Assembly (NCBI GenBank): GCA_024637095.1
Contig: JAGXFV010000030.1
Location: 1 to 64,000, forward strand
Direction: 5' to 3'
Source of the DNA: Actinomycetes bacterium
GTDB taxonomy: Bacteria > Actinomycetota > Thermoleophilia > RBG-16-64-13
DNA length: 64,000 nt
The notes beneath the pieces are model-generated. The model saw nothing but the letters and a program-made list of their open reading frames with translations, was not told the DNA's origin and ran no database searches. A program made the position numbers and the translations under genes. Positions 1 through 64,000 of this stretch are shown in pieces. Within the stretch, counting starts at the first letter, position 1, and every line of letters starts with the position of its first letter.

Positions 1-27
1 CGAGGCCGGCCCCGAGTCCGCGTGGCG

Positions 28-972
28 CTACATTTGCGCCCGGACGTCGTCGAGCCACCCAGCGGAGCCCAACTTTTCGTTCTTGTGCGCGATGAACTTG
101 GCGTATTCGGCCATGAAGATCTTGCCGGGGCCACGCAGATCGAACTTGGACGGCTCATCCCGGAAGAATTCGCGGTGCACCCGCGTCCACACCAGGCGGC
201 CGTCGGTGTCGATGTTGACTTTGGTGACGCCCAAGGGCACCGCTTTCTTGAAGTCGTCCTCGTCGACGCCCTTGGCGCCTTTGAGCTCGCCCCCGGCCGC
301 GTTAATGCGCTGAACCTCTTCCTGGGGAACGCTCGACGAGCCGTGCATCACGAGCGGAAAGCCGGGCAGGCGCTTTTGGATCTCTGCCAACACGTCCAGA
401 CGAAGACCCTGCTCCCCGGTGAACTTGTAGGCGCCATGGCTGGTGCCGATGGCAACGGCCAGGCTGTCGCAGCCGCTCTTCTCGACGAACTCCTCGGCCT
501 CGTCCGGGTCGGTCAGGTTGGCGTGCTTCTCCTCGACCTTGATGTCCTCTTCCACTCCGCCCAACTGGCCGAGCTCGGCCTCGACGACGATCCCCTTCGC
601 GTGGGCGGCGTCGACCACGCGCCTGGTGATCTCGATGTTCTTCTGCAGCGGCTCGTGCGAGGCGTCGATCATCACCGACGAATAGAAACCGCTGGCGATG
701 GAGTCCATGGCGGCCTCTTCGTCCCCGTGGTCGAGATGAACGGCGAATACAGCATCGGGAAAGAGCGCGTCGGAAGCGCGGATGATCGCCTCGAGCATGC
801 TCTTGTCGGTATAGGAGCGCGCTCCCTTGGAGATCTGGATGATGAAAGGGGCCTTGGAGTCCAGATTTCCCCGGAAGAGACCCATGGCCTGTTCCAAGTT
901 GTTGATGTTGTAGGCGCCGATGGCGAATTTGTCGTAGGCCACTTGGAACAGCTTCTTGGTGTTTACGATCAT
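28..972 (-). CDS. fba: Class II fructose-bisphosphate aldolase
   Basis: Zinc-dependent aldolase that splits fructose 1,6-bisphosphate into dihydroxyacetone phosphate and glyceraldehyde 3-phosphate, or joins them, in glycolysis and gluconeogenesis (cytosol). The 314-residue protein shows the family metal and catalytic sites: LDHGD (Asp81, zinc His82), EAELG (Glu134), TSHGAYK (His179) and MHGSSSVP (His210), then the substrate-binding stretch KVNIDTDGR near 251-259. The open frame extends 19 codons further upstream, but the ATG at 972 is preceded by GGAGGGG at 981-987 and begins the typical N-terminus MIVNTKKLF. It is the first gene of the window, and what follows its stop lies outside. Full length for the family; identification is secure. 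Confidence 0.95.
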   Translation of the reverse strand: MIVNTKKLFQVAYDKFAIGAYNINNLEQAMGLFRGNLDSKAPFIIQISKGARSYTDKSMLEAIIRASDALFPDAVFAVHLDHGDEEAAMDSIASGFYSSVMIDASHEPLQKNIEITRRVVDAAHAKGIVVEAELGQLGGVEEDIKVEEKHANLTDPDEAEEFVEKSGCDSLAVAIGTSHGAYKFTGEQGLRLDVLAEIQKRLPGFPLVMHGSSSVPQEEVQRINAAGGELKGAKGVDEDDFKKAVPLGVTKVNIDTDGRLVWTRVHREFFRDEPSKFDLRGPGKIFMAEYAKFIAHKNEKLGSAGWLDDVRAQM

Positions 973-1114
973 CTGGCCGACCCCTCCATCCCTCAGATTC
1001 GATAGTTCCCTTGACCGCTGGGTCCGCACCCGGACGGACTCGAAGCGCGCCAGTCCCCGATATTCATACCCGACTCAGAGCTAATCGCCGCATCGACGAG
1101 TGGCAGGAGTCGCG

Positions 1115-1468
1115 CTAGATCCCGCGGCCCACGTAGTCGACGCCTCGGTTGGCCGCCTTGCGCGCGGATTCCATCATCTCCCGTGCCTGTGCGTAGGCTT
1201 CCGCCCGGTCGACTTTCGGTTGCCACCAGAGGTAGCCGGCGATCAGGGCGGCGATGTTCAGTGAGAGCAAAAGCCCGCTAAGCACCCAGAAGCGCCGGTT
1301 GAGTTTCTTCATGTTGCGGCTGATGCGTCGCTGCATCTCGGCTTCGCTCAGATGGCGCACCTCGGGCTCCTCGGCACCGATGCCCTCCGCCACCTCCTGG
1401 TCGCTCAGATTCTCGAGCTGCTCCAGAGTCACTCGGCGGTGACCGTTGTGCTTCTTTTTCTCAGGCAT
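1115..1468 (-). CDS. Hypothetical single-pass membrane protein
   Basis: A 117-residue protein I do not recognise. Residues 1-57 are charged and hydrophilic (start MPEKKKHNGH), one hydrophobic segment spans about 60-82 and ends in Trp-Trp, and the short tail (83-117) is Ala/Arg/Glu-rich and could be helical. This looks like a protein anchored by one membrane helix with a cytoplasmic N-terminal region. The ATG at 1468 is preferred over the in-frame Met at 1516 because a G-rich Shine-Dalgarno stretch (GGGGGTCC) lies just before it. It sits 81 bases downstream of znuB on the same strand, so it may be the last gene of the zinc operon, but nothing in the sequence links it to zinc. Confidence 0.6.
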   Translation of the reverse strand: MPEKKKHNGHRRVTLEQLENLSDQEVAEGIGAEEPEVRHLSEAEMQRRISRNMKKLNRRFWVLSGLLLSLNIAALIAGYLWWQPKVDRAEAYAQAREMMESARKAANRGVDYVGRGI

Positions 1469-1549
1469 GATGGACCCCCGGAGGATGCGCGTTCGTACCT
1501 CGGTTTGTAACCGCAACTCCGGTGCCCAAAACGCCCGATGGGCCCGTGC

Positions 1550-2368
1550 TCAGCGGCGGCGCCCGGCGAAGGAAAGGATGAACAGGCCGATGGAAACCAG
1601 CACGATCGTGGGCCCGGAGGGGGTGTTCAGGTAGTAGCTGAGGATGAGCCCGGACAGGGCGCTGACCACCCCGACGATAATCGAGAGCAGCATCAGCACG
1701 CGGAAGTTGGGCGCCACATTGCGGGCCGCGGCCGCGGGGACGATGATCAATGCACTGACCAGGATGATGCCGACGGTCTTCAAGCTGACGGCCACGGTCA
1801 ACGCCAACAGGGTCATGAAGATGTAGTCCCAGGTCACTACCCGCACACCCTCCGCCGCAGCCAGATCGCGGTTGAAGGCGATCTTCACCAACAAGCCCGA
1901 ACGCATGAAAAGCACCGTCATCACCAGCGCGGTGAGACCCAGTGCGAGGAGCACGTCGAGCCGGGTCACGGCGAGGATGTCGCCGAAGAGGTAGCTCAGC
2001 AGGTCGGTCTGGTAGCCCTCCTGCATGCCGATCAAGAGCACCCCAAGCGCCAGCGACCCCGAGAAGAAGACGCCGATGACCGTGTCGGAGCTGAGCTCGG
2101 TGTGGAAGGTGAGGTAGGTGATGCCGACGGCGATCACCAGGGTGAAGAGCACGGCGGCCGGCACCGGGGCTATGCCGAAAAGGACTCCCAGGGCGATTCC
2201 CGCGAGGGCGGCGTGCGCGATGGCGTCGGAGAAGAACGCCATGGAGCGCAGGGTGACGTAGACGCCGATCGTAGCGCAGAGAAAGCCGATGGCGGTACCG
2301 ACGAGCAGCGCCCGCTGCATAAAGGGATACTCGAGGAAGGGCAGCAGTTGTACGACGCTGTCGGGCAC
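1550..2368 (-). CDS. znuB: Zinc/metal ABC transporter permease (ZnuB-like)
   Basis: Membrane subunit of an ABC-3 family metal importer. The protein (272 residues from the chosen start) is almost entirely hydrophobic, with about eight predicted membrane segments and the family stretches RSMAFFSDAIAHAALAG near the N-terminus and SALIIVPAAAARN near the C-terminus. The GTG at 2368 follows a GGGAAGG stretch and begins 13 bases after the znuC stop. A longer frame from 2413 would overlap the end of znuC and adds an implausible poly-Thr N-terminus. Gene order zur-znuA-znuC-znuB on one strand indicates a single transcript. Metal specificity (zinc rather than manganese) is inferred from the linked Fur-family regulator and the His-rich parts of ZnuA and ZnuC. 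Confidence 0.85.
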   Translation of the reverse strand: MPDSVVQLLPFLEYPFMQRALLVGTAIGFLCATIGVYVTLRSMAFFSDAIAHAALAGIALGVLFGIAPVPAAVLFTLVIAVGITYLTFHTELSSDTVIGVFFSGSLALGVLLIGMQEGYQTDLLSYLFGDILAVTRLDVLLALGLTALVMTVLFMRSGLLVKIAFNRDLAAAEGVRVVTWDYIFMTLLALTVAVSLKTVGIILVSALIIVPAAAARNVAPNFRVLMLLSIIVGVVSALSGLILSYYLNTPSGPTIVLVSIGLFILSFAGRRR

Positions 2369-2381
2369 GTGCCTTCCCGCC

Positions 2382-3155
2382 CTAGTGGTGGTCGTGGTGG
2401 TAGGCGCCGGCATAGGAGCCGTATGTCTGCTCCAGGGTGTCCTCGCGGAGCACCTGACGCGGAGCGCCGCGGCACAGCAGGCGACGGTTCAGGCAGAGCA
2501 CCTGGTCGGCGTAGCGGTAGACCACGTCGAGGTCGTGCGACACCATGAGCACCGTGAGCTGCTCGTTTTTCTGCAGGTTGTGGATGAGCTCGTAGAAGGT
2601 CTCCTCGCCGGTCACGTCGACCCCGGCCACCGGTTCGTCCAACACCAAGAGCTCGGGTTCGGTGAGCAGAGCGTAGGCCAGCAGGATGCGCTGCAGCTCT
2701 CCGCCGGAGAGCTGACCTACGCGCCGGTCGATCAGGTTCTCTCCGCGGACCTTCCCCAGGGCACTCAGGATCTTCGCCCGGGGACCCGCGCTGCGCACCC
2801 AGAAACCGGCGCCCTTCAGCTTGAGCAACAGCACCTCGTAGACGGTGATGGGGAACGTGCGGTCGAAGTCCAAGCGCTGGGGCATGTAGCCGATGCGGTC
2901 GTGGAAGTCGCCCAACTGGCGGTGGTCGCGCCCGAAGATGGTGACGCTGCCGGCGGCGGGCTGGCGAAGGTTCAGGATGGTCTTTATCAGCATGGTTTTC
3001 CCAGCGCCGTTGGGACCGATGATGATGGCGATCTCGCCTTCGTCTACGACAAAGGAGACTTCCTCGAACAGGGTTTGCCCGCCGAGAACCAGGGAGAGGT
3101 CCTGCACCAGCAAGACCGCGTTGGGATACAGGCTTTCGGCGTTGTCTTCTGCCAT
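2382..3155 (-). CDS. znuC: Zinc/metal ABC transporter ATP-binding protein (ZnuC-like)
   Basis: ATPase subunit that drives metal import through the permease encoded downstream. The 257-residue sequence has Walker A GPNGAGKT (47-54), signature LSGGE (149-153), Walker B LLVLDEP (about 169-175) and the H-loop MVSHDLD. The C-terminus ends in a short His-rich tail (AYHHDHH), a possible metal-sensing or metal-holding patch. The ATG at 3155 directly abuts the znuA stop codon (TAG then ATG with no spacer), which implies translational coupling. Family and role are clear; the role of the His tail is inference. Confidence 0.9.
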   Translation of the reverse strand: MAEDNAESLYPNAVLLVQDLSLVLGGQTLFEEVSFVVDEGEIAIIIGPNGAGKTMLIKTILNLRQPAAGSVTIFGRDHRQLGDFHDRIGYMPQRLDFDRTFPITVYEVLLLKLKGAGFWVRSAGPRAKILSALGKVRGENLIDRRVGQLSGGELQRILLAYALLTEPELLVLDEPVAGVDVTGEETFYELIHNLQKNEQLTVLMVSHDLDVVYRYADQVLCLNRRLLCRGAPRQVLREDTLEQTYGSYAGAYHHDHH

Positions 3156-4127
3156 CTACTCTCCGCTCAGCGCGCGCACGAAGACTTCGGTGTTCTCGCG
3201 CATCAAATCCTCGTAGCCTGAGGGCGAGAGCTCCGCGCCCTCCGGATCTACCTCGTATGTTTCCACACCGGCCTCTTGCGAAAGCACCTCCGCCGGGCGG
3301 GGCGAGAACTGCGGTTCGGTGAAGATTGCGTGGATGCCGAGCGACTTCACCAGGTTCACCAGGTCGCCGAGATACTGGGGCGAGGGCTCCTGCCCGGGGA
3401 AGCGGGCGATGACTCCGACCTGCTCGAGGCCGTAGGCCCGGGCGTAATACTGGAAGGCGCTGTGAAAGGCCACGAAACGCCGGTCCTCGAGCGTCGAGGT
3501 GCGGGCAAGGATGTCCTGGTGCAGGGTTTCGAGCCGGGCCGTATAGGCCTCGACCCGGGTGCGGTAGGCGTCGGCACGGTCGGGATCCGCCTCTGTCAGA
3601 CCTTCGGCGATGTTGAGCGCCATGCGCTGGGCGTTGCGGGCATCCAGCCAGACGTGCGGGTCCACGTCCTCGCCGGCGTGTTCGGCGTCTGTCTCTTCCG
3701 CAGGGAAGTCGGACGCCAGCGAGGGCTCGTCGGGCTTCAGCATTTCGAGTCCCTGGGACGCCTCCACCACCACCAGGTCCTCGGTTCCGGCGGCTTCGAT
3801 CAGGTCATCGGCCCAGAAGTCCAGTCCCGCGCCATTCTTGACCACGACGTCGGCCTCCGCCACCAGTTTGGCCTGAGCGGGGGTGAAGTTGACCTGATGG
3901 GGCGAGGAGCCGGGGGGGAGCAGGTTCTCGAGCCGCGCGTCGTCGCCGGTGATGTTGGAGACCAGTGAGTAGATGACGGGCACCGTGCTGACTACCAGCA
4001 ACCGGTCGTCCTCCGCATCGCCGGCCGTGCCTCCTTCGCCACCGCACGCCTGTGCCGCCACCAGTAGCCCCCCGAGTGCGGCGAACAGCAAGACCTGTTT
4101 GAGTGGCCGGAACCGAGGAGTGGTCAC
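3156..4127 (-). CDS. znuA: Zinc/metal ABC transporter substrate-binding lipoprotein (ZnuA-like)
   Basis: Extracytoplasmic metal-binding protein of the importer. Residues 8-27 form a signal peptide with a probable lipidation Cys28 (context AAQAC, an imperfect lipobox). Likely metal ligands of this cluster A-I family are His77 (SPHQVNF), His158 (DPHVWLD), His222 (FHSAFQYY) and an acidic residue near 271 (FTEPQFSPR). A short acidic/His stretch lies just before His158 (EHAGEDVDPH), where true ZnuA proteins carry a His-rich loop; here it is brief. The start is GTG at 4127, overlapping the zur stop as GTGA. Length (323 residues) is normal. Confidence 0.9.
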   Translation of the reverse strand: MTTPRFRPLKQVLLFAALGGLLVAAQACGGEGGTAGDAEDDRLLVVSTVPVIYSLVSNITGDDARLENLLPPGSSPHQVNFTPAQAKLVAEADVVVKNGAGLDFWADDLIEAAGTEDLVVVEASQGLEMLKPDEPSLASDFPAEETDAEHAGEDVDPHVWLDARNAQRMALNIAEGLTEADPDRADAYRTRVEAYTARLETLHQDILARTSTLEDRRFVAFHSAFQYYARAYGLEQVGVIARFPGQEPSPQYLGDLVNLVKSLGIHAIFTEPQFSPRPAEVLSQEAGVETYEVDPEGAELSPSGYEDLMRENTEVFVRALSGE

Positions 4128-4648
4128 GGCTGCGCCTCCTCTTCGACCTGACGGCAGTCGGCGCAGATCCCGCGGAGCAGGACCTGGTGGTTCTCGATCA
4201 AAAAACCGCTCTGGCTTGCGTGTTGCTGAGCGCTCTCTCTGAGCGCGCAGCCGGGCATCTCCTGCAGGGATGCGCAGCGGGTGCAGAGCAGATAGTCGTG
4301 GTGCCGCCCGAACTGCTCGTGCAGGGCGTAGCGCCGTGGTCCGTCGACCACGGATACCTGAGTGAGAACGCTGGCCTCCTCGAGTCCGGACAGGCAGCGG
4401 TAGAGCGGAGAGAGGTCGCCCAAGCCGTCGATTCGGCTGCCGATCTGCTCCACCGAGAGCACTTCGGCGGCGGCGAAGACTTCGAGCACCGCCTGCTTCA
4501 GACGTGTCATCCGCTGCCCGTTCTGGTGCAGCCGTTGCTTCACCGCGGTCTCCAGCCGACCGTCTGCGGAAGCAGGCGCGTCCGGGCCCGAGTGGTCGAG
4601 GGAAGCAGCCACGTCTAGGTGTGAGCTATGGTCATTGGTTGACGTCAC
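4124..4648 (-). CDS. zur: Fur-family regulator, probably the zinc regulator Zur
   Basis: Fur-type repressor: winged helix at about residues 35-100, dimerisation and metal domain after 105. Two CxxC pairs (Cys122/Cys125 and Cys162/Cys165) would hold the structural zinc, and HEQFGRHHDYL (110-120) supplies the regulatory-site histidines. It is first in the zur-znuACB operon and overlaps znuA by four bases, so it most likely represses its own operon when zinc is plentiful. The start is GTG at 4648 with no good ribosome-binding site; a shorter protein beginning nearer residue 30 is possible because the first 30 residues are low-complexity. I found no convincing Zur box by eye in 4649-4815. Assignment to Zur rather than Fur rests on the neighbours. 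Confidence 0.85.
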   Translation of the reverse strand: MTSTNDHSSHLDVAASLDHSGPDAPASADGRLETAVKQRLHQNGQRMTRLKQAVLEVFAAAEVLSVEQIGSRIDGLGDLSPLYRCLSGLEEASVLTQVSVVDGPRRYALHEQFGRHHDYLLCTRCASLQEMPGCALRESAQQHASQSGFLIENHQVLLRGICADCRQVEEEAQP

Positions 4649-4815
4649 GGTCGCGCACTACCCATCAGACCAGGGCCTCAATCGCTTGTCTGGTGTTAGA
4701 GTGAGGCCGCCTGGGCGCCGCTCGGGTTGGTGGTGCCCGGGGTCTCCCGGGTTTTCACTGCTAATTTGCGGGAAGAGGATCGCATGGCCGCTGTTTGTCA
4801 GAGGGCGAGGATCGG

Positions 4816-6021
4816 GTGAGAATTGCCCTGGTATCCCCATATGCCTGGTCGGTTCCGGGCGGGGTCAACGACCATATTTCGAATCTCTCGCGGGAACTGG
4901 ATGAGCGGGGGCACGAAACCTGGATAGTGGCGCCCACCGGGCCACCGGGACGCCAGCGGGACGGCGTGCCTTTCCCCGGCAGGTTCATCCCGGTGGGGAC
5001 GGCCATACCGGTGCCCTCAAACGGATCGAGCGCCTACGTGAACATCTGGCCGTGGACGGCCTGGAATCTCAATCGGCGGCTCCGTGGCTATGGCTTCGAT
5101 CTGATCCACCTGCACGAGCCCTGCGTCTTTCCCACTTCGTTCCTGACCGCGTTCCTGGCCGACGTGCCGATGGTGGGGACTTTTCACGCTGCCGGAGAAG
5201 CCTCCCGCTCGTACGTTCTCTTCTGGCCGGCGGTGCGGCAACTGATGAAGAAACTGTCGGTCCGCATCGCCGTTTCGGGTTCGGCTCGAGACTACGTGGG
5301 CGTGAGGCACCCCGGTGACTACCGCATCATCCCGAATGGGGTGTCCCCGGACGCCTACGCCGACGCTTGGTTGGGCGGGAAGCAGCCCGGGCGGGTGTTG
5401 TTCATCGGCCGGCCGGAACCGCGCAAAGGCCTGCACGTGCTGCTCCGAGCCTTCCAGGCCGTGCGTGAACGTCACCCGAACGCTTCGCTGCACGTGGTCG
5501 GAACGGCGCCCCACGATCTTCAACGACTGGCCAACGAGGTCTGGCCCGGGCTGAGGGGACCTTTACCCGGCGTCAAGGCGCTTGGCCGGGTGAGCCACGA
5601 GGACAAGGTCCGCGAGATGAGGGCAGCCGAAATGGTGGCCGTACCCTCCCTGCAGAGCGAGAGTTTTGGCGTGATCCTCATCGAGGCACTGGCGGCCGGT
5701 CTGCCTGTGGTGGCCTCGGACCTGGCCGGCTATCGTGCGGTGCTCGACGATGGGCGCTTGGGCAGACTCGTGGCTCCGGGCGACGAACGGGCCCTGGCCG
5801 AATCGGTCCTCGGTTTGCTGGGCGACGAACGGTTGCGTCAGCGCATGGCGGTCAAAGGCCGCACTGCGGTGCACCAATTCGCCTGGAGCCGTGTCGCCGG
5901 TGACGTCCTCGCGACCTACGAGGAGGCCACGGGTTCGGTGCGCCTTCCCACAGAGGCGGAACCCGAACCCACATCTGTTCTCGTGGGCGATGCGGTTGGC
6001 GCTTCGGTGCAACGCCGCTGA
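4816..6021 (+). CDS. GT4 glycosyltransferase, PimA-like
   Basis: Retaining GT-B glycosyltransferase (about 401 residues). The N-terminus RIALVSPYAWSVPGGVNDH closely resembles the PimA phosphatidylinositol mannosyltransferase of mycobacteria, followed by HLHEP, a GTFH motif, IPNGV, FIGRPEPRKG and the donor-site segment SESFGVILIEALAAGLPVV near 285-305. In actinobacteria the PimA family adds the first mannose to phosphatidylinositol at the inner face of the membrane; other close relatives act in mycothiol or polysaccharide synthesis. GTG at 4816 is chosen because GAGG stretches lie at 4801-4804 and 4807-4810; a TTG at 4795 would add seven residues. It is not adjacent to other lipid-mannoside genes, so the exact acceptor is uncertain. 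Confidence 0.8.
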   Translation: MRIALVSPYAWSVPGGVNDHISNLSRELDERGHETWIVAPTGPPGRQRDGVPFPGRFIPVGTAIPVPSNGSSAYVNIWPWTAWNLNRRLRGYGFDLIHLHEPCVFPTSFLTAFLADVPMVGTFHAAGEASRSYVLFWPAVRQLMKKLSVRIAVSGSARDYVGVRHPGDYRIIPNGVSPDAYADAWLGGKQPGRVLFIGRPEPRKGLHVLLRAFQAVRERHPNASLHVVGTAPHDLQRLANEVWPGLRGPLPGVKALGRVSHEDKVREMRAAEMVAVPSLQSESFGVILIEALAAGLPVVASDLAGYRAVLDDGRLGRLVAPGDERALAESVLGLLGDERLRQRMAVKGRTAVHQFAWSRVAGDVLATYEEATGSVRLPTEAEPEPTSVLVGDAVGASVQRR

Positions 6022-6069
6022 ATCGGTTGCACTTATCCTTAAGACCGCTGAGACAAGAGGAGCTTTAAC

Positions 6070-6273
6070 ATGCGAAAGCTAATCGTGCATCTGGCAGGCG
6101 GCACGGAAGTCACCATGGAGACGCCGGCGGATCCCGTCGCAATCTATGAAGCGTTGACGGGGGAAACGGAGTGGTTGATCGTGGAAGACAAGCACGACGA
6201 ACGTCATTACTTCTCGATCCGCCAGATCGCCTACCTCACCTTCGTATCCCGGCAGGATATCGGCTTCTCCTAG
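6070..6273 (+). CDS. Small conserved-looking protein of unknown function
   Basis: A 67-residue protein (MRKLIVHLAGG...) with a strong ribosome-binding site (AGGAG) about ten bases before its ATG. It has no Cys, no membrane segment and no recognisable motif; the pattern of alternating hydrophobic residues suggests a small beta-rich fold. It follows the glycosyltransferase gene by 48 bases on the same strand and may share its transcript, and it converges on the ABC ATPase gene downstream. The good start context and balanced composition argue that it is real. Confidence 0.6.
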   Translation: MRKLIVHLAGGTEVTMETPADPVAIYEALTGETEWLIVEDKHDERHYFSIRQIAYLTFVSRQDIGFS

Positions 6274-6294
6274 GCTGCGCTCGGGCGCGCGCCG

Positions 6295-7137
6295 TCAGTC
6301 CAGGAGCATTCGATCGACCACTAGGTTCTCGCCTGCCACCTGGTGGAACTTAGCCACCAGGTCCGCCACCTCGAGGCCGGACTTCTCCTCCTGACCGACG
6401 TCAAGCACGATCCGGCCCTGGTGCATCATCACCAGCCGGTTGCCCCAGCGAAGCGCGAGCTCCATGTTGTGCGTCACCATTAGGGTGGTGAGCCGCTTCT
6501 CCATGACGATCTTGCCGGTCAGGTCCATGATGGTCTGAGCGACCTTGGGATCCAGGGCCGCGGTGTGCTCGTCCAGCAGCAGGAGGCGCGGTTCGGCGAT
6601 GGTCGCCATCAGCAGCGACACGGCCTGACGTTGTCCCCCGGACAATTTGGCGACCTCGGCGGTCACTCTGTCCTCGAGACTCATCCCGAGCAGACTGAGC
6701 TGATCCTGGATCTCCCTGCGGCGGCTGCCGTTCACTCCGCGGCGCAATCCCCGCCGCTGCCCGCGGAGCATGGCCATGCTCAGGTTTTCTTCGATCGACA
6801 TCGAGGGCGCGGTTCCGGCGCGAGGATCCTGGAACACGCGCCCCACAAGGCGAGCGCGGGTGTGCTCGGCCTCGCGGGTCACATTCCTGCCGGCAATGAT
6901 GATACTGCCCCGGTCCACCGGGAAGGTCCCGGCGATGGCATTGAGAAGCGTGGACTTGCCCGCCCCGTTCGAACCGATGATGGTGACGAAGTCCCCGGGG
7001 TGCACCAGCAGGTCGACGCGGTCGAGGGCCACGACCTCGTTGGGTGTGCCGGGAAAGAAGGCCTTGCGCATCTTGGTCACCAGCAGGCCGTCGTTGTCGG
7101 GCCTGTGCTGGGGTTGCTCGGCGGGTGGGGCGTTCAC
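6295..7137 (-). CDS. ABC transporter ATP-binding protein (TrpZ-like partner of a PF04392 system)
   Basis: ATPase of the importer encoded by 6295-9265. The 280-residue protein has Walker A GSNGAGKS (55-62), signature LSGGQ (165-169), Walker B LLLLDEHTAALD (about 185-196) and switch His in MVTHNMELAL. The reading frame continues upstream to 7560 without a stop, but that part is the shadow of the permease gene; the start is the GTG at 7137, which overlaps the permease stop as GTGA. Three-gene systems with this binding-protein family include the streptococcal tryptophan importer TrpXYZ, but relatives carry other amino-acid-like or unknown ligands, so the substrate is not assigned. Confidence 0.85.
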   Translation of the reverse strand: MNAPPAEQPQHRPDNDGLLVTKMRKAFFPGTPNEVVALDRVDLLVHPGDFVTIIGSNGAGKSTLLNAIAGTFPVDRGSIIIAGRNVTREAEHTRARLVGRVFQDPRAGTAPSMSIEENLSMAMLRGQRRGLRRGVNGSRRREIQDQLSLLGMSLEDRVTAEVAKLSGGQRQAVSLLMATIAEPRLLLLDEHTAALDPKVAQTIMDLTGKIVMEKRLTTLMVTHNMELALRWGNRLVMMHQGRIVLDVGQEEKSGLEVADLVAKFHQVAGENLVVDRMLLD

Positions 7138-8057
7138 ATCCTCACCACCTTGCGGCGGACGGTGGGGGCGGCCAGCGCGATCACCACGAGGATTGCCGTC
7201 AAGAGCCGAAGATCGGTGGGGTCGATCTGTTCGACGCGGAGCGCCCCCGCGATGAGCAGCCGGTAGGCCACGGAACCGCCAATCACGGAAAAGAGCACCC
7301 AGGTCACGCTGCGGCTGCCGAAGAGGACCTCGCCGATGATCACTCCGGCCAGGCCGGCGACAATGGTGCCGATCCCCATGCCTATGTCGGCAAAGCCCTG
7401 AGTCTGCGCCACCAGGGCCCCTGACAGGGCAACCAGGCCGTTGGCCAAACCCAGACCGGCGATCCGCACGATGGTGGTGTTGACCCCGAGGGCCTTGATC
7501 ATCTGCTCGTTGTCGCCGGTGGCCTGCATCGACAGGCCGACCTCGGTGTGTAGGAACCAATCGAGCACCAGTTTGACCACCAGCGCCAGGATCGCCAGGG
7601 CGGCGATGAGCCGCCAGGTGGTGAGTTCGATCGAAAGCAGATTCTCGATAGATTCGATAAGGGTGGGCTCACCCAGGAGCGGCACGTTGCTGCGGGCGGT
7701 GGCACTCGTGCCGAATCCCATGATCCGCAGGTTGAGGCTGTAGAGCGCGGTCATGGTGAGAATTCCCGCCAGGAGCTTGGGACCGTAGTTGGTGGCGTCG
7801 GACCCCGACTTGAGCAGCACGTGTAAAACCCCGGTTATGGTCCCCGCCACAAAACCGGCCAGGGCGCCCGTCGCCGTGGCGAGCGCGGGCGACCACCCGT
7901 TCGTGAGCAGCATGGCGGTCACCGCCGCGCCGGTGACGATGCTCCCGTCCACGGTCAGGTCGGGGAAGTCCAGGACCCTGAAGGTGATGAAAACCCCGAG
8001 GACCATGAAGCTGAAGACGAGGCCTTGCTCGAGCCCACTCGTCAGGATGCCGGTCAT
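7134..8057 (-). CDS. ABC transporter permease (BPD_transp_2 type)
   Basis: Membrane permease of about 307 residues with eight to nine hydrophobic segments, resembling the branched-chain amino acid/sugar permease superfamily found beside PF04392 binding proteins. Typical stretches are GVFITFRVLDFPDLTVDGS near the N-terminus and AGLAGVIIGEVLFGS near residue 240. The ATG at 8057 is selected over the longer frame (to 8135) because GGAGGAAGAG precedes it. The gene is separated from the upstream binding-protein gene by three GC-rich hairpins (8081-8181) and overlaps the ATPase gene by four bases, so permease and ATPase are probably made in equal, lower amounts than the binding protein. Confidence 0.85.
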   Translation of the reverse strand: MTGILTSGLEQGLVFSFMVLGVFITFRVLDFPDLTVDGSIVTGAAVTAMLLTNGWSPALATATGALAGFVAGTITGVLHVLLKSGSDATNYGPKLLAGILTMTALYSLNLRIMGFGTSATARSNVPLLGEPTLIESIENLLSIELTTWRLIAALAILALVVKLVLDWFLHTEVGLSMQATGDNEQMIKALGVNTTIVRIAGLGLANGLVALSGALVAQTQGFADIGMGIGTIVAGLAGVIIGEVLFGSRSVTWVLFSVIGGSVAYRLLIAGALRVEQIDPTDLRLLTAILVVIALAAPTVRRKVVRM

Positions 8058-8080
8058 GCGGGAAGCTCTTCCTCCAAAAT

Positions 8081-8181
8081 GGGGAACCGGGGCGGGCCCC
8101 GGTTCCCCCGTAGTCTCGTTTGAGGGCGGCGCCATGCGGCGCCGCCCGGCATTGTACTAGACCCGCGCCGTCGCGGGGTCT
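8081..8181 (-). promoter_or_regulatory. Three consecutive intercistronic hairpins
   Basis: Reading along the plus strand: a perfect 13-bp stem GGGGAACCGGGGC / GCCCCGGTTCCCC (8081-8093 and 8096-8108); a perfect 10-bp stem GGGCGGCGCC / GGCGCCGCCC with an ATGC loop (8124-8133 and 8138-8147); and a stem AGACCC-GCG / CGCGGGGTCT with one bulge (8159-8167 and 8172-8181). There is no T-tract. They lie between the binding-protein stop and the permease start, where such structures commonly stabilise the upstream message or cause partial termination, giving excess binding protein. Confidence 0.7.
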
Positions 8182-8191
8182 GGAATCACGC

Positions 8192-9265
8192 CTAGAAGAC
8201 CTCGCCGGCCTCCTGCTGCATGGCGTCGGGGATGGATATGCCCATCTTCTCGGCGGAGGCGGGATTCACCGCGAGGACCAGGTCTTGCGCGAATTCCACC
8301 GGAAGCTGGTCGATCGAGGCGCCCTTCAGCCAGCGCGCCGCCATGCGGCCGGCCTGGCGTCCGTGCTCGTAGTAGTCGAAGGCGTAGGCCGCTGCCGCGC
8401 CGCGCTCGACGCTGTCGATGTCACCCGCGATTACCGGGATGCCGTTCTCCTGGCCCACCTTGACCACGCTCTCGAAGGCCGAAACCACGGTGTTATCCGT
8501 GAGCACCGAGATGGCATCGACCCGGCCGATGAGAGATTGAGCGGCGGAGAGAACTTCGGCGGAAGATGCCACCGTGGCCTCCTGTAACTCCCAGCCCATT
8601 GCCTCAGCCAGTTGGCGCTCTTCTTCCACTAGGGCGACGGAGTTGGCCTCGCCCGCGTTGTAGAGCACGCCCAAGGTCTGGATGTCGGGTACCAATTCCT
8701 GCACGAGGTCCAGATGGGGCTGCATCGGAAGCTTGTCGCTAACGCCGGTGACGTTGGCCATAGGATTCTCCGGATCGTCCACCAGGCCGGCGGCCACGGG
8801 ATCGGTTACGGCGGCAAAGAGCACGGGGATTTCGTCGGTTGCCTGAACCGCGGCCTGGCTGGTCGGCGTCGCGATGGCGAGAATCAGATCCACGTTGTCT
8901 GCGACGAATTTTTCGGCGATGGTCGAGGCCACGGGCAACTCGCCCTGCGCGTTCTGCTCGTCGAAATTGGCCTGAATGCCCTCTTCTTCCAGGGCATCCT
9001 TGAAGCCTTGGGCGGCGGCGTCGAGAGCCGGGTGGCTGACGATCTGAGTGATGCCGATGTTGTAGGTCTCGCCGCTCGCGGCGGCGCCTTCGCTGGTTTC
9101 CGTGGTGTCTTCTGTGGCGTCCGAGGTCTCGGTGGTGTCGACGGTCTCGGCGCCTTCGGTGGTGTCGGTGGTGGTTTCCTCGTCCCCGCAACCGGCCAGG
9201 ACCGGCAGGGCCGCGAGAAGGAGTATCAGCAGCAGGCCCGTGAGCAGGGCGATCCTTCGGTTCAT
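8192..9265 (-). CDS. ABC transporter substrate-binding lipoprotein (PF04392 type)
   Basis: Extracytoplasmic binding protein of 357 residues. The signal peptide ends in lipobox LAGC (Cys26), followed by a Thr/Glu/Asp-rich linker (about 30-65) that tethers the domain to the membrane. The mature part begins YNIGITQIVSHPALDAAAQGF and continues with FDEQNAQGELPVASTIAEKF and LIGRVDAISVLTDNTV, the type I periplasmic fold of the ABC_sub_bind family. A clear promoter (9302-9330) and a good ribosome-binding site (AGAGGAG) precede the ATG. First gene of the importer operon. Known members bind tryptophan, tyrosine or unknown compounds; the ligand cannot be read from the sequence. Confidence 0.87.
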   Translation of the reverse strand: MNRRIALLTGLLLILLLAALPVLAGCGDEETTTDTTEGAETVDTTETSDATEDTTETSEGAAASGETYNIGITQIVSHPALDAAAQGFKDALEEEGIQANFDEQNAQGELPVASTIAEKFVADNVDLILAIATPTSQAAVQATDEIPVLFAAVTDPVAAGLVDDPENPMANVTGVSDKLPMQPHLDLVQELVPDIQTLGVLYNAGEANSVALVEEERQLAEAMGWELQEATVASSAEVLSAAQSLIGRVDAISVLTDNTVVSAFESVVKVGQENGIPVIAGDIDSVERGAAAAYAFDYYEHGRQAGRMAARWLKGASIDQLPVEFAQDLVLAVNPASAEKMGISIPDAMQQEAGEVF

Positions 9266-9301
9266 CGTGCTCCTCTACAGTGATGGGGGAAAGGGAAACT
9301 T

Positions 9302-9330
9302 ATCCTAGCGATGCGCCGGGTTCGGTGCAA
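9302..9330 (-). promoter_or_regulatory. Promoter of the PF04392-type ABC importer
   Basis: On the minus strand TTGCAC (plus 9325-9330) and TAGGAT (plus 9302-9307) are separated by exactly 17 bases and lie 37 bases upstream of the binding-protein start at 9265. This matches a primary sigma-factor promoter. Confidence 0.6.
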
Positions 9331-9428
9331 GTTTATGCATCGCGACTCAAGGTTACTCGGCGGTTATAAACTGGGAGGTCTGATAGCATGCGGCGGCCCG
9401 CGTTCGAGTTCGGTAGGAGCGTTTTGAG

Positions 9429-10448
9429 ATGAAGTACAGAATCACCTGCATTCCCGGGGACGGCATCGGCCCGGAAATCATGGCCGCCACCAAAGAAGCG
9501 GTCGGCGCGACCGGAGTCGACATCGAATGGGTCGACGTCGAGGCCGGCGCCGATGTGATCGACAAGTACGGCACTCCGCTCCCGCAGGAGACGTTGGACG
9601 CCGTCCGCGAAACCAAGGTGGCCATCAAGGGCCCTCTGACCACCCCGGTGGGTTCCGGCTTCCGCAGCGTGAATGTCGCCCTGCGCAAGGAACTGGATCT
9701 CTATGCCAATCTCCGCCCGGCCATCAGCATCCCCGGGGTGAAGAGTCGCTATGAGGACATCGACCTGGTGGTGGTGCGGGAGAACACCGAAGATTTGTAC
9801 GCGGGGATCGAGCACTCCGTGGGCAAGGACGCCGCGGAGTCGATCAAGATCATCACGCGCTACGCGTCCGAACGGATCGCCCGCTTCGCCTTCGAGTACG
9901 CCCGGGAGGAAGGTCGGCGCAAGGTCACGGCCGTGCATAAAGCCAACATCATGAAGTTTACGGATGGGCTTTTTCTCGAGGTGGCGCGCGGGGTGGCCGC
10001 CGAATTCGGAGACATCGAGTTCGAGGACCGCATCGTCGACAACATGGCCATGCAGCTCGTGCAAAAGCCCGAACTCTACGACGTGATCCTCTGCCCCAAC
10101 CTCTACGGTGACATCCTCTCCGACCTCTGTGCCGGCCTGGTGGGCGGCCTGGGCATGGCGCCCGGGGCCAACCTGGGTGACGAGTTGGCGCTCTTCGAGC
10201 CGGTCCACGGCTCTGCCCCCAAGTACGCCGGGCAGAACAAAGTGAATCCCGGCGCCCTCATCCTGAGCGCGGTCCTCATGCTGCGCCACCTGGGCGAGCG
10301 CGAGGCGGCGGACCATCTGTTCCACGCAGTCAGGGATGTGGTCGGCGCCGGTCGGGACGTGACCTACGACTTGGGCGGGACCGCGGGAACGCGTGAGATG
10401 GGTCAGGCGATTGTCCGGCGGATCGGGGAGCTGCAAAGCCAGAGGTGA
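9429..10448 (+). CDS. icd: Isocitrate dehydrogenase (short isocitrate/isopropylmalate dehydrogenase family)
   Basis: Oxidative decarboxylase converting isocitrate to 2-oxoglutarate. The 339-residue protein has [10 protein letters not shown] at the N-terminus, [16 protein letters not shown] (substrate-binding Ser/Asn and Arg residues), [13 protein letters not shown] and the metal-binding region LYGDILSDL. The short length is that of NAD-dependent and archaeal-type enzymes, yet the cofactor loop reads [15 protein letters not shown], keeping the Lys-Tyr pair that favours NADP in the E. coli enzyme, so coenzyme use is open. Homoisocitrate or isopropylmalate activity is less likely given the [12 protein letters not shown] segment. 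TAGGAG sits about ten bases before the ATG. The pucR gene begins five bases after its stop. Confidence 0.85.
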
Positions 10449-10452
10449 CTTG

Positions 10453-12108
10453 GTGGTGGCGACGGGGCGGCTGACCGTTGAGGAGTTGACCGGGGCGGAG
10501 GAGCTCGGCCTGCGTCTCGTCGCCGGCCTCGGTGGCCGTGCCGGCGAGATTCGCGGAGTGCACATCTCGGAAATGCCGGATCCCACCCCCTGGCTTGGCG
10601 AGGGTGACGTCCTGCTGATGACGGGACTCGCCATCTACGACAAGCCCGGCGACCGGGTTCGCGTGGTCAGGCGGCTCGCCGAAACGGGAGCCGCCGCGCT
10701 GGGTTTGGGCGTCGGCCTTTACTTCGACGAGGCACCCACGGACATGCGCGCGGCGGCGGACCGTACCAACCTGCCACTGTTCGAGGTTCCTGTGGAGGTG
10801 CCTTTCAAGGGCATAACCGGCTTCATTCTGGATCGGCTGAAGCGCCCTTCTCTCTATCAGCTGCGGCGCGGCCTCACCGCCCAGGATCACCTGCTGGCGC
10901 TGCTTCTCGAAGAACGCGGGCTGGACCACCTGGTCTCTGCTGCGGCCATGCTGCTCTCGGCTTCGGTGCTGGTCTTCGACGGACGCGGGGAGGTCCTCTC
11001 GCAGGCCGATGCCCGCACCAAGTTAACCCCGGAGCTCCGGGAAGCGATCTGGGCGCTCTACCGTGCCGCGGGTCCCACTACTGAGCGCGACCCCGGGCGT
11101 GTCGATGAGCACCGGGTGGTGCTTCGCGACGTGCGGCTGGGCGGCCGAGTGGAGCAGGTGCTGGGCCTGGTCTACTCCGATGACGATCCGCCCGGCGAAA
11201 CTGCCCAGGTGCTTGCCGAGTACGTGCGCAAGCTCCTGACGCTTGAGCTTCACCGCTACCGCGAGGAGGCGCAGGTCCGCGTCCGCATGCGCGACGGACT
11301 GCTCGACGAACTGATTTCCGGCAGCGGTCGCCCGGAAGAGCTGGAGGAAAGGTTGCGCAATCTGGGGTTCCTCACGGACATCCCCCGGGGCAGGTTGCTG
11401 GTCTGCGACGTGGACAACTTCTCGGGGATGGTGTCAGCCCGCCTCGGAACCGTTAAAGAAGAGGCCATCCAGGAACTCAAGAGTGAGTTCAAAGAACGGG
11501 TGGACGACTTCTTCTCCGACCTGCGGGTCCCCTTCATCTCCGTGGGAAAGAGCGATTCGGTGATCGCGCTCGTCCAATCCGGGGAGGAGGATCCCGGTCT
11601 GGACGACAAGCTGCTGGAGTTGGGCGAGGGGCTGCGGCAGAGGCTGGTGGAGGGGCCGCCCCGCCTGTCGGTCACCATCGGTATCAGCAACCCGGTCGAG
11701 AGCGCGGGTAGTGCTCCTGGCGCGCTGCTTCAGGCCCGCGAGGCGGTGCGGGCTGCCGGCGGTCGCCAGTCCCCGCACGTGCGCCTGTTCTCCCGGCTGG
11801 GCCCGAGCGTGCGCGCGCTCGACACCTCCGATGCGTTGAAGCTTGAATCGGTAGCCCGGCAGTATCTCGACCCCCTGCTGAGGCACGACCGGAAGCGCGG
11901 GGAGAAACTGGTGGAGAGCCTTCGGGTCTATCTAGACGAGAACAGGAACGTGGCCCGCGCCGCCGGGATCCTCTACGTTCACCCCAACACCCTGCGCAAC
12001 CGGCTGCACAAGATCGAGGGTCTGCTGGGACGCTCCCTGGAGGAGACCGAGGTGCTGGTCGACCTGGCGCTGGCTCTGATCTGCCTGCGCCTCGGCGGGA
12101 AGACCTAG
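10453..12108 (+). CDS. PucR-family transcriptional regulator
   Basis: DNA-binding regulator of about 551 residues. Order of parts: N-terminal PucR domain (GVHISEMPDPTPWLGEGD, about 37-55), a central GGDEF-like/GAF-like region, and a C-terminal PucR helix-turn-helix (VARAAGILYVHPNTLRNRLH, near 505-525). Family members control purine, polyamine, proline or other nitrogen catabolism. The start is one of three consecutive codons TTG/GTG/GTG at 10450-10458; the Shine-Dalgarno AGAGGTGA overlaps the icd stop, so 10453 is favoured and translation is coupled to icd. It converges on the ureohydrolase gene and the two stop codons share a CTAG sequence (12105-12108). Confidence 0.85.
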   Translation: MVATGRLTVEELTGAEELGLRLVAGLGGRAGEIRGVHISEMPDPTPWLGEGDVLLMTGLAIYDKPGDRVRVVRRLAETGAAALGLGVGLYFDEAPTDMRAAADRTNLPLFEVPVEVPFKGITGFILDRLKRPSLYQLRRGLTAQDHLLALLLEERGLDHLVSAAAMLLSASVLVFDGRGEVLSQADARTKLTPELREAIWALYRAAGPTTERDPGRVDEHRVVLRDVRLGGRVEQVLGLVYSDDDPPGETAQVLAEYVRKLLTLELHRYREEAQVRVRMRDGLLDELISGSGRPEELEERLRNLGFLTDIPRGRLLVCDVDNFSGMVSARLGTVKEEAIQELKSEFKERVDDFFSDLRVPFISVGKSDSVIALVQSGEEDPGLDDKLLELGEGLRQRLVEGPPRLSVTIGISNPVESAGSAPGALLQAREAVRAAGGRQSPHVRLFSRLGPSVRALDTSDALKLESVARQYLDPLLRHDRKRGEKLVESLRVYLDENRNVARAAGILYVHPNTLRNRLHKIEGLLGRSLEETEVLVDLALALICLRLGGKT

Positions 12109-13016
12109 ACCGAACGCGCCTCCCACACCGCTCCCATCACGTCGAGCAGCAGGCGGGCGGCGAGAATCGCGGTGATCTCGCCGTGATCGTAGGCCGGATT
12201 CACCTCCACCAGATCCACTCCCAAGATCGGTCCCCGCCGGGCCAACTCCTGCACCAACTCGCGCACCTCCGGGTACCAGAGGCCACCGGGTTCGGGCGTT
12301 CCCGTGCCGGGCGCGATGGCGGGATCGAAGACGTCGATGTCGATGGACAGGTAGAGCGCTTGCTCTTGCGGGACCTGTTCGAGCGCGTGCGCGTGCCCCC
12401 GGGTCCTGAATTCGCCCGCGGTTACCACGTGCACACCGCGGCGGCCGGCCTCCAGCCAATCTTCCTGCCCGCTGTTTAGCCCACGGATCCCGATCTGCGT
12501 GACCCCCGAGACCAGTTCTTCTTCAACGGCGTGCCGGATCGGCGTGCCGTGGGTGTGCGGCGGCAGGTAGGAGTCGAAATCCATGTGGGTGTCGAGGTGC
12601 ACCAGGTGAGGAGTCGCCGCGGAGTCCGAGACCGCCCGAAGGATCGGAGCGCTAACCGAGTGATCGCCGCCCAGACAGACGGGGATCGCGCCCGAAGCGA
12701 TGATCCGGCGCACGGCGTCCGAGATAGCCTCGCGGTTCTGCGCGCCGCCCCCGGGCACGATGGGGACGTCTCCGGCATCCGCGACCCGCGCGCCTGTGAG
12801 GATCTTGCGGCCGAGTTCCACGTCGAATAGCTCGGCGTTTCCCTCATAGGAGTAGAGGGTGGACGCGTTCCGGATGGCGCGGGGCCCAAAGCGGGCTCCC
12901 GGCCGGTTGGACGCTCCCTCGTCGTAGGGCAGGCCGAGCATCAGGAAATGCCAGCCTGGAGTCTCGGGAGCCACTACGGGCAGCTTCAGGAACGAGGGGA
13001 TGCCGACGAAGGGCAT
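12105..13016 (-). CDS. Ureohydrolase: agmatinase or guanidinobutyrase
   Basis: Manganese-dependent hydrolase that removes urea from a guanidino compound. Metal ligands of the arginase/agmatinase fold are all present: GGDHS (His119), DTHMD (Asp142, His144, Asp146; the usual Ala is Thr) and SIDIDVFDPAIAPGTGTPEPGG (Asp226, Asp228). The PEPGG ending is the agmatinase-side version of the motif rather than arginase. The ATG at 13016 follows AGGTGGG and gives 303 residues, normal for the family; the open frame to 13328 is non-coding upstream sequence. Beside the potADBC importer it most likely makes putrescine from agmatine or GABA from 4-guanidinobutyrate. Confidence 0.85.
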   Translation of the reverse strand: MPFVGIPSFLKLPVVAPETPGWHFLMLGLPYDEGASNRPGARFGPRAIRNASTLYSYEGNAELFDVELGRKILTGARVADAGDVPIVPGGGAQNREAISDAVRRIIASGAIPVCLGGDHSVSAPILRAVSDSAATPHLVHLDTHMDFDSYLPPHTHGTPIRHAVEEELVSGVTQIGIRGLNSGQEDWLEAGRRGVHVVTAGEFRTRGHAHALEQVPQEQALYLSIDIDVFDPAIAPGTGTPEPGGLWYPEVRELVQELARRGPILGVDLVEVNPAYDHGEITAILAARLLLDVMGAVWEARSV

Positions 13017-13412
13017 CGAACCCACCTGACCCGCTTCGGCTCCTCCTCCGCCCGGCCTGCTCGACTCCGGCGCCATCCGCCCCCCTCTCCCCAAGCTCGA
13101 TTCGGCCGCCGGCCACTGCTCAGCCGTCACCCGGCACCCGGCACCCGGCACCCGGCTGTCTGTCAGCCGCAACTTCGGGCGCAAAGGTATCAGAAGCGGC
13201 TCGCCCGGCCCATCAGCCCTTCTTAGTCTCGCAATTCGGTAGGCGGGGGTGTCGATCAGTGCCGTACCTGCAATATTGTCCGCGAGTTTATGCCGAATAT
13301 CGACTGCGCCTTGCTTTTTGGTACCCAATGATAATACCGTTCAAGTGTCCGTTGCGGATCAGGGAGGTCGCACCGGCACCTGGGCGTCACTTCTTTCGTC
13401 ATTGGGGGCACG
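13017..13412 (+). other. Intergenic region between divergent ureohydrolase and Lrp genes
   Basis: About 400 bases without a convincing gene. The left half is C-rich and holds a four-copy heptamer repeat. The right half (13250-13345) is the most AT-rich part and should hold promoters for both directions; the best plus-strand candidate is TAATAC at 13333-13338 with a weak upstream element. Short open frames at 13249 and 13259 have no coding character. Confidence 0.5.
13128..13155. repeat. Four tandem copies of the heptamer CACCCGG
   Basis: Perfect units at 13128-13134, 13135-13141, 13142-13148 and 13149-13155, in the leader of the ureohydrolase gene. Probably a slippage-prone simple repeat. 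Confidence 0.85.
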
Positions 13413-13874
13413 CTGGAGGCGCATCAGTCATTCCGGCAGGTTGATCTCGACCGAGCCGATGAGCAGATTATCGCGGCGCTCAAGGAAGACGCGCGCATGC
13501 CGTTCTCCGAGATCGCCCGCCGCCTCGAAGTCTCTCCGGGGATGATCCGCCAACGCTTCCAGCGTCTGGTCCGGGAGAAGGCCCTGCAGGTCACCGTCGT
13601 CACCAATCGCCTGGCCCTGGGCGACTCCATGATGGCGCTGGTCGGGATCAAGGCGGACAGTAGCCGGCTGGACGAAATCGCGGAGGAGATCGCCCGCCAG
13701 GATGAGGTCATCTACTTGGTCGCCCTCGCCGGCAGCTACAATCTGTTGGCCGAGGTCGGCTGCCACGATCACCAGCACGTGCTGGGGTTTCTCACCCGGC
13801 TGGGATCCATCAGCGGCGTCAGGGACTTCGAGACCTTCGTCCATCTCAAGATCATCAAGGAGATCTACAGCTGA
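13413..13874 (+). CDS. Lrp/AsnC-family transcriptional regulator (start codon uncertain)
   Basis: The frame encodes a complete Lrp/AsnC protein: VDLDRADEQIIAALKEDARM, FSEIARRLEVSPGMIRQRF (helix-turn-helix), then the RAM/ACT domain with LVGIKADSS and VALAGSYNLLAEVGC. The N-terminal helix begins at 13440, but no ATG, GTG or TTG lies in this frame between the stop at 13332-13334 and the ATG at 13497, which would cut off the first helix. CTG at 13413, five bases after a GGGGG stretch, is the best guess; ATT at 13401 is another. Its stop overlaps the potA start (TGATG), so it probably controls the polyamine importer. Confidence 0.75.
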   Translation: MEAHQSFRQVDLDRADEQIIAALKEDARMPFSEIARRLEVSPGMIRQRFQRLVREKALQVTVVTNRLALGDSMMALVGIKADSSRLDEIAEEIARQDEVIYLVALAGSYNLLAEVGCHDHQHVLGFLTRLGSISGVRDFETFVHLKIIKEIYS

Positions 13875-15010
13875 TGAGCGAAGAAGACTACGCGATCCGT
13901 CTGGAAGGGGTCACGAAGCTCTTCGGCGATCTGCGCGCCGTCGACGACATGAGTCTCGGCATCCGTAAGGGTGAGTTCTTCTCCCTGCTGGGCCCGAGTG
14001 GTTGCGGCAAGACCACCTGCCTGCGCATGATCGCCGGCTTCGAGGAGCCTACCGAGGGGGCCATCTACCTGGAAGGCACCGACGTCGCCCGCTTCCCACC
14101 CTACCGGCGCAACGTCAACACCGTTTTTCAGAACTACGCCCTGTTTCCTCATCTGAACGTGGAGAAAAACGTCGCCTTTGGGCTCAAGCGCAAGAAGCTG
14201 CCCAAGGCCGAGATCGAGAAGCGCGTGCACGATGCGCTGCGCATGGTGGAGCTGGAGGATCGCGGCAAGAACAAGCCCACTCAGCTCTCTGGAGGGATGC
14301 AGCAACGCGTGGCCTTGGCCCGTGCCCTGGTCAACCTCCCCGCCGTTCTGCTGCTGGACGAGCCCCTCGGCGCCCTGGACCTCAAGCTGCGTCGGCAGAT
14401 GCAACTCGAGCTCAAGCATATCCACGAAAGCGTGGGCATTACCTTCATCTACGTGACCCACGATCAGGAAGAAGCCCTGACCATGTCGGACCGCATCGCC
14501 GTCATGAAGCAGGGGCGGGTCGAGCAGGTGGGCGAGCCGGAAGAGCTCTACGAAGCTCCCGCCACCCGCTTTGTCGCGGGCTTCATCGGGGTCTCCAACT
14601 TCATCGAAGGCCGAGTGGAGAGCAGCAACGGGATGGGCGTACTGTCCTACGGCGAGAATCAGCGGGTGATTTTCGGCAAGCCCCAGGACTCCCCGGTGGG
14701 GGACACTGTTTCGCTGTCGGTTAGGCCCGAGAAGATCCGCCTCCTGGAACTCCACGAAGAGCCGCCGGAGGAAAACTGCGTGCTCAAAGGAATTGTCCGC
14801 GATGTGGTCTACCTCGGGATGACCACGCAGTACAAGATCGACGTGCCGGCGCTGCAGTCGCAATTCACCGTACTCGAGCAGAACGTGCAGGTCGCGTCCG
14901 ACAAGACGCTTTGGATGCCGGGGGAGGAGACCGTCCTCACCTGGCACCCGTACCACAACCGGGTGCTCCCGGAGCAGGCGACGAGAGGGTCGACGGAGGA
15001 GGTTGCGTGA
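13874..15010 (+). CDS. potA: Spermidine/putrescine ABC transporter ATP-binding protein
   Basis: ATPase of the polyamine importer, 378 residues. Walker A GPSGCGKT (40-47), signature LSGGMQQR, Walker B LLLDEPLGALDLKLR and HDQEEALTMSDR are all present, followed by a TOBE domain after about residue 240, as in PotA and related CUT1-like ATPases. It begins inside the stop of the Lrp regulator (TGATG) and ends inside the start of potD (TGATG), so four or five genes form one coupled transcript. The neighbouring permeases and binding protein fix the system as polyamine-type; the exact polyamine is not determinable. Confidence 0.92.
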   Translation: MSEEDYAIRLEGVTKLFGDLRAVDDMSLGIRKGEFFSLLGPSGCGKTTCLRMIAGFEEPTEGAIYLEGTDVARFPPYRRNVNTVFQNYALFPHLNVEKNVAFGLKRKKLPKAEIEKRVHDALRMVELEDRGKNKPTQLSGGMQQRVALARALVNLPAVLLLDEPLGALDLKLRRQMQLELKHIHESVGITFIYVTHDQEEALTMSDRIAVMKQGRVEQVGEPEELYEAPATRFVAGFIGVSNFIEGRVESSNGMGVLSYGENQRVIFGKPQDSPVGDTVSLSVRPEKIRLLELHEEPPEENCVLKGIVRDVVYLGMTTQYKIDVPALQSQFTVLEQNVQVASDKTLWMPGEETVLTWHPYHNRVLPEQATRGSTEEVA

Positions 15011-16143
15011 TGGGGAAGCGTGAAGACGAACTGAAGGTTCTGTTCATCAAAGGGATGAACGAGCCCATGTCCCGGCGGGGTTTCCTGCGCCGGGCGGGCA
15101 CAACGGGACTCGTCTTGGCTGGGGCCGGCTGGCTGGCCGGCTGCGGGGGCGACGAGGGCGGCAGCGGCGACACTGAGATGTCGGATCAGCTGAACATCTA
15201 CAACTGGTCGGATTACATCGCCGAGGACACCATCCCGAACTTCGAAGAGGAGTTCGGCGTCTCGGTCACTTATGACAACTATTCCAGCAACGACACGCTG
15301 CTCGCCAAGCTGCAGAGCGGTGCCGCCGGGTACGACATCATTGTGCCCAGCGACTACATGGTCACCACCATGCTCCAGCTCGACCTGCTTCAGCCCATCA
15401 ACCTGGACAACGTGCCGAACCTCGAGAACCTGTATCCCCGCTTCCGCGAGACTCCGTTCGATCCGGGCAACGAGTACTCCATTCCCTGGCAGTGGGGCAC
15501 CACCGGCATCGGCTATAACATGGAGCGGGTTCCCGACTTCCGGCCGAGCTGGGAAATGATGTGGGACGAGCAGTACAGCGGCAACATCACCATGCTGACT
15601 GAGATCCGCGACGTTTTCGCCGTTGCCCTCTTCCGATTGGGCTACGACATCAACACCACCGACCCCGCCCAGATCAACGAGGCCAAGGAGATGCTGCTGG
15701 AGCAGAAGCCCCTGCTCAAGCACTACACCTCGGACACCTACATCGACGAACTGGCCTCCAACGACACCTGGCTGGCGCATGGATACTCAGGCGACGTCTT
15801 CCAGGCGGTCGCCGAGAACGAATCAGTGGGCTACGCGATCCCCGAAGAAGGGGCGGTCATCTGGGTCGACTCGATGTGCATCCCCAAGGATGCGCCTCAC
15901 AAGTACACGGCCGAGGCCTTCATGAACTACGTGCTCCAGCCCGAGGTGGGCGCGGCGATCAGCAACTACGTCTGGTACGCGAGCCCCAATCAGGCCGCCG
16001 AGGAATTCATCGAGCCCGAGATCCTCGAAGATCCGGCGATCTACCCGCCCGAAGAGGTGGAGGCCCGCCTGCAGTTCATCGAGGACCTGGGCGAAGCCAC
16101 GACGCTTTACAACGACGCCTTCGCGGAGTTGAGAGCCACCTAG
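15010..16143 (+). CDS. potD: Spermidine/putrescine-binding protein with Tat lipoprotein signal
   Basis: Substrate-binding component, 377 residues from the ATG at 15010 (the frame open from 14911 is not used). The N-terminus has a twin-arginine motif SRRGFLRR (21-28), a hydrophobic stretch and lipobox LAGC (Cys45), so it is probably exported folded and lipid-anchored. The mature domain begins LNIYNWSDYIAEDTIPNFEE, a hallmark of PotD/PotF, and carries IVPSDYM and WGTTGIGYN motifs of the family. Third gene of the Lrp-potADBC transcript. Confidence 0.93.
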   Translation: MGKREDELKVLFIKGMNEPMSRRGFLRRAGTTGLVLAGAGWLAGCGGDEGGSGDTEMSDQLNIYNWSDYIAEDTIPNFEEEFGVSVTYDNYSSNDTLLAKLQSGAAGYDIIVPSDYMVTTMLQLDLLQPINLDNVPNLENLYPRFRETPFDPGNEYSIPWQWGTTGIGYNMERVPDFRPSWEMMWDEQYSGNITMLTEIRDVFAVALFRLGYDINTTDPAQINEAKEMLLEQKPLLKHYTSDTYIDELASNDTWLAHGYSGDVFQAVAENESVGYAIPEEGAVIWVDSMCIPKDAPHKYTAEAFMNYVLQPEVGAAISNYVWYASPNQAAEEFIEPEILEDPAIYPPEEVEARLQFIEDLGEATTLYNDAFAELRAT

Positions 16144-17085
16144 ATGTCGATGGACGCGAGTAAGGTTACTCCGTCCCCGCCGGCCGAGGAGGCGGCCATC
16201 AGGAAAGCGGGGCTATGGAGCCGGTTTGTCGACCGGTTCCGGGGCCGCAGCTTCCTGGTGGCCAACGTGCTTCTGGCTCCGACCATGATGTGGCTGACGC
16301 TCTTTCTGGTGCTGCCGCTTCTGGTCATCTTCGTCTACAGCTTCGGCGGACGCGGCGCCTACGGCGACGTGGAGCTGGGCTTCTCGCTCAGCAACTACAC
16401 CAAAGCGTTCAGCCCCCTCTGGATGCCGGTCATCCTGCGTTCCTTCGCCTTCGCCGGGATTGCCACGGTGCTCACACTGGCGCTGGGCTACCCCCTGGCC
16501 TACTTCGTTGCGATCTACGGCGGAGCGAAGAAGAACATCTTCCTGATCCTGCTCATGCTGCCCTTCTGGACCAGCTATCTGATCCGCACCTACTCCTGGA
16601 TCGTGATCCTGCGGACCGAGGGCGTGGTCAATACCTCGCTCAGCTGGCTCGGGATTATCAGCGAGCCGCTCAATTTGCTCAACACACCGTTTTCTGTGGT
16701 TCTCGGCCTGACCTATGGTTTCTTGCCCTTCATGACCCTGCCCCTCTACGCCAGCCTGGAGAAGCTGGACAAGAGCCTGCTGGAGGCCGCGCAGGATTTG
16801 GGCGCCAACCGACTGTGGACCTTGCTCCGCGTAACCCTCCCGCTTTCGCTCCCGGGGGTCGTCGCGGGCACGCTCTTGACCTTCATTCCGGCGGTGGGCG
16901 ACTTCGTCACTCCGGACCTTCTGGGCGGTCCCAACACCCTTATGATCGGCAACGTCATCCAGCAGCAGTTCCTGTCGGCGCGTGACTGGGCCTACGGCTC
17001 CGCGCTGTCATTCAGTCTGATGGCCATCCTACTCGTCGGGATATTCCTCTATGTGCGCAAAATGGGCTCGGAGGACCTGATGTGA
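16144..17085 (+). CDS. potB: Spermidine/putrescine ABC transporter permease PotB
   Basis: First membrane subunit, 313 residues with six predicted membrane helices and the cytoplasmic EAA loop LLEAAQDLGANRLWTLLRV near residue 212-230 that contacts PotA. The ATG follows the potD stop with no spacer (TAG-ATG). The long hydrophilic N-terminus (about 35 residues) is a little longer than usual. The gene ends overlapping potC as GTGA. Confidence 0.92.
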   Translation: MSMDASKVTPSPPAEEAAIRKAGLWSRFVDRFRGRSFLVANVLLAPTMMWLTLFLVLPLLVIFVYSFGGRGAYGDVELGFSLSNYTKAFSPLWMPVILRSFAFAGIATVLTLALGYPLAYFVAIYGGAKKNIFLILLMLPFWTSYLIRTYSWIVILRTEGVVNTSLSWLGIISEPLNLLNTPFSVVLGLTYGFLPFMTLPLYASLEKLDKSLLEAAQDLGANRLWTLLRVTLPLSLPGVVAGTLLTFIPAVGDFVTPDLLGGPNTLMIGNVIQQQFLSARDWAYGSALSFSLMAILLVGIFLYVRKMGSEDLM

Positions 17086-17900
17086 GAAGAAAACCGAAGG
17101 ACCAGCGCACCAAAGCCAAGGGCCTGCGGGCATACGTGGCCCTGGTGTACGCGTTCCTGTTCGCGCCGATCGTGGTGCTCGTCCTGTTCAGCTTCAATGA
17201 TTCTCGGCGGAACGCGACCTGGCAAGGGTTCACCACGCGTTGGTACGGCGAACTGATCAACGACGGCCCGGTGCTGGACGCTCTGGCCAACACGATGAAG
17301 ATTGCCCTGGTGGCCACCATCCTGGCCACGGTGATGGGCGCGCTCGCGGCTTACGCCCTCACGCGATACCGGTTCCGCGGCTCCGGCCTCTACAACGGCG
17401 CGATCTACGTACCGCTGGTGATTCCCGAGATCGTCTTCGGCGTGGCGTTGCTCAGCGGCTTCAACGCGGCCGGTGTCTCGCTCAGTCTGCAAACCCTGAT
17501 CGTGGCCCATGTGGCTTTCATGATCTCGTTTGTCATCGTCATCGTGCGGGCGCGTATGTCCGGATTCGACCGCACCCTGGAAGAGGCGGCCATGGACCTA
17601 GGGGCCAACGAGTTCCAGACCTTCCTGTTGGTGACCCTGCCCTTCATGGCGCCGGGGATCATTGCCGGTGGCCTGCTCGCCTTCGTGCTCAGCTTCGATG
17701 ACTTCGTCATCACCTTCTTCAACTCGGGCGTGGGGAACACCACCCTGCCCCTCAAGGTGTACTCCATGGTGAAGTTTGGGGTCACGCCTGAGATCAATGC
17801 TATCTCCGTGTTCATGCTGGCCTTCTCGTCGCTGCTGCTGCTTCTGAGTTGGAGGATTCAGCGCCCGTCGGGAAAGCCGGTCATCTCGGACAAGGAGTAG
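17082..17900 (+). CDS. potC: Spermidine/putrescine ABC transporter permease PotC
   Basis: Second membrane subunit, 272 residues, about six membrane helices, with the EAA loop TLEEAAMDLGANEFQTFLLV near 165-185 and the family N-terminal stretch FAPIVVLVLFSFNDS. The start is GTG at 17082 overlapping the potB stop. Last gene of the transcript; it converges on a small membrane-protein gene with a gap of only five bases. Confidence 0.92.
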   Translation: MRRKPKDQRTKAKGLRAYVALVYAFLFAPIVVLVLFSFNDSRRNATWQGFTTRWYGELINDGPVLDALANTMKIALVATILATVMGALAAYALTRYRFRGSGLYNGAIYVPLVIPEIVFGVALLSGFNAAGVSLSLQTLIVAHVAFMISFVIVIVRARMSGFDRTLEEAAMDLGANEFQTFLLVTLPFMAPGIIAGGLLAFVLSFDDFVITFFNSGVGNTTLPLKVYSMVKFGVTPEINAISVFMLAFSSLLLLLSWRIQRPSGKPVISDKE

Positions 17901-17905
17901 CGACT

Positions 17906-18298
17906 CTACTCGCGGGTCAGGCCGTCTTCGTCGGGCTGTCTGGGCTCCGGACGGGCGAGGGCGGCGGCCAGGCCGACCAGCGCTCCGCCCACGAGCATGG
18001 GCCAGAAGCCGGACCAGGGCACTGCGAGCACCAGCAGCACGATGCCGGGTATCCAGATCCAGAGAGGGCGGCGAAGCTGCGCTCCGTAGACGGCCGCCGC
18101 CGCCAGGATGGTGGCGAAAGCGACTAGGAGCACGAGGAGACCACCGGAGTCCGCCCCGGCTACGGCCTTGCCGGGCCCCAGAAGCGCGACCACGATGAGA
18201 CCCAGGGTGACTGCGTACGTCAGCAAGCCGGCGATGGCGAGCGCCTTGACGCCGCGCCATCGCCGGTCTGGCCGTTCGTAGTTCTCTTCCGGGAGCAC
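17906..18298 (-). CDS. Hypothetical membrane protein
   Basis: A 130-residue protein with about four hydrophobic segments (near 18-42, 52-72, 79-93 and 96-112) and short charged ends. I recognise no family. The start is a GTG at 18298 without a strong ribosome-binding site. It lies 31 bases downstream of the class III aminotransferase on the same strand and may be its co-transcribed last gene, so a link to amine metabolism or transport is possible but unproven. Confidence 0.55.
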   Translation of the reverse strand: MLPEENYERPDRRWRGVKALAIAGLLTYAVTLGLIVVALLGPGKAVAGADSGGLLVLLVAFATILAAAAVYGAQLRRPLWIWIPGIVLLVLAVPWSGFWPMLVGGALVGLAAALARPEPRQPDEDGLTRE

Positions 18299-18329
18299 CA
18301 GCTCGGCCGCTTCGCTCGACGCGCCGAGG

Positions 18330-19709
18330 CTAGGCGGTCAGTTCCGCGACGAAGGCGGAGAAGACCTCCAGGTGGCGGTCGATGTCCTCGTCGGTGTGTT
18401 GAACCGAGATCAGCCACTGCTCATCCAAGCCCGGGGGCAGGAAGATGCCGTGGGTCATCATGTAGATCCAGTGGGCGTAGGCCAGGTCGAGGTCGGTGGC
18501 TTTGTAATCTCGATAGGTCCGCACCGGTTCCTTGGAGTAGGTGATGCAGCCCTTGGCCCCCAGTTGGATGGTGTGCGCAGGCAGTCCGGCGGCGTCGATG
18601 ATCTTCTGGCATCCGGCGATCAGGCGATCATTCTTCTCCTTGGCCTCCTGCCAGTGCTCCTCGGTGCAGGCTTCGGTGAGCACGGCTTTGGCCGCCGCCA
18701 TCACCAGGGGGTTACCGTTGAAGGTACCCTGGTGGGCGACTTCCCAGTTGGTGATCAGGTCCATGATCTCTTTGCGCGCGCCGAAGGCTCCCAGCGGCAC
18801 GCCGCCGCCGATCGACTTCGCCAGGCAGATGATGTCCGCCTCCACGCCGTAGATCGCGCTCGCGCCGCGGGGGTGGGAGGTGATGCCGGTCTTGACCTCG
18901 TCGAAGATCAAGAGAGCGCCGTGACGGCGGGTGATCTCTGCGACCTTCTCCAGATAGCCCTCCTCGGGAAGCACGATGCCCATGTTTTCCGGCACCGGCT
19001 CCAGGATGAAGCAGGCCACTTCGCCCTCATGTTCGGTGAACGCCTGCTCGAGCGCGTCGGCGTCGTTGAAGGGAATGACGATCACTTCGTCGATCGCCCC
19101 TTGGGTGATGCCGCCGAACCAGGGAATCGTGTTGGGGTGATTCGCGGGACCGGCCTCGTCGAGCGGAGGCTTTACCGACATCATGGCCAGGTCGTGATGC
19201 CCGTGATAGCCACCCTCGAGCTTGATGACCTTCTCTCGCTTGGTGAAGCCCCGGGCAAGGCGGATGGCGTCCATCGTGGCCTCGGTCCCCGAGTTGGTGA
19301 AGCGCACCTGCTCGAAGGGGAAGCGCTCGCACAGGGCTTCGGCCACCTCGGCGATGTGGGGGCTGGGAGTGACGAAAAGGGTGCCCTCCTCGGCCTGCTT
19401 CTTGATGGCCTCGACCACCTGGGGGTGAGCGTGGCCGGCGAGCAACGAGCCGTAGCCCATGTTGAAGTCTATGTATTCGTTGCCGTCGACGTCCCACATC
19501 CGGTCGGCCTTGCCCCGCGCCATAACCACCGGGTGAGGATCGAAGAATTGGAAGTTGCTGGCGACGCCCATGGGGAGCACCTTCTTCGCCCGCGCGGTTG
19601 CCTTTTGGCTGCCGGGGGTCATCGCCTCGTAGCGCGCCATCTCCCGCTCAGTGATCTCTTTGGCCCGCTGGGTGAATTCCCGGGAAGCGACTTTGGTGGA
19701 CTCGCTCAT
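18330..19709 (-). CDS. Class III PLP-dependent aminotransferase (glutamate-1-semialdehyde aminomutase-like subgroup)
   Basis: A 459-residue fold-type I aminotransferase. PLP contacts visible: NSGTEATMDAIRLAR (139-153), GYHGHHD, FDEVKTG with Asp270, and the Schiff-base lysine in CLAKSIGGGVPLGAFG (Lys298). Overall it is nearest to the HemL-like branch, but no haem genes are nearby and it has its own Lrp regulator (overlap ATGA). In this neighbourhood a role in transamination of a diamine or amino acid, for example putrescine to 4-aminobutanal, is an attractive inference; aspartate-type or true aminomutase activity cannot be excluded. Confidence 0.8.
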   Translation of the reverse strand: MSESTKVASREFTQRAKEITEREMARYEAMTPGSQKATARAKKVLPMGVASNFQFFDPHPVVMARGKADRMWDVDGNEYIDFNMGYGSLLAGHAHPQVVEAIKKQAEEGTLFVTPSPHIAEVAEALCERFPFEQVRFTNSGTEATMDAIRLARGFTKREKVIKLEGGYHGHHDLAMMSVKPPLDEAGPANHPNTIPWFGGITQGAIDEVIVIPFNDADALEQAFTEHEGEVACFILEPVPENMGIVLPEEGYLEKVAEITRRHGALLIFDEVKTGITSHPRGASAIYGVEADIICLAKSIGGGVPLGAFGARKEIMDLITNWEVAHQGTFNGNPLVMAAAKAVLTEACTEEHWQEAKEKNDRLIAGCQKIIDAAGLPAHTIQLGAKGCITYSKEPVRTYRDYKATDLDLAYAHWIYMMTHGIFLPPGLDEQWLISVQHTDEDIDRHLEVFSAFVAELTA

Positions 19710-20212
19710 CTACTCTCCTCCTTGCTGGTGACGGCCCGCGGTATATGCCACTGGTGGACGTCTTTGACGGTGCGGGGCACGACCATCGTGCGCACCCGGG
19801 TGACACCGGGTATCGAGGCGATGGTCTCGTTGACGAACTCGTGCAGTTCCTCGTTGCTGCGCGCGTACACCTGGACGCTCAGGTTGCGCTCGCCGGTGGC
19901 ATAGGCGACGTAGCTGACCTCGTCGAGTTCCGCCACACGCTCAGCGACATCGGATAGACGGTTGGCGACGGTCTCGATCCAGACATCGGCGATGACTCGG
20001 TAGCCCACGGAGCGGGGATTGACCACGGCGCTCACGCTGATGACTCCGCGGTCGACCAGCCGGTCGATCCGGTAGCGGATGGTCCGGGGGGACACGTCGC
20101 CGAGGCGGCGCGCGATATCGGCGGAGGACATGCGCCCGTCCTTCTGCAGCAGTTCGATGATGCGGTAGTCGAGAGAGTCGGTGTTGATCGTGGTCACCCC
20201 CGGGTTCGGCAT
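19706..20212 (-). CDS. Lrp/AsnC-family transcriptional regulator
   Basis: A 168-residue regulator with the N-terminal helix-turn-helix (LDYRIIELLQKDGRM, then SADIARRLGDVSPRTIRYRI) and a C-terminal RAM/ACT domain (GYRVIADVWIE, YVAYATGERNLSVQVYA). It overlaps the aminotransferase start by four bases and so most likely controls that gene and itself. The first ATG is 20212; a promoter (20214-20242) sits so close that the transcript may begin at or inside this codon, in which case the GTG at 20197 may be the true start. An upstream TTG at 20242 lies inside the promoter. Confidence 0.85.
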   Translation of the reverse strand: MPNPGVTTINTDSLDYRIIELLQKDGRMSSADIARRLGDVSPRTIRYRIDRLVDRGVISVSAVVNPRSVGYRVIADVWIETVANRLSDVAERVAELDEVSYVAYATGERNLSVQVYARSNEELHEFVNETIASIPGVTRVRTMVVPRTVKDVHQWHIPRAVTSKEESR

Positions 20213-20213
20213 T

Positions 20214-20242
20214 ACTATATGGTCATCCAATGCCGAAAGCAA
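20214..20242 (-). promoter_or_regulatory. Promoter of the Lrp-aminotransferase operon
   Basis: On the minus strand TTGCTT (plus 20237-20242) and TATAGT (plus 20214-20219) are separated by 17 bases. The -10 ends one base before the annotated ATG (20212), implying a leaderless or nearly leaderless transcript. Confidence 0.6.
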
Positions 20243-20264
20243 CGGCAGTTAGCGTTTCCGTTGC
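20239..20264. promoter_or_regulatory. Inverted repeat overlapping the Lrp promoter
   Basis: GCAACGG (20239-20245) and CCGTTGC (20258-20264) form a perfect 7-bp dyad with a 12-base centre. It overlaps the -35 of the minus-strand promoter, so it is a candidate operator for the adjacent Lrp-type protein. Confidence 0.45.
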
Positions 20265-20389
20265 CGATACGGTAAGCACCGATGGGGTCCTTCATCTCGG
20301 CGCTTGGCAATTAGTTGGTTGGTCTCGATCTGGTCAGGGGCGGGAAGCATTCCGGGATAGCCCAAGCGAATCCATGGGAGGAGAGACCC

Positions 20390-20872
20390 GTGAGCCCGAA
20401 AAAGGAAGCTCGGGAGTCCGACTCTGGGAAGGCAGAGACCGACGAGAAGTCCGGCGGATTCTCGGCAGAGGAACGTGGCGCGATGAAGGAGCGTTCCCAA
20501 GAACTGAAGGCAGAATCGGGCCGCGGCAGGCCCCCCAAGAAAGACGGGGAAGCAGACGTGCTCGCGAAGATCGCTGAGATGCCCGAGCCGGACCGACGGA
20601 CGGCCCTGCGTTTACACGATATCGTCAAGGACAGCGCGCCCGCGCTCTCGCCCAAGACCTGGTATGGGATGCCGGCCTACGCCTTCGATGGCAAGGTCGT
20701 CTGCTTCTTCCAGGGCGCGAGCAAGTTTAAGTCGAGGTACTCGACCCTCGGATTCAACGACGCCGCGAACCTGGATGAGGGCGACATGTGGCCGACCTCC
20801 TTCGCGATGAAGGAATTGACGCTTGCCGTCGAGGAGAGGATCGCCGAGCTCGTCAGGAGGGCCGTGAGGTGA
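20390..20872 (+). CDS. DUF1801-like protein
   Basis: A 160-residue protein with a highly charged first half (Lys/Glu/Ser-rich, residues 1-60) and a C-terminal domain resembling the DUF1801/YdhG family: [40 protein letters not shown] and [18 protein letters not shown]. Members are small alpha/beta proteins; some have been called iron chaperones, but no function is firm. The start is GTG at 20390, preceded by GGGAGGAGAG. It stands alone between the Lrp promoter region and a degenerate fragment, and its function in this locus is unknown. Confidence 0.75.
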
Positions 20873-20912
20873 TGTACTCCGCTGTCGTAGGTCGACATTC
20901 TACGCGCGATGA

Positions 20913-21122
20913 AGTGCACCCCATCGCCTTGCCGGTCGCTACCACTCATTGGTACCGGGGCAGAAGGTGCAGGCCAGTGCCTACGGCGATCGTATCGAGC
21001 TACCGGTGAGGACGGCTGCCGAGCTCCGCGGGATGCTTCGGGGCTTTGACACCGGCACCGAAGCGCTAGCTAGCCTGAACCTTTACTGGGGGCTTCCCTC
21101 CGGCCAACCGCGCACCTGGTAG
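20913..21122 (+). pseudogene. Possible remnant of an AbrB/SpoVT-type antitoxin
   Basis: The plus-strand frame open from 20913 to a stop at 21120-21122 contains LVPGQKVQASAYGDRIEL followed by PVRTAAELRGMLRGFDTGTE, the order and spacing of an AbrB-type swapped-hairpin domain and its C-terminal tail (compare LKPGDRV...GDRIVL...LRGLLKG in such antitoxins). No start codon or N-terminal half is in frame; the expected first strand seems to lie in another frame upstream (around 20910-20950), as if by an indel. The end runs into the 3' part of the opposite-strand AOR gene. No toxin gene is adjacent. Weakly supported. Confidence 0.35.
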
Positions 21123-22834
21123 TAGGCGGCGAGCGTTCGCTTGAACTCGTCCTTGTCGAGGGCGGGCGCCCGCTCCAGTTCCTGCTCGAAGAAGCGGCGG
21201 GGCAGGCGATCCTCCGCGGCGGTCATGCCCATCGCGAAGTTCAGGCGTCGCACGCGGGTCAGCAGGCTGCGCACCACTTCGCGCAATTCGGGCCGGTCAA
21301 CCGGCCGCCCCGCCAACTCGCCGACCATGGCCTCGAGCGTGGGCCAGTCGAGAAAGTCGCGATAGAACCGGCACATGGTGAGGCAGTCGTGCAGGAACAA
21401 CCGGTCCTCATAGTCGGTGAAGAGTTCGGCCAGTTCGGCCTCGTTTAGGTCCTGCGTTAGGCCGGAAAGCGAAGGTTTGTAGAAGGTGGCGCGCAGGTGG
21501 CAGGCCCCGCGGGGGCTGGTGGCGTAGGCCAGGTCCATCCCTCGAGTAGCCCGCGGGTCGTAACCGGCGGGTTCCATCCCCTTGACTTGAATGGCTTCCT
21601 CGCCGAGGCCCAGTTCCTCCGCGGCGATCCGCGTACCCTTGGCCAGAGAGCGGCCCATTTCGGTGGAGCCTTCGGCGATCTCGCCCACGAGGCGCATGGT
21701 CCCGTCGAAGTCGCCATACTCGGGAACGTCCTGCCGCACGCCTCGCTTACCCAGCTCCATCGCCAGGGCGACGGCATTGCCGGCGGTGATGGTGTCCATG
21801 CCCACGCGGTTGCATTCCTCGTGGAGCACGGCCACCTGCTGCGGGTCTTCGATCAGGCAGAGTCCGCCGAAGGCGTAGATGGTCTCGTACTCCGGTCCGT
21901 GGAAGGCGCGGCCGACGTAGGGCCCTTCCTTGACCTCCAGGCGCTTGCGGCAACGCATGGGGCAGGGGGGGCAGTTCTCGGTCTTGACCTCGGCCCAGTC
22001 GGTGTAGCTCTCGGCCTCCAGGCGCTCCCGGTGGGCTACCTCGCCGCTCTGCCAGTATGCGGAGGGGAAACCTCCAGCCTCGTTCATCAGGGCGACCAAC
22101 ATGGGGGTTCCCAGGCGGCGATAAGCCTGCGCGGTCGGAGAACCGCCGGCCTCGCCGGTCACCTTCCGCCGAGCGGCCGCGAAGGCTTCGCCGACCTCGG
22201 CCCGTTTGGACGGCCCCGGCGAGTGCACCGTGATCGCCTTGAGCCGCTTGGCGCCGAACACCGCTCCCAGCCCGCCCCGCCCCATCGCATGGAACTTGTC
22301 GTTGTGGACGGAGGCATAGGCCACGCCGTTCTCACCTGCGGTGCCGATGACGAGTCGGGCGGTCCGGCGATCTCCCGCACCTGCCAGCAGGTCATCGGCC
22401 TCAAAGACATCGGTGCCCCAAGAATCGGCCGCCGAGACCAGCCTGCCGCCCGCCTCGGTTATCTGCAGGCGGATGGGCTCCGAGGAAGCCCCCCGTAGCA
22501 CCACGGCGTCCCAGCCGGCCTCGCGCAGAGCCTTGCTCCACGAACCCCCGGAGTAGGTCTCGAGAAACCTGCCCGTCAGAGGGCTCTTCGTGTACATGCC
22601 TCCGCGGTTGGACCCGGGGAAGGCGTAACCGGCCATCTCGCTCGAAGTCAGGATTACCAGGTTCTCGGGAGCGAGGGGATCGATCAACGGGTCAAGCTCC
22701 CGCTCGAGTAGCGAGAGCGCGAGCGCCTTCCCGCCCAGACCCAACGGGCGCTGGAGTTCCTCGTCCCGGCCCTCCGCGGTCCCGCGATCCAGATCCACCC
22801 ATAGAACGCGCGAGGAGGTCTGGGGTGGCGTCAC
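21083..22834 (-). CDS. Aldehyde:ferredoxin oxidoreductase family protein (second of a pair)
   Basis: A 583-residue tungsten/molybdenum bis-pterin enzyme. Order: N-terminal pterin-binding domain (GGKALALSLL; YTKSPLTGRFLETYSGG; GRGGLGAVFGAKRLKAI, about 185-201) and C-terminal domains carrying a [4Fe-4S] site CPPCPMRC (Cys288, Cys291, Cys295) with the fourth Cys at 484 in LHDCLTMCRF. Such enzymes oxidise aldehydes to acids and reduce ferredoxin. It begins with GTG at 22834 overlapping the stop of the first AOR (GTGA). The two copies are clearly divergent, so they probably act on different aldehydes or form a heteromer. Substrate is not assigned. Confidence 0.85.
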   Translation of the reverse strand: MTPPQTSSRVLWVDLDRGTAEGRDEELQRPLGLGGKALALSLLERELDPLIDPLAPENLVILTSSEMAGYAFPGSNRGGMYTKSPLTGRFLETYSGGSWSKALREAGWDAVVLRGASSEPIRLQITEAGGRLVSAADSWGTDVFEADDLLAGAGDRRTARLVIGTAGENGVAYASVHNDKFHAMGRGGLGAVFGAKRLKAITVHSPGPSKRAEVGEAFAAARRKVTGEAGGSPTAQAYRRLGTPMLVALMNEAGGFPSAYWQSGEVAHRERLEAESYTDWAEVKTENCPPCPMRCRKRLEVKEGPYVGRAFHGPEYETIYAFGGLCLIEDPQQVAVLHEECNRVGMDTITAGNAVALAMELGKRGVRQDVPEYGDFDGTMRLVGEIAEGSTEMGRSLAKGTRIAAEELGLGEEAIQVKGMEPAGYDPRATRGMDLAYATSPRGACHLRATFYKPSLSGLTQDLNEAELAELFTDYEDRLFLHDCLTMCRFYRDFLDWPTLEAMVGELAGRPVDRPELREVVRSLLTRVRRLNFAMGMTAAEDRLPRRFFEQELERAPALDKDEFKRTLAAYYQVRGWPEGSPQ

Positions 22835-24675
22835 GAGGCAGACCCCTCGACCGCCGTGAAGCCCAGGTCCCTCGCGTAGTCTTCAAGGTCGAGCTCGGCA
22901 AGCAGTTCCGCCGTTGGCCGGCCGGCCTCATCCCAGCCGCGAAGGCGATAATAATCGGACTTCATCTGGGCAAACACGTCGGCGGTGAGCACCCGGCCGC
23001 TGTCCTCGAGAGGCTTGTCCAGGCCCGGCGGGACCACGTCATCGGCCGCGGTGAAGCCCTCGCGCAGGTTGATCAGCCGGGTCAGGTTCCACACCCGGCG
23101 GCCCATGCGCAGATATTCTCCCGGTGTCATCTCGATCCCCAGGCTGCCCAGCATCTTGACGGCGTCCTCGGCTCCGTAGACGATGAAGTCGCAGCCCACC
23201 AGAGACCACTCGGCGGCGTTCTCGTCCTGCTCGCCGATCACGAATTCCGATTTGCCCTCCGGGCTGTAGGGGTCGGCGGCGTCATCCTCGCCCAGCGCGT
23301 CGGCGGCGATCGGCCAGGAGGGCATGTGACAGGCGCCCCGGTCGGCGGTGGCGTAGGCGATGGCCATGCCCACCGAGCCCCGCGGGTCGTAAGCCGGGAA
23401 CTCCATGCCCTTGACCTCGAAGACGTTGACCTTGTCCCGGTCGATGCCCCACTTCTCGGCGGCGGCGCGGGTCCCGTCAGCCAGATCCGCGCCCAAACCG
23501 CTGCGGTCGCTAATGGCCTGGGTCAGTTCCGCTTGGCCGGTCGAGTCGCCGAAACGGATGGGATGCTCGATCAGCCCTTTTTCCGCGCACGCCATGGCGA
23601 ATGCGATCGCCGCTCCCGCGGAAATGGTGTCCAGGCCGAGTTCGTCGCACAACTCGCTGAACTTCACGATGCTGGAGAAATCCGCGTTCCCCGTGTTGGA
23701 GGCACCCATCCCGATGGTCTCGTACTCCACCTTGTCGGCGAAGGCACCCGGGAAGGCGCCGCCCATGGCCTTCACCTGCTGGCCGCAATTGACCGGGCAG
23801 TTGTAGCAGCCGACCTGGGCTTCTCTCTCGGCCTTGATGGCTTCGTGACCGATGGCCTCGGCGCCTTCGAAGCTGCCGCTGGTCCAATTGCGGGTGGGCA
23901 GGACGTGCACCCCGTCTGTCCAGTCGACGATTATCGGCGTGCCCGCTTCGAAGAGCCAGGAGGAGTCGGAGTCGTCCTGCTTGATCCGCTTTGAGAACTC
24001 GGCCCTCAGGCCCTTGACCTCCTCGGAGACCGCCGGTCGCCCGGTGCCCCTGACCGCGATCGCTTTCAGGTTCTTCGATCCCATCACGGCACCCGCCCCG
24101 CCCCGCCCGTTGTAGCCGGAACGGCCGTTCTTGGTGCGGCCCGCGTTGTTCCCGATGTTGGCGTAGAGCACCCGATTCTCCCCGGCGGGGCCGATGGCCG
24201 CCACCCGGTAGTCGGCAAAGCGGGGGTCGTCGTCGACTTCGATGATCGAGCGGCCCATCAGCTCGGTGGCGTCCTCGAGCTCGGCCTCGCCGTCGCTGAC
24301 CCGCAGATAGACCGGTTGGTCGGAGGCCCCCTGCACGATAATCCCAAGCAGTCCGGCCCGGCGAAGCTCCCAAGCGAAGTAGCCGCCGGCGGCGCTGTCG
24401 AGATAGCCGCCGGTGAGAGGGGACTTGGTCACGGTGATGTGCCGGGTGGTGCCGGGGTAGATTCCGCTGACCGGCCCGGTCATGAAGATGATCGGATTCT
24501 TCGGGCCCAGTGGATCGGCGCCCGCCGGCAGTTCCCTGGCCAGATAGTGGGTGGCCAAGCCCTTGCCGCCAACGAACTGCTGAATCAGCTCAGGCGGGAC
24601 CTCCTCGCGAACGGTGGTTCCCTTGCTCAGGTCCACCCGAAGGATTTCATAGCGTTCCATGCTGTTAGCCTGCAT
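22831..24675 (-). CDS. Aldehyde:ferredoxin oxidoreductase family protein (first of a pair)
   Basis: A 614-residue AOR. Pterin-binding motifs FVGGKGLATHYLARE (about 34-48), VTKSPLTGGYLDSAAGG and GYNGRGGAGAVMGSKNLKAI (188-207) are strong. The [4Fe-4S] cluster Cys residues are in CYNCPVNC (290, 293, 297) with the fourth at 495 (GCDFIVYG). Cytosolic aldehyde oxidation coupled to ferredoxin reduction is the family activity. AGGAGAGG precedes the ATG at 24675. It lies 85 bases downstream of glutamate dehydrogenase and is followed by the second AOR with a four-base overlap. Lying beside gdh and a GABA aminotransferase, it could oxidise succinate semialdehyde or 4-aminobutanal; this is inference. Confidence 0.88.
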   Translation of the reverse strand: MQANSMERYEILRVDLSKGTTVREEVPPELIQQFVGGKGLATHYLARELPAGADPLGPKNPIIFMTGPVSGIYPGTTRHITVTKSPLTGGYLDSAAGGYFAWELRRAGLLGIIVQGASDQPVYLRVSDGEAELEDATELMGRSIIEVDDDPRFADYRVAAIGPAGENRVLYANIGNNAGRTKNGRSGYNGRGGAGAVMGSKNLKAIAVRGTGRPAVSEEVKGLRAEFSKRIKQDDSDSSWLFEAGTPIIVDWTDGVHVLPTRNWTSGSFEGAEAIGHEAIKAEREAQVGCYNCPVNCGQQVKAMGGAFPGAFADKVEYETIGMGASNTGNADFSSIVKFSELCDELGLDTISAGAAIAFAMACAEKGLIEHPIRFGDSTGQAELTQAISDRSGLGADLADGTRAAAEKWGIDRDKVNVFEVKGMEFPAYDPRGSVGMAIAYATADRGACHMPSWPIAADALGEDDAADPYSPEGKSEFVIGEQDENAAEWSLVGCDFIVYGAEDAVKMLGSLGIEMTPGEYLRMGRRVWNLTRLINLREGFTAADDVVPPGLDKPLEDSGRVLTADVFAQMKSDYYRLRGWDEAGRPTAELLAELDLEDYARDLGFTAVEGSAS

Positions 24676-24760
24676 GCCCTCTCCTCATTACTCCGTGAAC
24701 GCGGTCGCGGCGCCCCGATTCAGGGCGCCGCCGATTCCAGTCGTTGCCTGTCCGAGGCCT

Positions 24761-26029
24761 CTACGGGAAGACCCCTCGCAGCTTCTTGGCGTTCGCCACC
24801 CGGCCCACGCCCAGGATGTAGGCGGCGGTGCGCATGGGAACGGATTCCTTCTGGGCGATGTCCAGCACTTCGTGGAATGCCCGGGTCATGATGCTGTCCA
24901 GCTTCTGGTTGATGTCGGCTTCGTTCCAGAAGAGTTTCTGCGTGTTCTGCACCCACTCGAAGTAACTGACCGTCACCCCGCCGCCATTAGCGAGGATGTC
25001 GGGCACCACGAAGACGCCCTTGTCGTAGAGGATCTCGTCGGCAGAAGGAGTGGTGGGGCCGTTGGCCGCCTCGGCCACCACCTGCGCCCGCACCCGGTCG
25101 GCGTTGTGGCCGGTGATCTGACCTTCCATCGCCGCCGGAATCAGCACATCCACCGGCAGTTCCAGGAGTTCGGCGTTGGTGATCTCATCCGTGCCGGCGG
25201 CTCCGGCCACCGTGCCCATTTCCGCTTTCCACTCTTTCAGTGCCTGGATGTCGAGCCCTTCGGAGCTGAACGCTCCCCCGGAGGAGTCGCTGACGGCGAC
25301 CACGCGCACGCCCATCTCGGAGAGCAGCCGGGCGGCGTGATAGCCGGCGTTGCCGAAGCCCTGCACCGCCGCGGTGCCTTCCTCGAGGTCCATGCCCATG
25401 TGGCGGAAGGCTTCCCGCACGGCATACACGCAGCCCTGGGCTGTGGCGGACTCGCGGCCCAGGCTACCGCCGATCTCGATGGGTTTACCCGTCACGACGC
25501 CCGTGACTGTGTGGCCCTTGAACATGGAGTATGTGTCCATGATCCAGGCCATAGTCTGAGCGTTTGTGTAGACGTCGGGGGCGGGGATGTCCTGGTCCGG
25601 CCCAATCAGGGGCGCGATCTCCCAGGTGAAGCGGCGCGTCATCCGCTCGATCTCGGCCAAGGAGAGCTCCTTGGGGTTGCACTGCACCCCGCCCTTGGCT
25701 CCGCCGAAGGGGATGTTCATGACGCCGCACTTCCAACTCATCCAGGCGGCCAGTGCCCGGACTTCGTCGAGGTCGACGTTTGGATGATAGCGGATCCCGC
25801 CTTTGCCCGGTCCCCGGCTGATGGAGTGCTGCACGCGGTGCCCGGTGAACATGCGGGTGCTGCCGTCGTCCATCGCCACCGGGAAGTGCACCGTCAATTC
25901 CCGGTGCCCGGTGCGCAGCACCTGTCGGAGCCCTTCCTCTAGTTTGAGGAAACTTGCGGCCTGGTCGAACTGGTGAAGCGCGACCTCCAGAGGTTTGGTC
26001 TCGTCGATCTGTCTTACGCTGACGGCCAT
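24761..26029 (-). CDS. gdhA: Glutamate dehydrogenase (Glu/Leu/Phe/Val dehydrogenase family)
   Basis: Interconverts glutamate and 2-oxoglutarate plus ammonia. The 422-residue protein has the substrate site SRGPGKGGIRYHP (about 70-82), GGAKGGVQCNP with a catalytic Lys, PAPDVYT with the catalytic Asp, and the dinucleotide-binding stretch VQGFGNAGYHAARLL near residue 225. This is the short hexameric type of many bacteria and archaea. It starts 11 bases after the stop of the GABA aminotransferase gene and should be co-transcribed with it, which suits recycling of glutamate formed by transamination back to 2-oxoglutarate. Coenzyme preference is not resolved. Confidence 0.92.
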   Translation of the reverse strand: MAVSVRQIDETKPLEVALHQFDQAASFLKLEEGLRQVLRTGHRELTVHFPVAMDDGSTRMFTGHRVQHSISRGPGKGGIRYHPNVDLDEVRALAAWMSWKCGVMNIPFGGAKGGVQCNPKELSLAEIERMTRRFTWEIAPLIGPDQDIPAPDVYTNAQTMAWIMDTYSMFKGHTVTGVVTGKPIEIGGSLGRESATAQGCVYAVREAFRHMGMDLEEGTAAVQGFGNAGYHAARLLSEMGVRVVAVSDSSGGAFSSEGLDIQALKEWKAEMGTVAGAAGTDEITNAELLELPVDVLIPAAMEGQITGHNADRVRAQVVAEAANGPTTPSADEILYDKGVFVVPDILANGGGVTVSYFEWVQNTQKLFWNEADINQKLDSIMTRAFHEVLDIAQKESVPMRTAAYILGVGRVANAKKLRGVFP

Positions 26030-26040
26030 CGGGCGACTCC

Positions 26041-27375
26041 TCAGGCTCCGGTTTGTACAGGGGAAGGCGCTGCGGCTTCCCGCACCACCTCTCGCAGAGA
26101 GTCATGCAGGATCTCCAGGCCGCGCTCCAGCACCTCGTCCTCGATGGTGAGCGGCATCAACGGGCGGATCACATTGCCGTAGGTGCCGGCAGAGATCATA
26201 ATCAAGCCCTTCTCGGCGGCCCGGCCGACCAGCGCTTTGGTCAGGGCATCGGCCGGCGTCTTGGCTTCCCGGTTGAGCACCAGTTCCATGGCCACCATGG
26301 CCCCGAGTCCCCGCACGTCGCCGATCACCTCGAACTCCTCTTGGAAGTCCAAAAAGGCCTTGCGGATGCGCGCCCCAAGGAGCTCGGCGCGTTGAAGAAG
26401 GCCCTCGTCTTCGATGATGTCCAGAACCGCGAGGGCCGCCCGGCAGGCGACGGGATTGCCGCCGTAAGTACCGCCCAGGCCGCCCACTTGAGGATCGTCC
26501 ATCAGTTCCGCCCGGCCGGTGACGCCCGAGAGAGGATAGCCAGCGGCCAGCGACTTGGCCGTGCAGATCAGATCCGGCTGCACGTCCCAATGCTCGATGG
26601 CGAACATCTTGCCGGTGCGGCCGAAGCCCGATTGCACCTCGTCCGCGACGAAGACAATGCCGTACCTCTCACACGTCGCCTTCAATCTGGGGAAGTAGTC
26701 CGGCGGCGGCGTGACGAAGCCGCCTTCGCCCAGAATCGGCTCGACGACCACGGCGGCGACCTGTTCTGCCTCGACATAGTTCTTGAACGCGTCTTCGAGC
26801 AGTTCGGCACATGCCGTCCCGCAGGTCTCGTGCTCCAGCTTGAGCGGACAGCGGTAACAGTAGGCGTATGGGATGCGGTAGATCTCCGGGGGAAAGGGGC
26901 CGAAGCCGGCTTTGTAGGGCATGACCTTGGAGGTCAGCCCCATGGCCAGCAGCGTGCGCCCGTGGAAGCCGTCTTCGAAGGCAATGACCGCGTCGCGACC
27001 GGTGGCGTGCCGGGCGATCTTGACGGCGTTCTCCACAGCCTCGGCTCCGGAGTTGGCGAACATGGTCTTCTTCTTGAAATCGCCGGGTGCCAGCCGGTTC
27101 ATCCGCCGGGCGAGTTCGACGTACGCCTCGTACATAACCACGTGGAAGCAGGTGTGCGAGAAGTTGGCCGCCTGATCCTGCACGGCTGCGACCACCTTGG
27201 GGTGCGCGTGGCCCACGCCCATGACCCCAATCCCGCCGGCGAAATCGATGTACTCCCTGCCCTCCACGTCGGTAATGGTGGCGTTTTTCGCGCTGGCCGC
27301 GAAGATCCGGGTGACGTTGAAGGGGCCGCGGGGCACCTCCTCGTCGCGCATGCGGTTTAACTGCTCGTTGTTCAT
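26041..27375 (-). CDS. gabT: 4-aminobutyrate aminotransferase-like class III aminotransferase
   Basis: PLP enzyme that would convert GABA and 2-oxoglutarate to succinate semialdehyde and glutamate. From the ATG at 27375 (AGAGGAG about 12 bases upstream) it has 444 residues, with ANSGAEAVENAVKIAR (107-122), FHGRTLLAMGLTSK, a Cys-rich loop CYRCP...CGTAC (Cys173, 176, 185, 189) typical of GabT relatives, VADEVQSGFGRTG with Asp245, and Lys274 in CTAKSLAAGYPLSGV. Related enzymes accept other omega-amino acids or diamines. First gene of the minus-strand transcript gabT-gdhA-AOR-AOR. A longer frame from 27423 lacks a better start signal. Confidence 0.87.
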   Translation of the reverse strand: MNNEQLNRMRDEEVPRGPFNVTRIFAASAKNATITDVEGREYIDFAGGIGVMGVGHAHPKVVAAVQDQAANFSHTCFHVVMYEAYVELARRMNRLAPGDFKKKTMFANSGAEAVENAVKIARHATGRDAVIAFEDGFHGRTLLAMGLTSKVMPYKAGFGPFPPEIYRIPYAYCYRCPLKLEHETCGTACAELLEDAFKNYVEAEQVAAVVVEPILGEGGFVTPPPDYFPRLKATCERYGIVFVADEVQSGFGRTGKMFAIEHWDVQPDLICTAKSLAAGYPLSGVTGRAELMDDPQVGGLGGTYGGNPVACRAALAVLDIIEDEGLLQRAELLGARIRKAFLDFQEEFEVIGDVRGLGAMVAMELVLNREAKTPADALTKALVGRAAEKGLIMISAGTYGNVIRPLMPLTIEDEVLERGLEILHDSLREVVREAAAPSPVQTGA

Positions 27376-27579
27376 CGGGTCGGGCGCTCCTCTCTCGGGC
27401 GAAAGGTGGTGGGTCTTCCCCATAATTCGCCGCCGAGTCTGCCAATGGCCAAGCGGTGCTGGGGGAGGGGAGGCGCCTTCGGAGTGCGACGCTCCTGCAG
27501 GGGATCACCCTCTTCTCGAGTTCGGTCGCCGCCCAGGCGGCGTTCAGGAAACCGGTCCAACACTCCGCTCCTCCTCAAG

Positions 27580-27645
27580 AATGGTTGACCATTGAGCCCA
27601 CCCTATCGTCGAGGTGACCGCAGTGCACTGTGGCTGTTCACAGTG
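27580..27645. promoter_or_regulatory. Two palindromes upstream of gabT: candidate operators
   Basis: AATGGT-TG-ACCATT (27580-27593) is a perfect 6-2-6 palindrome, and CACTGTG / CACAGTG (27626-27632 and 27639-27645) is a perfect 7-bp dyad with a 6-base centre. Both lie in the 581-base gap between the divergent gabT and ilvD genes, nearer gabT. The first resembles GntR-type TGGT..ACCA half-sites. No regulator gene is in this gap. Confidence 0.5.
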
Positions 27646-27685
27646 TGTTTGCCTGATGAATGTGGATGGGCACATCAGGATTGCG

Positions 27686-27748
27686 GGGCGGTAGGCCGGA
27701 GCCGTAGGGCGGTAGGCCGGAGCCATAGGGCGGTAGGCCGGAGCTATC
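27686..27748. repeat. Three tandem 21-bp repeats
   Basis: Units 27686-27706, 27707-27727 and 27728-27748 begin GGGCGGTAGGCCGGAG and differ only at their last few bases. They are contiguous, without spacers. They lie in the gabT-ilvD gap, upstream of the ilvD promoter. Confidence 0.9.
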
Positions 27749-27771
27749 GCGCGCCCGATCTCGTTTTCGCC

Positions 27772-27816
27772 CAGTGTTTGGCCCCTGGGCGTCAGTGTTT
27801 GGGCCTCCCTGGGCGT
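27772..27816. repeat. Second tandem duplication upstream of ilvD
   Basis: Two adjacent copies of CAGTGTTTGG...CTGGGCGT: 27772-27792 (21 bases) and 27793-27816 (24 bases, with a small insertion). The second copy ends just before a TTGACT sequence. Confidence 0.8.
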
Positions 27817-27834
27817 TTGACTGTTCGGTCTCTG

Positions 27835-27864
27835 TTGGTTCTGACCCGGGGAATCTTGTAGACT
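27835..27864 (+). promoter_or_regulatory. Candidate promoter of ilvD
   Basis: TTGGTT (27835-27840) and TAGACT (27859-27864) with an 18-base spacer, giving a leader of about 85 bases. No Ile/Val-rich leader peptide was found in that leader. Confidence 0.4.
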
Positions 27865-27956
27865 GCGCTCTTGCTTCCGTTCGCATACCAGAGCGGTTCC
27901 GTTGGGCGCGGTCACCCCGTGGGCCCGGCGGGGTAAAGACGGCGAGAGGAGACCCA

Positions 27957-29651
27957 ATGGCAGGCAGACGCAGTGACGCGGTGACCAAAGGACCCGGACG
28001 GGCTCCCCACAGGTCTCTAATGAACGCGCTGGGGCTTAGCCCTTCCGACGCGGACCGCCCCCTAATCGGCATCGCCAACTCGTACAACGAGCTCATCCCC
28101 GGCCACATGCACTTGCGCCAGCTTGCCGAGCAGGTCAAGTTCGGCGTTTGGCAGGGCGGGGGCGTGCCCCTCGAATTCAACGTCATCGGTGTTTGTGACG
28201 GTATCGCCATGAATCACCGGGGGATGAAGTTTAGCCTGGTCTCCCGCGAGACCATCGCTGATTCCGTGGAGATCATGGTGGAAGGCCACGGCCTGGACGG
28301 CCTGGTTCTCATTCCCAACTGCGACAAGGTCGTTCCCGGCATGGTCATGGGCGCCGTGCGGGTGGACGTGCCCACCGCGGTTATTTCCGGCGGACCCATG
28401 CTCCCCGGCGAGCACCGCGGCCGCAAGGTGGACCTGAAGGACGTCTTCGAAGCGGTGGGGCAGTATTTCGCCGGGGCCATGGATGCGGAAGAACTGACGG
28501 AGCTCGAGGGTTCCGCCTGTCCCACCTGCGGTTCCTGCGCGGGTCTTTTCACGGCCAACTCGATGAGCTGTCTGACCGAGGTGCTGGGCTTCTCGCTGCC
28601 CGGCGACGCCACCATTCCCGCGGTCTACTCTTCGCGCCTGGCCCTGGCTCGCGCAACCGGGGCGCAGGCTGTGGAGGTCGTGAACCAGGAGTGGGGGGCG
28701 CGCCGTTACATCACCGAGGCCGGCCTGCGGAACGCCCTGGCCCTCGATGCGGCGCTGGGCTGCTCCACCAACACCGTGCTCCACCTCGAGGCCATCGCCA
28801 GCGAGGCCGGCGTCGAATTGCCGCTGGAGTCTTTCAACGAGGTCAGTGCCCGGACTCCGCAAGTGGTGAAGATGTCTCCGGCCGGTGCTCACTACATGGA
28901 CGATCTTGAACGTGCCGGCGGCGTGATGGCGGTGCTCAACCGTCTGTCCGAGCGCGACCTGGTGGACGGCTCCACTCCTACGATCTCTGGGGGCACCCTC
29001 CGCGATCAGTACCAGACGCGCCCGGTCCGCGATCCCGAGGTGATTCGCCTCTTCGACCGGGCCTACAACCAGACTGGGGGCCTCGCCGTTCTCTACGGCA
29101 ATCTGGCGCCCCGCGGCGCCGTGGTCAAGGAGGCCGCGGTGCTTCCCGAGATGTTGGTGCACTCCGGCCCGGCCCGGGTCTTCGAGGACGAAGCGTCCGC
29201 CGTGAGCGCCATAGAAGCGCAGGCCATTCGCCCGGGGGACGTCGTGGTGATCCGCTACTCCGGTCCCAAAGGGGGACCGGGCATGCCCGAAATGCTCACG
29301 CCCACCTCGGCGCTTGCCGGCCTGGGGCTCGACGACTCAGTGGCGCTGGTCACGGACGGCCGCTTCAGCGGAGCCAGCCGGGGAGCCAGCATCGGACACG
29401 CGGCCCCGGAGGCAGTGGACGGCGGGCCCATCGCCCTGGTGCAAGACGGCGACACCATCTCCATAGACATCCCCGCCCGCCGCATGACTCTCGAGGTTCC
29501 GGAGGCGGAAATGGAAACGAGGAGGTCGGCCTGGCGGCCGCCGGTGCTGGAAACCGGCGGCGTGCTGGGCCGGTACGTAGCCGCCGTCTCTGGAGCCGAG
29601 GAAGGGGCCGTGCTTCGCGTCAAGCCGGCCGCAGCCCGCGAGGGGATCTGA
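27957..29651 (+). CDS. ilvD: Dihydroxy-acid dehydratase
   Basis: Iron-sulfur enzyme that dehydrates dihydroxyisovalerate and dihydroxymethylvalerate in valine, isoleucine and leucine synthesis. From the ATG at 27957 (AGAGGAG just upstream) it has 564 residues; the frame open from 27774 includes non-coding leader. Cluster-region Cys residues are Cys122 (NCDKVVPG) and those of CPTCGSC (188-194), and [14 protein letters not shown] near 465-480 is the C-terminal signature. First gene of the ilv cluster; ilvB follows after 68 bases that contain a CT-rich stretch. Confidence 0.95.
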
Positions 29652-29719
29652 TTTCCTCCTCCTCCTCCTCCTTTCCCGCCTCCCAAAGCCGCCGGGATTC
29701 CCAAACACTGGAGTTAAGC

Positions 29720-31417
29720 ATGAAGGTCGCAGCCAAGGTCATGATGGAGATATTCAAGAACGAGGGCGTGGAGGTCGTCTTCGGGGTGCCGGGGGGCAGC
29801 GTGATGCCCCTCTATGACGCCCTGATGGACGCCGATCTGCTCAACGTGCTCACGCGGCATGAGCAGGGCGCGGTCCACGCTGCCGACGGATACGCCCGCG
29901 CTTCGGGCAAGGTGGGGGTGTGTATCGCCACCTCCGGTCCGGGGGCGACCAACCTGGTCACCGGCATCGCGAACGCCTACATGGACAGCGTGCCCATGGT
30001 GGCGATCACCGGGCAGGTGAGGCGCCCGGTGGTGGGCACCGACGCCTTTCAGGAAGCCGACACCTTCGGCATCACCCTGCCGGTGGTCAAGCACAGCTAT
30101 CTGGTGACCGACGAGCACGAACTGCCGCGCATCCTGCACGAGGCCTTCTATCTGGCTCGCACGGGCCGGCCGGGTCCGGTGCTGGTCGACCTCCCCGGTG
30201 ACGTGGCCACGGCGCTGATCGATTACGATCCCGACAACCCCCCGGAACCCAACCTGCCCGGGTACAAGCCCACGGTGAAGGGGCATCCCCGGCAGATCAA
30301 GGAGGCCGCGCGGGCCCTGGCCGAGGCGGAAAAGCCCATGATCTACGCCGGAGGGGGCATCATCATCGCCGAGGCCTCTGACGAATTGCGCGAGCTTGCC
30401 GCCTACGCGCATATACCGGTGACCACCACCCTGAACGGCAAGGGGCTCTTTCCCGAGGACGATGCCCTCTCCCTGGGCATGCTGGGTATGCACGGCACCC
30501 GTTACGCCAACTACGCCATGACGAATTGCGACCTGATCTTCGCGGTCGGGGTCAGGTTCGACGACCGGGCCACGGGCAAGGTGGATACCTTCGCGCCCGA
30601 TGCCAAGATCATCCACGTGGACGTGGATCCCGCGGAGATCGCCAAGAACCTGGCCGTCGACATTCCCATCGTCGGCGACGCCAAATGGGTGCTCCGCAGT
30701 CTCATCGAGGAACTGCGCAAGCTCGAGCCTTCACCCGAGCGTCACGTGCCCTGGATGCGCCAGGTGGAGGATTGGAAGCAGGCACATCCCCTGCCGCTGC
30801 GGGAGGACCCTGACGGCGAGATCATGCCCGAGTTCGTGATCCAAAAGCTCTGGGAGGTGACCAGGGGGGAGGCCATTGTCACCACCGAGGTGGGCCAGAA
30901 TCAGATGTGGGCCGCGCAGTACTGGCTGGCCAAGCATCCCCGTCGCTTCATCTCCTCGGGCGGCCTGGGGACGATGGGCTACGGGTTTCCGGCGGCGATG
31001 GGCGCCAAGCTCGCCCGCCCCGATCTGACCGTTGTCGACATCGCCGGGGACGGTTCGTTTCAGATGACGTCCCAGGAACTCGCCACCTGCGTTTCCTACG
31101 GCATCCCGGTCAAGGTGGCCATCCTGAACAATCGCTACCTGGGCATGGTGCGGCAATGGCAGGAGCTCTTTTACGAGAAGCGCTATGCGTCCACCTGCAT
31201 CGAGTGCCAGCCCGATTTCGTCAAGCTGGCGGAAGCCTACGGCGCTCAGGGCTTCCGCGCGACGCGGCCGGACGAGGTGGAAGAGGTGCTCCGCATAGCC
31301 TTGGCATCGGACGCTCCGGCCCTGATGGACTTCCGCATCAAGCGGGAAGCCAACGTCTGGCCGATGGTGCCGGCGGGGTCCGCGATCAGCGACATGCTAG
31401 GGGGTGGTGAGGCATGA
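29720..31417 (+). CDS. ilvB: Acetolactate synthase large subunit
   Basis: Thiamine-diphosphate enzyme making acetolactate or acetohydroxybutyrate from pyruvate. The 565-residue protein shows the N-terminal GVPGGSVMPLYDAL and TRHEQGAVHAADGYAR (catalytic Glu), the central FAD-binding region, and the C-terminal ThDP motif GDGSFQMTSQEL...AILNNRYLGMVRQWQ. It ends overlapping ilvN by four bases (ATGA), as expected for the two subunits of one enzyme. Confidence 0.95.
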   Translation: MKVAAKVMMEIFKNEGVEVVFGVPGGSVMPLYDALMDADLLNVLTRHEQGAVHAADGYARASGKVGVCIATSGPGATNLVTGIANAYMDSVPMVAITGQVRRPVVGTDAFQEADTFGITLPVVKHSYLVTDEHELPRILHEAFYLARTGRPGPVLVDLPGDVATALIDYDPDNPPEPNLPGYKPTVKGHPRQIKEAARALAEAEKPMIYAGGGIIIAEASDELRELAAYAHIPVTTTLNGKGLFPEDDALSLGMLGMHGTRYANYAMTNCDLIFAVGVRFDDRATGKVDTFAPDAKIIHVDVDPAEIAKNLAVDIPIVGDAKWVLRSLIEELRKLEPSPERHVPWMRQVEDWKQAHPLPLREDPDGEIMPEFVIQKLWEVTRGEAIVTTEVGQNQMWAAQYWLAKHPRRFISSGGLGTMGYGFPAAMGAKLARPDLTVVDIAGDGSFQMTSQELATCVSYGIPVKVAILNNRYLGMVRQWQELFYEKRYASTCIECQPDFVKLAEAYGAQGFRATRPDEVEEVLRIALASDAPALMDFRIKREANVWPMVPAGSAISDMLGGGEA

Positions 31418-31899
31418 AACACACACTAAGCGTGCTGGTGGAAAACAAACCGGGTGTGCTTACCCGTATCTCGGGGCTCTTCGCGCGCCGCGGGTTCAAC
31501 ATCGACAGTCTGGCCGTGGGAGAGACCGAAGATCCCGCCCTTTCACGCGTGACCATAAGCGTCGACGGTCAGGACCAACCGATCGAGCAGGTGACCAAGC
31601 AACTGCACAAGCTGATCAACGTGATCAAGATTACCGACCTGGACCCCAATTCCTCGGTGACTCGGGAACTGGTGTTGATCAAGGTTCACGCCACCTCGGA
31701 GACGCGCTCCGAGATCATCCAGGTGGTGGAGATCTTCAGAGCTAAGATCATAGACGTGTCCGCCTCCACCCTGATCGTCGAGGTGACCGGCACCAAAGAC
31801 AAGATCGAGGGCATAATCTCCCTGCTTCGGCCCTTCGGGCTGGTTGAGGTGGTGCGCACGGGCAAGATCGCCATCAGTCGGGGGAGGAAACGCACCTAG
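31414..31899 (+). CDS. ilvN: Acetolactate synthase small (regulatory) subunit
   Basis: A 161-residue regulatory subunit with an N-terminal ACT domain (TLSVLVENKPGVLTRISGLF, RRGFNIDSLAVG) that binds valine for feedback inhibition, and the C-terminal ALS_ss domain (LVLIKVHA...VEIFRAKIIDVS). Overlaps ilvB by four bases. The downstream gap to ilvC (107 bases) holds repeated ATTGCA elements. Confidence 0.95.
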   Translation: MKHTLSVLVENKPGVLTRISGLFARRGFNIDSLAVGETEDPALSRVTISVDGQDQPIEQVTKQLHKLINVIKITDLDPNSSVTRELVLIKVHATSETRSEIIQVVEIFRAKIIDVSASTLIVEVTGTKDKIEGIISLLRPFGLVEVVRTGKIAISRGRKRT

Positions 31900-31942
31900 C
31901 GGGGCGGTTCGGGGACCCGCGAAAGCACAGGCATCGGTTCAT

Positions 31943-31980
31943 ATTGCATAGCTTGAGTGCTTGCAATAGACATTGCAAAT
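31943..31980. promoter_or_regulatory. Clustered ATTGCA/TTGCAAT elements upstream of ilvC
   Basis: ATTGCAT (31943-31949), TTGCAAT (31961-31967) and ATTGCAAAT (31972-31980) lie in the most AT-rich part of the ilvN-ilvC gap. The first two are inverted with respect to each other (ATTGCA ... TGCAAT). They could be a regulator site or part of an internal promoter. Confidence 0.4.
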
Positions 31981-32006
31981 GGTGACCGAGAGGACGAGGA
32001 GGGGCT

Positions 32007-33005
<999 letters not shown>

Positions 33006-33060
33006 CTTGCCCGGGCCGGAGAGCGTGCGGGCCGGCGTCGGTAGACACCCGCCCCTGCTC

Positions 33061-33249
33061 TTAGCCGGTGTAGAAGAGTACCCACGTAATGGTTCCGGTC
33101 CAAAACAGACCGAGCCCGACGAGTAGCAACAGCAGGAACCGGGCCGGCCATCCCGCCGGCCGGTTCCACACCAGGGCTAGGACAGTCCCCGCGATGACGG
33201 AAACGAGCAGGCCGGCGAACCAGACAATGTATCCACCTGCGTCTTCCAT
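33061..33249 (-). CDS. Small hypothetical two-helix membrane protein
   Basis: A 62-residue protein with two hydrophobic segments (about residues 5-27 and 37-60) joined by NRPAGWPAR. The ATG at 33249 has a GGGAGG site before it. No family recognised. It is convergent with ilvC. The length and two-helix layout are common among small membrane proteins, but no role can be inferred. Confidence 0.5.
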   Translation of the reverse strand: MEDAGGYIVWFAGLLVSVIAGTVLALVWNRPAGWPARFLLLLLVGLGLFWTGTITWVLFYTG

Positions 33250-33279
33250 GTCGCCTCCCGTCCCCATACGCTTAATGGA

Positions 33280-33306
33280 GAAGCCGCGGCGCGGGCCCGC
33301 GGCTTC
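33280..33306. terminator. Hairpin between the ferritin-like and small membrane protein genes
   Basis: GAAGCCGCGG / CCGCGGCTTC, a perfect 10-bp stem with a 7-base loop. No T-tract on either side, so it may be a weak or factor-dependent terminator for the ferritin-like gene. Confidence 0.5.
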
Positions 33307-33380
33307 GTAATCCTTGGGAGGTCGGGTTGCCGGAGACGGGAGAGCCGCCGCCGACGGCCCACGAGGGGCCGCAAACCCAA

Positions 33381-33800
33381 CTACTTCCCGAGCATCATTT
33401 GGAAGTCGTTTACATGGTCTTCCTCGTCCGCCAGGATGTCCTCGAGCAGCCGCCGGGTGGTCACGTCGCCGGCCTCGTCGGCCTGCTTGACGGCCTTCTT
33501 GTAGAGCTCGACGGCTTCCTTTTCGGAGGCCAGGTCGATCGAAGCCGCGGACTCGAGCGTGTCGCCGCCCTTCTTGATCTCGGTGGGCTTGGTCGTTGGA
33601 TCCCCACCGAGGAAGTCGATGCGCTCACCCAGGGCTTCAGCGTGCTTCATCTCGACGATGGAGATGGACTTGAAGTCGCCCGCGAGTGCCGCCGCGTCGG
33701 CGCCAGTCATTACCATGTGATGACGCATGTACTGCACGATTACGGCCAACTCTCTGGCTCTCAGATCATTGAGAGTGTCGATGAGTGCTTGGTCCGCCAT
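33381..33800 (-). CDS. Ferritin-like (bacterioferritin-type) protein
   Basis: A 139-residue four-helix protein. Conserved di-iron residues can be seen: Glu17 with a Tyr (ARELAVIVQYMRHHMV), VEMKHAEALGERIDFL (Glu and His of an ExxH pair) and LADEEDHVNDFQMMLG (second ExxH) at the C-terminus. It probably binds a di-iron centre and stores iron or oxidises ferrous iron; haem binding as in true bacterioferritin is unclear. The start is the ATG at 33800, which follows the very strong ribosome-binding site GGAGGAGG; the frame open to 34016 lies in the upstream leader. Monocistronic. Confidence 0.82.
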   Translation of the reverse strand: MADQALIDTLNDLRARELAVIVQYMRHHMVMTGADAAALAGDFKSISIVEMKHAEALGERIDFLGGDPTTKPTEIKKGGDTLESAASIDLASEKEAVELYKKAVKQADEAGDVTTRRLLEDILADEEDHVNDFQMMLGK

Positions 33801-34048
33801 AGATCCTCCTCCTTTTTTGGATGTCTTCCTGGCCCTTCGTCCCTCACCCGAGCCACTCGGCGATCCCCGGACCGTTTTGCTAGAGGCGATACCCGGGGAA
33901 TATTGGGTCAGGTCGTCTCTGCCGGTTCCCCGACGTGCGAGCGGGCAAACCTCGAAATTGCGTCCGAAGCTTCGTTTGTGACGGCCCTGCGCCCGCGGCC
34001 TGGCGTAAGCGGCCACCTTGTGAATCAGATTCGAAACGAGGAGTGCAG

Positions 34049-34639
34049 ATGGCGGTATTCCAGACCAGGATCGCCACGGACATCGGGATAGAGGCCACGC
34101 TCGAGGAAGTTTGGTCGACGCTGATCGATTTTGAAAGATACGAGGAATGGAACCCGTTCATCACCGCAGTGAGCGGCAGGCTCAGGCTCAACAACCGGAT
34201 GCACGTATACGTAAAGCCTCCGGGAGCTGATGGAGCGGGTTTCCGGCCGCGGATCATCCAGCTGCGCCCCCCTCACTCCCTGGTGTGGCTGGGACACTGG
34301 TGGGTTCCCGGACTGTTCGACGGGGAGCATCGCTTCACTCTGGAGCCGCTCTCGGGTGGAGGAGTGCACTTCAAGCAGGAGGAATTCTTCCACGGTCTCT
34401 TGGTGCCCTTCCGGCGCGGCTTATTGCAGCAGGTAGAGGAGGGTTTCCGGCAGATGGATGAGGCTCTGCGGCAAAGGGTGGCGGGGGGGGCGGCGACCGA
34501 AACGCCGAGGGCCCGGGTGGCAGGCGCGCCTTCGGAGAGTCCCGACATAGCCCGGGTGGAGGGAACCGAGTGGAACGGGAGCGAGAAGGGCTTCCGCGGG
34601 TTCGAGCAGGAGCGCCCCCGTGGATCCGAAGAAACCTGA
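34049..34639 (+). CDS. SRPBCC-fold protein (polyketide cyclase/START-like)
   Basis: A 196-residue protein whose first 145 residues form a START/Bet v 1-type ligand-binding fold: ATLEEVWSTLIDFERYEEWNPF, then alternating strands ending in FFHGLLVPF and the long C-terminal helix FRRGLLQQVEEGFRQMDEAL. The last 50 residues are low-complexity. Such proteins bind hydrophobic ligands; function is unknown. The ATG at 34049 has GAGGAG before it. The gene overlaps the P-type ATPase start by 20 bases, so the two are probably co-translated. Confidence 0.75.
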   Translation: MAVFQTRIATDIGIEATLEEVWSTLIDFERYEEWNPFITAVSGRLRLNNRMHVYVKPPGADGAGFRPRIIQLRPPHSLVWLGHWWVPGLFDGEHRFTLEPLSGGGVHFKQEEFFHGLLVPFRRGLLQQVEEGFRQMDEALRQRVAGGAATETPRARVAGAPSESPDIARVEGTEWNGSEKGFRGFEQERPRGSEET

Positions 34640-37355
34640 GCCGGCGACTGGGGCCTGGCACGGTCTAAGCGTCGACCATACGGTCGAGCGCCTGGCCACG
34701 GACCGAAGGAGCGGTCTCGAGCAGAAAGAGGCGGAGCGCCGGCTGGGGGAGCACGGCCCCAATCTGCTCGAGCAGCGGACCTCGCGAAACCCTCTGGTCA
34801 TCCTGCTCGAGCAGTTCACCTCGACCATGATCGTCGTTCTGATCGTGGCCGCCGTCATCTCCGGGCTCTTGGGAGACCTGCTCGAGGCGGGCGCCATCCT
34901 CGCGATAGTTTTGCTCAACGGCATCCTGGGTTTCGTGCAGGAGTATCGGGCCGAGCGCGCGGTTGACGCCCTGCGGGAGATGGCCCGGCCGCGGGCCATG
35001 GTTCGGCGGGGGGGACGGGTGGTCGAAGTGGCCTCGCGGGATCTAGTCCCCGGCGACGTCGTCCTTCTGGAAGCGGGCGGCCACGTGCCCGCCGATCTCC
35101 GTCTGACCGAGACCGCGCTTCTGCGGGCGCAGGAAGCTGCGCTAACCGGAGAGTCGGAACCGGTGGAGAAGTCCACGGCACCTCTGGCCGACGCCGAGCT
35201 GGCGCTCGGGGACAGGACGAATCTGGCCTTCATGGGCACCAGTGTCGCCTTTGGTCGCGGGGAAGGCGTTGTCGTCGCAACCGGGATGAACACCCAACTG
35301 GGAAGGATCGCCGAACTGGTGCAGACGGTGGAACGGGTGGACACGCCGCTTCAGCGCCGTCTCGCCCGTCTCGCCCGGCTGCTCGCGGCCGCGGCCTTCG
35401 TGCTTGTCATTCTGATCTTCACTCTGGGAGTGGCGCGGGGCGAGGATTTCCGCCTGATGTTCATGACCGCCGTGAGCATGGCGGTGGCCGCAGTCCCCGA
35501 GGGTCTGCCTGCGGTGGTTACCATCGCCCTCGCGCTCGGTGCCCGAAGGATGCTGTCCCGGCACGCGTTGGTCAGGAGGCTGCCGGCTGTGGAAACGCTG
35601 GGCTCGGTCACCGTCATCTGTTCCGATAAGACTGGAACCCTGACCGAGAACCGGATGAGTGTCGGCACCGTGGAACTGCCGGACGGCCGGGGGTTTCAGA
35701 GGGTCGCGCCTCAGAGTGGCGGGGACCACGCCGAACTCCTGATGCTCACCGCGGTGCTCTGTAACAACGCCGATCTCGGTGAGGAGGGTCACGCGCACGG
35801 CGATCCCACCGAGGTCGCTCTGCTCGCCGCCGGGGCGGACCGGGGGCTCTTGCGTGCCGAGCTGGAGAAGCAGTTGCCCCGGGTTACGGAGGTGCCTTTC
35901 GAATCCTCGCGCAGGCGCGTGACCACGGCACACCGGCTGCCCGCCGATCTCGGGGTTCTTCCGGCCGGTATGTTGGCCCTCTCACCCGTTCTGGAGATCT
36001 GCCCGAACGGGCTGCTCCTCGCGACCAAGGGGGCGGTCGAGCAGGTACTGGTGGCCAGCCGCTTCATTCTGGTCGGGGGGAAGCTCGTCGAACTCGACGA
36101 CGAGTGGCGCGAAAGAGTGACCGCCGCGGATGACCGTCTCGCCGATCAAGGCTTCCGCAGCCTGGGTCTCGCCCTGCGGGCCGAGAAGAACGGCGGCGTC
36201 TCGGGAGATGGCCAGGACGACCCCGAGCACGACCATGGCCAGGACGACCCTGAGCACGACCTGGTGTTTCTCGGACTTGGGGGGCTGCTGGACCCCGCGC
36301 GCAAGGAGGCAGGACCCGCCGTCGGGCGGAGCAGGGCGGCCGGGATCCGCCCGGTGATGATCACCGGGGATCACCCCCTGACGGCGCGGCGGATCGCCGT
36401 CGATCTGGCGATCGCGGACGAAGACGCCGAGGTGGTGAGCGGTCGCGCCATCGCGCAGATGGATCCGGAGGAGCTGGCGGACCGGGCGGAGAGCACAGGG
36501 GTCTTTGCGCGCGTGTCTCCCCAAGACAAGCTCTCCATCGTCATGGCCCTGCAGCGGCGCGGACATGTGGTGGCCATGACCGGGGACGGGGTCAACGATG
36601 CCCCGGCGCTGCGCCGAGCCGACATCGGCGTGGCCATGGGCATCACCGGCACGGACGTGGCCAAGGAGTCTGCTGAGATGGTCCTGTTGGACGACAATTT
36701 CGCCACCATAGTGGCCGCCGTCGAGGAAGGGCGGGTCATCTATGACAACATCCGGAAGTTCCTGCGCTATCTGCTCACCGGGAATTCCGCCGAGCTGACG
36801 GTCATGGTCAGCGCGCTCGCCGTGGGACTCCCTCTGCCCCTGCTCCCCCTTCAGATCCTCTGGATCAACCTGGTGACCGACGGTCCCCCCGCGCTGGCGC
36901 TCGCGGCGGAGCCGGGTGAGCTCGACACCATGTCTCGGCCTCCGCGCCGTCCCGACTCGCGCATTCTCGACCGAGGCCTTGCCATCTCCATCCTTACCAT
37001 TGGCATACTGGTTGGTCTGATCTCGCTGGCCGCGGGCTACCTGTTCGGGGATGAGGACGAGACTCACCGGCGGAGCATTATCTTCACCACCCTGACCTTC
37101 GCCCAGGTGTTCTTCGCGCTCGGTGTCAGGTCGGAAAAGGGTAGCTTTTTCCGTCGGCCTGGCGGCAACCGCTGGCTCCTGGCTGCCGTGCTGATCACAC
37201 TGGCGCTCCAGTTTCTGGTGATATACCTGCCGTTAGCGCAGGACATCTTCGGCACGGTCGCGCTGTCCGCCTCCGAACTCGCGTTGGTGATCCTCGCGGG
37301 CTCTTCGGCTTTCTGGCTGGCCGAGTTGGAGAAGCTGGCGCGCCGCGTCCTCTAG
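34620..37355 (+). CDS. P-type cation ATPase, calcium-pump (P2A-like)
   Basis: A 911-residue P2-type ATPase. It has an N-terminal actuator-associated segment, TGES (176-179), the ion-binding PEGLP in M4 (293-297), phosphorylation motif DKTGTLT (Asp336), hinge motif [21 protein letters not shown], and a C-terminal block of four to five membrane helices ([22 protein letters not shown] with the M6 Asn/Asp ligands). The combination PEGLP plus NLVTDGPPA is typical of calcium pumps (SERCA/PMR1-like). The start is GTG at 34620 inside the preceding gene, with AGGAG upstream. Odd feature: a tandem Asp/His/Glu repeat in the nucleotide-binding domain (36211-36264). Confidence 0.9.
36211..36264 (+). repeat. 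27-bp tandem duplication inside the P-type ATPase gene
   Basis: Units 36211-36237 and 36238-36264 are nearly identical (both begin GCCAGGACGACCC) and encode [17 protein letters not shown] in a surface region of the nucleotide-binding domain. In-frame, so the protein is not broken; a possible metal-binding loop. Confidence 0.85.
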
Positions 37356-37370
37356 ACCTCCCGTGCGCCG

Positions 37371-37406
37371 TGCTCTAGACTCCGCACATGCTCTAGACTC
37401 CGCACA
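37371..37406. repeat. 18-bp tandem direct repeat
   Basis: TGCTCTAGACTCCGCACA occurs at 37371-37388 and again at 37389-37406, between the P-type ATPase stop and the aminotransferase start. A further TCTAGAC is just upstream near 37351. No known meaning. Confidence 0.9.
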
Positions 37407-37479
37407 GACGCTGGGCCGCATGCGTTCGGCGCCGCTCGGCCAATTGGGAACGCGCCGTTAGCCTGAAAGAGAGGATCTC

Positions 37480-38637
37480 GTGCTCAAACGCTATCTCCTT
37501 ACCCCCGGGCCTACTCCGGTCCCCGAAGGAGTGCTCTTGGCTGGGGCCGAGGAGGTCATCCACCACCGGTCTCAGGAGTACTCCGAGCTGTTTCTCAAGG
37601 TGACCGAGGGGCTCAAGTACGTTTTCCAAACGAAGAATGATGTGCTGATCTTCGGGGCCTCCGGCACCGGAGGGATGGAGGCGGCGGTCGCCAACCTGGT
37701 CAGTCCCGGGGATGCGGTGCTGGTCGCCAGCAACGGGAATTTTGGCGAGCGATGGCAGCAGCTCTGCGAGATGTATGGTGCCGAGGTCACCGTGATCGCG
37801 TATGAGTGGGGCGAGCGGGTGCCTCCCGAGGATCTGCGCCGGGCACTCGCCGAGCGCGACGACTACGTGGCGGTCTTCGTCACGCACGCGGAGACCTCGA
37901 CCGGCGCGGTGAACGATCTGGAGGCCATGGGGGCCATCGTGCGCGAGCATCCGGCCCTCCTGGTGGTGGACACGGTTTCGGGTCTGGGCGCTGTCGAGCT
38001 CAAGACAGACGAGTGGGCCATCGACGTCGCTGTGTCGGGCTCGCAAAAGGCGTTGATGTCGCCCCCGGGACTGGCCTTCGTCAGCATCAGCGAGGCCGCC
38101 TGGGAGCGGGCCGGCAAGGCGACCAGCCCGGTGTTCTACCTTTCCTTTGAGCACACCAAGAAGGCTCTGGAGAACCCCAGGCCGCAGATGCCCTGGACTC
38201 CCCCCGTGGGGGTGGTTCAGTCGCTCGCTCTCGCGCTCGACCACATCCGTGAGGAGGGGCTGGAAAAGGTCTTTAGGCGCCACCGCATACTGGGCCGGGC
38301 GACCCGGGAAGCCGCCAAGGCTCTGGGGCTCGAGCTCTTCGCGGGGGACTATCCGCAGGCGAGCGCGGTGACTTCGATCAGCGTGCCTCAGGGCCTGGAC
38401 GGTAAGAAGCTCAACGTCATGCTCAAGGATAAGTATGGGGTGCAGCTTGCCGGGGGGCAGGGCAAACTTGCGGGCAAGATCGTCCGCGTGGGGCACTTGG
38501 GCTACTTCGGCCCCTTTGACATCATTATCGCCGTTTCGGCCCTGGAGATGGCGCTGAACGAGTTGGGGCAGGCCGTCCCGCTGGGCAAGGGCGTGGCAGC
38601 GGCGCAACGAGTGTTCCTCGAGGAGGACGCATGGTAG
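37480..38637 (+). CDS. Class V aminotransferase (serine-pyruvate / alanine-glyoxylate type)
   Basis: A 385-residue fold-type I aminotransferase with PGPTPVPEGVL at the N-terminus, FGASGTGGMEAAVANL (58-73), THAETSTGAVNDL, VDTVSGLGA with the PLP-pairing Asp and Lys190 in SGSQKALMSPPGL. The family includes alanine-glyoxylate, serine-pyruvate and, in several bacteria and archaea, a phosphoserine aminotransferase. It overlaps serA by seven bases, so the likely job is the second step of serine synthesis (phosphohydroxypyruvate to phosphoserine); no SerC-type enzyme is in the window. The start is GTG at 37480 after GAGAGGATC. Confidence 0.88.
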   Translation: MLKRYLLTPGPTPVPEGVLLAGAEEVIHHRSQEYSELFLKVTEGLKYVFQTKNDVLIFGASGTGGMEAAVANLVSPGDAVLVASNGNFGERWQQLCEMYGAEVTVIAYEWGERVPPEDLRRALAERDDYVAVFVTHAETSTGAVNDLEAMGAIVREHPALLVVDTVSGLGAVELKTDEWAIDVAVSGSQKALMSPPGLAFVSISEAAWERAGKATSPVFYLSFEHTKKALENPRPQMPWTPPVGVVQSLALALDHIREEGLEKVFRRHRILGRATREAAKALGLELFAGDYPQASAVTSISVPQGLDGKKLNVMLKDKYGVQLAGGQGKLAGKIVRVGHLGYFGPFDIIIAVSALEMALNELGQAVPLGKGVAAAQRVFLEEDAW

Positions 38638-40235
38638 GCGAGACGACGAAATCCAAGGTATTGGTCAAGGAAAAGATCTCCGAAGCGGGGATCGATCTGC
38701 TCCGCAAGGACTTCGAGGTCGATGTCGACACCGGGATGAGCGACGAGGAGTTGACCTCGCGCATCAACGAATACGATGCTTTGATCGTGCGCTCGCAGAC
38801 GCAGGTGACTGCCGACATGCTGGAGAAGAGCAGCCGGCTCAAAGTGATTGGCCGCGCGGGCAGCGGGGTGGACAACATCGACGTGGTCGCCGCCACCAAG
38901 CGCGGCATCCTGGTCGCGAATGCTCCGGAATCCAATGCGGTGGCCGCGGGTGAGCACGCTATCGCCCTGATGCTGGCTCAGGCCCGCCAGCTGCCGCAGG
39001 CCCACAGCTCGCTGAAGGCGGGCAAGTGGGAACGCTCGAAATTCAAGGGCGTGGAGATCACGGGGAAGACCCTCGGCTTGATCGGGCTCGGACGGATCGG
39101 CCTGGTTGTGGCGCAAAGGGCGCGGGGCCTGCGCATGGAGGTCATCGGTTACGACCCCTACGTCTCGATCGATCGTTTCCGCGAGAACGGCATCGAAGCG
39201 GCCGAATCTCCCGACGAGGTCTACGCCAAAGCGGATTTCATCACCGTCCACCTGCCCAAGAACGCCGAGACGATGGGCTACATCGGCGATGAGGAATTCG
39301 CCAAGATGAAGGACGGCGTGCGCATCATCAATGCTGCCCGCGGCGGCATCATCGACGAAGAGGCGCTGGTGCGGGCGGTGGAGTCGGGCAAGGTGGCCTC
39401 TGCCGGGGTGGACGTCTTCTCCAAGGAGCCCGCCCCGCCGGATCACCCTCTGCTCAAATACGACAACATCGTGGTCACGCCTCACCTGGGCGCCTCGACC
39501 GAGGAGGCGCAGGACAAGGCGGGAGTGATCATCGCCCAGCAGGTGGCGGCCGCCCTTCACAACCGGTTTGTCTCAAACGCGGTCAACGTGCCCGCTATCC
39601 CCGACGAGGCCATGCAGGTATTGGGCCCGTATCTGCCGCTTTCGGAAACCCTGGGACGCCTGCTGGTCTCGATCGCGGATGGCCCTCTGAACAAGATCAC
39701 GGTGACCACCGCCGGCGAGATCGCCGAGCACGATACCAAGCTGATCACGCTCTCGGTGCTCAAGGGCATCTTCGAGCACCACGTCGAGGAGCCGGTCAAT
39801 ATCGTCAACGCCGGGGCCATCGCCGACGAGCGCGGCCTGGACGTGACCGAGGTTAGCGAGCGGCGCTCGCGTGACTACACCAACCTCATCACTGTGGAGA
39901 CCCGAGACCGCCGCGGCCCGCTAACAGTGGCCGGGACCACCATCGGGCCCAAGCACAAGCCGCGCCTGGTCAAGATCTATCGCCACGACATCGATCTCGA
40001 GCCGGCCGAGCATATGGCCTTCTTCCAGTACGAGGACGTGCCGGGCATGATCGGCAAGGTTGGCACGGCGCTCGGCAAGCGGGGCATCAACATCGCCTTC
40101 ATGAACGTCGGCCGCAAGAAGGTCGAAGGCAAGGCGGTCATGGGCGTGGCTCTAGATGAGCGGCTACCGCAGGAGACTCTGGACGAGATCTGCGCGCTGG
40201 ACGGCTTCTTCGAGGCCCGTTCGGTCGAGCTCTAG
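38631..40235 (+). CDS. serA: D-3-phosphoglycerate dehydrogenase
   Basis: First enzyme of serine synthesis. The 534-residue long form has the N-terminal substrate domain (KVLVKEKISEAGIDLL), Rossmann motif GKTLGLIGLGRIGLVVAQRA (about 145-164), catalytic residues in the INAARGGIIDEEAL and VVTPHLGASTEEAQ regions, then an intervening (ASB) domain from about 315 and a C-terminal ACT domain (FQYEDVPGMIGKVGTALGKRGINI) that senses serine. It starts at an ATG with GAGGAGG upstream inside the end of the aminotransferase gene. This type III architecture is typical of actinobacteria and Bacillus. Confidence 0.95.
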   Translation: MVGETTKSKVLVKEKISEAGIDLLRKDFEVDVDTGMSDEELTSRINEYDALIVRSQTQVTADMLEKSSRLKVIGRAGSGVDNIDVVAATKRGILVANAPESNAVAAGEHAIALMLAQARQLPQAHSSLKAGKWERSKFKGVEITGKTLGLIGLGRIGLVVAQRARGLRMEVIGYDPYVSIDRFRENGIEAAESPDEVYAKADFITVHLPKNAETMGYIGDEEFAKMKDGVRIINAARGGIIDEEALVRAVESGKVASAGVDVFSKEPAPPDHPLLKYDNIVVTPHLGASTEEAQDKAGVIIAQQVAAALHNRFVSNAVNVPAIPDEAMQVLGPYLPLSETLGRLLVSIADGPLNKITVTTAGEIAEHDTKLITLSVLKGIFEHHVEEPVNIVNAGAIADERGLDVTEVSERRSRDYTNLITVETRDRRGPLTVAGTTIGPKHKPRLVKIYRHDIDLEPAEHMAFFQYEDVPGMIGKVGTALGKRGINIAFMNVGRKKVEGKAVMGVALDERLPQETLDEICALDGFFEARSVEL

Positions 40236-40239
40236 GCGG

Positions 40240-41160
40240 TTAGGTGACCCGCCCGGTGGGTTGCCCGCCGGGCGGGAACGAGGAGAGCATCGTCGTGCGC
40301 GTGTGAACCAGGAGCGCTTTGGCCGCCACTGAGGTGTATCGGTCTTTGGCCCGCACCAGGTTGAGATCGCGCGTTAGAGGTTCCTGCAGCGGGAGCACGA
40401 CTAGCTCACCTTGCGGGTGCGCCGACAGAGCAAGCCGCGGCAGAATGCCGATGCCCAGACCGTTCTGCACGAAGCTGAGTACCGATTCCAGGCTCCCGGT
40501 CTCGAAGGCCACCTCCGGCTCGAAGCCGGCCCGCTCGCACGCCTGCAAGATCTGACTGGTGAGGGTGAAGCTCTTGTCGGGCAGGATCCACTCGTATTTT
40601 TGCAGTTCGAGAAAGGTGACCGAGTGCCTCTTGCCCAATTCGTGGCCGGGTGGGGCGACCACGACCAGCTCTTCCACCAGGAGGTGGGTGACTTCGAGGG
40701 CGTTCGAGGTGGAAGGCGCGCTTACGATGGCGAAGTCCACGTCACCGTCCAGAACCATGTCCTCCAACTCGCGTGATCCCGCCACGGTCACGTGCACCCG
40801 GATCCCGGGAAAGTTGCGGCGAAAGCTCGAGAGAATGCGGGGAATCACCTGGTTGCCCACGCTGGGAACGGCGCCCATCGTGACCTCGCCCCGCTCCACA
40901 CCCAGCCTTTCGGCCATGAAATTCGCGGCTTCATCCGCCTTGCGCAGCACCCCTTGGGCCAGGGGGAGAAAGGCCTTGCCGTCGACGGTCAGGGACACCT
41001 GCCGGCTGGTGCGATGAAAGAGGACCCCACCGAGTTCGCCTTCCAGGTGTTTGATCTGGTAGCTGAGCGCCGGTTGACTGACGTGACGCCTGCGTGCAGC
41101 CTCGGTGAAGCTGTGAGTTTCGGCGATCGTGATGAAGTAGCGAAGCTGGGTTAGTTCCAA
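40240..41160 (-). CDS. LysR-family transcriptional regulator
   Basis: A 306-residue LysR protein: N-terminal winged helix (LRYFITIAETHSFTEAARRR, SQPALSYQIKHLEGELG) and a C-terminal co-inducer domain from about residue 90 (GAVPSVGNQVIPRILSSF, FVQNGLGIGILPRL). The start is TTG at 41160 preceded by AGGTG. It converges on serA with four bases between stops, and the AT-rich stretch 41180-41290 upstream should hold its promoter and operator. The controlled gene is not obvious, because no divergent protein gene lies next to it; the candidate small RNA at 41309-41424 is the nearest divergent transcript. Confidence 0.9.
   Translation of the reverse strand: MELTQLRYFITIAETHSFTEAARRRHVSQPALSYQIKHLEGELGGVLFHRTSRQVSLTVDGKAFLPLAQGVLRKADEAANFMAERLGVERGEVTMGAVPSVGNQVIPRILSSFRRNFPGIRVHVTVAGSRELEDMVLDGDVDFAIVSAPSTSNALEVTHLLVEELVVVAPPGHELGKRHSVTFLELQKYEWILPDKSFTLTSQILQACERAGFEPEVAFETGSLESVLSFVQNGLGIGILPRLALSAHPQGELVVLPLQEPLTRDLNLVRAKDRYTSVAAKALLVHTRTTMLSSFPPGGQPTGRVT
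40248..40276. terminator. Hairpin at the serA/LysR convergent stops
   Basis: CCCGCCCGG / CCGGGCGGG, a perfect 9-bp stem with an 11-base loop, lies 13 bases after the serA stop and inside the last codons of the LysR gene. Probably a serA terminator; no clear T-tract. Confidence 0.5.
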
Positions 41161-41272
41161 AAGGCACCTGGCCAGACGGATCCTGACTTGAGATTAATGG
41201 TCTGTCCTTTGAAGTGCTGCGAAGAAACCTTAATCAATAAGTGCACGTTATACCAAACATAGAAACAATGTA

Positions 41273-41302
41273 TTGGCCTTATCTGCGACTCCATCGTACA
41301 CT
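41273..41302 (+). promoter_or_regulatory. Candidate promoter of a small RNA
   Basis: TTGGCC (41273-41278) and TACACT (41297-41302) are separated by 18 bases in an AT-rich gap and would start a transcript near 41309. No plus-strand protein gene begins downstream before 43580. Confidence 0.4.
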
Positions 41303-41308
41303 TACTTC

Positions 41309-41424
41309 CAGCTGAGCATGAAACAACGTGTCGAGGGATTCCCCCCATGCCCGCGCCACGTGAGTGCTGAGCGGTTTCTCAGCAGTATAGCCGGCCGACC
41401 CCCTGGGCCGGCTATACTATTTTC
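41309..41424 (+). ncRNA. Candidate small non-coding RNA
   Basis: An orphan plus-strand transcription unit in the 313-base gap between two minus-strand genes. The candidate promoter at 41273-41302 would give an RNA of about 115 bases ending in two stacked hairpins: GCTGAG / CTCAGC (41366-41383) and the strong terminator stem at 41384-41418 followed by ATTTTCT. No credible open frame lies inside. The alternative reading is a terminator serving the minus-strand C_GCAxxG_C_C gene, but the T-tract is on the plus-strand side. Expression data are needed; this rests on signal arrangement only. Confidence 0.4.
41384..41424 (+). terminator. Strong intrinsic terminator (plus strand)
   Basis: AGTATAGCCGGCC / GGCCGGCTATACT, a perfect 13-bp stem (41384-41396 and 41406-41418) with a 9-base loop, followed directly by ATTTTCT. 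This is the clearest rho-independent terminator in the window. Confidence 0.75.
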
Positions 41425-41473
41425 TGGAAAGAGATCGGTCGAGGGGGCCTGCGCGGGCGTCCATCCCGGCGGC

Positions 41474-41962
41474 TTAGAGGATTTCTGCGAGCCGGTCGCA
41501 CATCCAGTCTATGTACCCCACGCACTGCTTCTCGCGGATGCCCTCACCGCTAAAGCGGTCCTGTCCAGCTGCGGTATCGAGTTCGCAGCCCGTCAACTCC
41601 CGGCACTCCGTGTCGCCAGAAGCCGCGACGAACGCTTCCTTGAGTTGTTGGAACTGGGAACAGCCTTCGTCGGCTCTCGCGGCCGAAGCGTCGGCGTAGA
41701 GACTGTCGCGGATGCCCAGCGAGAGAGCCGCTCCGGTCAGTACGCCGCAGGCTCCGCCGGTCTTGCCCACGCCCCCGCCCAGATAGCGGGCCACGTCGGC
41801 GAGCTCGGGGCGGCCGCCGAGGAGGTCGAGAGTGAACAGCATGATTGCCTGCGCGCAGTTCGTGTGCCTTGTGGTGTCGCGGAAAGCCGCGATCGCCGCC
41901 ACTTTGGCTTCCTCGGCTGGACGTCCTTGCCACCGCGAAACCGCTCCGGATTGATCCACCAT
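41474..41962 (-). CDS. C_GCAxxG_C_C family redox-type protein
   Basis: A 162-residue Cys-rich protein matching the C_GCAxxG_C_C family (Pfam PF09719): TNCAQAIM, then GGGVGKTGGACGVLTGAALSLG, then TECRELTGC and the C-terminal KQCVGYIDWMCDRL. The spaced Cys residues suggest a metal or redox centre; the function of the family is not established. CAGGAGG precedes the ATG at 41962. It is the last of three minus-strand genes (NYN protein, YdcZ transporter, this one), each separated by short gaps. Confidence 0.82.
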   Translation of the reverse strand: MVDQSGAVSRWQGRPAEEAKVAAIAAFRDTTRHTNCAQAIMLFTLDLLGGRPELADVARYLGGGVGKTGGACGVLTGAALSLGIRDSLYADASAARADEGCSQFQQLKEAFVAASGDTECRELTGCELDTAAGQDRFSGEGIREKQCVGYIDWMCDRLAEIL

Positions 41963-42038
41963 CTTGCCTCCTGTCCCTGTTCGGCCTACGGCCTTCAGCT
42001 TAACATCGGCCCTCGGTGAGAGGGCGGCGTGCACCTGC

Positions 42039-42476
42039 TTAGCGGCGCAGCACCAGGGCGAGCCCGATTATCAGAAAGCCGATTCCGAGCAGGCGCACCG
42101 GCGAGAGAGGAATGCGGGGGAGCCCAAACAGACCGTAGCGGTCGATCAGCAAGGCCCCGGACAGCTGGCCGGCGACGCTGGCCGCGATCAGGCCCAGGGC
42201 GCCCAGTCGGGGGACGATCATGATGTTGCTCAGCACAAAGGTCGCTCCCAAGAGTCCGCCCACGAACTGCCAGGGCGGTGCGCCACGGACGTTCATCGGC
42301 AGAGTGCGGGTGACCAGCAGGCTGAGGGTTACGATGGCCAATGTCCCCACCGCAAAAGAGATGCCGGCCGCCCAGAGGGGGCCGGAGCGCTTGGCGAGCG
42401 CTGCATTGATGGGGGGTTGGGTGGCCACCATGACACCCACCGCGAACATGACCAGAGCCAGCAGATAGCGAACCAT
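42039..42476 (-). CDS. YdcZ-family (DMT superfamily) membrane protein
   Basis: A 145-residue protein with four to five hydrophobic helices and the family stretches GVMVATQPPINAALAKRSG, PPWQFVGGLLGATFV and ASVAGQLSGALLIDRYGLFG. This is the half-size drug/metabolite transporter type (DUF606/YdcZ, PF04657), thought to work as dimers. Substrate unknown. Its neighbours give no clear hint. Confidence 0.85.
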   Translation of the reverse strand: MVRYLLALVMFAVGVMVATQPPINAALAKRSGPLWAAGISFAVGTLAIVTLSLLVTRTLPMNVRGAPPWQFVGGLLGATFVLSNIMIVPRLGALGLIAASVAGQLSGALLIDRYGLFGLPRIPLSPVRLLGIGFLIIGLALVLRR

Positions 42477-42536
42477 CAGCTCACTATACCGTCATCAGTC
42501 GGGGAATCGACCACGAGGGCCGAGCTTCCTGCGGGG

Positions 42537-43292
42537 CTAGTTGGTCAGGCTCTCGACGACGTAGCTCCAGCCGGCCTTCTTGTCGCGCCGCAGCTTGATC
42601 ACTCCTTGTTCCTCGGCGTCTTTGAGCAGGTCGCTGAAGGTGCGGTAGCCGTGGCTGGACTCGTTGAAGGAAGGGCGCTTGCGCTGCATCGTGTCCTTCA
42701 CCATGGAGGCGTAGATCGGGTCCTTGTTCTCCCGCATCAAAGCCGCGATCACCTCGACCAGCAGGTCGAACACCTCGCGTTTGCCCTGGGGGAGTTCGGA
42801 GGTGAGGCGGGTGGGTCTTTCTGCGGCGCGCTCCAGGTCTTCGTAGAAGATGAATTCATCGCAGTTGGACGAGAGCAGGTCCGAGGTGGATTCCTTCATC
42901 CCTATCCCGATGACGTGCTTGCCGTTCTCCTTCAGCTTGGAGACCAGAGGCGAGAAGTCAGAGTCCCCAGATACGATCACGAAGGTGTCGATGTGCTCCT
43001 TGGACCAGGCGAGGTCCATGGCGTCGACCGCCAGGCGTATGTCTGCCGAGTTCTTGCCGGTCATTCCGCGCCTGGGGATCTCGATCAGCTCGATGGCCGC
43101 TTCGTGCAGGGGCTTGGTGTACTTGCTGTACTCGCCCCAATCGGCGTAGGATTTCTTGACGATGATCTTGCCTTTTTCGAGCAGCCGTTCGAGAATGCGG
43201 CCGATCTGGAAGTCGTCGCGGCGGCGCCGGAACCCGATGGCCAGGTTCTCAAAGTCGATGAAGACGGCAATCGTGCGTTCTTGGTTATTCAT
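42537..43292 (-). CDS. NYN (PIN-like) domain protein with C-terminal OST-HTH/LOTUS-like domain
   Basis: A 251-residue LabA/Limkain-type protein. The N-terminal NYN nuclease-like domain shows the acidic pocket: AVFIDFENLAIG (Asp13/Glu15 region), a central Asp in SADIRLAVDAMDLA and FVIVSGDSDFSPLV. The C-terminal 90 residues (REVFDLLVEVIAALMRENKDPIYAS...GYRTFSDLLKDAEEQGVIKL) fit an OST-HTH/LOTUS RNA-binding module. Such proteins are predicted RNases in RNA turnover. The ATG at 43292 is chosen because the family N-terminus begins immediately after it; AGGAG lies about 15 bases upstream. Confidence 0.85.
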   Translation of the reverse strand: MNNQERTIAVFIDFENLAIGFRRRRDDFQIGRILERLLEKGKIIVKKSYADWGEYSKYTKPLHEAAIELIEIPRRGMTGKNSADIRLAVDAMDLAWSKEHIDTFVIVSGDSDFSPLVSKLKENGKHVIGIGMKESTSDLLSSNCDEFIFYEDLERAAERPTRLTSELPQGKREVFDLLVEVIAALMRENKDPIYASMVKDTMQRKRPSFNESSHGYRTFSDLLKDAEEQGVIKLRRDKKAGWSYVVESLTN

Positions 43293-43579
43293 AGCGGTAC
43301 GGTCTGCTCCTGATAGAGTCATGTATGCCGTTCCCGACGGGGAGGGTCTCTCCGGCGCCGAGGGCCTCTTCTGGACCGGCAGGTTCGGTAGCACTTTGGT
43401 CATAGCTTAACGAATATTTGCGGATATTTGCGGATGGCCTCACATTCTGTTGTTACAGCATCGATAACGACGCCCCTTTCGCGGGGAAGGAACTCGGGGT
43501 TTAATATGCGAACCGCGCCATTGCGGGTTCGCCGGCGCGCTTTCTGGCGCGAAGCCCCTTCATCGAGAGAGGGTCGAAC
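43293..43579. other. Divergent intergenic region (NYN gene / citrate synthase)
   Basis: Holds a 10-bp tandem repeat ATATTTGCGG (43414-43423 and 43424-43433) and, nearer citrate synthase, two imperfect GC-rich hairpins (around 43506-43531 and 43532-43560). These may shape the gltA leader; nothing more specific can be said. Confidence 0.45.
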
Positions 43580-44827
43580 GTGGAAATAACCAGCACTCCG
43601 GACATGTCGAACAACCGGCCGGACACCACCAACGTGGGTCTGCGCGGAATCACCGTAGCCGATACCAAGATCAGCGACGTTCAGGCCGAAGAGGGCCGCC
43701 TCGTCTATCGGGGTTACGATATTCAGACGCTCGCCGCCCGGTCGGACTTCGAGGAAGTCGTCTTTCTGCTGCTCTACGGCGACCTCCCACTAGACAGCGA
43801 GTACGGTCGCTTGCACCACCGGCTGGGCGAGCGCAGGCAGATTTCGCCGCATATCCTTGAACTCGTTCGGCAGTATCCGCAGGACCTTCGCCCGATGGAT
43901 TTTCTGCAGGCCGCAGTGCCCCTCCTCAAGATGGGCGATCCCCGGCCGGAGGACTCAAAGGACGTGGTGCGCGAACGCGCCGTGGACCTGACCGCCAAGA
44001 TGGCCACGCTGGTGGCGGCCTACCACCGGCTCCGTTCGGGGCTCGAGCCGATCGAGGCGGACCCCGAATTGGACCACGCCGCCGATTTCCTGCGCATGCT
44101 GTCGGGTGAGACTCCTGACAAAGAAGTCGCCCGCCTGCTGGACGTGGCCTTGTTGCTGCACGCCGACCACTCCATGAACGCCTCGACCTTCGTGGCCCGG
44201 GCAGTCACCAGCACCCGCGCCCATACGTATTCGGCCGTGGCCGCTGCGATCGGCGCGCTCTCCGGCGATTTGCACGGGGGCGCGAACTCCCGGGTCATGG
44301 AGATGCTGCTCGAGATCCAAGAGCTCGACCGGGTGGAGGCCTATGTCCAGGGAAGGCTTAGCCGCGGAGAGAAGATCATGGGCATGGGGCACCGGGTGTA
44401 CGCCACTTACGACCCCCGCTCGCTGATTCTGCAGGATCTGATCAGGCAACTCGGAGGCGACCGGGACCTTCACTGGCTGAAACTGACCCAAGAGGTGGAA
44501 ACCAGCACGCGGCGGATCTTCCGACAGCTGAAGGGCAAGGACATCTATCCCAATGTCGACCTCTACTCGGCGTCGCTCTACTACATGATGGGGATCCCGG
44601 TCGACCTGTTCCCACCGGTGTTTGCCATGAGCCGCGTAGCCGGCTGGTGCGCGCACATAATCGAGGAACGCTTTGCCGAAGCGGCGGAAAGGCCGGCGCT
44701 CTACCGCCCGCTGGCGCGCTACGTGGGGCACTACTGCGGACCGGAGGAGTGCACGTACGAGCCGATGGCCGAGCGCCACGCGACGCAGGAAGTGAGCCCC
44801 GAGGGCGCTTCAGAAAGTCAACACTAG
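43580..44827 (+). CDS. gltA: Citrate synthase
   Basis: Condenses acetyl-CoA and oxaloacetate to citrate, the entry step of the TCA cycle. The 415-residue protein has GLRGITVADTKISDV near the N-terminus and the three catalytic residues in LLHADHSMNASTF (His), MGMGHRVYATYDPR (His) and YPNVDLYSASLYY (Asp). This resembles the shorter type I enzyme of Gram-positive bacteria and archaea; 2-methylcitrate synthase activity is possible for this group. The start is GTG at 43580 after GAGAGGG. Aconitase is only 1.9 kb downstream, with leuA between. Confidence 0.93.
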   Translation: MEITSTPDMSNNRPDTTNVGLRGITVADTKISDVQAEEGRLVYRGYDIQTLAARSDFEEVVFLLLYGDLPLDSEYGRLHHRLGERRQISPHILELVRQYPQDLRPMDFLQAAVPLLKMGDPRPEDSKDVVRERAVDLTAKMATLVAAYHRLRSGLEPIEADPELDHAADFLRMLSGETPDKEVARLLDVALLLHADHSMNASTFVARAVTSTRAHTYSAVAAAIGALSGDLHGGANSRVMEMLLEIQELDRVEAYVQGRLSRGEKIMGMGHRVYATYDPRSLILQDLIRQLGGDRDLHWLKLTQEVETSTRRIFRQLKGKDIYPNVDLYSASLYYMMGIPVDLFPPVFAMSRVAGWCAHIIEERFAEAAERPALYRPLARYVGHYCGPEECTYEPMAERHATQEVSPEGASESQH

Positions 44828-44841
44828 CCTTCGATCCGCCC

Positions 44842-44880
44842 GGGGATATGCCGCGGATATAACGGGGATATGCCGCGGAT
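44842..44880. repeat. Two 17-bp direct repeats before the leuA promoter
   Basis: GGGGATATGCCGCGGAT occurs at 44842-44858 and 44864-44880 (period 22, about two helical turns), starting 34 bases upstream of the leuA -35. The spacing would place a bound protein on one DNA face. Confidence 0.75.
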
Positions 44881-44913
44881 GTGGTCCCAAACCGTCCTCC
44901 ATGGGCGGTAGCC

Positions 44914-44942
44914 TTGCTCCCGAGGGCGGGTTGTTCTATACT
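44914..44942 (+). promoter_or_regulatory. Promoter of the leuA leader transcript
   Basis: TTGCTC (44914-44919) and TATACT (44937-44942) with a 17-base spacer. The expected start point, about 44949-44951, coincides with the leader-peptide ATG at 44951, so the leader message would be leaderless or nearly so. Confidence 0.7.
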
Positions 44943-44950
44943 GTTCGCCC

Positions 44951-45001
44951 ATGTCTTTGCCACGACTCACTCTACGCTCTCTCCTGCTGCTCCCCCTCTA
45001 G
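44951..45001 (+). CDS. leuA leader peptide (16 residues, 8 Leu)
   Basis: The frame encodes MSLPRLTLRSLLLLPL and a TAG stop: half the residues are leucine, including four consecutive Leu codons (CTC CTG CTG CTC at 44981-44992) and one rare CTA (44972-44974). It sits between the promoter and leuA, ending 76 bases before the leuA start. Leu-rich leader peptides that sense charged leucyl-tRNA by ribosome stalling are known for leu operons; leaderless versions are known in actinobacteria. Too short for ordinary gene finding. The composition could not plausibly arise by chance at this position. Confidence 0.8.
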   Translation: MSLPRLTLRSLLLLPL

Positions 45002-45075
45002 GGGGAGAGAGAATCGCGGCCGGCGTATCCGGCACGTCACTTCCGGCATGATCACGAACATTTCCAAGGGGAGAG
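44977..45075 (+). promoter_or_regulatory. leuA attenuator: alternative RNA pairings
   Basis: The Leu-codon segment CTCTCTCC (44977-44984) can pair with GGAGAGAG (45004-45011) just after the leader stop. The overlapping CTCCCC (44990-44995) is complementary to GGGGAG (45068-45073) in the leuA Shine-Dalgarno AAGGGGAGAG (45066-45075). GCCGG (45019-45023) can pair with CCGGC at 45029-45033 or at 45043-45047. No T-tract follows, which favours control of translation or factor-dependent termination over intrinsic termination. Pairings are seen; the mechanism is inferred. Confidence 0.55.
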
Positions 45076-45077
45076 CT

Positions 45078-46670
45078 ATGTCCAGCCCTCAGGATAGGAC
45101 GCAGAAGGGGAAGCTCCGACGTAACGCGGGCGTTCCTGTGGTGTTCTTCGACACGACCCTTCGAGACGGGGAGCAGTCGCCCGGGATCAGCCTGAATGTC
45201 AGCGAGAAGCTCGAGATCGCGCACCAATTGGTCCGGCTGGGGGTCGACGTGATCGAGGCGGGCTTTCCCGCTACCAGCCCCGGTGACTTCGAGGCCGTAC
45301 AGGCGATCGCCCGCGAAGTGCGGGGGGCCACCGTATGCGGTCTGGCCCGCTGCGTGGAAACGGATATCCGAACCTGTTGGGAGGCTATCCAAGACGCGGA
45401 GAAGCCGCGGATTCACACCTTTGTTTCCACCTCGGACATCCATTTGCAGCATCAGATCAAGAAAACACGCGAGGAAGTCCTCGAACTCACCGAGCGCATG
45501 GTCAAATTGGCAGTCTCTCTGAGTTCGGGTGACGTCCAGTTCAGCGCGATGGACGCCACCCGTTCCGACATCGACTTCCTCGCCGCGGTGCTGCGCCGAG
45601 CTGTGCAGGCCGGCGCAACCACCATCAACGTGCCGGACACCGTGGGTTACACGCTGCCCATGGAGTTTGGGCCGCTGATCGACACGCTGTATGAGCGCGT
45701 ACCCGAATTGGCCGACGTCGTCCTTGCGGTTCACTGTCATAACGATCTCGGCCTGGCCGTGGGCAACACGTTGGCAGCGGTCGCTCAGGGCGCCACGCAG
45801 GTCGAGGTGTCGGTCAACGGACTGGGGGAACGCGCCGGCAATGCCGCCCTGGAGGAGGTCGCGATGGCGCTCCGGGTAAGGCAGGACCTGCTCGGACGTC
45901 CGGTTGACATAGTCACCACCGAGATCTCCCGTACCAGCCGCATGGTGTCCAACCTGACCGGCTACGAAGTCCAGCCCAACAAGGCCATCGTGGGTAAGAA
46001 CGCCTTCGCCCACGAGTCGGGGATTCACCAGGACGGGGTCCTCAAGGAGCGCAGCACTTACGAGATCATGCGTGCCGGCGATATCGGCCTGGGCGAGTCC
46101 GATATCGTGCTGGGCAAGCACTCGGGGCGTCACGCTCTGCAGTCGCGACTGGTCGAACTGGGCATCCACCTGAGCGGCAGCCAACTGGACGAGGCCTTCC
46201 GGCGCTTCAAGGAGATCGCCGACAAGAAGAAGCAGGTCACGGCACTCGATCTGGAGGCTCTGGCCGGGGAGGAGATCCGCGAGCGCGAGGACATCTACCA
46301 CCTCAATCACTTCTACGTGGCGGCGGGCTCCAACATGATTCCCACCAGCCAGGTGGGCGTCCGCAAGGAAGGAGAGGAGCAACCGGGCAAGGCGTTTTCC
46401 GGCGGCTCCGTCGAATCGATCTTCCGGGCGATCGACGACGCCGTGGGCATCAGCGGCAAGCTGATGGACTATCGGGTGCGTTCCATCACGTCGGGCAAGG
46501 ACTCGCTCGGCGAGGTGCGGGTGGTCGTCGAATTCGAGGGTAGAACTTACGCCGGCCAGGCGGTGGCCATCGACGTGATGGAAGCCTCGGCCAAGGCTTA
46601 TATCAGGGCGCTCAATAACGTGACCCAGCAAAAAGAGGCAACAGGAGCGAATCCCGAAAGAGTCTTCTGA
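45078..46670 (+). CDS. leuA: 2-isopropylmalate synthase
   Basis: First committed enzyme of leucine synthesis, joining acetyl-CoA and 2-ketoisovalerate. From the ATG at 45078 (AAGGGGAGAG upstream) it has 530 residues: catalytic TIM barrel starting FFDTTLRDGEQSPGISL, metal ligands in HCHNDLGLAVGNTLAA, NGLGERAGNAALEEV, KHSGRHALQSRL in the linker, and the C-terminal LeuA regulatory domain (YRVRSITSGKDSLGEVRVVVEF) for leucine feedback. This is the LeuA type 1 layout. A leader peptide controls it. Citramalate or homocitrate synthase activity is less likely given the full regulatory domain and the leader. Confidence 0.93.
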   Translation: MSSPQDRTQKGKLRRNAGVPVVFFDTTLRDGEQSPGISLNVSEKLEIAHQLVRLGVDVIEAGFPATSPGDFEAVQAIAREVRGATVCGLARCVETDIRTCWEAIQDAEKPRIHTFVSTSDIHLQHQIKKTREEVLELTERMVKLAVSLSSGDVQFSAMDATRSDIDFLAAVLRRAVQAGATTINVPDTVGYTLPMEFGPLIDTLYERVPELADVVLAVHCHNDLGLAVGNTLAAVAQGATQVEVSVNGLGERAGNAALEEVAMALRVRQDLLGRPVDIVTTEISRTSRMVSNLTGYEVQPNKAIVGKNAFAHESGIHQDGVLKERSTYEIMRAGDIGLGESDIVLGKHSGRHALQSRLVELGIHLSGSQLDEAFRRFKEIADKKKQVTALDLEALAGEEIREREDIYHLNHFYVAAGSNMIPTSQVGVRKEGEEQPGKAFSGGSVESIFRAIDDAVGISGKLMDYRVRSITSGKDSLGEVRVVVEFEGRTYAGQAVAIDVMEASAKAYIRALNNVTQQKEATGANPERVF

Positions 46671-46719
46671 GCGCCGGACAGCGCACCATGCCCACTGACG
46701 AGAAGCGCACGGAGGTGTG

Positions 46720-49581
46720 ATGAAACCGCACGGCAGCGATCCCTATCAGGCCTTCACCGCGGAGGACCTTGGCGGACGGGTGGTCCGGGTGGCCAGACTG
46801 GACGTCCTTGCCGAACGCGAATCGTTCGACCTTGAGCGCCTCCCTTACTGCATTCGCGTGCTCCTCGAAAATGCGTTGCGCAACGCCGGCAACGGTTTTG
46901 TCGAGCAGGCCGACGTCGGTCGCCTCGCGGCCTGGTCGGCTTCGTCTCCGGCGCAGCACGAGCTCAACTTCTTCCCGGGGAGGGTGCTGCTCCAGGACTT
47001 CACCGGGGTGCCCGCGATCGTCGACCTGGCGGCTCTACGCGACGCGGTGGCCGAGCGGGGGGGAGACCCAGAAGTGGTCAACCCGCTGATTCCGGTGGAT
47101 CTGGTCATCGACCATTCCGTCCAGGTGGACTACTTCGGCTCGGACGATGCCTACGAGCGCAACGTCGAACTCGAGATGCGGCGGAACGTGGAACGCTATA
47201 CCTTGTTGCGCTGGGCTCAACAGGCCTTCCGCAATCTGAGGGTGGTTCCGCCGGGCAGCGGCATCGTGCATCAGGTGAACCTGGAGTACCTGGCTTCGGT
47301 GGTGATGCTTACCGAGACCGAGGACGGCGCCTGGGCCTATCCCGACACGGTGGTGGGCACGGATTCACACACCACCATGATTAACGGTCTGGGCGTCCTC
47401 GGCTGGGGAGTGGGGGGCATCGAGGCCGAGGCGGTAATGTTGGGTCAGCCCTACGCGATGCTGACCCCGGAGGTCGTGGGTGTCCGCCTGGTAGGCCACC
47501 TTCATCCGGAGACGACGGCCACCGACGCAGTTCTCACCATCACCGAGCTTCTGCGCCGGGTGGGGGTGGTCGGCCGTCTGGTGGAGTTCTTTGGCCCCGG
47601 CTTGAGCGACCTGGATCTGACCGAGAGGGCCACCATCGCCAATATGGCCCCGGAATACGGGGCCACCAGCGGTTTCTTCCCGGTCGATCAACTGACCCTG
47701 GATTACCTCCGGCAGCTCGGCCGCCGCGAGGAGCACGTCCGGCTGGTCGAGGACTATGCTCGGCTGCAACACCTTTTCCGCGAGCCCGGCTCGGCCGAGC
47801 CTGATTACAGCCAAGTGGTGGAGGTCGACCTGGGCGCGGTGAAGCCCAGCCTGGCCGGGCCGCGTCGGCCGCAGGACCGGATCGAGCTGAAGGATCTCAA
47901 GCGGAGCTTCGAGCAGGCCCTTCCCGCGTTGGCAGGTGCGGCGGGGCGTGCGGACAAGACCGTATGTTCGGCCGAAGTCTGCCTGGTGGGAGCCGCGGAG
48001 GAATCGCTCGAGGTGCTGGAGGCCGAGGGCGGCCCGCCGGAGAACGGGGAGGAGCGCTCGGCATATGACACCGGTTCGCCCCAAGGGGGGGCGGGCGGTA
48101 ACGGTGGCTCCTCCGAGCCAGCGGTACGCCTGCGCGAGGAGGAGTGGGTCACCCTGCGCGACGGTTCCGTGGTGATCGCCGCGATCACCAGCTGCACGAA
48201 CACCTCGAACCCGGCCGTGCTGATTGGCGCCGGTCTGCTGGCGCGGAATGCGGTCAAGCAGGGTTTGCAGATCGCGCCCTGGGTTAAGACCAGCCTTGCG
48301 CCGGGTTCGCGCCTGGTCAGCGACTACCTGGCCAAGGCGGGATTGTTGCCTTACCTGGAAGCCCTCGGCTTTCACGTGGTGGGTTACGGATGCACGACCT
48401 GCATCGGAAATTCCGGTCCGCTGCCCGAGGGGATCGCCGAGGCGATCCGGCAGGAGAATCTGGTGGCCGCCGCCGTCCTCAGCGGCAACCGCAACTTCGA
48501 GGGCAGGGTCCACGCCCTGGTGCGGGCCAACTATCTGGCCTCCCCTCTGCTGGTGGTCGCCTTTGCCCTGGCGGGACGGGTGGACGTGGACCTCGAGCAC
48601 GAACCCCTCGGCCGGAGCCGTAGCGGAGACGCCGTCTACCTGCGGGACATCTGGCCCTCCCGTGATGAGATCAAGGAGCTTGTGGGGGAGGCCCTGACCG
48701 CCGAGATGAGCCGGTCCCGCTACTCCTCGATCCTCGAAGGCCCGGAGCCCTGGCGGGCGCTGGAGGTGCCGGAGGGCAGCCTCTACGACTGGCAGGAGTC
48801 CTCGACCTATGTGCAGGAGCCGCCTTTCCTCAAGGCGGAGGCCGGAGCGGCCCCGGCGGCCGCCGCCGATGGGCAGATCGCAGGAGCGCGCATACTGGGG
48901 ATCTTTGGCGACTCGATCACCACGGACCACATCTCCCCGGCGGGAGCCATTCAGTCCGACAGCGTCGCCGGCCGCTACCTGGAAGAGCGGGGAGTGAGCC
49001 CCCAGGACTTCAACACCTTCGGTGCGCGCCGGGGCAATCACGAGGTCATGCTACGCGGCACCTTCGCGAATTCCCGCATTCGCAACCGGATGCTCGAGCG
49101 GGAAGGCGGCTGGACGGTGCACCAGCCATCCGGGGAAGTGATCTCCGTCTACGAGGCTGCTGGGCGCTACGCCGCGGAGCAAACGCCACTGGTGGTTATC
49201 GCCGGCAAGGAATACGGTACCGGCAGCTCGCGTGATTGGGCGGCCAAGGGGCCTCTGCTACTGGGCGTGCAGGCGATAATCGCGGAGAGCTACGAGCGGA
49301 TCCACCGGAATAACCTTGTGGGCATGGGCGTTCTGCCTCTCCAGTTCGTCGAAGGTCAGAACGCGGAGACGCTGGGTCTCACCGGGAGCGAGGTTCTCGA
49401 CATTCAGGGGCTCGAGCAGCTGACGCCCGGGGGACCCGCGGAGGTTCGGGTGCGGCCGGCGGACGGCCGGGATGGCTTCTCCTTCCCCGTGCTTCTCCGG
49501 CTGGACTCTCCTGTGGACGTAGACTACTACCGGCAGGGCGGCATCCTTCCCCGAGTGCTGGAAGTGCTGACCGCGGGCTGA
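46720..49581 (+). CDS. acnA: Aconitate hydratase (AcnA/IRP type)
   Basis: Interconverts citrate and isocitrate using a [4Fe-4S] cluster. The 953-residue protein has the N-terminal YCIRVLLENALRN, DSHTTMINGLGVLGWGVGGIEAEAVMLGQ, cluster Cys in ITSCTNTSNP and GYGCTTCIGNSGPL, and the swivelling C-terminal domain (IFGDSITTDHISPAGAI, GNHEVMLRGTFANSRIRN, GKEYGTGSSRDWAAKGP). The ATG at 46720 follows GGAGG; a GTG three bases upstream is an alternative. Odd: a 60-residue Gly/Glu-rich insertion around residues 415-470, just before TSCTN, longer than in most homologues. Confidence 0.94.
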   Translation: MKPHGSDPYQAFTAEDLGGRVVRVARLDVLAERESFDLERLPYCIRVLLENALRNAGNGFVEQADVGRLAAWSASSPAQHELNFFPGRVLLQDFTGVPAIVDLAALRDAVAERGGDPEVVNPLIPVDLVIDHSVQVDYFGSDDAYERNVELEMRRNVERYTLLRWAQQAFRNLRVVPPGSGIVHQVNLEYLASVVMLTETEDGAWAYPDTVVGTDSHTTMINGLGVLGWGVGGIEAEAVMLGQPYAMLTPEVVGVRLVGHLHPETTATDAVLTITELLRRVGVVGRLVEFFGPGLSDLDLTERATIANMAPEYGATSGFFPVDQLTLDYLRQLGRREEHVRLVEDYARLQHLFREPGSAEPDYSQVVEVDLGAVKPSLAGPRRPQDRIELKDLKRSFEQALPALAGAAGRADKTVCSAEVCLVGAAEESLEVLEAEGGPPENGEERSAYDTGSPQGGAGGNGGSSEPAVRLREEEWVTLRDGSVVIAAITSCTNTSNPAVLIGAGLLARNAVKQGLQIAPWVKTSLAPGSRLVSDYLAKAGLLPYLEALGFHVVGYGCTTCIGNSGPLPEGIAEAIRQENLVAAAVLSGNRNFEGRVHALVRANYLASPLLVVAFALAGRVDVDLEHEPLGRSRSGDAVYLRDIWPSRDEIKELVGEALTAEMSRSRYSSILEGPEPWRALEVPEGSLYDWQESSTYVQEPPFLKAEAGAAPAAAADGQIAGARILGIFGDSITTDHISPAGAIQSDSVAGRYLEERGVSPQDFNTFGARRGNHEVMLRGTFANSRIRNRMLEREGGWTVHQPSGEVISVYEAAGRYAAEQTPLVVIAGKEYGTGSSRDWAAKGPLLLGVQAIIAESYERIHRNNLVGMGVLPLQFVEGQNAETLGLTGSEVLDIQGLEQLTPGGPAEVRVRPADGRDGFSFPVLLRLDSPVDVDYYRQGGILPRVLEVLTAG

Positions 49582-49625
49582 GACCGGGCCGCTGGGAACT
49601 CGTTTGCGCCGTCGCCGTTCCAGCG

Positions 49626-50333
49626 CTATTCGTAGCCCAGGAAGTCCTCGGTCACGATGCTGTCGTCCGGGACCGCCCGCTCCCGAAGAACCGAGCGGAG
49701 TTGCTTGACCAAGCTCGGAGGTCCGCTGATGTACCAGGACCAGCCGGCCAATCGGTTCAGTTCGTGCGCGAGGAGTTCTCCCGTGATGTGTCCGCGCGGC
49801 CCCTGCCAATCTTCTTCGGGCCGACTGAAGACGTACACCACGCGCAAATGAGGTAGCCGGTCGTCGAGTTGCTTCAGTTCGTCGAGGAACACCGTGGTCT
49901 CAGGGCTGCGGTTGCCGTAGAACAGGACGATTCGGCGCTCGCTCGAGCCGTCCGCCAGCGTGCGCAGGATGCTCCTCACCGGCGTGATGCCGATGCCGCC
50001 GGTCAGAAAGACCACCTCCGGTTTTTCCGCCGTCAGTGCGAACTGCCCGAAGGGCGCCTGCATCCTCATCTCGTGGCCTTCTTCCAGTCGATCTAACGCC
50101 TGCTTGAAGTTCGACCGGCGCACGTGGGTGGTGAATTCCAGGAAAGGCTCGGTGGGGGCGCTCGAGAGGGTGAAGTGGTGACCGAAGGTCTCGTCGCCGA
50201 GGTCGAACTCGACCGAAGTCCACTGTCCCGCCTGGTACTCGAGTTCACCCGGCTTCTCGAACCGGAAACTGGTGACATCCCCAGCGCGGGGGATCTTCTC
50301 AACTAAACGGGTAGAGAACTTAACCGGAGCCAT
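49626..50333 (-). CDS. FAD/NAD(P)-binding oxidoreductase (ferredoxin-NADP reductase type)
   Basis: A 235-residue flavoprotein reductase: FAD domain with YQAGQWTSVEFDLG and HHFTLSSAP (52-60), then an NAD(P) domain beginning VVFLTGGIGITPVRSILR (108-125) and ending with SGPPSLVKQLRSVL and the terminal EDFLGYE. It has no iron-sulfur domain, so it must pass electrons to a separate partner such as a ferredoxin, flavodoxin or haem protein. AGGAG precedes the ATG at 50333; the frame open to 50513 is leader. It is divergent from the CPA1 antiporter gene. Confidence 0.85.
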   Translation of the reverse strand: MAPVKFSTRLVEKIPRAGDVTSFRFEKPGELEYQAGQWTSVEFDLGDETFGHHFTLSSAPTEPFLEFTTHVRRSNFKQALDRLEEGHEMRMQAPFGQFALTAEKPEVVFLTGGIGITPVRSILRTLADGSSERRIVLFYGNRSPETTVFLDELKQLDDRLPHLRVVYVFSRPEEDWQGPRGHITGELLAHELNRLAGWSWYISGPPSLVKQLRSVLRERAVPDDSIVTEDFLGYE

Positions 50334-50455
50334 GTCGTCTCCTGTAGAGGTAGGTTTGTGCGCTGTCGAGCCGAGCGCCCACTCCTCCGTCCGGTGCCCC
50401 ATAGGCTGGGGAGATAAGCTCCCGCTCGAGATTGTGCTGAGAAGGGACTCTGATT

Positions 50456-52351
50456 TTGACCGAAGAAGCCCTAGTCGCACTTGCCGGAATCCTTGGCCTG
50501 GGGATAGCGGCACAGTGGCTCGCCTGGAGGCTTGGCCTACCCTCGATCGTGCTCCTCTTGCTTGTGGGGGTCATGGCGGGACCGGTATTCGGTCTGCTGG
50601 ATCCGGATGCGCTGTTTGGAGATCTGCTCCGGCCGTTGGTGTCGTTCTCCGTGGCCGTCATTCTCTTCGAAGGCGGACTGAGCCTCCGCCTTCGCGACCT
50701 GCGAGGCGTGGGCCTCGTCGTGCGCAATCTGGTGACGGTGGGAATGCTGGTCACCTGGCTGGTGGGGGGTCTGGGGGCATACCTGCTCCTGGGGCTTGAC
50801 GGGTACACCGCGGCCCTCCTGGGCGCCATCCTCGTGGTAACCGGTCCGACGGTCATCCTTCCGCTCCTGCAGCAGGTGCGGCCCACGGGACCGGTTGCGG
50901 CCGTGCTCCGTTGGGAGGGGATCGTCATCGATCCTGTAGGCGCCGTGGTCGCCATTCTCACGTTCGAAGTGGTTCTGGCCGGGCGCTTCGAGGGGCCCGG
51001 CGTCGCCGTCGCCAACCTGTTCTGGACGCTCTTCGCCGGCGCCTTTCTCGGCGGCCTGGCGGCCGCCATCATGCTGTTACTGCTGCGCCACTTCTGGATT
51101 CCCGATTATCTGCAGAGCTCGGTTGCGCTCGCCGCGGTCATAGTGATCTCGGCCGGGGCCGACCTGATTCAGCCCGAAGCCGGACTGGTGGCGGTCACGG
51201 TCATGGGAGTGGTGCTCGCCAACCAGTCGATCACTCCGCTCAGGCACATCATTGAATTCAAGGGAAATCTCGGTGTGTTGCTGCTGGGTTTGCTGTTCAT
51301 TACTCTCGCGGCGCGCCTCAGCTTAGATGACCTTCTGGGTGTCGGGTTTGAGGGCGTGCTCTATCTGCTCCTGCTGATCGTGGTCGCGCGGCCTCTGGCG
51401 GTGTTGGTCTCCACTTGGGGGTCTGAGCTCAATGCGCGGGAACGCATCTTTCTCTCCCTGATGGCACCCCGCGGCATAGTGGCCGCTTCGGTGGCTTCCG
51501 TGGCCGCGCTGCAGCTGCGCGAAGAAGGAAGGCTGGGGGGAAACCGCCTGGTCAGCCTCACCTTCCTGATCATAATCGGGACCGTCATCTTCTATGGCTT
51601 CGCCGCCCGCCCGCTTGCCCGGCGCCTGGGTCTCAGCGCGGAGCGCACCGAAGGCGTGCTGATGGTGGGAGCTCACGACTGGGCGCGGCAAATGGCCGGT
51701 GCACTCCTCCAGGCCGGTGTGCGGGTCCGATTGGTGGACACCAACCGCGCCGACATCCGGGCCGCGCGGCTCGGGGGCCTGGACGCCACCTACGGCAGTA
51801 TCCTTTCCGAGTCGCTTGCCGAGCGCATGGATCTGCAGGAGTTCGGGCGGCTGCTGGCGGTGACGCCGAACGACGAGGTCAACGCTCTGGCCTGCCTCCA
51901 TTTCATCGACGTTTTCGGCCGGGCCAGTGTGTATCAGCTTCCTGCCGGCGGAGTCGAACCCAAGAAGGGGGTCAAGGAAGACCTACCCGTGCATCTGCAT
52001 GGCCGTACGCTGTTCAACGAGGGGGCGACGTTCCGTCACCTGCAGCAACGCTTTCGCGAAGGGACCACCCTCAAAGTCACGAACCTCACCGAGGAGTTCG
52101 ATTTCGATGACTTCTCGCGGAAACACGGAGGTGAGGCCACCCCGTTGTTTGTCATCTCGGAGTCCGGCGCGGTGCAGGTGGCGAGCCTGATGCAGCCGCT
52201 GGCGCCAAAGCCGGGACAGAAGGTTATTAGTTTGGTGGGCGGCGGGGCCAGGAGGGAACCGGCCCAGGAGGCGCTGGCCTCTCAGTCGCAGGTGCGCGGG
52301 GGACCGGCGGCACCGCCGCAGGCGGACGCCTCACTGGAGTTGGGAGCGTGA
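50456..52351 (+). CDS. CPA1-family cation:proton antiporter with cytoplasmic TrkA-N domain
   Basis: A 631-residue membrane antiporter: about twelve membrane segments in residues 1-390, then a TrkA-N/RCK-like nucleotide domain (GVLMVGAHDWARQMAGALLQ, about 403-422) and a soluble tail. The transport-site region reads RWEGIVIDPVGAVVA: the usual CPA1 Asn-Asp pair appears as Ile-Asp, a variation that may affect ion choice (potassium versus sodium). The start is TTG at 50456 with a GAAGGGA stretch upstream. It overlaps the DUF362 gene by four bases (GTGA), forming a three-gene transcript with it and the HAD phosphatase. Confidence 0.88.
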   Translation: MTEEALVALAGILGLGIAAQWLAWRLGLPSIVLLLLVGVMAGPVFGLLDPDALFGDLLRPLVSFSVAVILFEGGLSLRLRDLRGVGLVVRNLVTVGMLVTWLVGGLGAYLLLGLDGYTAALLGAILVVTGPTVILPLLQQVRPTGPVAAVLRWEGIVIDPVGAVVAILTFEVVLAGRFEGPGVAVANLFWTLFAGAFLGGLAAAIMLLLLRHFWIPDYLQSSVALAAVIVISAGADLIQPEAGLVAVTVMGVVLANQSITPLRHIIEFKGNLGVLLLGLLFITLAARLSLDDLLGVGFEGVLYLLLLIVVARPLAVLVSTWGSELNARERIFLSLMAPRGIVAASVASVAALQLREEGRLGGNRLVSLTFLIIIGTVIFYGFAARPLARRLGLSAERTEGVLMVGAHDWARQMAGALLQAGVRVRLVDTNRADIRAARLGGLDATYGSILSESLAERMDLQEFGRLLAVTPNDEVNALACLHFIDVFGRASVYQLPAGGVEPKKGVKEDLPVHLHGRTLFNEGATFRHLQQRFREGTTLKVTNLTEEFDFDDFSRKHGGEATPLFVISESGAVQVASLMQPLAPKPGQKVISLVGGGARREPAQEALASQSQVRGGPAAPPQADASLELGA

Positions 52352-53547
52352 CCGGCGCGGGCGGAGGGCCGGTCTCTCGCGTCGCGGTGGCGCGCTGCGA
52401 TACCTACGCGAAGGACATCATGCGGTCCGCGGTCGTAGGCATGTTGGAAACTCTAGGTGGCATCGGCGCCTTCGTCCACCCGGGAGAGCGCATCGCCCTC
52501 AAGCCCAACCTGCTGTTGGCCAAGCCGCCGGAAGAGGCGATTACCACCCATCCTTATTTGGTCGAGGTGGTTGCGGAGTTGGTCAGAGAAGCCGGGGGCG
52601 AGCCGGTGCTCATCGAAAGCTCAGCCGCTGGAATGCCCCAATTCGGCCGGGGAATGGAGCGTGTCCTCCGTAAGACCGGCATGCGTGAGATGGCGGACCG
52701 CATCGGGCTCGAGGTTGACGTAGGGGGGGAAACCCGAACGGTTTCTCAGCCCGAAGCGCGACTGACCAAGCGACTCGACTTGCTGACCTCCGCCGTGGAT
52801 GCGGACGGCCTGATCTCCCTGGCCAAATTCAAAACCCACACCTTCACCACCTTTACCGGAGCTGTCAAGAATTTGTTCGGTTGCGTGCCCGGTCTCACCA
52901 AGGCGGGCTACCATGCGAAGCTGTCCGATGTGGACCACTTCGCCGACATGCTGCTCGACGTTCACCAGGCTCTGCGGCCACGCCTGAGCCTGATGGACGG
53001 AATCCTGGCGCTCGAGGGCGACGGGCCCGGGACCGGCGGAACTCCGCGCGAACTGGGGCTTCTGCTGGCCTCCGCGGATGCTCTCGCTCTGGACGCGGTT
53101 GCCTGCCAGATCGCGGGGATCCCCGAAGAAGCGGTGCCCGTGTTTCGCAGAGCTCGAGTTCGCGGCTACCGAGGATGGGAAACCGGGGAGGCCGCGGTAC
53201 TGTTGCAGGGTCTCGACCGGCTGCCCCTCGAGCCGTTTCGCCGTCCCAAGCGCGCACTTGATCCCACCGGCTACAACACTACGGGCCGACTTCAAAGGCT
53301 CGTGCGGGAACTGGGCAAGCAGGCGTTGACTCCCCGGCCGCGGCCGTCTGCCGAACGGTGTACCGGTTGCCGCACCTGCAGCCGGGCCTGCCCGGTGGGG
53401 GCGATCCAGATGAGCGGCCGCTTGGCGATCGTCTCTGATGACCGCTGTATCCGCTGCTACTGCTGCCACGAGCTATGCCCCGAGGCCGCGATCGACCTGG
53501 AACTCTCCCGCCTGGGCCGCGTGGCCGAAAGACTGGGGCTGGTGTAG
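52348..53547 (+). CDS. DUF362 domain protein with C-terminal 2[4Fe-4S] ferredoxin domain
   Basis: A 399-residue protein. Residues 1-290 form the DUF362 domain (ALKPNLLLAKPPEEAITTHP, LISLAKFKTHTFTTFTGAVKNLFG, DALALDAVACQIAG). The C-terminal 70 residues carry two ferredoxin Cys sets, CTGCRTCSRACP and CIRCYCCHELCP. DUF362-ferredoxin proteins occur widely in anaerobes and are guessed to be electron-transfer enzymes, but no reaction is established. The start is GTG at 52348, overlapping the antiporter stop. The HAD phosphatase follows with no spacer. Confidence 0.85.
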   Translation: MTGAGGGPVSRVAVARCDTYAKDIMRSAVVGMLETLGGIGAFVHPGERIALKPNLLLAKPPEEAITTHPYLVEVVAELVREAGGEPVLIESSAAGMPQFGRGMERVLRKTGMREMADRIGLEVDVGGETRTVSQPEARLTKRLDLLTSAVDADGLISLAKFKTHTFTTFTGAVKNLFGCVPGLTKAGYHAKLSDVDHFADMLLDVHQALRPRLSLMDGILALEGDGPGTGGTPRELGLLLASADALALDAVACQIAGIPEEAVPVFRRARVRGYRGWETGEAAVLLQGLDRLPLEPFRRPKRALDPTGYNTTGRLQRLVRELGKQALTPRPRPSAERCTGCRTCSRACPVGAIQMSGRLAIVSDDRCIRCYCCHELCPEAAIDLELSRLGRVAERLGLV

Positions 53548-54432
53548 GTGGGAGGCGGAGCCGCCGGAATTCCCGGCGTTCACACCGGGAATAACGCACG
53601 CATCAGGCTGGTGGCCTTCGATCTGGACGGGGTGATCTACCGGGGCTCGCTGCTGCTGCCCCATGTACTCGAGACTTTGGCGGGCCTCGAGGAGCGCGGT
53701 CTCCTGGTGCGCTTTGTCACCAACAACTCGACCAAGCACCGTCGCGAGGTGGCCGAAATCCTGCGCGGCTTGGGGGTGCCCGCCGAGCCCGGACAAATCC
53801 TGAGTTCCGCAGCCGCCACCGCCGGTTGGCTGCGCGCCCATTCGACGCGGACAGACGGGACTGCTCGAGTTCTCTACGTCGGGGAACGGGGTCTGGGGGA
53901 GGAGTTGTCCGACGCGGGATTCCAGGCGGTCCATGCTCTGGAGGCCGAACTCGAAGAGGCGACGCGGGCGGACTTCGTCGTCATCGGACTGGACCGCGCC
54001 TTCAACTACGACTCGCTTGCTCGTGCCCAAGCCGCGCTCCTGGCCGGTGCGCGTTTCATCGCCACCAACGGCGACCCCACCTACCCAGCGGAAGAAGGCC
54101 TGATGCCTGGGGCCGGGGCGATCGTGGCTGCGGTCGCCGCCGCCGGGGGGGTGACTCCCACCGTGATCGGTAAGCCGCACGCTGGGTTGGCGGAAGCGCT
54201 CCAGGAGGACAGCGGGATTCCGGCTTCACAGACGCTGCTCGTGGGTGACCGCCTGGAGACCGACATCGAGTTCGGACGTCGGCACGGCATGAACACGGTC
54301 TTGGTGCTGACCGGAGTGACCACCCACGAGCATCTGGCCGGCTCGTCGATCAGGCCCAACCACGTCCTGGCGGACCTCTCCGGTCTGCCGGGGTTGATCG
54401 ACCGGCTAAACCGCGGGGAGGGCGGCGGCTAG
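53548..54432 (+). CDS. HAD-superfamily IIA phosphatase (NagD/phosphoglycolate phosphatase-like)
   Basis: A 294-residue HAD hydrolase of subclass IIA: motif I FDLDGVIYRG (about 24-33), motif II FVTNNSTKHRREV with the conserved Asn-Asn, cap domain, motif III Lys in VIGKPHAGL and motif IV LVGDRLETDIEFGRRHGM. Relatives act on phosphoglycolate, p-nitrophenyl phosphate, nucleotides or sugar phosphates. The start is GTG at 53548, immediately after the stop of the DUF362 gene, so expression is coupled. The substrate cannot be told. Confidence 0.87.
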   Translation: MGGGAAGIPGVHTGNNARIRLVAFDLDGVIYRGSLLLPHVLETLAGLEERGLLVRFVTNNSTKHRREVAEILRGLGVPAEPGQILSSAAATAGWLRAHSTRTDGTARVLYVGERGLGEELSDAGFQAVHALEAELEEATRADFVVIGLDRAFNYDSLARAQAALLAGARFIATNGDPTYPAEEGLMPGAGAIVAAVAAAGGVTPTVIGKPHAGLAEALQEDSGIPASQTLLVGDRLETDIEFGRRHGMNTVLVLTGVTTHEHLAGSSIRPNHVLADLSGLPGLIDRLNRGEGGG

Positions 54433-54479
54433 AGCGGAGGACGGAGTGGCCGCTCGGTCTCTCGCGCTCTGTCCTTGGC

Positions 54480-55907
54480 TCAATCGACCAGCGACTGGAG
54501 ATACGGCATGATGAAGGTGACCACGAAGGCCAGGCTGACGATGTACATGAGCCAATGCACGTGACGGGCCTTGCCGTGGAAGATCTTGATCAGGGTGTAG
54601 CTGATGAAGCCGAAACCGATCCCGTAGCTGATGTTGTAGGTGAGGGGGATGCCCACGATGGTCAGAAAGGCGGGGAAGGCCTCCTCGAAGTCGGTCCAGG
54701 GAATCTCCCGCACGGTGCGCATCATCAGGAAGCCGACGACGATCAGCGCGCCGGCGGTGATGGGGTAGACGAAGAACGCCTGGTCAGGCACGCTGAAGCC
54801 CGAGCTGATCATCTCGCTGTACTGCTCTTCTGCTGGGATAACCACGCCCGCGCCCACCATGGCCACGATCGGAGCGAAGAAGGCGCTGACCGCGAAGAGA
54901 ACCCCGGTGACGCTGCTGGTAAGGCCGGTACGGCCTCCCTCGGAGACACCCGAGGCGCTCTCGATGTAAGTGGTGATCGAACTGGCGCCGAAGAGGCCGC
55001 CGACCATGGCGGCGATGGAGTCCACGGTGAGAATATTGCGGATGCCGGGAACCCGCCCGGCCGTATCGACGAAGCCCGCCTGCTCGCCCACCGCGACCAC
55101 CGTGCCCATGGTGTCGAAGAAGTCGGTAAGCATGATGGCGAAGACCAGCAGCAGCAGCGCGGGGGTGAAGATCTGGAAGAGCGCGAGGCCACCCTCGACC
55201 TCCTGGAAGGGGGCCAGGAAGGTGCTGAATACCGGGGTGGCGACCACTTCCGTGGGCAGTTCGGTAACCCCGAGCACCAAGGCGAACACCGTGGCAACGA
55301 GGATGCCCCAGAGGATGTCTCCCTTGATACGCAGGGCCATGAAGATCAGGATCGCGAGCAGACCCACGATGGCCACCCACACGTACTCCTGCGTGAAGTC
55401 GCCCAGCGTAACCAAGGTGATAGGAGCCGGGCGGATAAAGCCGCCTTGGTTGAGCCCGATGGTGGTGATGAAGAGGCCGATGCCCACGCCGATGGCCCGC
55501 TTGAGATCGAGGGGGATGGCGTTCATCACGGCCTCGCGCAGGCCGGTGAGCACCAGCACGAGGATGATAAGACCCTCGGCGAAAATGACGGACATACCGA
55601 CCTGCCAGGGGACGTTCGCCTGCTGGAAGCCGATCACCGAAAAAGTCACCACGGCGTTCAGGCCCATGCCCGAAGCCAGCGCCAGCGGGCGGTTGGTGAT
55701 CAGGCCCATCATCAGGCACATAAGCGCCGCACCGAAAGCGGTCGCGGTCGCGGCGCCCTCGAAGGGTATGCCGGCCGCCGACAGTATGCCGGGATTCACG
55801 AAGATGATGTACGCCATCGTCATGAAGGTCGTCACGCCGGCGATGGTCTCCGTGCGGAGATTGGTGTTGCGCTCGCGCAGGCGGAAGAAGCTTTCCAGCC
55901 AGTCCAC
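54480..55907 (-). CDS. NCS2-family purine permease (AzgA-like guanine/hypoxanthine type)
   Basis: A 475-residue permease with about twelve to fourteen membrane segments. AzgA-type signatures: RTETIAGVTTFMTMAYIIFVNPGIL at the N-terminus, ASGMGLNAVVTFSVIG, a DFFDTMGTVVAVGEQAGF motif and SSITTYIESASGVSEGGRTGLTS. Such proteins import guanine, hypoxanthine or adenine with protons. The start is GTG at 55907 with GGGAGGA upstream. It stands alone, separated from the oxidase operon by 194 bases of structured sequence. Confidence 0.9.
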   Translation of the reverse strand: MDWLESFFRLRERNTNLRTETIAGVTTFMTMAYIIFVNPGILSAAGIPFEGAATATAFGAALMCLMMGLITNRPLALASGMGLNAVVTFSVIGFQQANVPWQVGMSVIFAEGLIILVLVLTGLREAVMNAIPLDLKRAIGVGIGLFITTIGLNQGGFIRPAPITLVTLGDFTQEYVWVAIVGLLAILIFMALRIKGDILWGILVATVFALVLGVTELPTEVVATPVFSTFLAPFQEVEGGLALFQIFTPALLLLVFAIMLTDFFDTMGTVVAVGEQAGFVDTAGRVPGIRNILTVDSIAAMVGGLFGASSITTYIESASGVSEGGRTGLTSSVTGVLFAVSAFFAPIVAMVGAGVVIPAEEQYSEMISSGFSVPDQAFFVYPITAGALIVVGFLMMRTVREIPWTDFEEAFPAFLTIVGIPLTYNISYGIGFGFISYTLIKIFHGKARHVHWLMYIVSLAFVVTFIMPYLQSLVD

Positions 55908-56101
55908 TAGTCCTCCCTAGACATTCCGATCGACTTTCTTCCCCTGTCAGCTCCTTCGCGCCCGCCCGCTCCCCAGCAGACGGTCACAGATGGCCCCGAT
56001 AATTTGCCGGGACCTTACTATCACATTTGGGTCCCAGCAGGCGACTCCCTACGGGGCTAGGGAAGCCACGAGAATCACGGACGAGCTGACCCCGGCTGGG
56101 G
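55908..56101 (-). promoter_or_regulatory. Structured region between the oxidase operon and the NCS2 gene
   Basis: Contains GGGACC / GGTCCC (56009-56014 and 56030-56035) enclosing an AT-rich 15-base loop, and CCCTA / TAGGG (about 56047-56062). It must hold the end of the ctaB-ctaC-ctaDE transcript and the promoter of the permease gene. The purine-riboswitch core was looked for and not seen. Confidence 0.4.
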
Positions 56102-58582
56102 CTACCAGAGGTAGATCAGCGTGAAAATGACCAGCCAGACGACGTCGACGAAGTGCCAGTAGTAGGTGGCTCCTCGGGCGGCGTGCTGGCTAGGGAATCG
56201 CCCACCTTTCTTGAAGGTCCGAGCCCAGATGAGCAGGAAGGCCAGAAGTCCGGCGGTGACGTGTGCTCCGTGAAAGCCGGTCAGGGTGAAGAAGGTGCCG
56301 CCGTAGACGCCGTCGCTGATGCTGAATTCGGAATTCAAATACTCATAGCCCTGAATGCCGAGGAAAGTGGCCCCCAGGGCGATGGCCAAAGCCAGCACCC
56401 ATTGGAAGCGCTGCTTGCGTTCGTGTTCAAGGCTGATCAGCGCGTAGTGGGCGGCCACTCCGCTCGCGATCAGGAAGAGGGTGGCCACCGCGGGCAGGCC
56501 TACCTCCAGGTCGGGGAGGCCCTCCGGGGGCCAGGTCATCTGGGCCACGCGGAGGTCGACGTAGGCGTAGATCAAGGAGGTGAAGAAGATGACCTCCGAG
56601 AAGATGAAGAGCATCACGCCGAGCGTCCCGGTGTCGAAGCGTCCCTGATACCTGGACTTCTCCTCGAGTTGTTGGTTGCCTACGAGGATCGGCGGAGCTA
56701 GAGCGGGGGCGGGCGCCGACTGGAACACCCACGCGACCAGTGCGCCTAAGACGAACACCACCGCGAGCACCACCACTTCGACCGTCAGCAACAACCCGGC
56801 TACGACGGCCAGCAGGCCGACGGCCACGAGAATAGGAATGGACGAACCGTAGGGGGCGTCCGGCGCCGGCTGCACTTCGTCGAGGCGGGTTTCGAGTTCC
56901 CTGGCCGTGTAGGCGTCCCGCCAGTTCTCCGGCGGGACGCCGTCCGGATTCTCCGGATGCTTGAGGTCCCAGAGCGGGCGGGGGCTGTGGATGGGAGGCA
57001 GGGTCTCGAAGTTCTCGTGGGCCGGTGGTGAGGTGGTGGCCCACTCGAGGGTCCAGGCATCCCAGGGATCGTTCCCGGCGCGGTCTCCCTTGCGAAGGCT
57101 GGCGAGCACGTTGTAGGCAAAGACCAGCACTCCGACCCCGATGACGAAGCCGCCAATGGTGGAGATCATGTTGTAGACGTCCCAACTCTGGCCGCTGTCC
57201 CAGGTGTAGACCCGGCGGGGCATACCCAGCAGGCCGACGATGTAGAGCGGGAAGAAGGTGGCGATGAACCCGAAGTAGAACAGCCAGAACTGGGCCTTGC
57301 CCAGGCGTTCGTTGAGCAGCCGACCGGTGACTTTGGGATACCAGTAGAAGATGCCGGCCATGATGCCGAAGAGGCTGCCGGGGAGGAGTACGTTGTGGAA
57401 GTGGGCGACCACGTAATAGGTGTCGGTCACCTGCCAGTCGAAGGGGACCGTGGCGAGGGTGACGCCGGTCAGCCCTCCGATGACGAACAGCGAGATGAAG
57501 CCGAGGACGAAGTGCAGCGAGGTCGTGAAGATCAGCGACCCCCGCCACATGGTCGCCAGCCAGTTGAAGATCTTGATCCCGGTGGGAATCGCGATGGTGA
57601 AGCTAGTACCGGCCATTATGGCGTTGAACCAGAAGGGGAGGCCCACCGCGAACATGTGGTGCGCCCAGACGGTGAAGCCGTAGAAGCCAATCAGCCCGGA
57701 GGCGATGATCAGCGCGGTCCGGCCAAAGAGCGGTTTTCGCGAGAACACCGGTGTCACTTCGGAGATCATTCCGAACGCCGGCAGGATGAGGATGTAGACC
57801 TCGGGATGACCGAAGAACCAGAAGAGCTGCTGCCAGACAAGCGGATCACCCCCCAGATTGGCGTCGTAGAAAGAGGTGCCGAGCTGCCGGTCGAAGTAGA
57901 GGAGGGCTACCGCCACGGTCAAACTCGGCATCGCCGCCAAGATGAGGAACGAGTTGATGAAGTTGGTGATGGTGAAGAGCGGCGTCCGCCAGAGCCCCAT
58001 CCCCGGGGCGCGCAGCTTGATAGTGGTGGCGGCGACGTTGAGGGCTCCCAGGATGCTGGAGATTCCCGCCAGGACGATGAACAGGATCCAGAAGTCGATA
58101 CCCTCGTGCGGCGAATAGGCCGGCAAGGTGAGGGGCGCGTAGCTGAACCAGCCGGTATCGACCGCGGTGGAGAAGATGAAGCTGGTGTAGAGCGTAAGTG
58201 CGGCCGCGACGTAGACCCAGTAGCTGAGCGCGTTGAGCCGAGGGTAGGCCATGTCTCGGGCGCCGATCTGCAGAGGAATCAGATAGTTGGCAAAACCGCC
58301 AAGCAAGGGCATCACCACCAGAAAGATCATGGTGGTTCCGTGCATGGTGAAGACTTGGTTATAGGTCTGGGGGCTGAGGAAATCATTGTTGGCCACGGCC
58401 AGTTGGGTCCGCATCAGGAGGGCCAGGGCGATGGCGACCACGAAAAAGGCAAGCGAGGTGGTGATGTAGAGGATGCCGATGCGCTTGTGGTCGGTCGTCG
58501 TCAGCCACGAGGTCCAGCCGGCCGCATGATGCCTGGGTGAGCCGCCTGACTGCATGGCTGTCCGGGTGACGTCCATGCTCAT
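56102..58582 (-). CDS. Cytochrome c oxidase subunit I + III fusion
   Basis: An 826-residue fusion. Residues 1-560 are subunit I: TTDHKRIGILYI, haem ligand in FTMHGTTMIFL, D-channel residues in GARDMAYPRLN, CuB/Tyr motif WFFGHPEVYILILPAFG, HHMF and the haem a/a3 ligands in VAHFHNVL (most A-type oxidases have HFHYVL). A linker with two hydrophobic segments (about 580-625) leads to subunit III (TLGVMLFIFSEVIFFTSLIYAYV to FHGAHVTAGLLAFLL and the terminal HFVDVVWLVIFTLIYLW). The Glu-containing GHPEVY segment marks an A1-type proton pathway. The ATG abuts the subunit II stop. Confidence 0.93.
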   Translation of the reverse strand: MSMDVTRTAMQSGGSPRHHAAGWTSWLTTTDHKRIGILYITTSLAFFVVAIALALLMRTQLAVANNDFLSPQTYNQVFTMHGTTMIFLVVMPLLGGFANYLIPLQIGARDMAYPRLNALSYWVYVAAALTLYTSFIFSTAVDTGWFSYAPLTLPAYSPHEGIDFWILFIVLAGISSILGALNVAATTIKLRAPGMGLWRTPLFTITNFINSFLILAAMPSLTVAVALLYFDRQLGTSFYDANLGGDPLVWQQLFWFFGHPEVYILILPAFGMISEVTPVFSRKPLFGRTALIIASGLIGFYGFTVWAHHMFAVGLPFWFNAIMAGTSFTIAIPTGIKIFNWLATMWRGSLIFTTSLHFVLGFISLFVIGGLTGVTLATVPFDWQVTDTYYVVAHFHNVLLPGSLFGIMAGIFYWYPKVTGRLLNERLGKAQFWLFYFGFIATFFPLYIVGLLGMPRRVYTWDSGQSWDVYNMISTIGGFVIGVGVLVFAYNVLASLRKGDRAGNDPWDAWTLEWATTSPPAHENFETLPPIHSPRPLWDLKHPENPDGVPPENWRDAYTARELETRLDEVQPAPDAPYGSSIPILVAVGLLAVVAGLLLTVEVVVLAVVFVLGALVAWVFQSAPAPALAPPILVGNQQLEEKSRYQGRFDTGTLGVMLFIFSEVIFFTSLIYAYVDLRVAQMTWPPEGLPDLEVGLPAVATLFLIASGVAAHYALISLEHERKQRFQWVLALAIALGATFLGIQGYEYLNSEFSISDGVYGGTFFTLTGFHGAHVTAGLLAFLLIWARTFKKGGRFPSQHAARGATYYWHFVDVVWLVIFTLIYLW

Positions 58583-59590
58583 CTACTCGAGTCCCTCCAA
58601 ATAGGCGACCAGCGCCTGGATTTCGTCATTGCTCACGGCGACTTCGGGCATCAGATTGCCGGACTTGACCTCTTGCGGCTTGTCGATCCATCGGGCCAAG
58701 TTCTCGGGAGTGTTGTCGAGCGTCACCGCTGCGAGAGAGGTGCGGCCGGCGACATGGGTCAGGTCGGGACCGGTCAGGCCGGCGGCACCCTCGAGGCCCC
58801 GTACAGTGTGACAGCCGCCGCAGCCCGCCGACAAGAAAAGGGCTTCTCCCGCCTGGGCCTGCTCTCCCTCGGCCGGGGCTGCCGGTTGCTGCTGCTGTTC
58901 CACCCACTCCGAGAAGGTGGCCGCGTCCACGGCGAAGATCAGGAAGCGCATGTGGGCGTGCTGCACTCCGCAAAACTCTCCGCACTCGCCCAGGTATTCG
59001 CCCTCTGTGGTGATGGTGAAGGTAGATTGGTTGATGTGTCCCGGCACCATGTCCATCTTGCCTCCGATCTGCGGCATCCAGAAGCTGTGGATCACGTCGG
59101 CGGATTCCAGACGCGCCCTGACCGTTTTGTCGATGGGAACGTAGAACTCGTTGGCCGTCGTGAAGTCGCCGGCGGGGTAAGTCACCTCCCACCACCATTG
59201 GCGTCCGGTGACGTCGATCTCCATGTTGGAGGGCGGATTGGTGAGCACGTCCATGTAGTTGACCGTGAGGATGAAGATCACGATCACGATCAGGATCGGA
59301 ATCACCGTCCACGTGAGCTCCATGCGGATGTCTCCGTGATCCTGAACCGGTTCTTCTGCGCTCCGGCGGCGATAACGCACGATGTTGTATATGAGCCATG
59401 CCTGAACGATCAGGAAGATCCCGCCGCAGATCGCGAGCAGGATGATGGCCAGGTCGCGTATCTCGGCGGCGTCATTACCCCTCGGCTGAAGGATCGAGGG
59501 AGCGCCTTCACAGCCCGAAGCGGTCAGCAGAACCCCAAGCAGCAGCCCGAGGGCCACCGGCAATTGGGTCAGCCGTTTGCCGAGCCTCAA
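58583..59590 (-). CDS. ctaC: Cytochrome c oxidase subunit II with C-terminal cytochrome c (caa3 type)
   Basis: A 335-residue lipoprotein (Cys27 in LTASGC) with two membrane helices (about 45-72 and 93-114), then the CuA cupredoxin domain: His168, and Cys203, Glu205, Cys207, His211, Met214 in ECGEFCGVQHAHM. After an Ala/Gln-rich linker a haem c domain follows with CGGCH (257-261) and axial Met314 (NLMPEV). The built-in cytochrome c defines a caa3 oxidase, as in Thermus and Bacillus. The start is TTG at 59590, overlapping the ctaB stop as TTGA; the longer frame to 60412 is the shadow of ctaB. Confidence 0.92.
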   Translation of the reverse strand: MRLGKRLTQLPVALGLLLGVLLTASGCEGAPSILQPRGNDAAEIRDLAIILLAICGGIFLIVQAWLIYNIVRYRRRSAEEPVQDHGDIRMELTWTVIPILIVIVIFILTVNYMDVLTNPPSNMEIDVTGRQWWWEVTYPAGDFTTANEFYVPIDKTVRARLESADVIHSFWMPQIGGKMDMVPGHINQSTFTITTEGEYLGECGEFCGVQHAHMRFLIFAVDAATFSEWVEQQQQPAAPAEGEQAQAGEALFLSAGCGGCHTVRGLEGAAGLTGPDLTHVAGRTSLAAVTLDNTPENLARWIDKPQEVKSGNLMPEVAVSNDEIQALVAYLEGLE

Positions 59591-60468
59591 CCGGCCGCCC
59601 TCACCAGGGCTTCTTGCGCATTTGAGGTGCCGTCCGCTCCCAGGGCCAAGGCCAGGAGGAGCAGGCCGAGGTAGGGGCCGGAGAGCCGGTAAACCACCGT
59701 GTTCCAGTGGGCCTGCCGGGTCAAGGCGAGCGCCAGGACAGCACCGCCGAACAGGACACCCCCCGCCAGTACCGTCAGCAGGTAGGCCAGGCCGGCGAAT
59801 CCCAGCACCCCGGGGAGCAGAGAAAGGCTCACCAGGGCGGATGTGTATGCGACGATCTGCAGCCGAGCCACGGCAACCCCGCAATGGGAGCCGGGTACGG
59901 GGATTCCGGCACTCCGGTAGTCCTCGGCTCTGGCCAGGGTCAGCGCCCAAAAGTGGGGCGGAGACCACAAGAAGACGATTCCGCAGAGAACCACGATCTC
60001 GGCCGAGAAGCTCCCGCCGGCCGAGGCCCAGCCCACCAAAGGCGGGAAGATCCCGGCCAAGCCGCCGGGGACCGCGCTGTAGGCGGTTCGCGGTTTGAGC
60101 AGAAGCGTGTACGCGATCAGGTAGTAGGCGGCGCCAAGGCCGCCGAAGCAGGCGGCAAGCGGGCCGCCTGCGAACCACAGGACGACGACCCCCGACAGCA
60201 ATAGAGCCACGGCGAGGGTGCGAATCCGCCCGGGCAGAACGCGGCCGGAGGGCAGCGCACGGCCCTGCGTCCGCAGCATCAGGCGGTCGCGGTCCCGTTC
60301 GAGATAGTTGTTGAGGGCAGAGGCGCCCGCGACGCAGAAGGCGAGCCCCGCGAGTGTGAAAACCATGGAAAATGCAAAAAGCCGGCCACCGGCGAGGGTC
60401 CAGGCAACCCAAGCGCTGACCAGAAACAGGGCTACTATCCTCGGCTTGAGGGTCTTGAGGTAGTCCAT
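59587..60468 (-). CDS. ctaB: Protohaem IX farnesyltransferase (haem O synthase)
   Basis: UbiA-family membrane enzyme that adds farnesyl to haem b, making the haem O precursor for the oxidase encoded downstream. The 293-residue protein has about nine membrane segments, the Asp-rich substrate motif [20 protein letters not shown] (about 53-72), [18 protein letters not shown] and [13 protein letters not shown]. It starts at an ATG with GGGAGAACG upstream and is first in the transcript ctaB-ctaC-ctaDE. No haem A synthase (ctaA) is in the window, so haem A formation must rely on a gene elsewhere. Confidence 0.92.
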
Positions 60469-60534
60469 CGCCCTACGTTCTCCCTACAGCCGACCGGAAG
60501 AAACCTCGAGAGCGGGAAATCATCCGCACCGGCA

Positions 60535-60969
60535 TCAGCGCGCCACCAGCACCGGACGGGTCGAGTAGTGCACGACTCGGTCCGAAACCGAGCCAAGCAG
60601 CAGTCCGGTGAAATAGCCGAACCCTCGGCTGCCCACGATGATGAGATCGGCCTCGTGGGCGTCGCCGGCACGGATGATCGCGCCGGCCGCGGGACCCTCC
60701 AGCACGTCGGCCTGTGCGTTGAACCCGCGTCTGCGCAGCTCTTCGACCAACTGCTCCGCGGCCTCTCGCGCTTCGCGTATGTCCCGGGCGTCGTCCTTGG
60801 ACGGGGACGTCACTCGGGGATAGGCCGGGAAAGCGACCACCACTATGATCTGGGTGGTTTCGCGCGCAGCCAGTCTCTCCGCGTATTCGACCGCCTTGTG
60901 CGAGCCCTCCGAGCCGTCGTACGCCAGCACGATGGTTCCCAAGGGCTCGCTGCCCATCTCGACGCCCAT
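60535..60969 (-). CDS. Universal stress protein (UspA family)
   Basis: A 144-residue Usp domain: [23 protein letters not shown] at the N-terminus and the ATP-binding signature [24 protein letters not shown] near 115-138, followed by the typical PVLVAR ending. AAGGAGGGAG precedes the ATG at 60969; the frame open to 61479 runs antisense to queF. Upstream of it and divergent is queF; ctaB is 66 bases downstream on the same strand. Probable ATP-binding, dimeric stress protein. Confidence 0.88.
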
Positions 60970-61113
60970 GCCGTCTCCCTCCTTGGGTTTGCAGGCCGGC
61001 TCCCCGCCGGCCTGGTCGCTCGTTGGCCTCCTCCGCCGTCCGACCTGCGTGCTACCCTTTCCATCATACGACCGGAAGTCGCTGGGCCGAAAGCCTACGG
61101 AGAGAACGAGAAC

Positions 61114-61494
61114 GTGGAAGAGAAAAAGTATGGGACCCGGGCCATCGAGGAAGGCGGGCTCGAGACCTGGCCGAATCCGTCTCCGCAAAGGCGGTATACG
61201 GTGCGCATGGCGACCCCTGAGTTCACCTGTCTTTGCCCGCGCTCGGGCTTCCCGGACTTCGCCACCATGAGGATTTCCTACCAGCCGCGGGAAGTCATCG
61301 TGGAGTTGCGCTCGCTCAAGCTCTACATCAACAAGTACCGCGACGTCTGCATCTCGCACGAGGCGGTAGTAAACCAAATACTGGACGATCTCGTTGGCGT
61401 TCTCGATCCGCACTGGATCCGCGTGAGCGGGGACTTCAACGTGCGCGGCAACGTCAAGACGGTGATCACGGCCGAGCACGGGGAGCGGGAGTGA
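61114..61494 (+). CDS. queF: NADPH-dependent 7-cyano-7-deazaguanine reductase
   Basis: Reduces preQ0 to preQ1 in queuosine synthesis. The 126-residue unimodular type has the catalytic Cys and Asp in [16 protein letters not shown] (Cys41, Asp48), the [14 protein letters not shown] signature (about 65-78) and the substrate Glu in ISHE (82-83). The start is GTG at 61114 with GGAGAG nine bases upstream; the frame extends back to 60568 without coding character. It overlaps queC by four bases (GTGA). Its presence means the pathway goes to preQ1/queuosine, not only to preQ0. Confidence 0.93.
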
Positions 61495-62156
61495 CCCACT
61501 TCGTGCTGTTGAGCGGCGGTCTGGACTCCACTACCCTCTTGCGGTGGCTGCGCGGGCATTATTCGGAGGAGCCCATCGAAGCCGTCACCATTCTGTACGG
61601 GCAGAAGCACGCGGTGGAACTCGAGGCTGCAGGGCGGGTCGCGCGGCACTACGGCGTCACCCACCAGACGCTGGGCCTACCGCCCATCTCGGGCTCCGCC
61701 CTGACCGACGCCGGACGAGACGTCCCGCGCGGGAGGGACCTGGACGAACTGGCAGGCGTCGCTCCCACTTACGTTCCTGCGCGTAACCTCTTCTTCATAG
61801 CTGCGGTGGCCTCACTCGCCGATGCGCGCGGCCCGGGCGTCATCTGGCTGGGCGTCCATCGCGACGACTACAGCGGCTACCCCGACTGCCGCCCGGGGTT
61901 CATCGCGGCCGCCGATCAGGCGGTCAGAATGGGCACTCAGCATCAAATCCGGGTGCGGGCGCCCTTCGTGGACTGGAGTAAGGCGGATATTCTGCGCTGG
62001 GGACTCGAGCACCAGGTGGCCTACGAGTTGACACACTCCTGCTACCAGGGGACCCAACCGGCCTGCGGAGAGTGCGACACCTGCCAGGCCCGCCTTCGGG
62101 CGTTTGCCGAGGCGGGGGCGGCGGATCCCCTTTCCTACGCCGCGACCGTTGAGTAG
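61491..62156 (+). CDS. queC: 7-cyano-7-deazaguanine synthase
   Basis: ATP-dependent enzyme turning 7-carboxy-7-deazaguanine plus ammonia into preQ0. The 221-residue protein has the PP-loop [10 protein letters not shown] (6-15), [18 protein letters not shown] and a C-terminal zinc site of four Cys in [17 protein letters not shown]. The start is GTG at 61491 overlapping the queF stop. Gene order queF-queC-queD-queE makes a nearly complete preQ1 operon; only the GTP cyclohydrolase step is missing here. Confidence 0.94.
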
Positions 62157-62194
62157 CGGGTTTTTCGGTTGATCCACCCCTTCGAGGAACGAGC

Positions 62195-62557
62195 ATGAAG
62201 ACCACGATAACGACCATTCTCCTGTTCGACGCCGCCCATAGCCTCCCCGATCACCTGGGCAAGTGCCGCAACATCCATGGCCACACCTACAAGGCGGAGG
62301 TGTCGGTCAGCGGCCCGATAGAACAGGCCGGGCCCGAAACCGGCATGGTGATGGACTTCTCCCGACTGGAAGAAGAGGTTAAGCGCTTGGTGATCGAACC
62401 TCTCGACCATCGCTATCTCAATGAGGTGCTCGATTTTGCACCCACCGCCGAGAGGATTGCCGCCTGGATCTTCGACCGGCTGAGCGAAGCGGATCTCCCT
62501 GTGCGGCGCATCCGCCTTTGGGAAACACCTGACACTTACGCCGAGGTGGAGGCGTAG
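62195..62557 (+). CDS. queD: 6-carboxy-5,6,7,8-tetrahydropterin synthase
   Basis: Converts dihydroneopterin triphosphate to carboxytetrahydropterin, the first dedicated step of 7-deazaguanine synthesis. The 120-residue protein has zinc ligands in FDAAHSL (His) and NIHGHTY (two His), the catalytic Cys just before it in GKCRNIHGH, PLDHRYLNEV, and PTAERIAAWIF with the substrate Glu near the end (RLWETPDTYAEV). GAGGAACG precedes the ATG. It lies 38 bases after queC. Confidence 0.94.
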   Translation: MKTTITTILLFDAAHSLPDHLGKCRNIHGHTYKAEVSVSGPIEQAGPETGMVMDFSRLEEEVKRLVIEPLDHRYLNEVLDFAPTAERIAAWIFDRLSEADLPVRRIRLWETPDTYAEVEA

Positions 62558-62594
62558 AGGCCCGGCCCCTGCCGCCACTCACTGGGGAGGGAAG

Positions 62595-63206
62595 ATGCGG
62601 GTACTAGAGGTCTTCGACAGTCTTCAAGGTGAGGGACTCTGGGCCGGTGCGCCCATGACGTTCGTACGGCTGGCAGGCTGCAACGCTCCGCTCGAGGGGC
62701 TCGCCTGCGTCAGGTGGTGCGACACCCCGCAGAGCTGGGACCCGGAATCCGGGCGCGAGGTCGAGGTGGAGGAGTTGGCGGGTCAGCTGGGAATGCCGCG
62801 CGTCTGCCTCACCGGAGGAGAGCCGCTCTTGCAGGCCGAGGAGTCGGTGCTTTTCTCCCGGCTCCTGGCGAAGCACGGGATTGCCCTGCATCTGGAAACC
62901 AACGGGACGGTCGCTCTTCCCGCGGGAGTTTCGTTTGCCTGGGTAACGGTCAGCCCCAAGCCCCCATCGTATGCAGTTGACTCGTCTTTCCGAGCGAGAA
63001 TCGATGAGCTCAAGCTGATAGTGGACGGCGAGTTCGACGCCGAGATCGGAGAGCGTCTGGAAAGAGAGTTCCCTCAGGCGGCGATCTCGATTCAACCGGA
63101 GGACGGGGGAGGCGAGGACACGGTGCACTCAGCCGTGGACATGGTTCTGAGCCATCCTCATTGGCGGCTCTCCCTGCAACTCCACAAGCTGCTCGGCCTG
63201 CCGTAG
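62595..63206 (+). CDS. queE: 7-carboxy-7-deazaguanine synthase, with unusual cluster-binding motif
   Basis: Radical-SAM enzyme that contracts carboxytetrahydropterin to 7-carboxy-7-deazaguanine. The 203-residue protein has FDSLQGEGLWAG, the GGEPLLQ motif (about 74-80), LETNGT and SPKPPS, all typical of QueE, and sits in a que operon after GGGGAGGGAAG. The cluster motif is odd: AGCNAPLEGLACVRWCDT gives Cys29-x8-Cys-x3-Cys rather than the CX3CX2C of ordinary QueE or the CX14CX2C seen in some clades. All three Cys are there, so it is probably active. Confidence 0.9.
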   Translation: MRVLEVFDSLQGEGLWAGAPMTFVRLAGCNAPLEGLACVRWCDTPQSWDPESGREVEVEELAGQLGMPRVCLTGGEPLLQAEESVLFSRLLAKHGIALHLETNGTVALPAGVSFAWVTVSPKPPSYAVDSSFRARIDELKLIVDGEFDAEIGERLEREFPQAAISIQPEDGGGEDTVHSAVDMVLSHPHWRLSLQLHKLLGLP

Positions 63207-63220
63207 CCCTGGAGAATCAC

Positions 63221-63254
63221 TTCCCCCTAGAAGCCCATTCCCCCTAGAAGCCCA
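63221..63254. repeat. 17-bp tandem duplication covering a stop codon
   Basis: TTCCCCCTAGAAGCCCA at 63221-63237 is repeated exactly at 63238-63254. The second copy contains the stop of the minus-strand gene at 63244; the first copy duplicates that stop and last codons downstream. Confidence 0.92.
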
Positions 63255-63540
63255 TTGCCGACATCAGTCCCTTGTCGGTTGGCCGCAAGACCCAGCTCTT
63301 CTCCGGCGTGGCCTCGGCACCTTCGGGCTGCTCGGAAACGCCCTCGCCGGTTTCAGCTGCCTTCGCCCGCTCCACGTAGCCACCCGATTCCAGGGCGTCC
63401 ACGTCGGACACCAATTCCCCGAGGCTCGCACCTAACTCTGTTTCGAGCAGGAGCGGGTCGAGGTGAGCTGCCCCCGCCTGGGTGTCGTAGCGCTGCACCG
63501 CCACGTGTAACAGTCTCCTCTGCCGTTCCGTGAGCTCCAC
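63244..63540 (-). CDS. Hypothetical small protein, possible winged-helix fold
   Basis: A 98-residue protein. The first half (ELTERQRRLLHVAVQRYDT, then LDPLLLETELGASLGELVSDVDALESGGYVE) reads like a winged-helix DNA-binding or MarR-like core, and the last part ends in WVLRPTDKGL, which resembles the wing strand and final helix of such folds (VLRPTDKG). A Glu/Ala-rich loop separates the two. The start is GTG at 63540 with GGGAGGG upstream. It is divergent from the ferredoxin gene at 63691 and could regulate it; that is inference. Confidence 0.5.
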   Translation of the reverse strand: MELTERQRRLLHVAVQRYDTQAGAAHLDPLLLETELGASLGELVSDVDALESGGYVERAKAAETGEGVSEQPEGAEATPEKSWVLRPTDKGLMSAMGF

Positions 63541-63635
63541 CGTTCCCTCCCTGGGTCAAGGCCGCTTCGGATGCATTTCCTCGGGTCTCGATACCCGTCG
63601 CGTTCCGATATTTCCCATCCTGTCAATCATGGAAA

Positions 63636-63653
63636 ACACTATCAGCGTAGTGT
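63636..63653. promoter_or_regulatory. Dyad upstream of the ferredoxin gene
   Basis: ACACTA / TAGTGT, a perfect 6-bp inverted repeat with a 6-base centre, between the divergent 63540 and 63691 starts. A possible operator; it does not match the FNR consensus. Confidence 0.45.
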
Positions 63654-63690
63654 AAACTGCCCCAAAAGTAAAACCGCTGGGGGAGAGAAG

Positions 63691-64000
63691 ATGGCCAAAC
63701 GACAGATGGTAGTGATCGACGAGGACCTCTGTACGGGGTGCGGGGAGTGCATACCCAACTGCGCTGAGGGCGCGCTCGAGATCGTGGACGGCAAGGTGCG
63801 CGTTGTAGAGGAATTCCTCTGCGATGGCCTGGGAGCCTGCCTCGGGCACTGTCCCGAGGGGGCCCTGACCGTCGAAGAGCGCGAAGCCCCCGAGTTCGAC
63901 GAAGAAGCGGTGGCGCGGCGACTGGAGGAGCTCGGACAGACTGCCCAGGCGGCGCCTGCTCCGGCGATGAGTGGCTGCCCCGGCTCTCTGGCGATGACCC
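63691..64000 (+). CDS. 4Fe-4S ferredoxin-domain protein (truncated by window end)
   Basis: Open to the end of the window (103 codons visible). It begins MAKRQMVVIDEDLCTGCGEC after GGGGGAGAG. Cys14, Cys17, Cys20 and Cys24 form a standard CxxCxxCxxxC site; the second set is CDGLGACLGHCP (Cys44, Cys50, Cys54), where the spacing Cys-x5-Cys-x3-Cys-Pro replaces the usual CxxCxxC. A further Cys is near residue 97 (SGCPGS). Proteins of this shape, often about 250 residues, occur in anaerobes, frequently near hybrid-cluster proteins. The complete gene lies beyond 64000. Confidence 0.82.
   Translation, partial: MAKRQMVVIDEDLCTGCGECIPNCAEGALEIVDGKVRVVEEFLCDGLGACLGHCPEGALTVEEREAPEFDEEAVARRLEELGQTAQAAPAPAMSGCPGSLAMT

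What the first reader, a model, noticed from the sequence alone, without database searches (positions are those of the whole stretch)
44914..45077. Leucine-rich, probably leaderless leader peptide controlling leuA, with Leu codons complementary to the leuA Shine-Dalgarno
Seen: promoter TTGCTC-17-TATACT whose expected start falls on the ATG of a 16-codon frame encoding MSLPRLTLRSLLLLPL (8 Leu). The C/T-rich Leu codons can pair with GGAGAGAG just after the leader stop or with the leuA Shine-Dalgarno GGGGAG at 45068-45073. Known: leu leader peptides regulate by ribosome stalling at Leu codons. Inference: a stalled ribosome covers the anti-Shine-Dalgarno and frees leuA translation. There is no U-tract terminator, so this looks like translational attenuation.
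Basis: partly seen in the sequence, partly recalled or inferred. Interest (0 to 1): 0.75.

Follow-up and report, generated by a model that had tools for sequence, protein, structure and literature searches.

The report
Leucine-sensing leader switch before leuA
A tiny leucine-rich peptide gene just ahead of the leucine-synthesis gene leuA appears to act as a leucine gauge: its own message folds onto the leuA ribosome-binding site and is pulled away when ribosomes stall for lack of leucine, a known type of switch that is found here in a deep branch of the Actinomycetota where it had apparently not been described.

Summary
At 44951-45001 lies a 16-codon frame (MSLPRLTLRSLLLLPL*) whose ATG sits 8 nt after TATACT, 77 nt upstream of leuA (TIGR00973). 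The same architecture precedes leuA in all 15 family members read and in about 80 loci of the class, probably Thermoleophilia. It consists of a -10 box 6-12 nt before the leader ATG (leaderless), a Leu run just before a C-run/G-run hairpin at the stop codon (P1), a second hairpin (P2), no U-tract, and a helix (P0) joining the leader's coding strand to the leuA ribosome-binding region. P0 shows compensatory changes in the window's own family and stronger ones in sister clades. A stalled ribosome on the Leu codons abolishes P0 in silico; one at the stop codon does not. The best explanation is leucine-responsive translational attenuation. This is a member or variant of the actinobacterial LEU element (Seliverstov 2005), whose leaderless, terminator-less leuA leader is reported for Streptomyces. 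New here: the clade, the other leuA type, covariation support for the Leu-strand:SD helix, and a Solirubrobacterales variant in which the leader start pairs with the leuA start. There is no experimental proof.

The parts
44914..44919 (+). -35-like TTGCTC
   Evidence: TTG at 17-18 nt from the -10 in 10 of 15 family loci and in 17 of 17 loci of two sister clades
44937..44942 (+). -10 box TATACT, 8 nt before the leader ATG
   Evidence: TANACT at 6-9 nt in 15/15 family loci, 0 of 771 control ATGs
44951..45001 (+). leaderless leader-peptide gene MSLPRLTLRSLLLLPL* (leuL-like)
   Evidence: frame conserved upstream of leuA across the class; Leu at the 4 codons before Pro in 86-99% of 80 loci
44976..44984 (+). 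P0 5' strand (anti-SD), GCUCUCUCC, codons 9-12 of the leader
   Evidence: pairs with 45068-45076, predicted probability 1.0; helix with covariation in the family alignment
44990..45007 (+). P1 hairpin CUCCCCC/GGGGGAG enclosing the stop codon
   Evidence: present in all four clades; probability 0.98-1.0
45019..45033 (+). P2 hairpin GCCGG/CCGGC
   Evidence: present in all four clades with different stem sequences (GUUUGCC/GGCAAAC, GCGGC/GCCGC, GGCC/GGCC)
45068..45076 (+). leuA Shine-Dalgarno region GGGGAGAGC, P0 3' strand
   Evidence: sequence; SD unpaired probability 0.00 in the free fold
45078..46670 (+). leuA, 2-isopropylmalate synthase (530 aa)
   Evidence: TIGR00973 704 bits, cut-off 598.7

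Best explanation
The segment is a leucine-responsive translational attenuator of leuA. Transcription starts at or next to the leader ATG, so 70S ribosomes initiate on the 5'-terminal AUG (inferred). When charged tRNA-Leu is plentiful, ribosomes clear the leader and release at the stop codon. P1 closes, the codon 9-12 strand (GCUCUCUCC) pairs with the leuA Shine-Dalgarno (P0), and leuA is poorly translated. When leucine is short, ribosomes stall in the Leu run and cover that strand, P0 cannot form, and the leuA SD is open. Shown by sequence and comparison: the frame, the -10/ATG spacing, Leu conservation, P1, P2, P0 with covariation, absence of a terminator, and position before leuA (once before leuS). 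Inferred: the start of transcription, stalling, and the effect on leuA.
For: Leaderless spacing conserved. Leu run conserved with varied synonymous codons. P0 recovered by RNAalifold in the window's family and in sister clade f6. In the family alignment P0 is 94.7% paired, 3 of its 5 pairs have changes on both sides, and the covariation score of the whole structure was reached in 0/500 shuffles. Own-versus-swapped partners: p = 0.067 (window family), 0.037 and 0.034 (sister clades) for the RBS; below 5e-5 over the downstream region in 49 Solirubrobacterales-type loci. In the window, synonymous recoding weakens RBS pairing (p = 0.015). In silico, ribosomes with the P-site at codons 6-15 reduce P0 to 0, while at the stop codon P0 is 0.87-1.0. 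Averaged over 15, 9 and 48 loci of three clades, RBS:leader pairing falls on Leu stalling and persists at the stop. The covariance model gives one hit per genome in 27 of 397 genomes, 25 directly before leuA and one before leuS.
Against: No expression, start-site or ribosome data exist for this organism. Leu codons (CUC) are intrinsically complementary to SD sequences, so some pairing comes for free: within the window's family the partner-swap test is only suggestive (p = 0.067) and synonymous recoding is not significant in most members. The free fold of the leader is not unusually stable (z = -1.05). In silico opening of the SD on stalling is partial (about 0.3 unpaired), and clade f3 shows no rise in RBS accessibility. 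For S. coelicolor leuA, leader mutations gave effects not consistent with classical attenuation (as cited in PMC1262725).
Confidence: 0.75

Rival explanations
1. The leader acts mainly on transcription: with leucine present, ribosomes leave the leader early and Rho terminates in the uncovered C-rich RNA; stalling or leuA translation protects it.
For: No intrinsic terminator is present, and Rho was suggested for actinobacterial leaders without terminators (PMC1262725). Other Actinomycetota leuA leaders (L122-L124, L133) do carry terminator-like hairpins with T-rich tracts.
Against: It does not require the conserved leader-strand:SD helix and its compensatory changes, nor the persistence of P0 with a ribosome at the stop. 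The two mechanisms could act together.
Confidence: 0.12
2. A leucine-dependent protein (or another ligand) binds the folded leader and blocks leuA translation; the peptide frame is secondary.
For: Proposed for the LEU element in 2005, with a helicase-domain protein as candidate (PMC1262725); compact P1/P2/P0 fold conserved.
Against: A protein site does not explain near-invariant Leu residues with free choice among synonymous codons, nor the strictly kept -10/ATG spacing. P2 stem sequences differ entirely between clades.
Confidence: 0.08
3. The frame is not regulatory: the leader region is part of an N-terminally extended leuA or an incidental frame.
For: The leuA frame is open upstream to an ATG at 44901.
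Against: The extension begins upstream of the -10 box; the leader frame is in another phase and is conserved in about 80 loci, whereas the length of the open leuA frame varies between relatives; SD GGGGAG sits properly before ATG 45078.
Confidence: 0.03

Closest known systems
LEU element upstream of leuA in Actinobacteria (Seliverstov et al. 2005, PMC1262725)
   Same: Leader frame with a Leu run; Leu-codon strand proposed to pair with the leuA SD; no terminator; located before leuA
   Different: A covariance model of this element finds no Actinomycetes leaders at E <= 0.01. It precedes the TIGR00973 type of leuA; the actinomycete leuA loci carrying LeuL-like leaders read here are the TIGR00970 type. 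The pseudoknot was not tested. P1 encloses or abuts the stop codon.
LeuL1 leader of Streptomyces lividans (MRFGLLLLSCRGEGL*, leaderless, no Rho-independent terminator; PMC8079986)
   Same: Leaderless Leu-run peptide before leuA without terminator; the same peptide was read in locus L120
   Different: Different downstream hairpins and leuA type
Polycysteine leaderless uORFs of mycobacteria (Canestrari et al. 2020, cited in PMC9031893)
   Same: Leaderless short frame whose amino-acid-dependent elongation controls the downstream gene
   Different: Cysteine rather than leucine; tested experimentally there, not here
Classical transcription attenuators (e.g. C. glutamicum ilvBNC, leuS leaders of Streptomyces)
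   Same: Amino-acid codon run sensing charged tRNA
   Different: Those use terminator/antiterminator hairpins with U-tracts; none here

Membership tests
Actinobacterial LEU element | upstream frame with a run of Leu codons before leuA | tested here: met
Actinobacterial LEU element | base stem between the Leu-codon strand and the leuA Shine-Dalgarno | tested here: met
   in the window the strand is codons 9-12 (Arg-Ser-Leu-Leu)
Actinobacterial LEU element | conserved pseudoknot (or alternative hairpin) inside the base stem | not tested
   P1 and P2 hairpins found; no pseudoknot prediction was run, and the 2005 alignment figures are not held
Actinobacterial LEU element | sequence/structure similarity to Actinomycetes copies | tested here: inconclusive
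   model R1 hits only the same class plus one doubtful match; the comparison is limited because R1 holds 6 pairs (P1) and its flanks only
Leaderless amino-acid leader peptide | -10 box 6-9 nt before the leader ATG, no SD | tested here: met
   transcription start itself not measured
Classical transcription attenuator | intrinsic terminator between leader and gene | tested here: not met
Translational attenuator | stalling-dependent opening of the downstream SD | tested here: inconclusive
   supported in silico, no experiment
Any Rfam family | match at gathering score | tested here: not met

The most novel reading that the evidence does not exclude
The leader gene serves as an antisense copy of the downstream ribosome-binding region. 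In the window's clade its coding strand covers the leuA SD; in Solirubrobacterales-type relatives the leader's own 5' start (AUGUCG...) pairs with the leuA start (...CGACAU), so that occupancy of the leader start and exposure of the leuA start are coupled. The partner strand changes by clade while the logic is kept.
Probability: 0.5. Interest if true: 0.6.

Novelty: new variant of a known kind. Interest (0 to 1): 0.45.

Why it matters
The mechanism of the LEU element was left open in 2005 between attenuation and a regulatory protein, and the Streptomyces leader data were ambiguous. A clade in which the leader strand pairs directly with the SD, with compensatory changes and a ribosome-position switch that can be drawn on the sequence, makes the translational-attenuation reading directly testable with two point mutants. 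It also indicates that the leaderless Leu leader reaches beyond Actinomycetes and occurs before two different leuA types and, in one genome, before leuS.

Tried and rejected
Rfam at gathering and at permissive E-value: nothing relevant. Start-to-start pairing for the window's own family: rejected (own -3.8 versus swapped -4.2 kcal/mol, p = 0.84). Thermodynamic stability of the whole leader as evidence: not significant (z = -1.05). Further copies of the P1 motif in the host genome: only degenerate matches, no more frequent than the backwards control. MAFFT/RNAalifold on the 46 Solirubrobacterales-type sequences missed the long helix because its register shifts; the partner-swap test was used instead. 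A first script for hairpin tallies failed and was rerun. A covariance-model hit in G074 (E = 0.0035) is taken as chance: no leuA match follows it.

Full report
WHAT IS THERE. The coordinates given are exact: TTGCTC-17-TATACT, then 8 nt, then the ATG of a 16-codon frame with 8 Leu at 44951-45001. The leuA Shine-Dalgarno GGGGAG is at 45068-45073 and the leuA ATG at 45078. The downstream protein is a 2-isopropylmalate synthase of the TIGR00973 type (704 bits). The upstream gene is a citrate synthase ending at 44827; the next gene downstream is aconitase AcnA. The host is an actinomycetotal MAG. Its nearest named relative is isolate Soudan_30 (LeuA 95% identical), and same-class relatives share contigs with records named Thermoleophilia and Solirubrobacteraceae, so the class is probably Thermoleophilia (inference).

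IS IT MORE THAN CHANCE. In the window, 635 ATG frames of 10-60 codons exist on both strands. Four have at least 4 Leu in 5 codons near their end, and only one has TANACT 6-9 nt upstream, namely this one. In the 15 family loci every leader ATG has TANACT at 6-9 nt, against 0 of 771 other ATGs in those loci; across 82 loci, 81 have TANNNT 6-12 nt before an in-frame start (the start was chosen among in-frame candidates by that hexamer, so only the family figure is independent of the choice). Leader length varies (about 14-51 codons in the loci read) and the N-terminus is free, but the last codons before the Pro/C-run are Leu in 99, 98, 96 and 86% of 80 loci, written with CTT, CTC and CTG. This is the pattern expected when leucine itself is read.

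ANATOMY. The predicted fold of the window leader has three elements. P1 is CUCCCCC 44990-44996 with GGGGGAG 45001-45007, enclosing the stop codon. P2 is GCCGG 45019-45023 with CCGGC 45029-45033. P0 is GCUCUCUCC 44976-44984 with GGGGAGAGC 45068-45076, which buries the leuA SD. P1 and P2 occur in all four clades examined; P2 has entirely different stem sequences between clades (GCCGG/CCGGC, GUUUGCC/GGCAAAC, GGCC/GGCC, GCGGC/GCCGC). The stop codon lies inside P1 in the window's family and just after it in most Solirubrobacterales-type leaders, so P1 is conserved as RNA rather than as peptide.

IS THE SD HELIX REAL. CUC codons are naturally complementary to SD sequences, so I tested beyond complementarity. 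RNAalifold, given only the alignments, places P0 in the window's family and in clade f6. In the family, P0 is 94.7% paired, three of five pairs have changes on both sides, and for the whole structure (16 pairs) the covariation score is reached by 0 of 500 shuffles; sliding the partner by one column lowers pairing from 96 to 69-73%. Giving each leader a foreign RBS weakens pairing: p = 0.067 (family, n = 15), 0.037 (f6, n = 9), 0.034 (f3, n = 8); for Solirubrobacterales-type loci the RBS alone gives p = 0.11, but the whole downstream region below 5e-5 (n = 49). Related sequences are not independent, so these values are indicative. Recoding with synonymous codons weakens RBS pairing in the window (p = 0.015) and in most f6 loci, but not in most of the family. 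I read this as good evidence for P0 in the element generally and moderate evidence within the window's own family.

HOW IT WOULD WORK. With a simple footprint (12 nt before to 14 nt after the first P-site base), ribosomes with the P-site at codons 6-15 abolish P0, whereas one at the stop codon restores it (0.87-1.0). Averaged over loci, pairing of the leuA RBS with the leader drops from 0.58 to 0.32 (family), 0.55 to 0.18 (f6) and 0.49 to 0.26 (Solirubrobacterales type) on Leu stalling, and returns to 0.50-0.61 at the stop; in f3 the change is small (0.59 to 0.47) and RBS accessibility does not rise. No terminator lies between leader and leuA. Leucine-dependent translational attenuation is therefore the best-supported mechanism; a Rho component cannot be excluded.

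A VARIANT IN RELATIVES. In Solirubrobacterales-type loci the Leu run pairs with a purine stretch upstream of the SD. In addition the leader start (AUGUCGUUC and variants) pairs with the leuA start (GAACGACAU and variants): own -9.9 versus swapped -7.5 kcal/mol, p below 5e-5, with compensated cases such as AUGACG:CGUCAU in L099 and GUGCC:GGCAU in L101. The window's family lacks this (p = 0.84).

DISTRIBUTION. A covariance model built from 49 sequences finds one hit per genome in 27 of 397 genomes of the phylum, 26 of them in the same class. In 25, leuA follows directly. In one (G026) the element precedes leuS (TIGR00396, 938 bits), with a TIGR00970-type leuA further downstream. The G074 hit is probably chance. 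Bacillota leuA loci brought in by the same protein search had no recognisable element.

COMPARISON WITH WHAT IS KNOWN. Seliverstov et al. 2005 (PMC1262725) described the LEU element of actinobacterial leuA: a Leu-run leader peptide, Leu codons pairing with the leuA SD, and a pseudoknot; they left the mechanism open and favoured a binding protein because S. coelicolor leader mutations were not consistent with classical attenuation. The S. lividans leuA leader MRFGLLLLSCRGEGL* is reported as leaderless and without a terminator (PMC8079986); the same peptide was read in L120 before a TIGR00970 leuA. Mycobacterial polycysteine leaderless frames are an experimentally tested analogue (cited in PMC9031893). 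The present element works like, and is probably a variant of, the LEU element. The pseudoknot was not tested, and homology with the Actinomycetes copies was not demonstrated (the model does not find them). Papers describing it in Thermoleophilia were not found in the held library, which does not prove absence from the literature.

VERDICT. Confirmed observation and supported interpretation, of a known kind, with useful new comparative evidence and an unreported-looking variant in relatives.

Noticed in passing
L042, L051, L059, L060, L096, L099, L101 and other Solirubrobacterales-type loci: The leader start region (AUGUCGUUC and variants) is complementary to the leuA start region with compensatory changes; absent in the window's family.
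   Followed up: yes
L176 (G026:C85:20800-26600), element at 25884-25945 of the contig, minus strand: The same leader element sits before leuS (leucyl-tRNA synthetase), with a TIGR00970-type leuA further downstream on the same strand.
   Followed up: partly
L122, L123, L124, L133: In other Actinomycetota the leuA leader ends LLLT* or similar and is followed by a GC-rich hairpin with a T-rich tract, i.e. it looks like a transcription attenuator rather than a translational one.
   Followed up: no
L071, L075, L076: Freshwater Solirubrobacterales MAGs keep the hairpin and frame but have a degraded Leu run (e.g. MARSAHTIRSILILPLSGE), possibly loss of leucine sensing.
   Followed up: no
window 44841-44880: Short tandem-like repeat (CGGGGATATGCCGCGGAT twice, with a diverged copy between) between the citrate synthase gene and the leader promoter; not seen in the upstream stretch of the same-genus locus L003.
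   Followed up: no
window 44913-44930: Terminator-like inverted repeat CTTGCTCCCGAGGGCGGG overlapping the -35 region of the leader promoter.
   Followed up: no
L110, L105: Records titled Bifidobacterium breve and Chlamydiae bacterium carry Solirubrobacterales-type leuA and leader; probably mislabelled MAG contigs.
   Followed up: no
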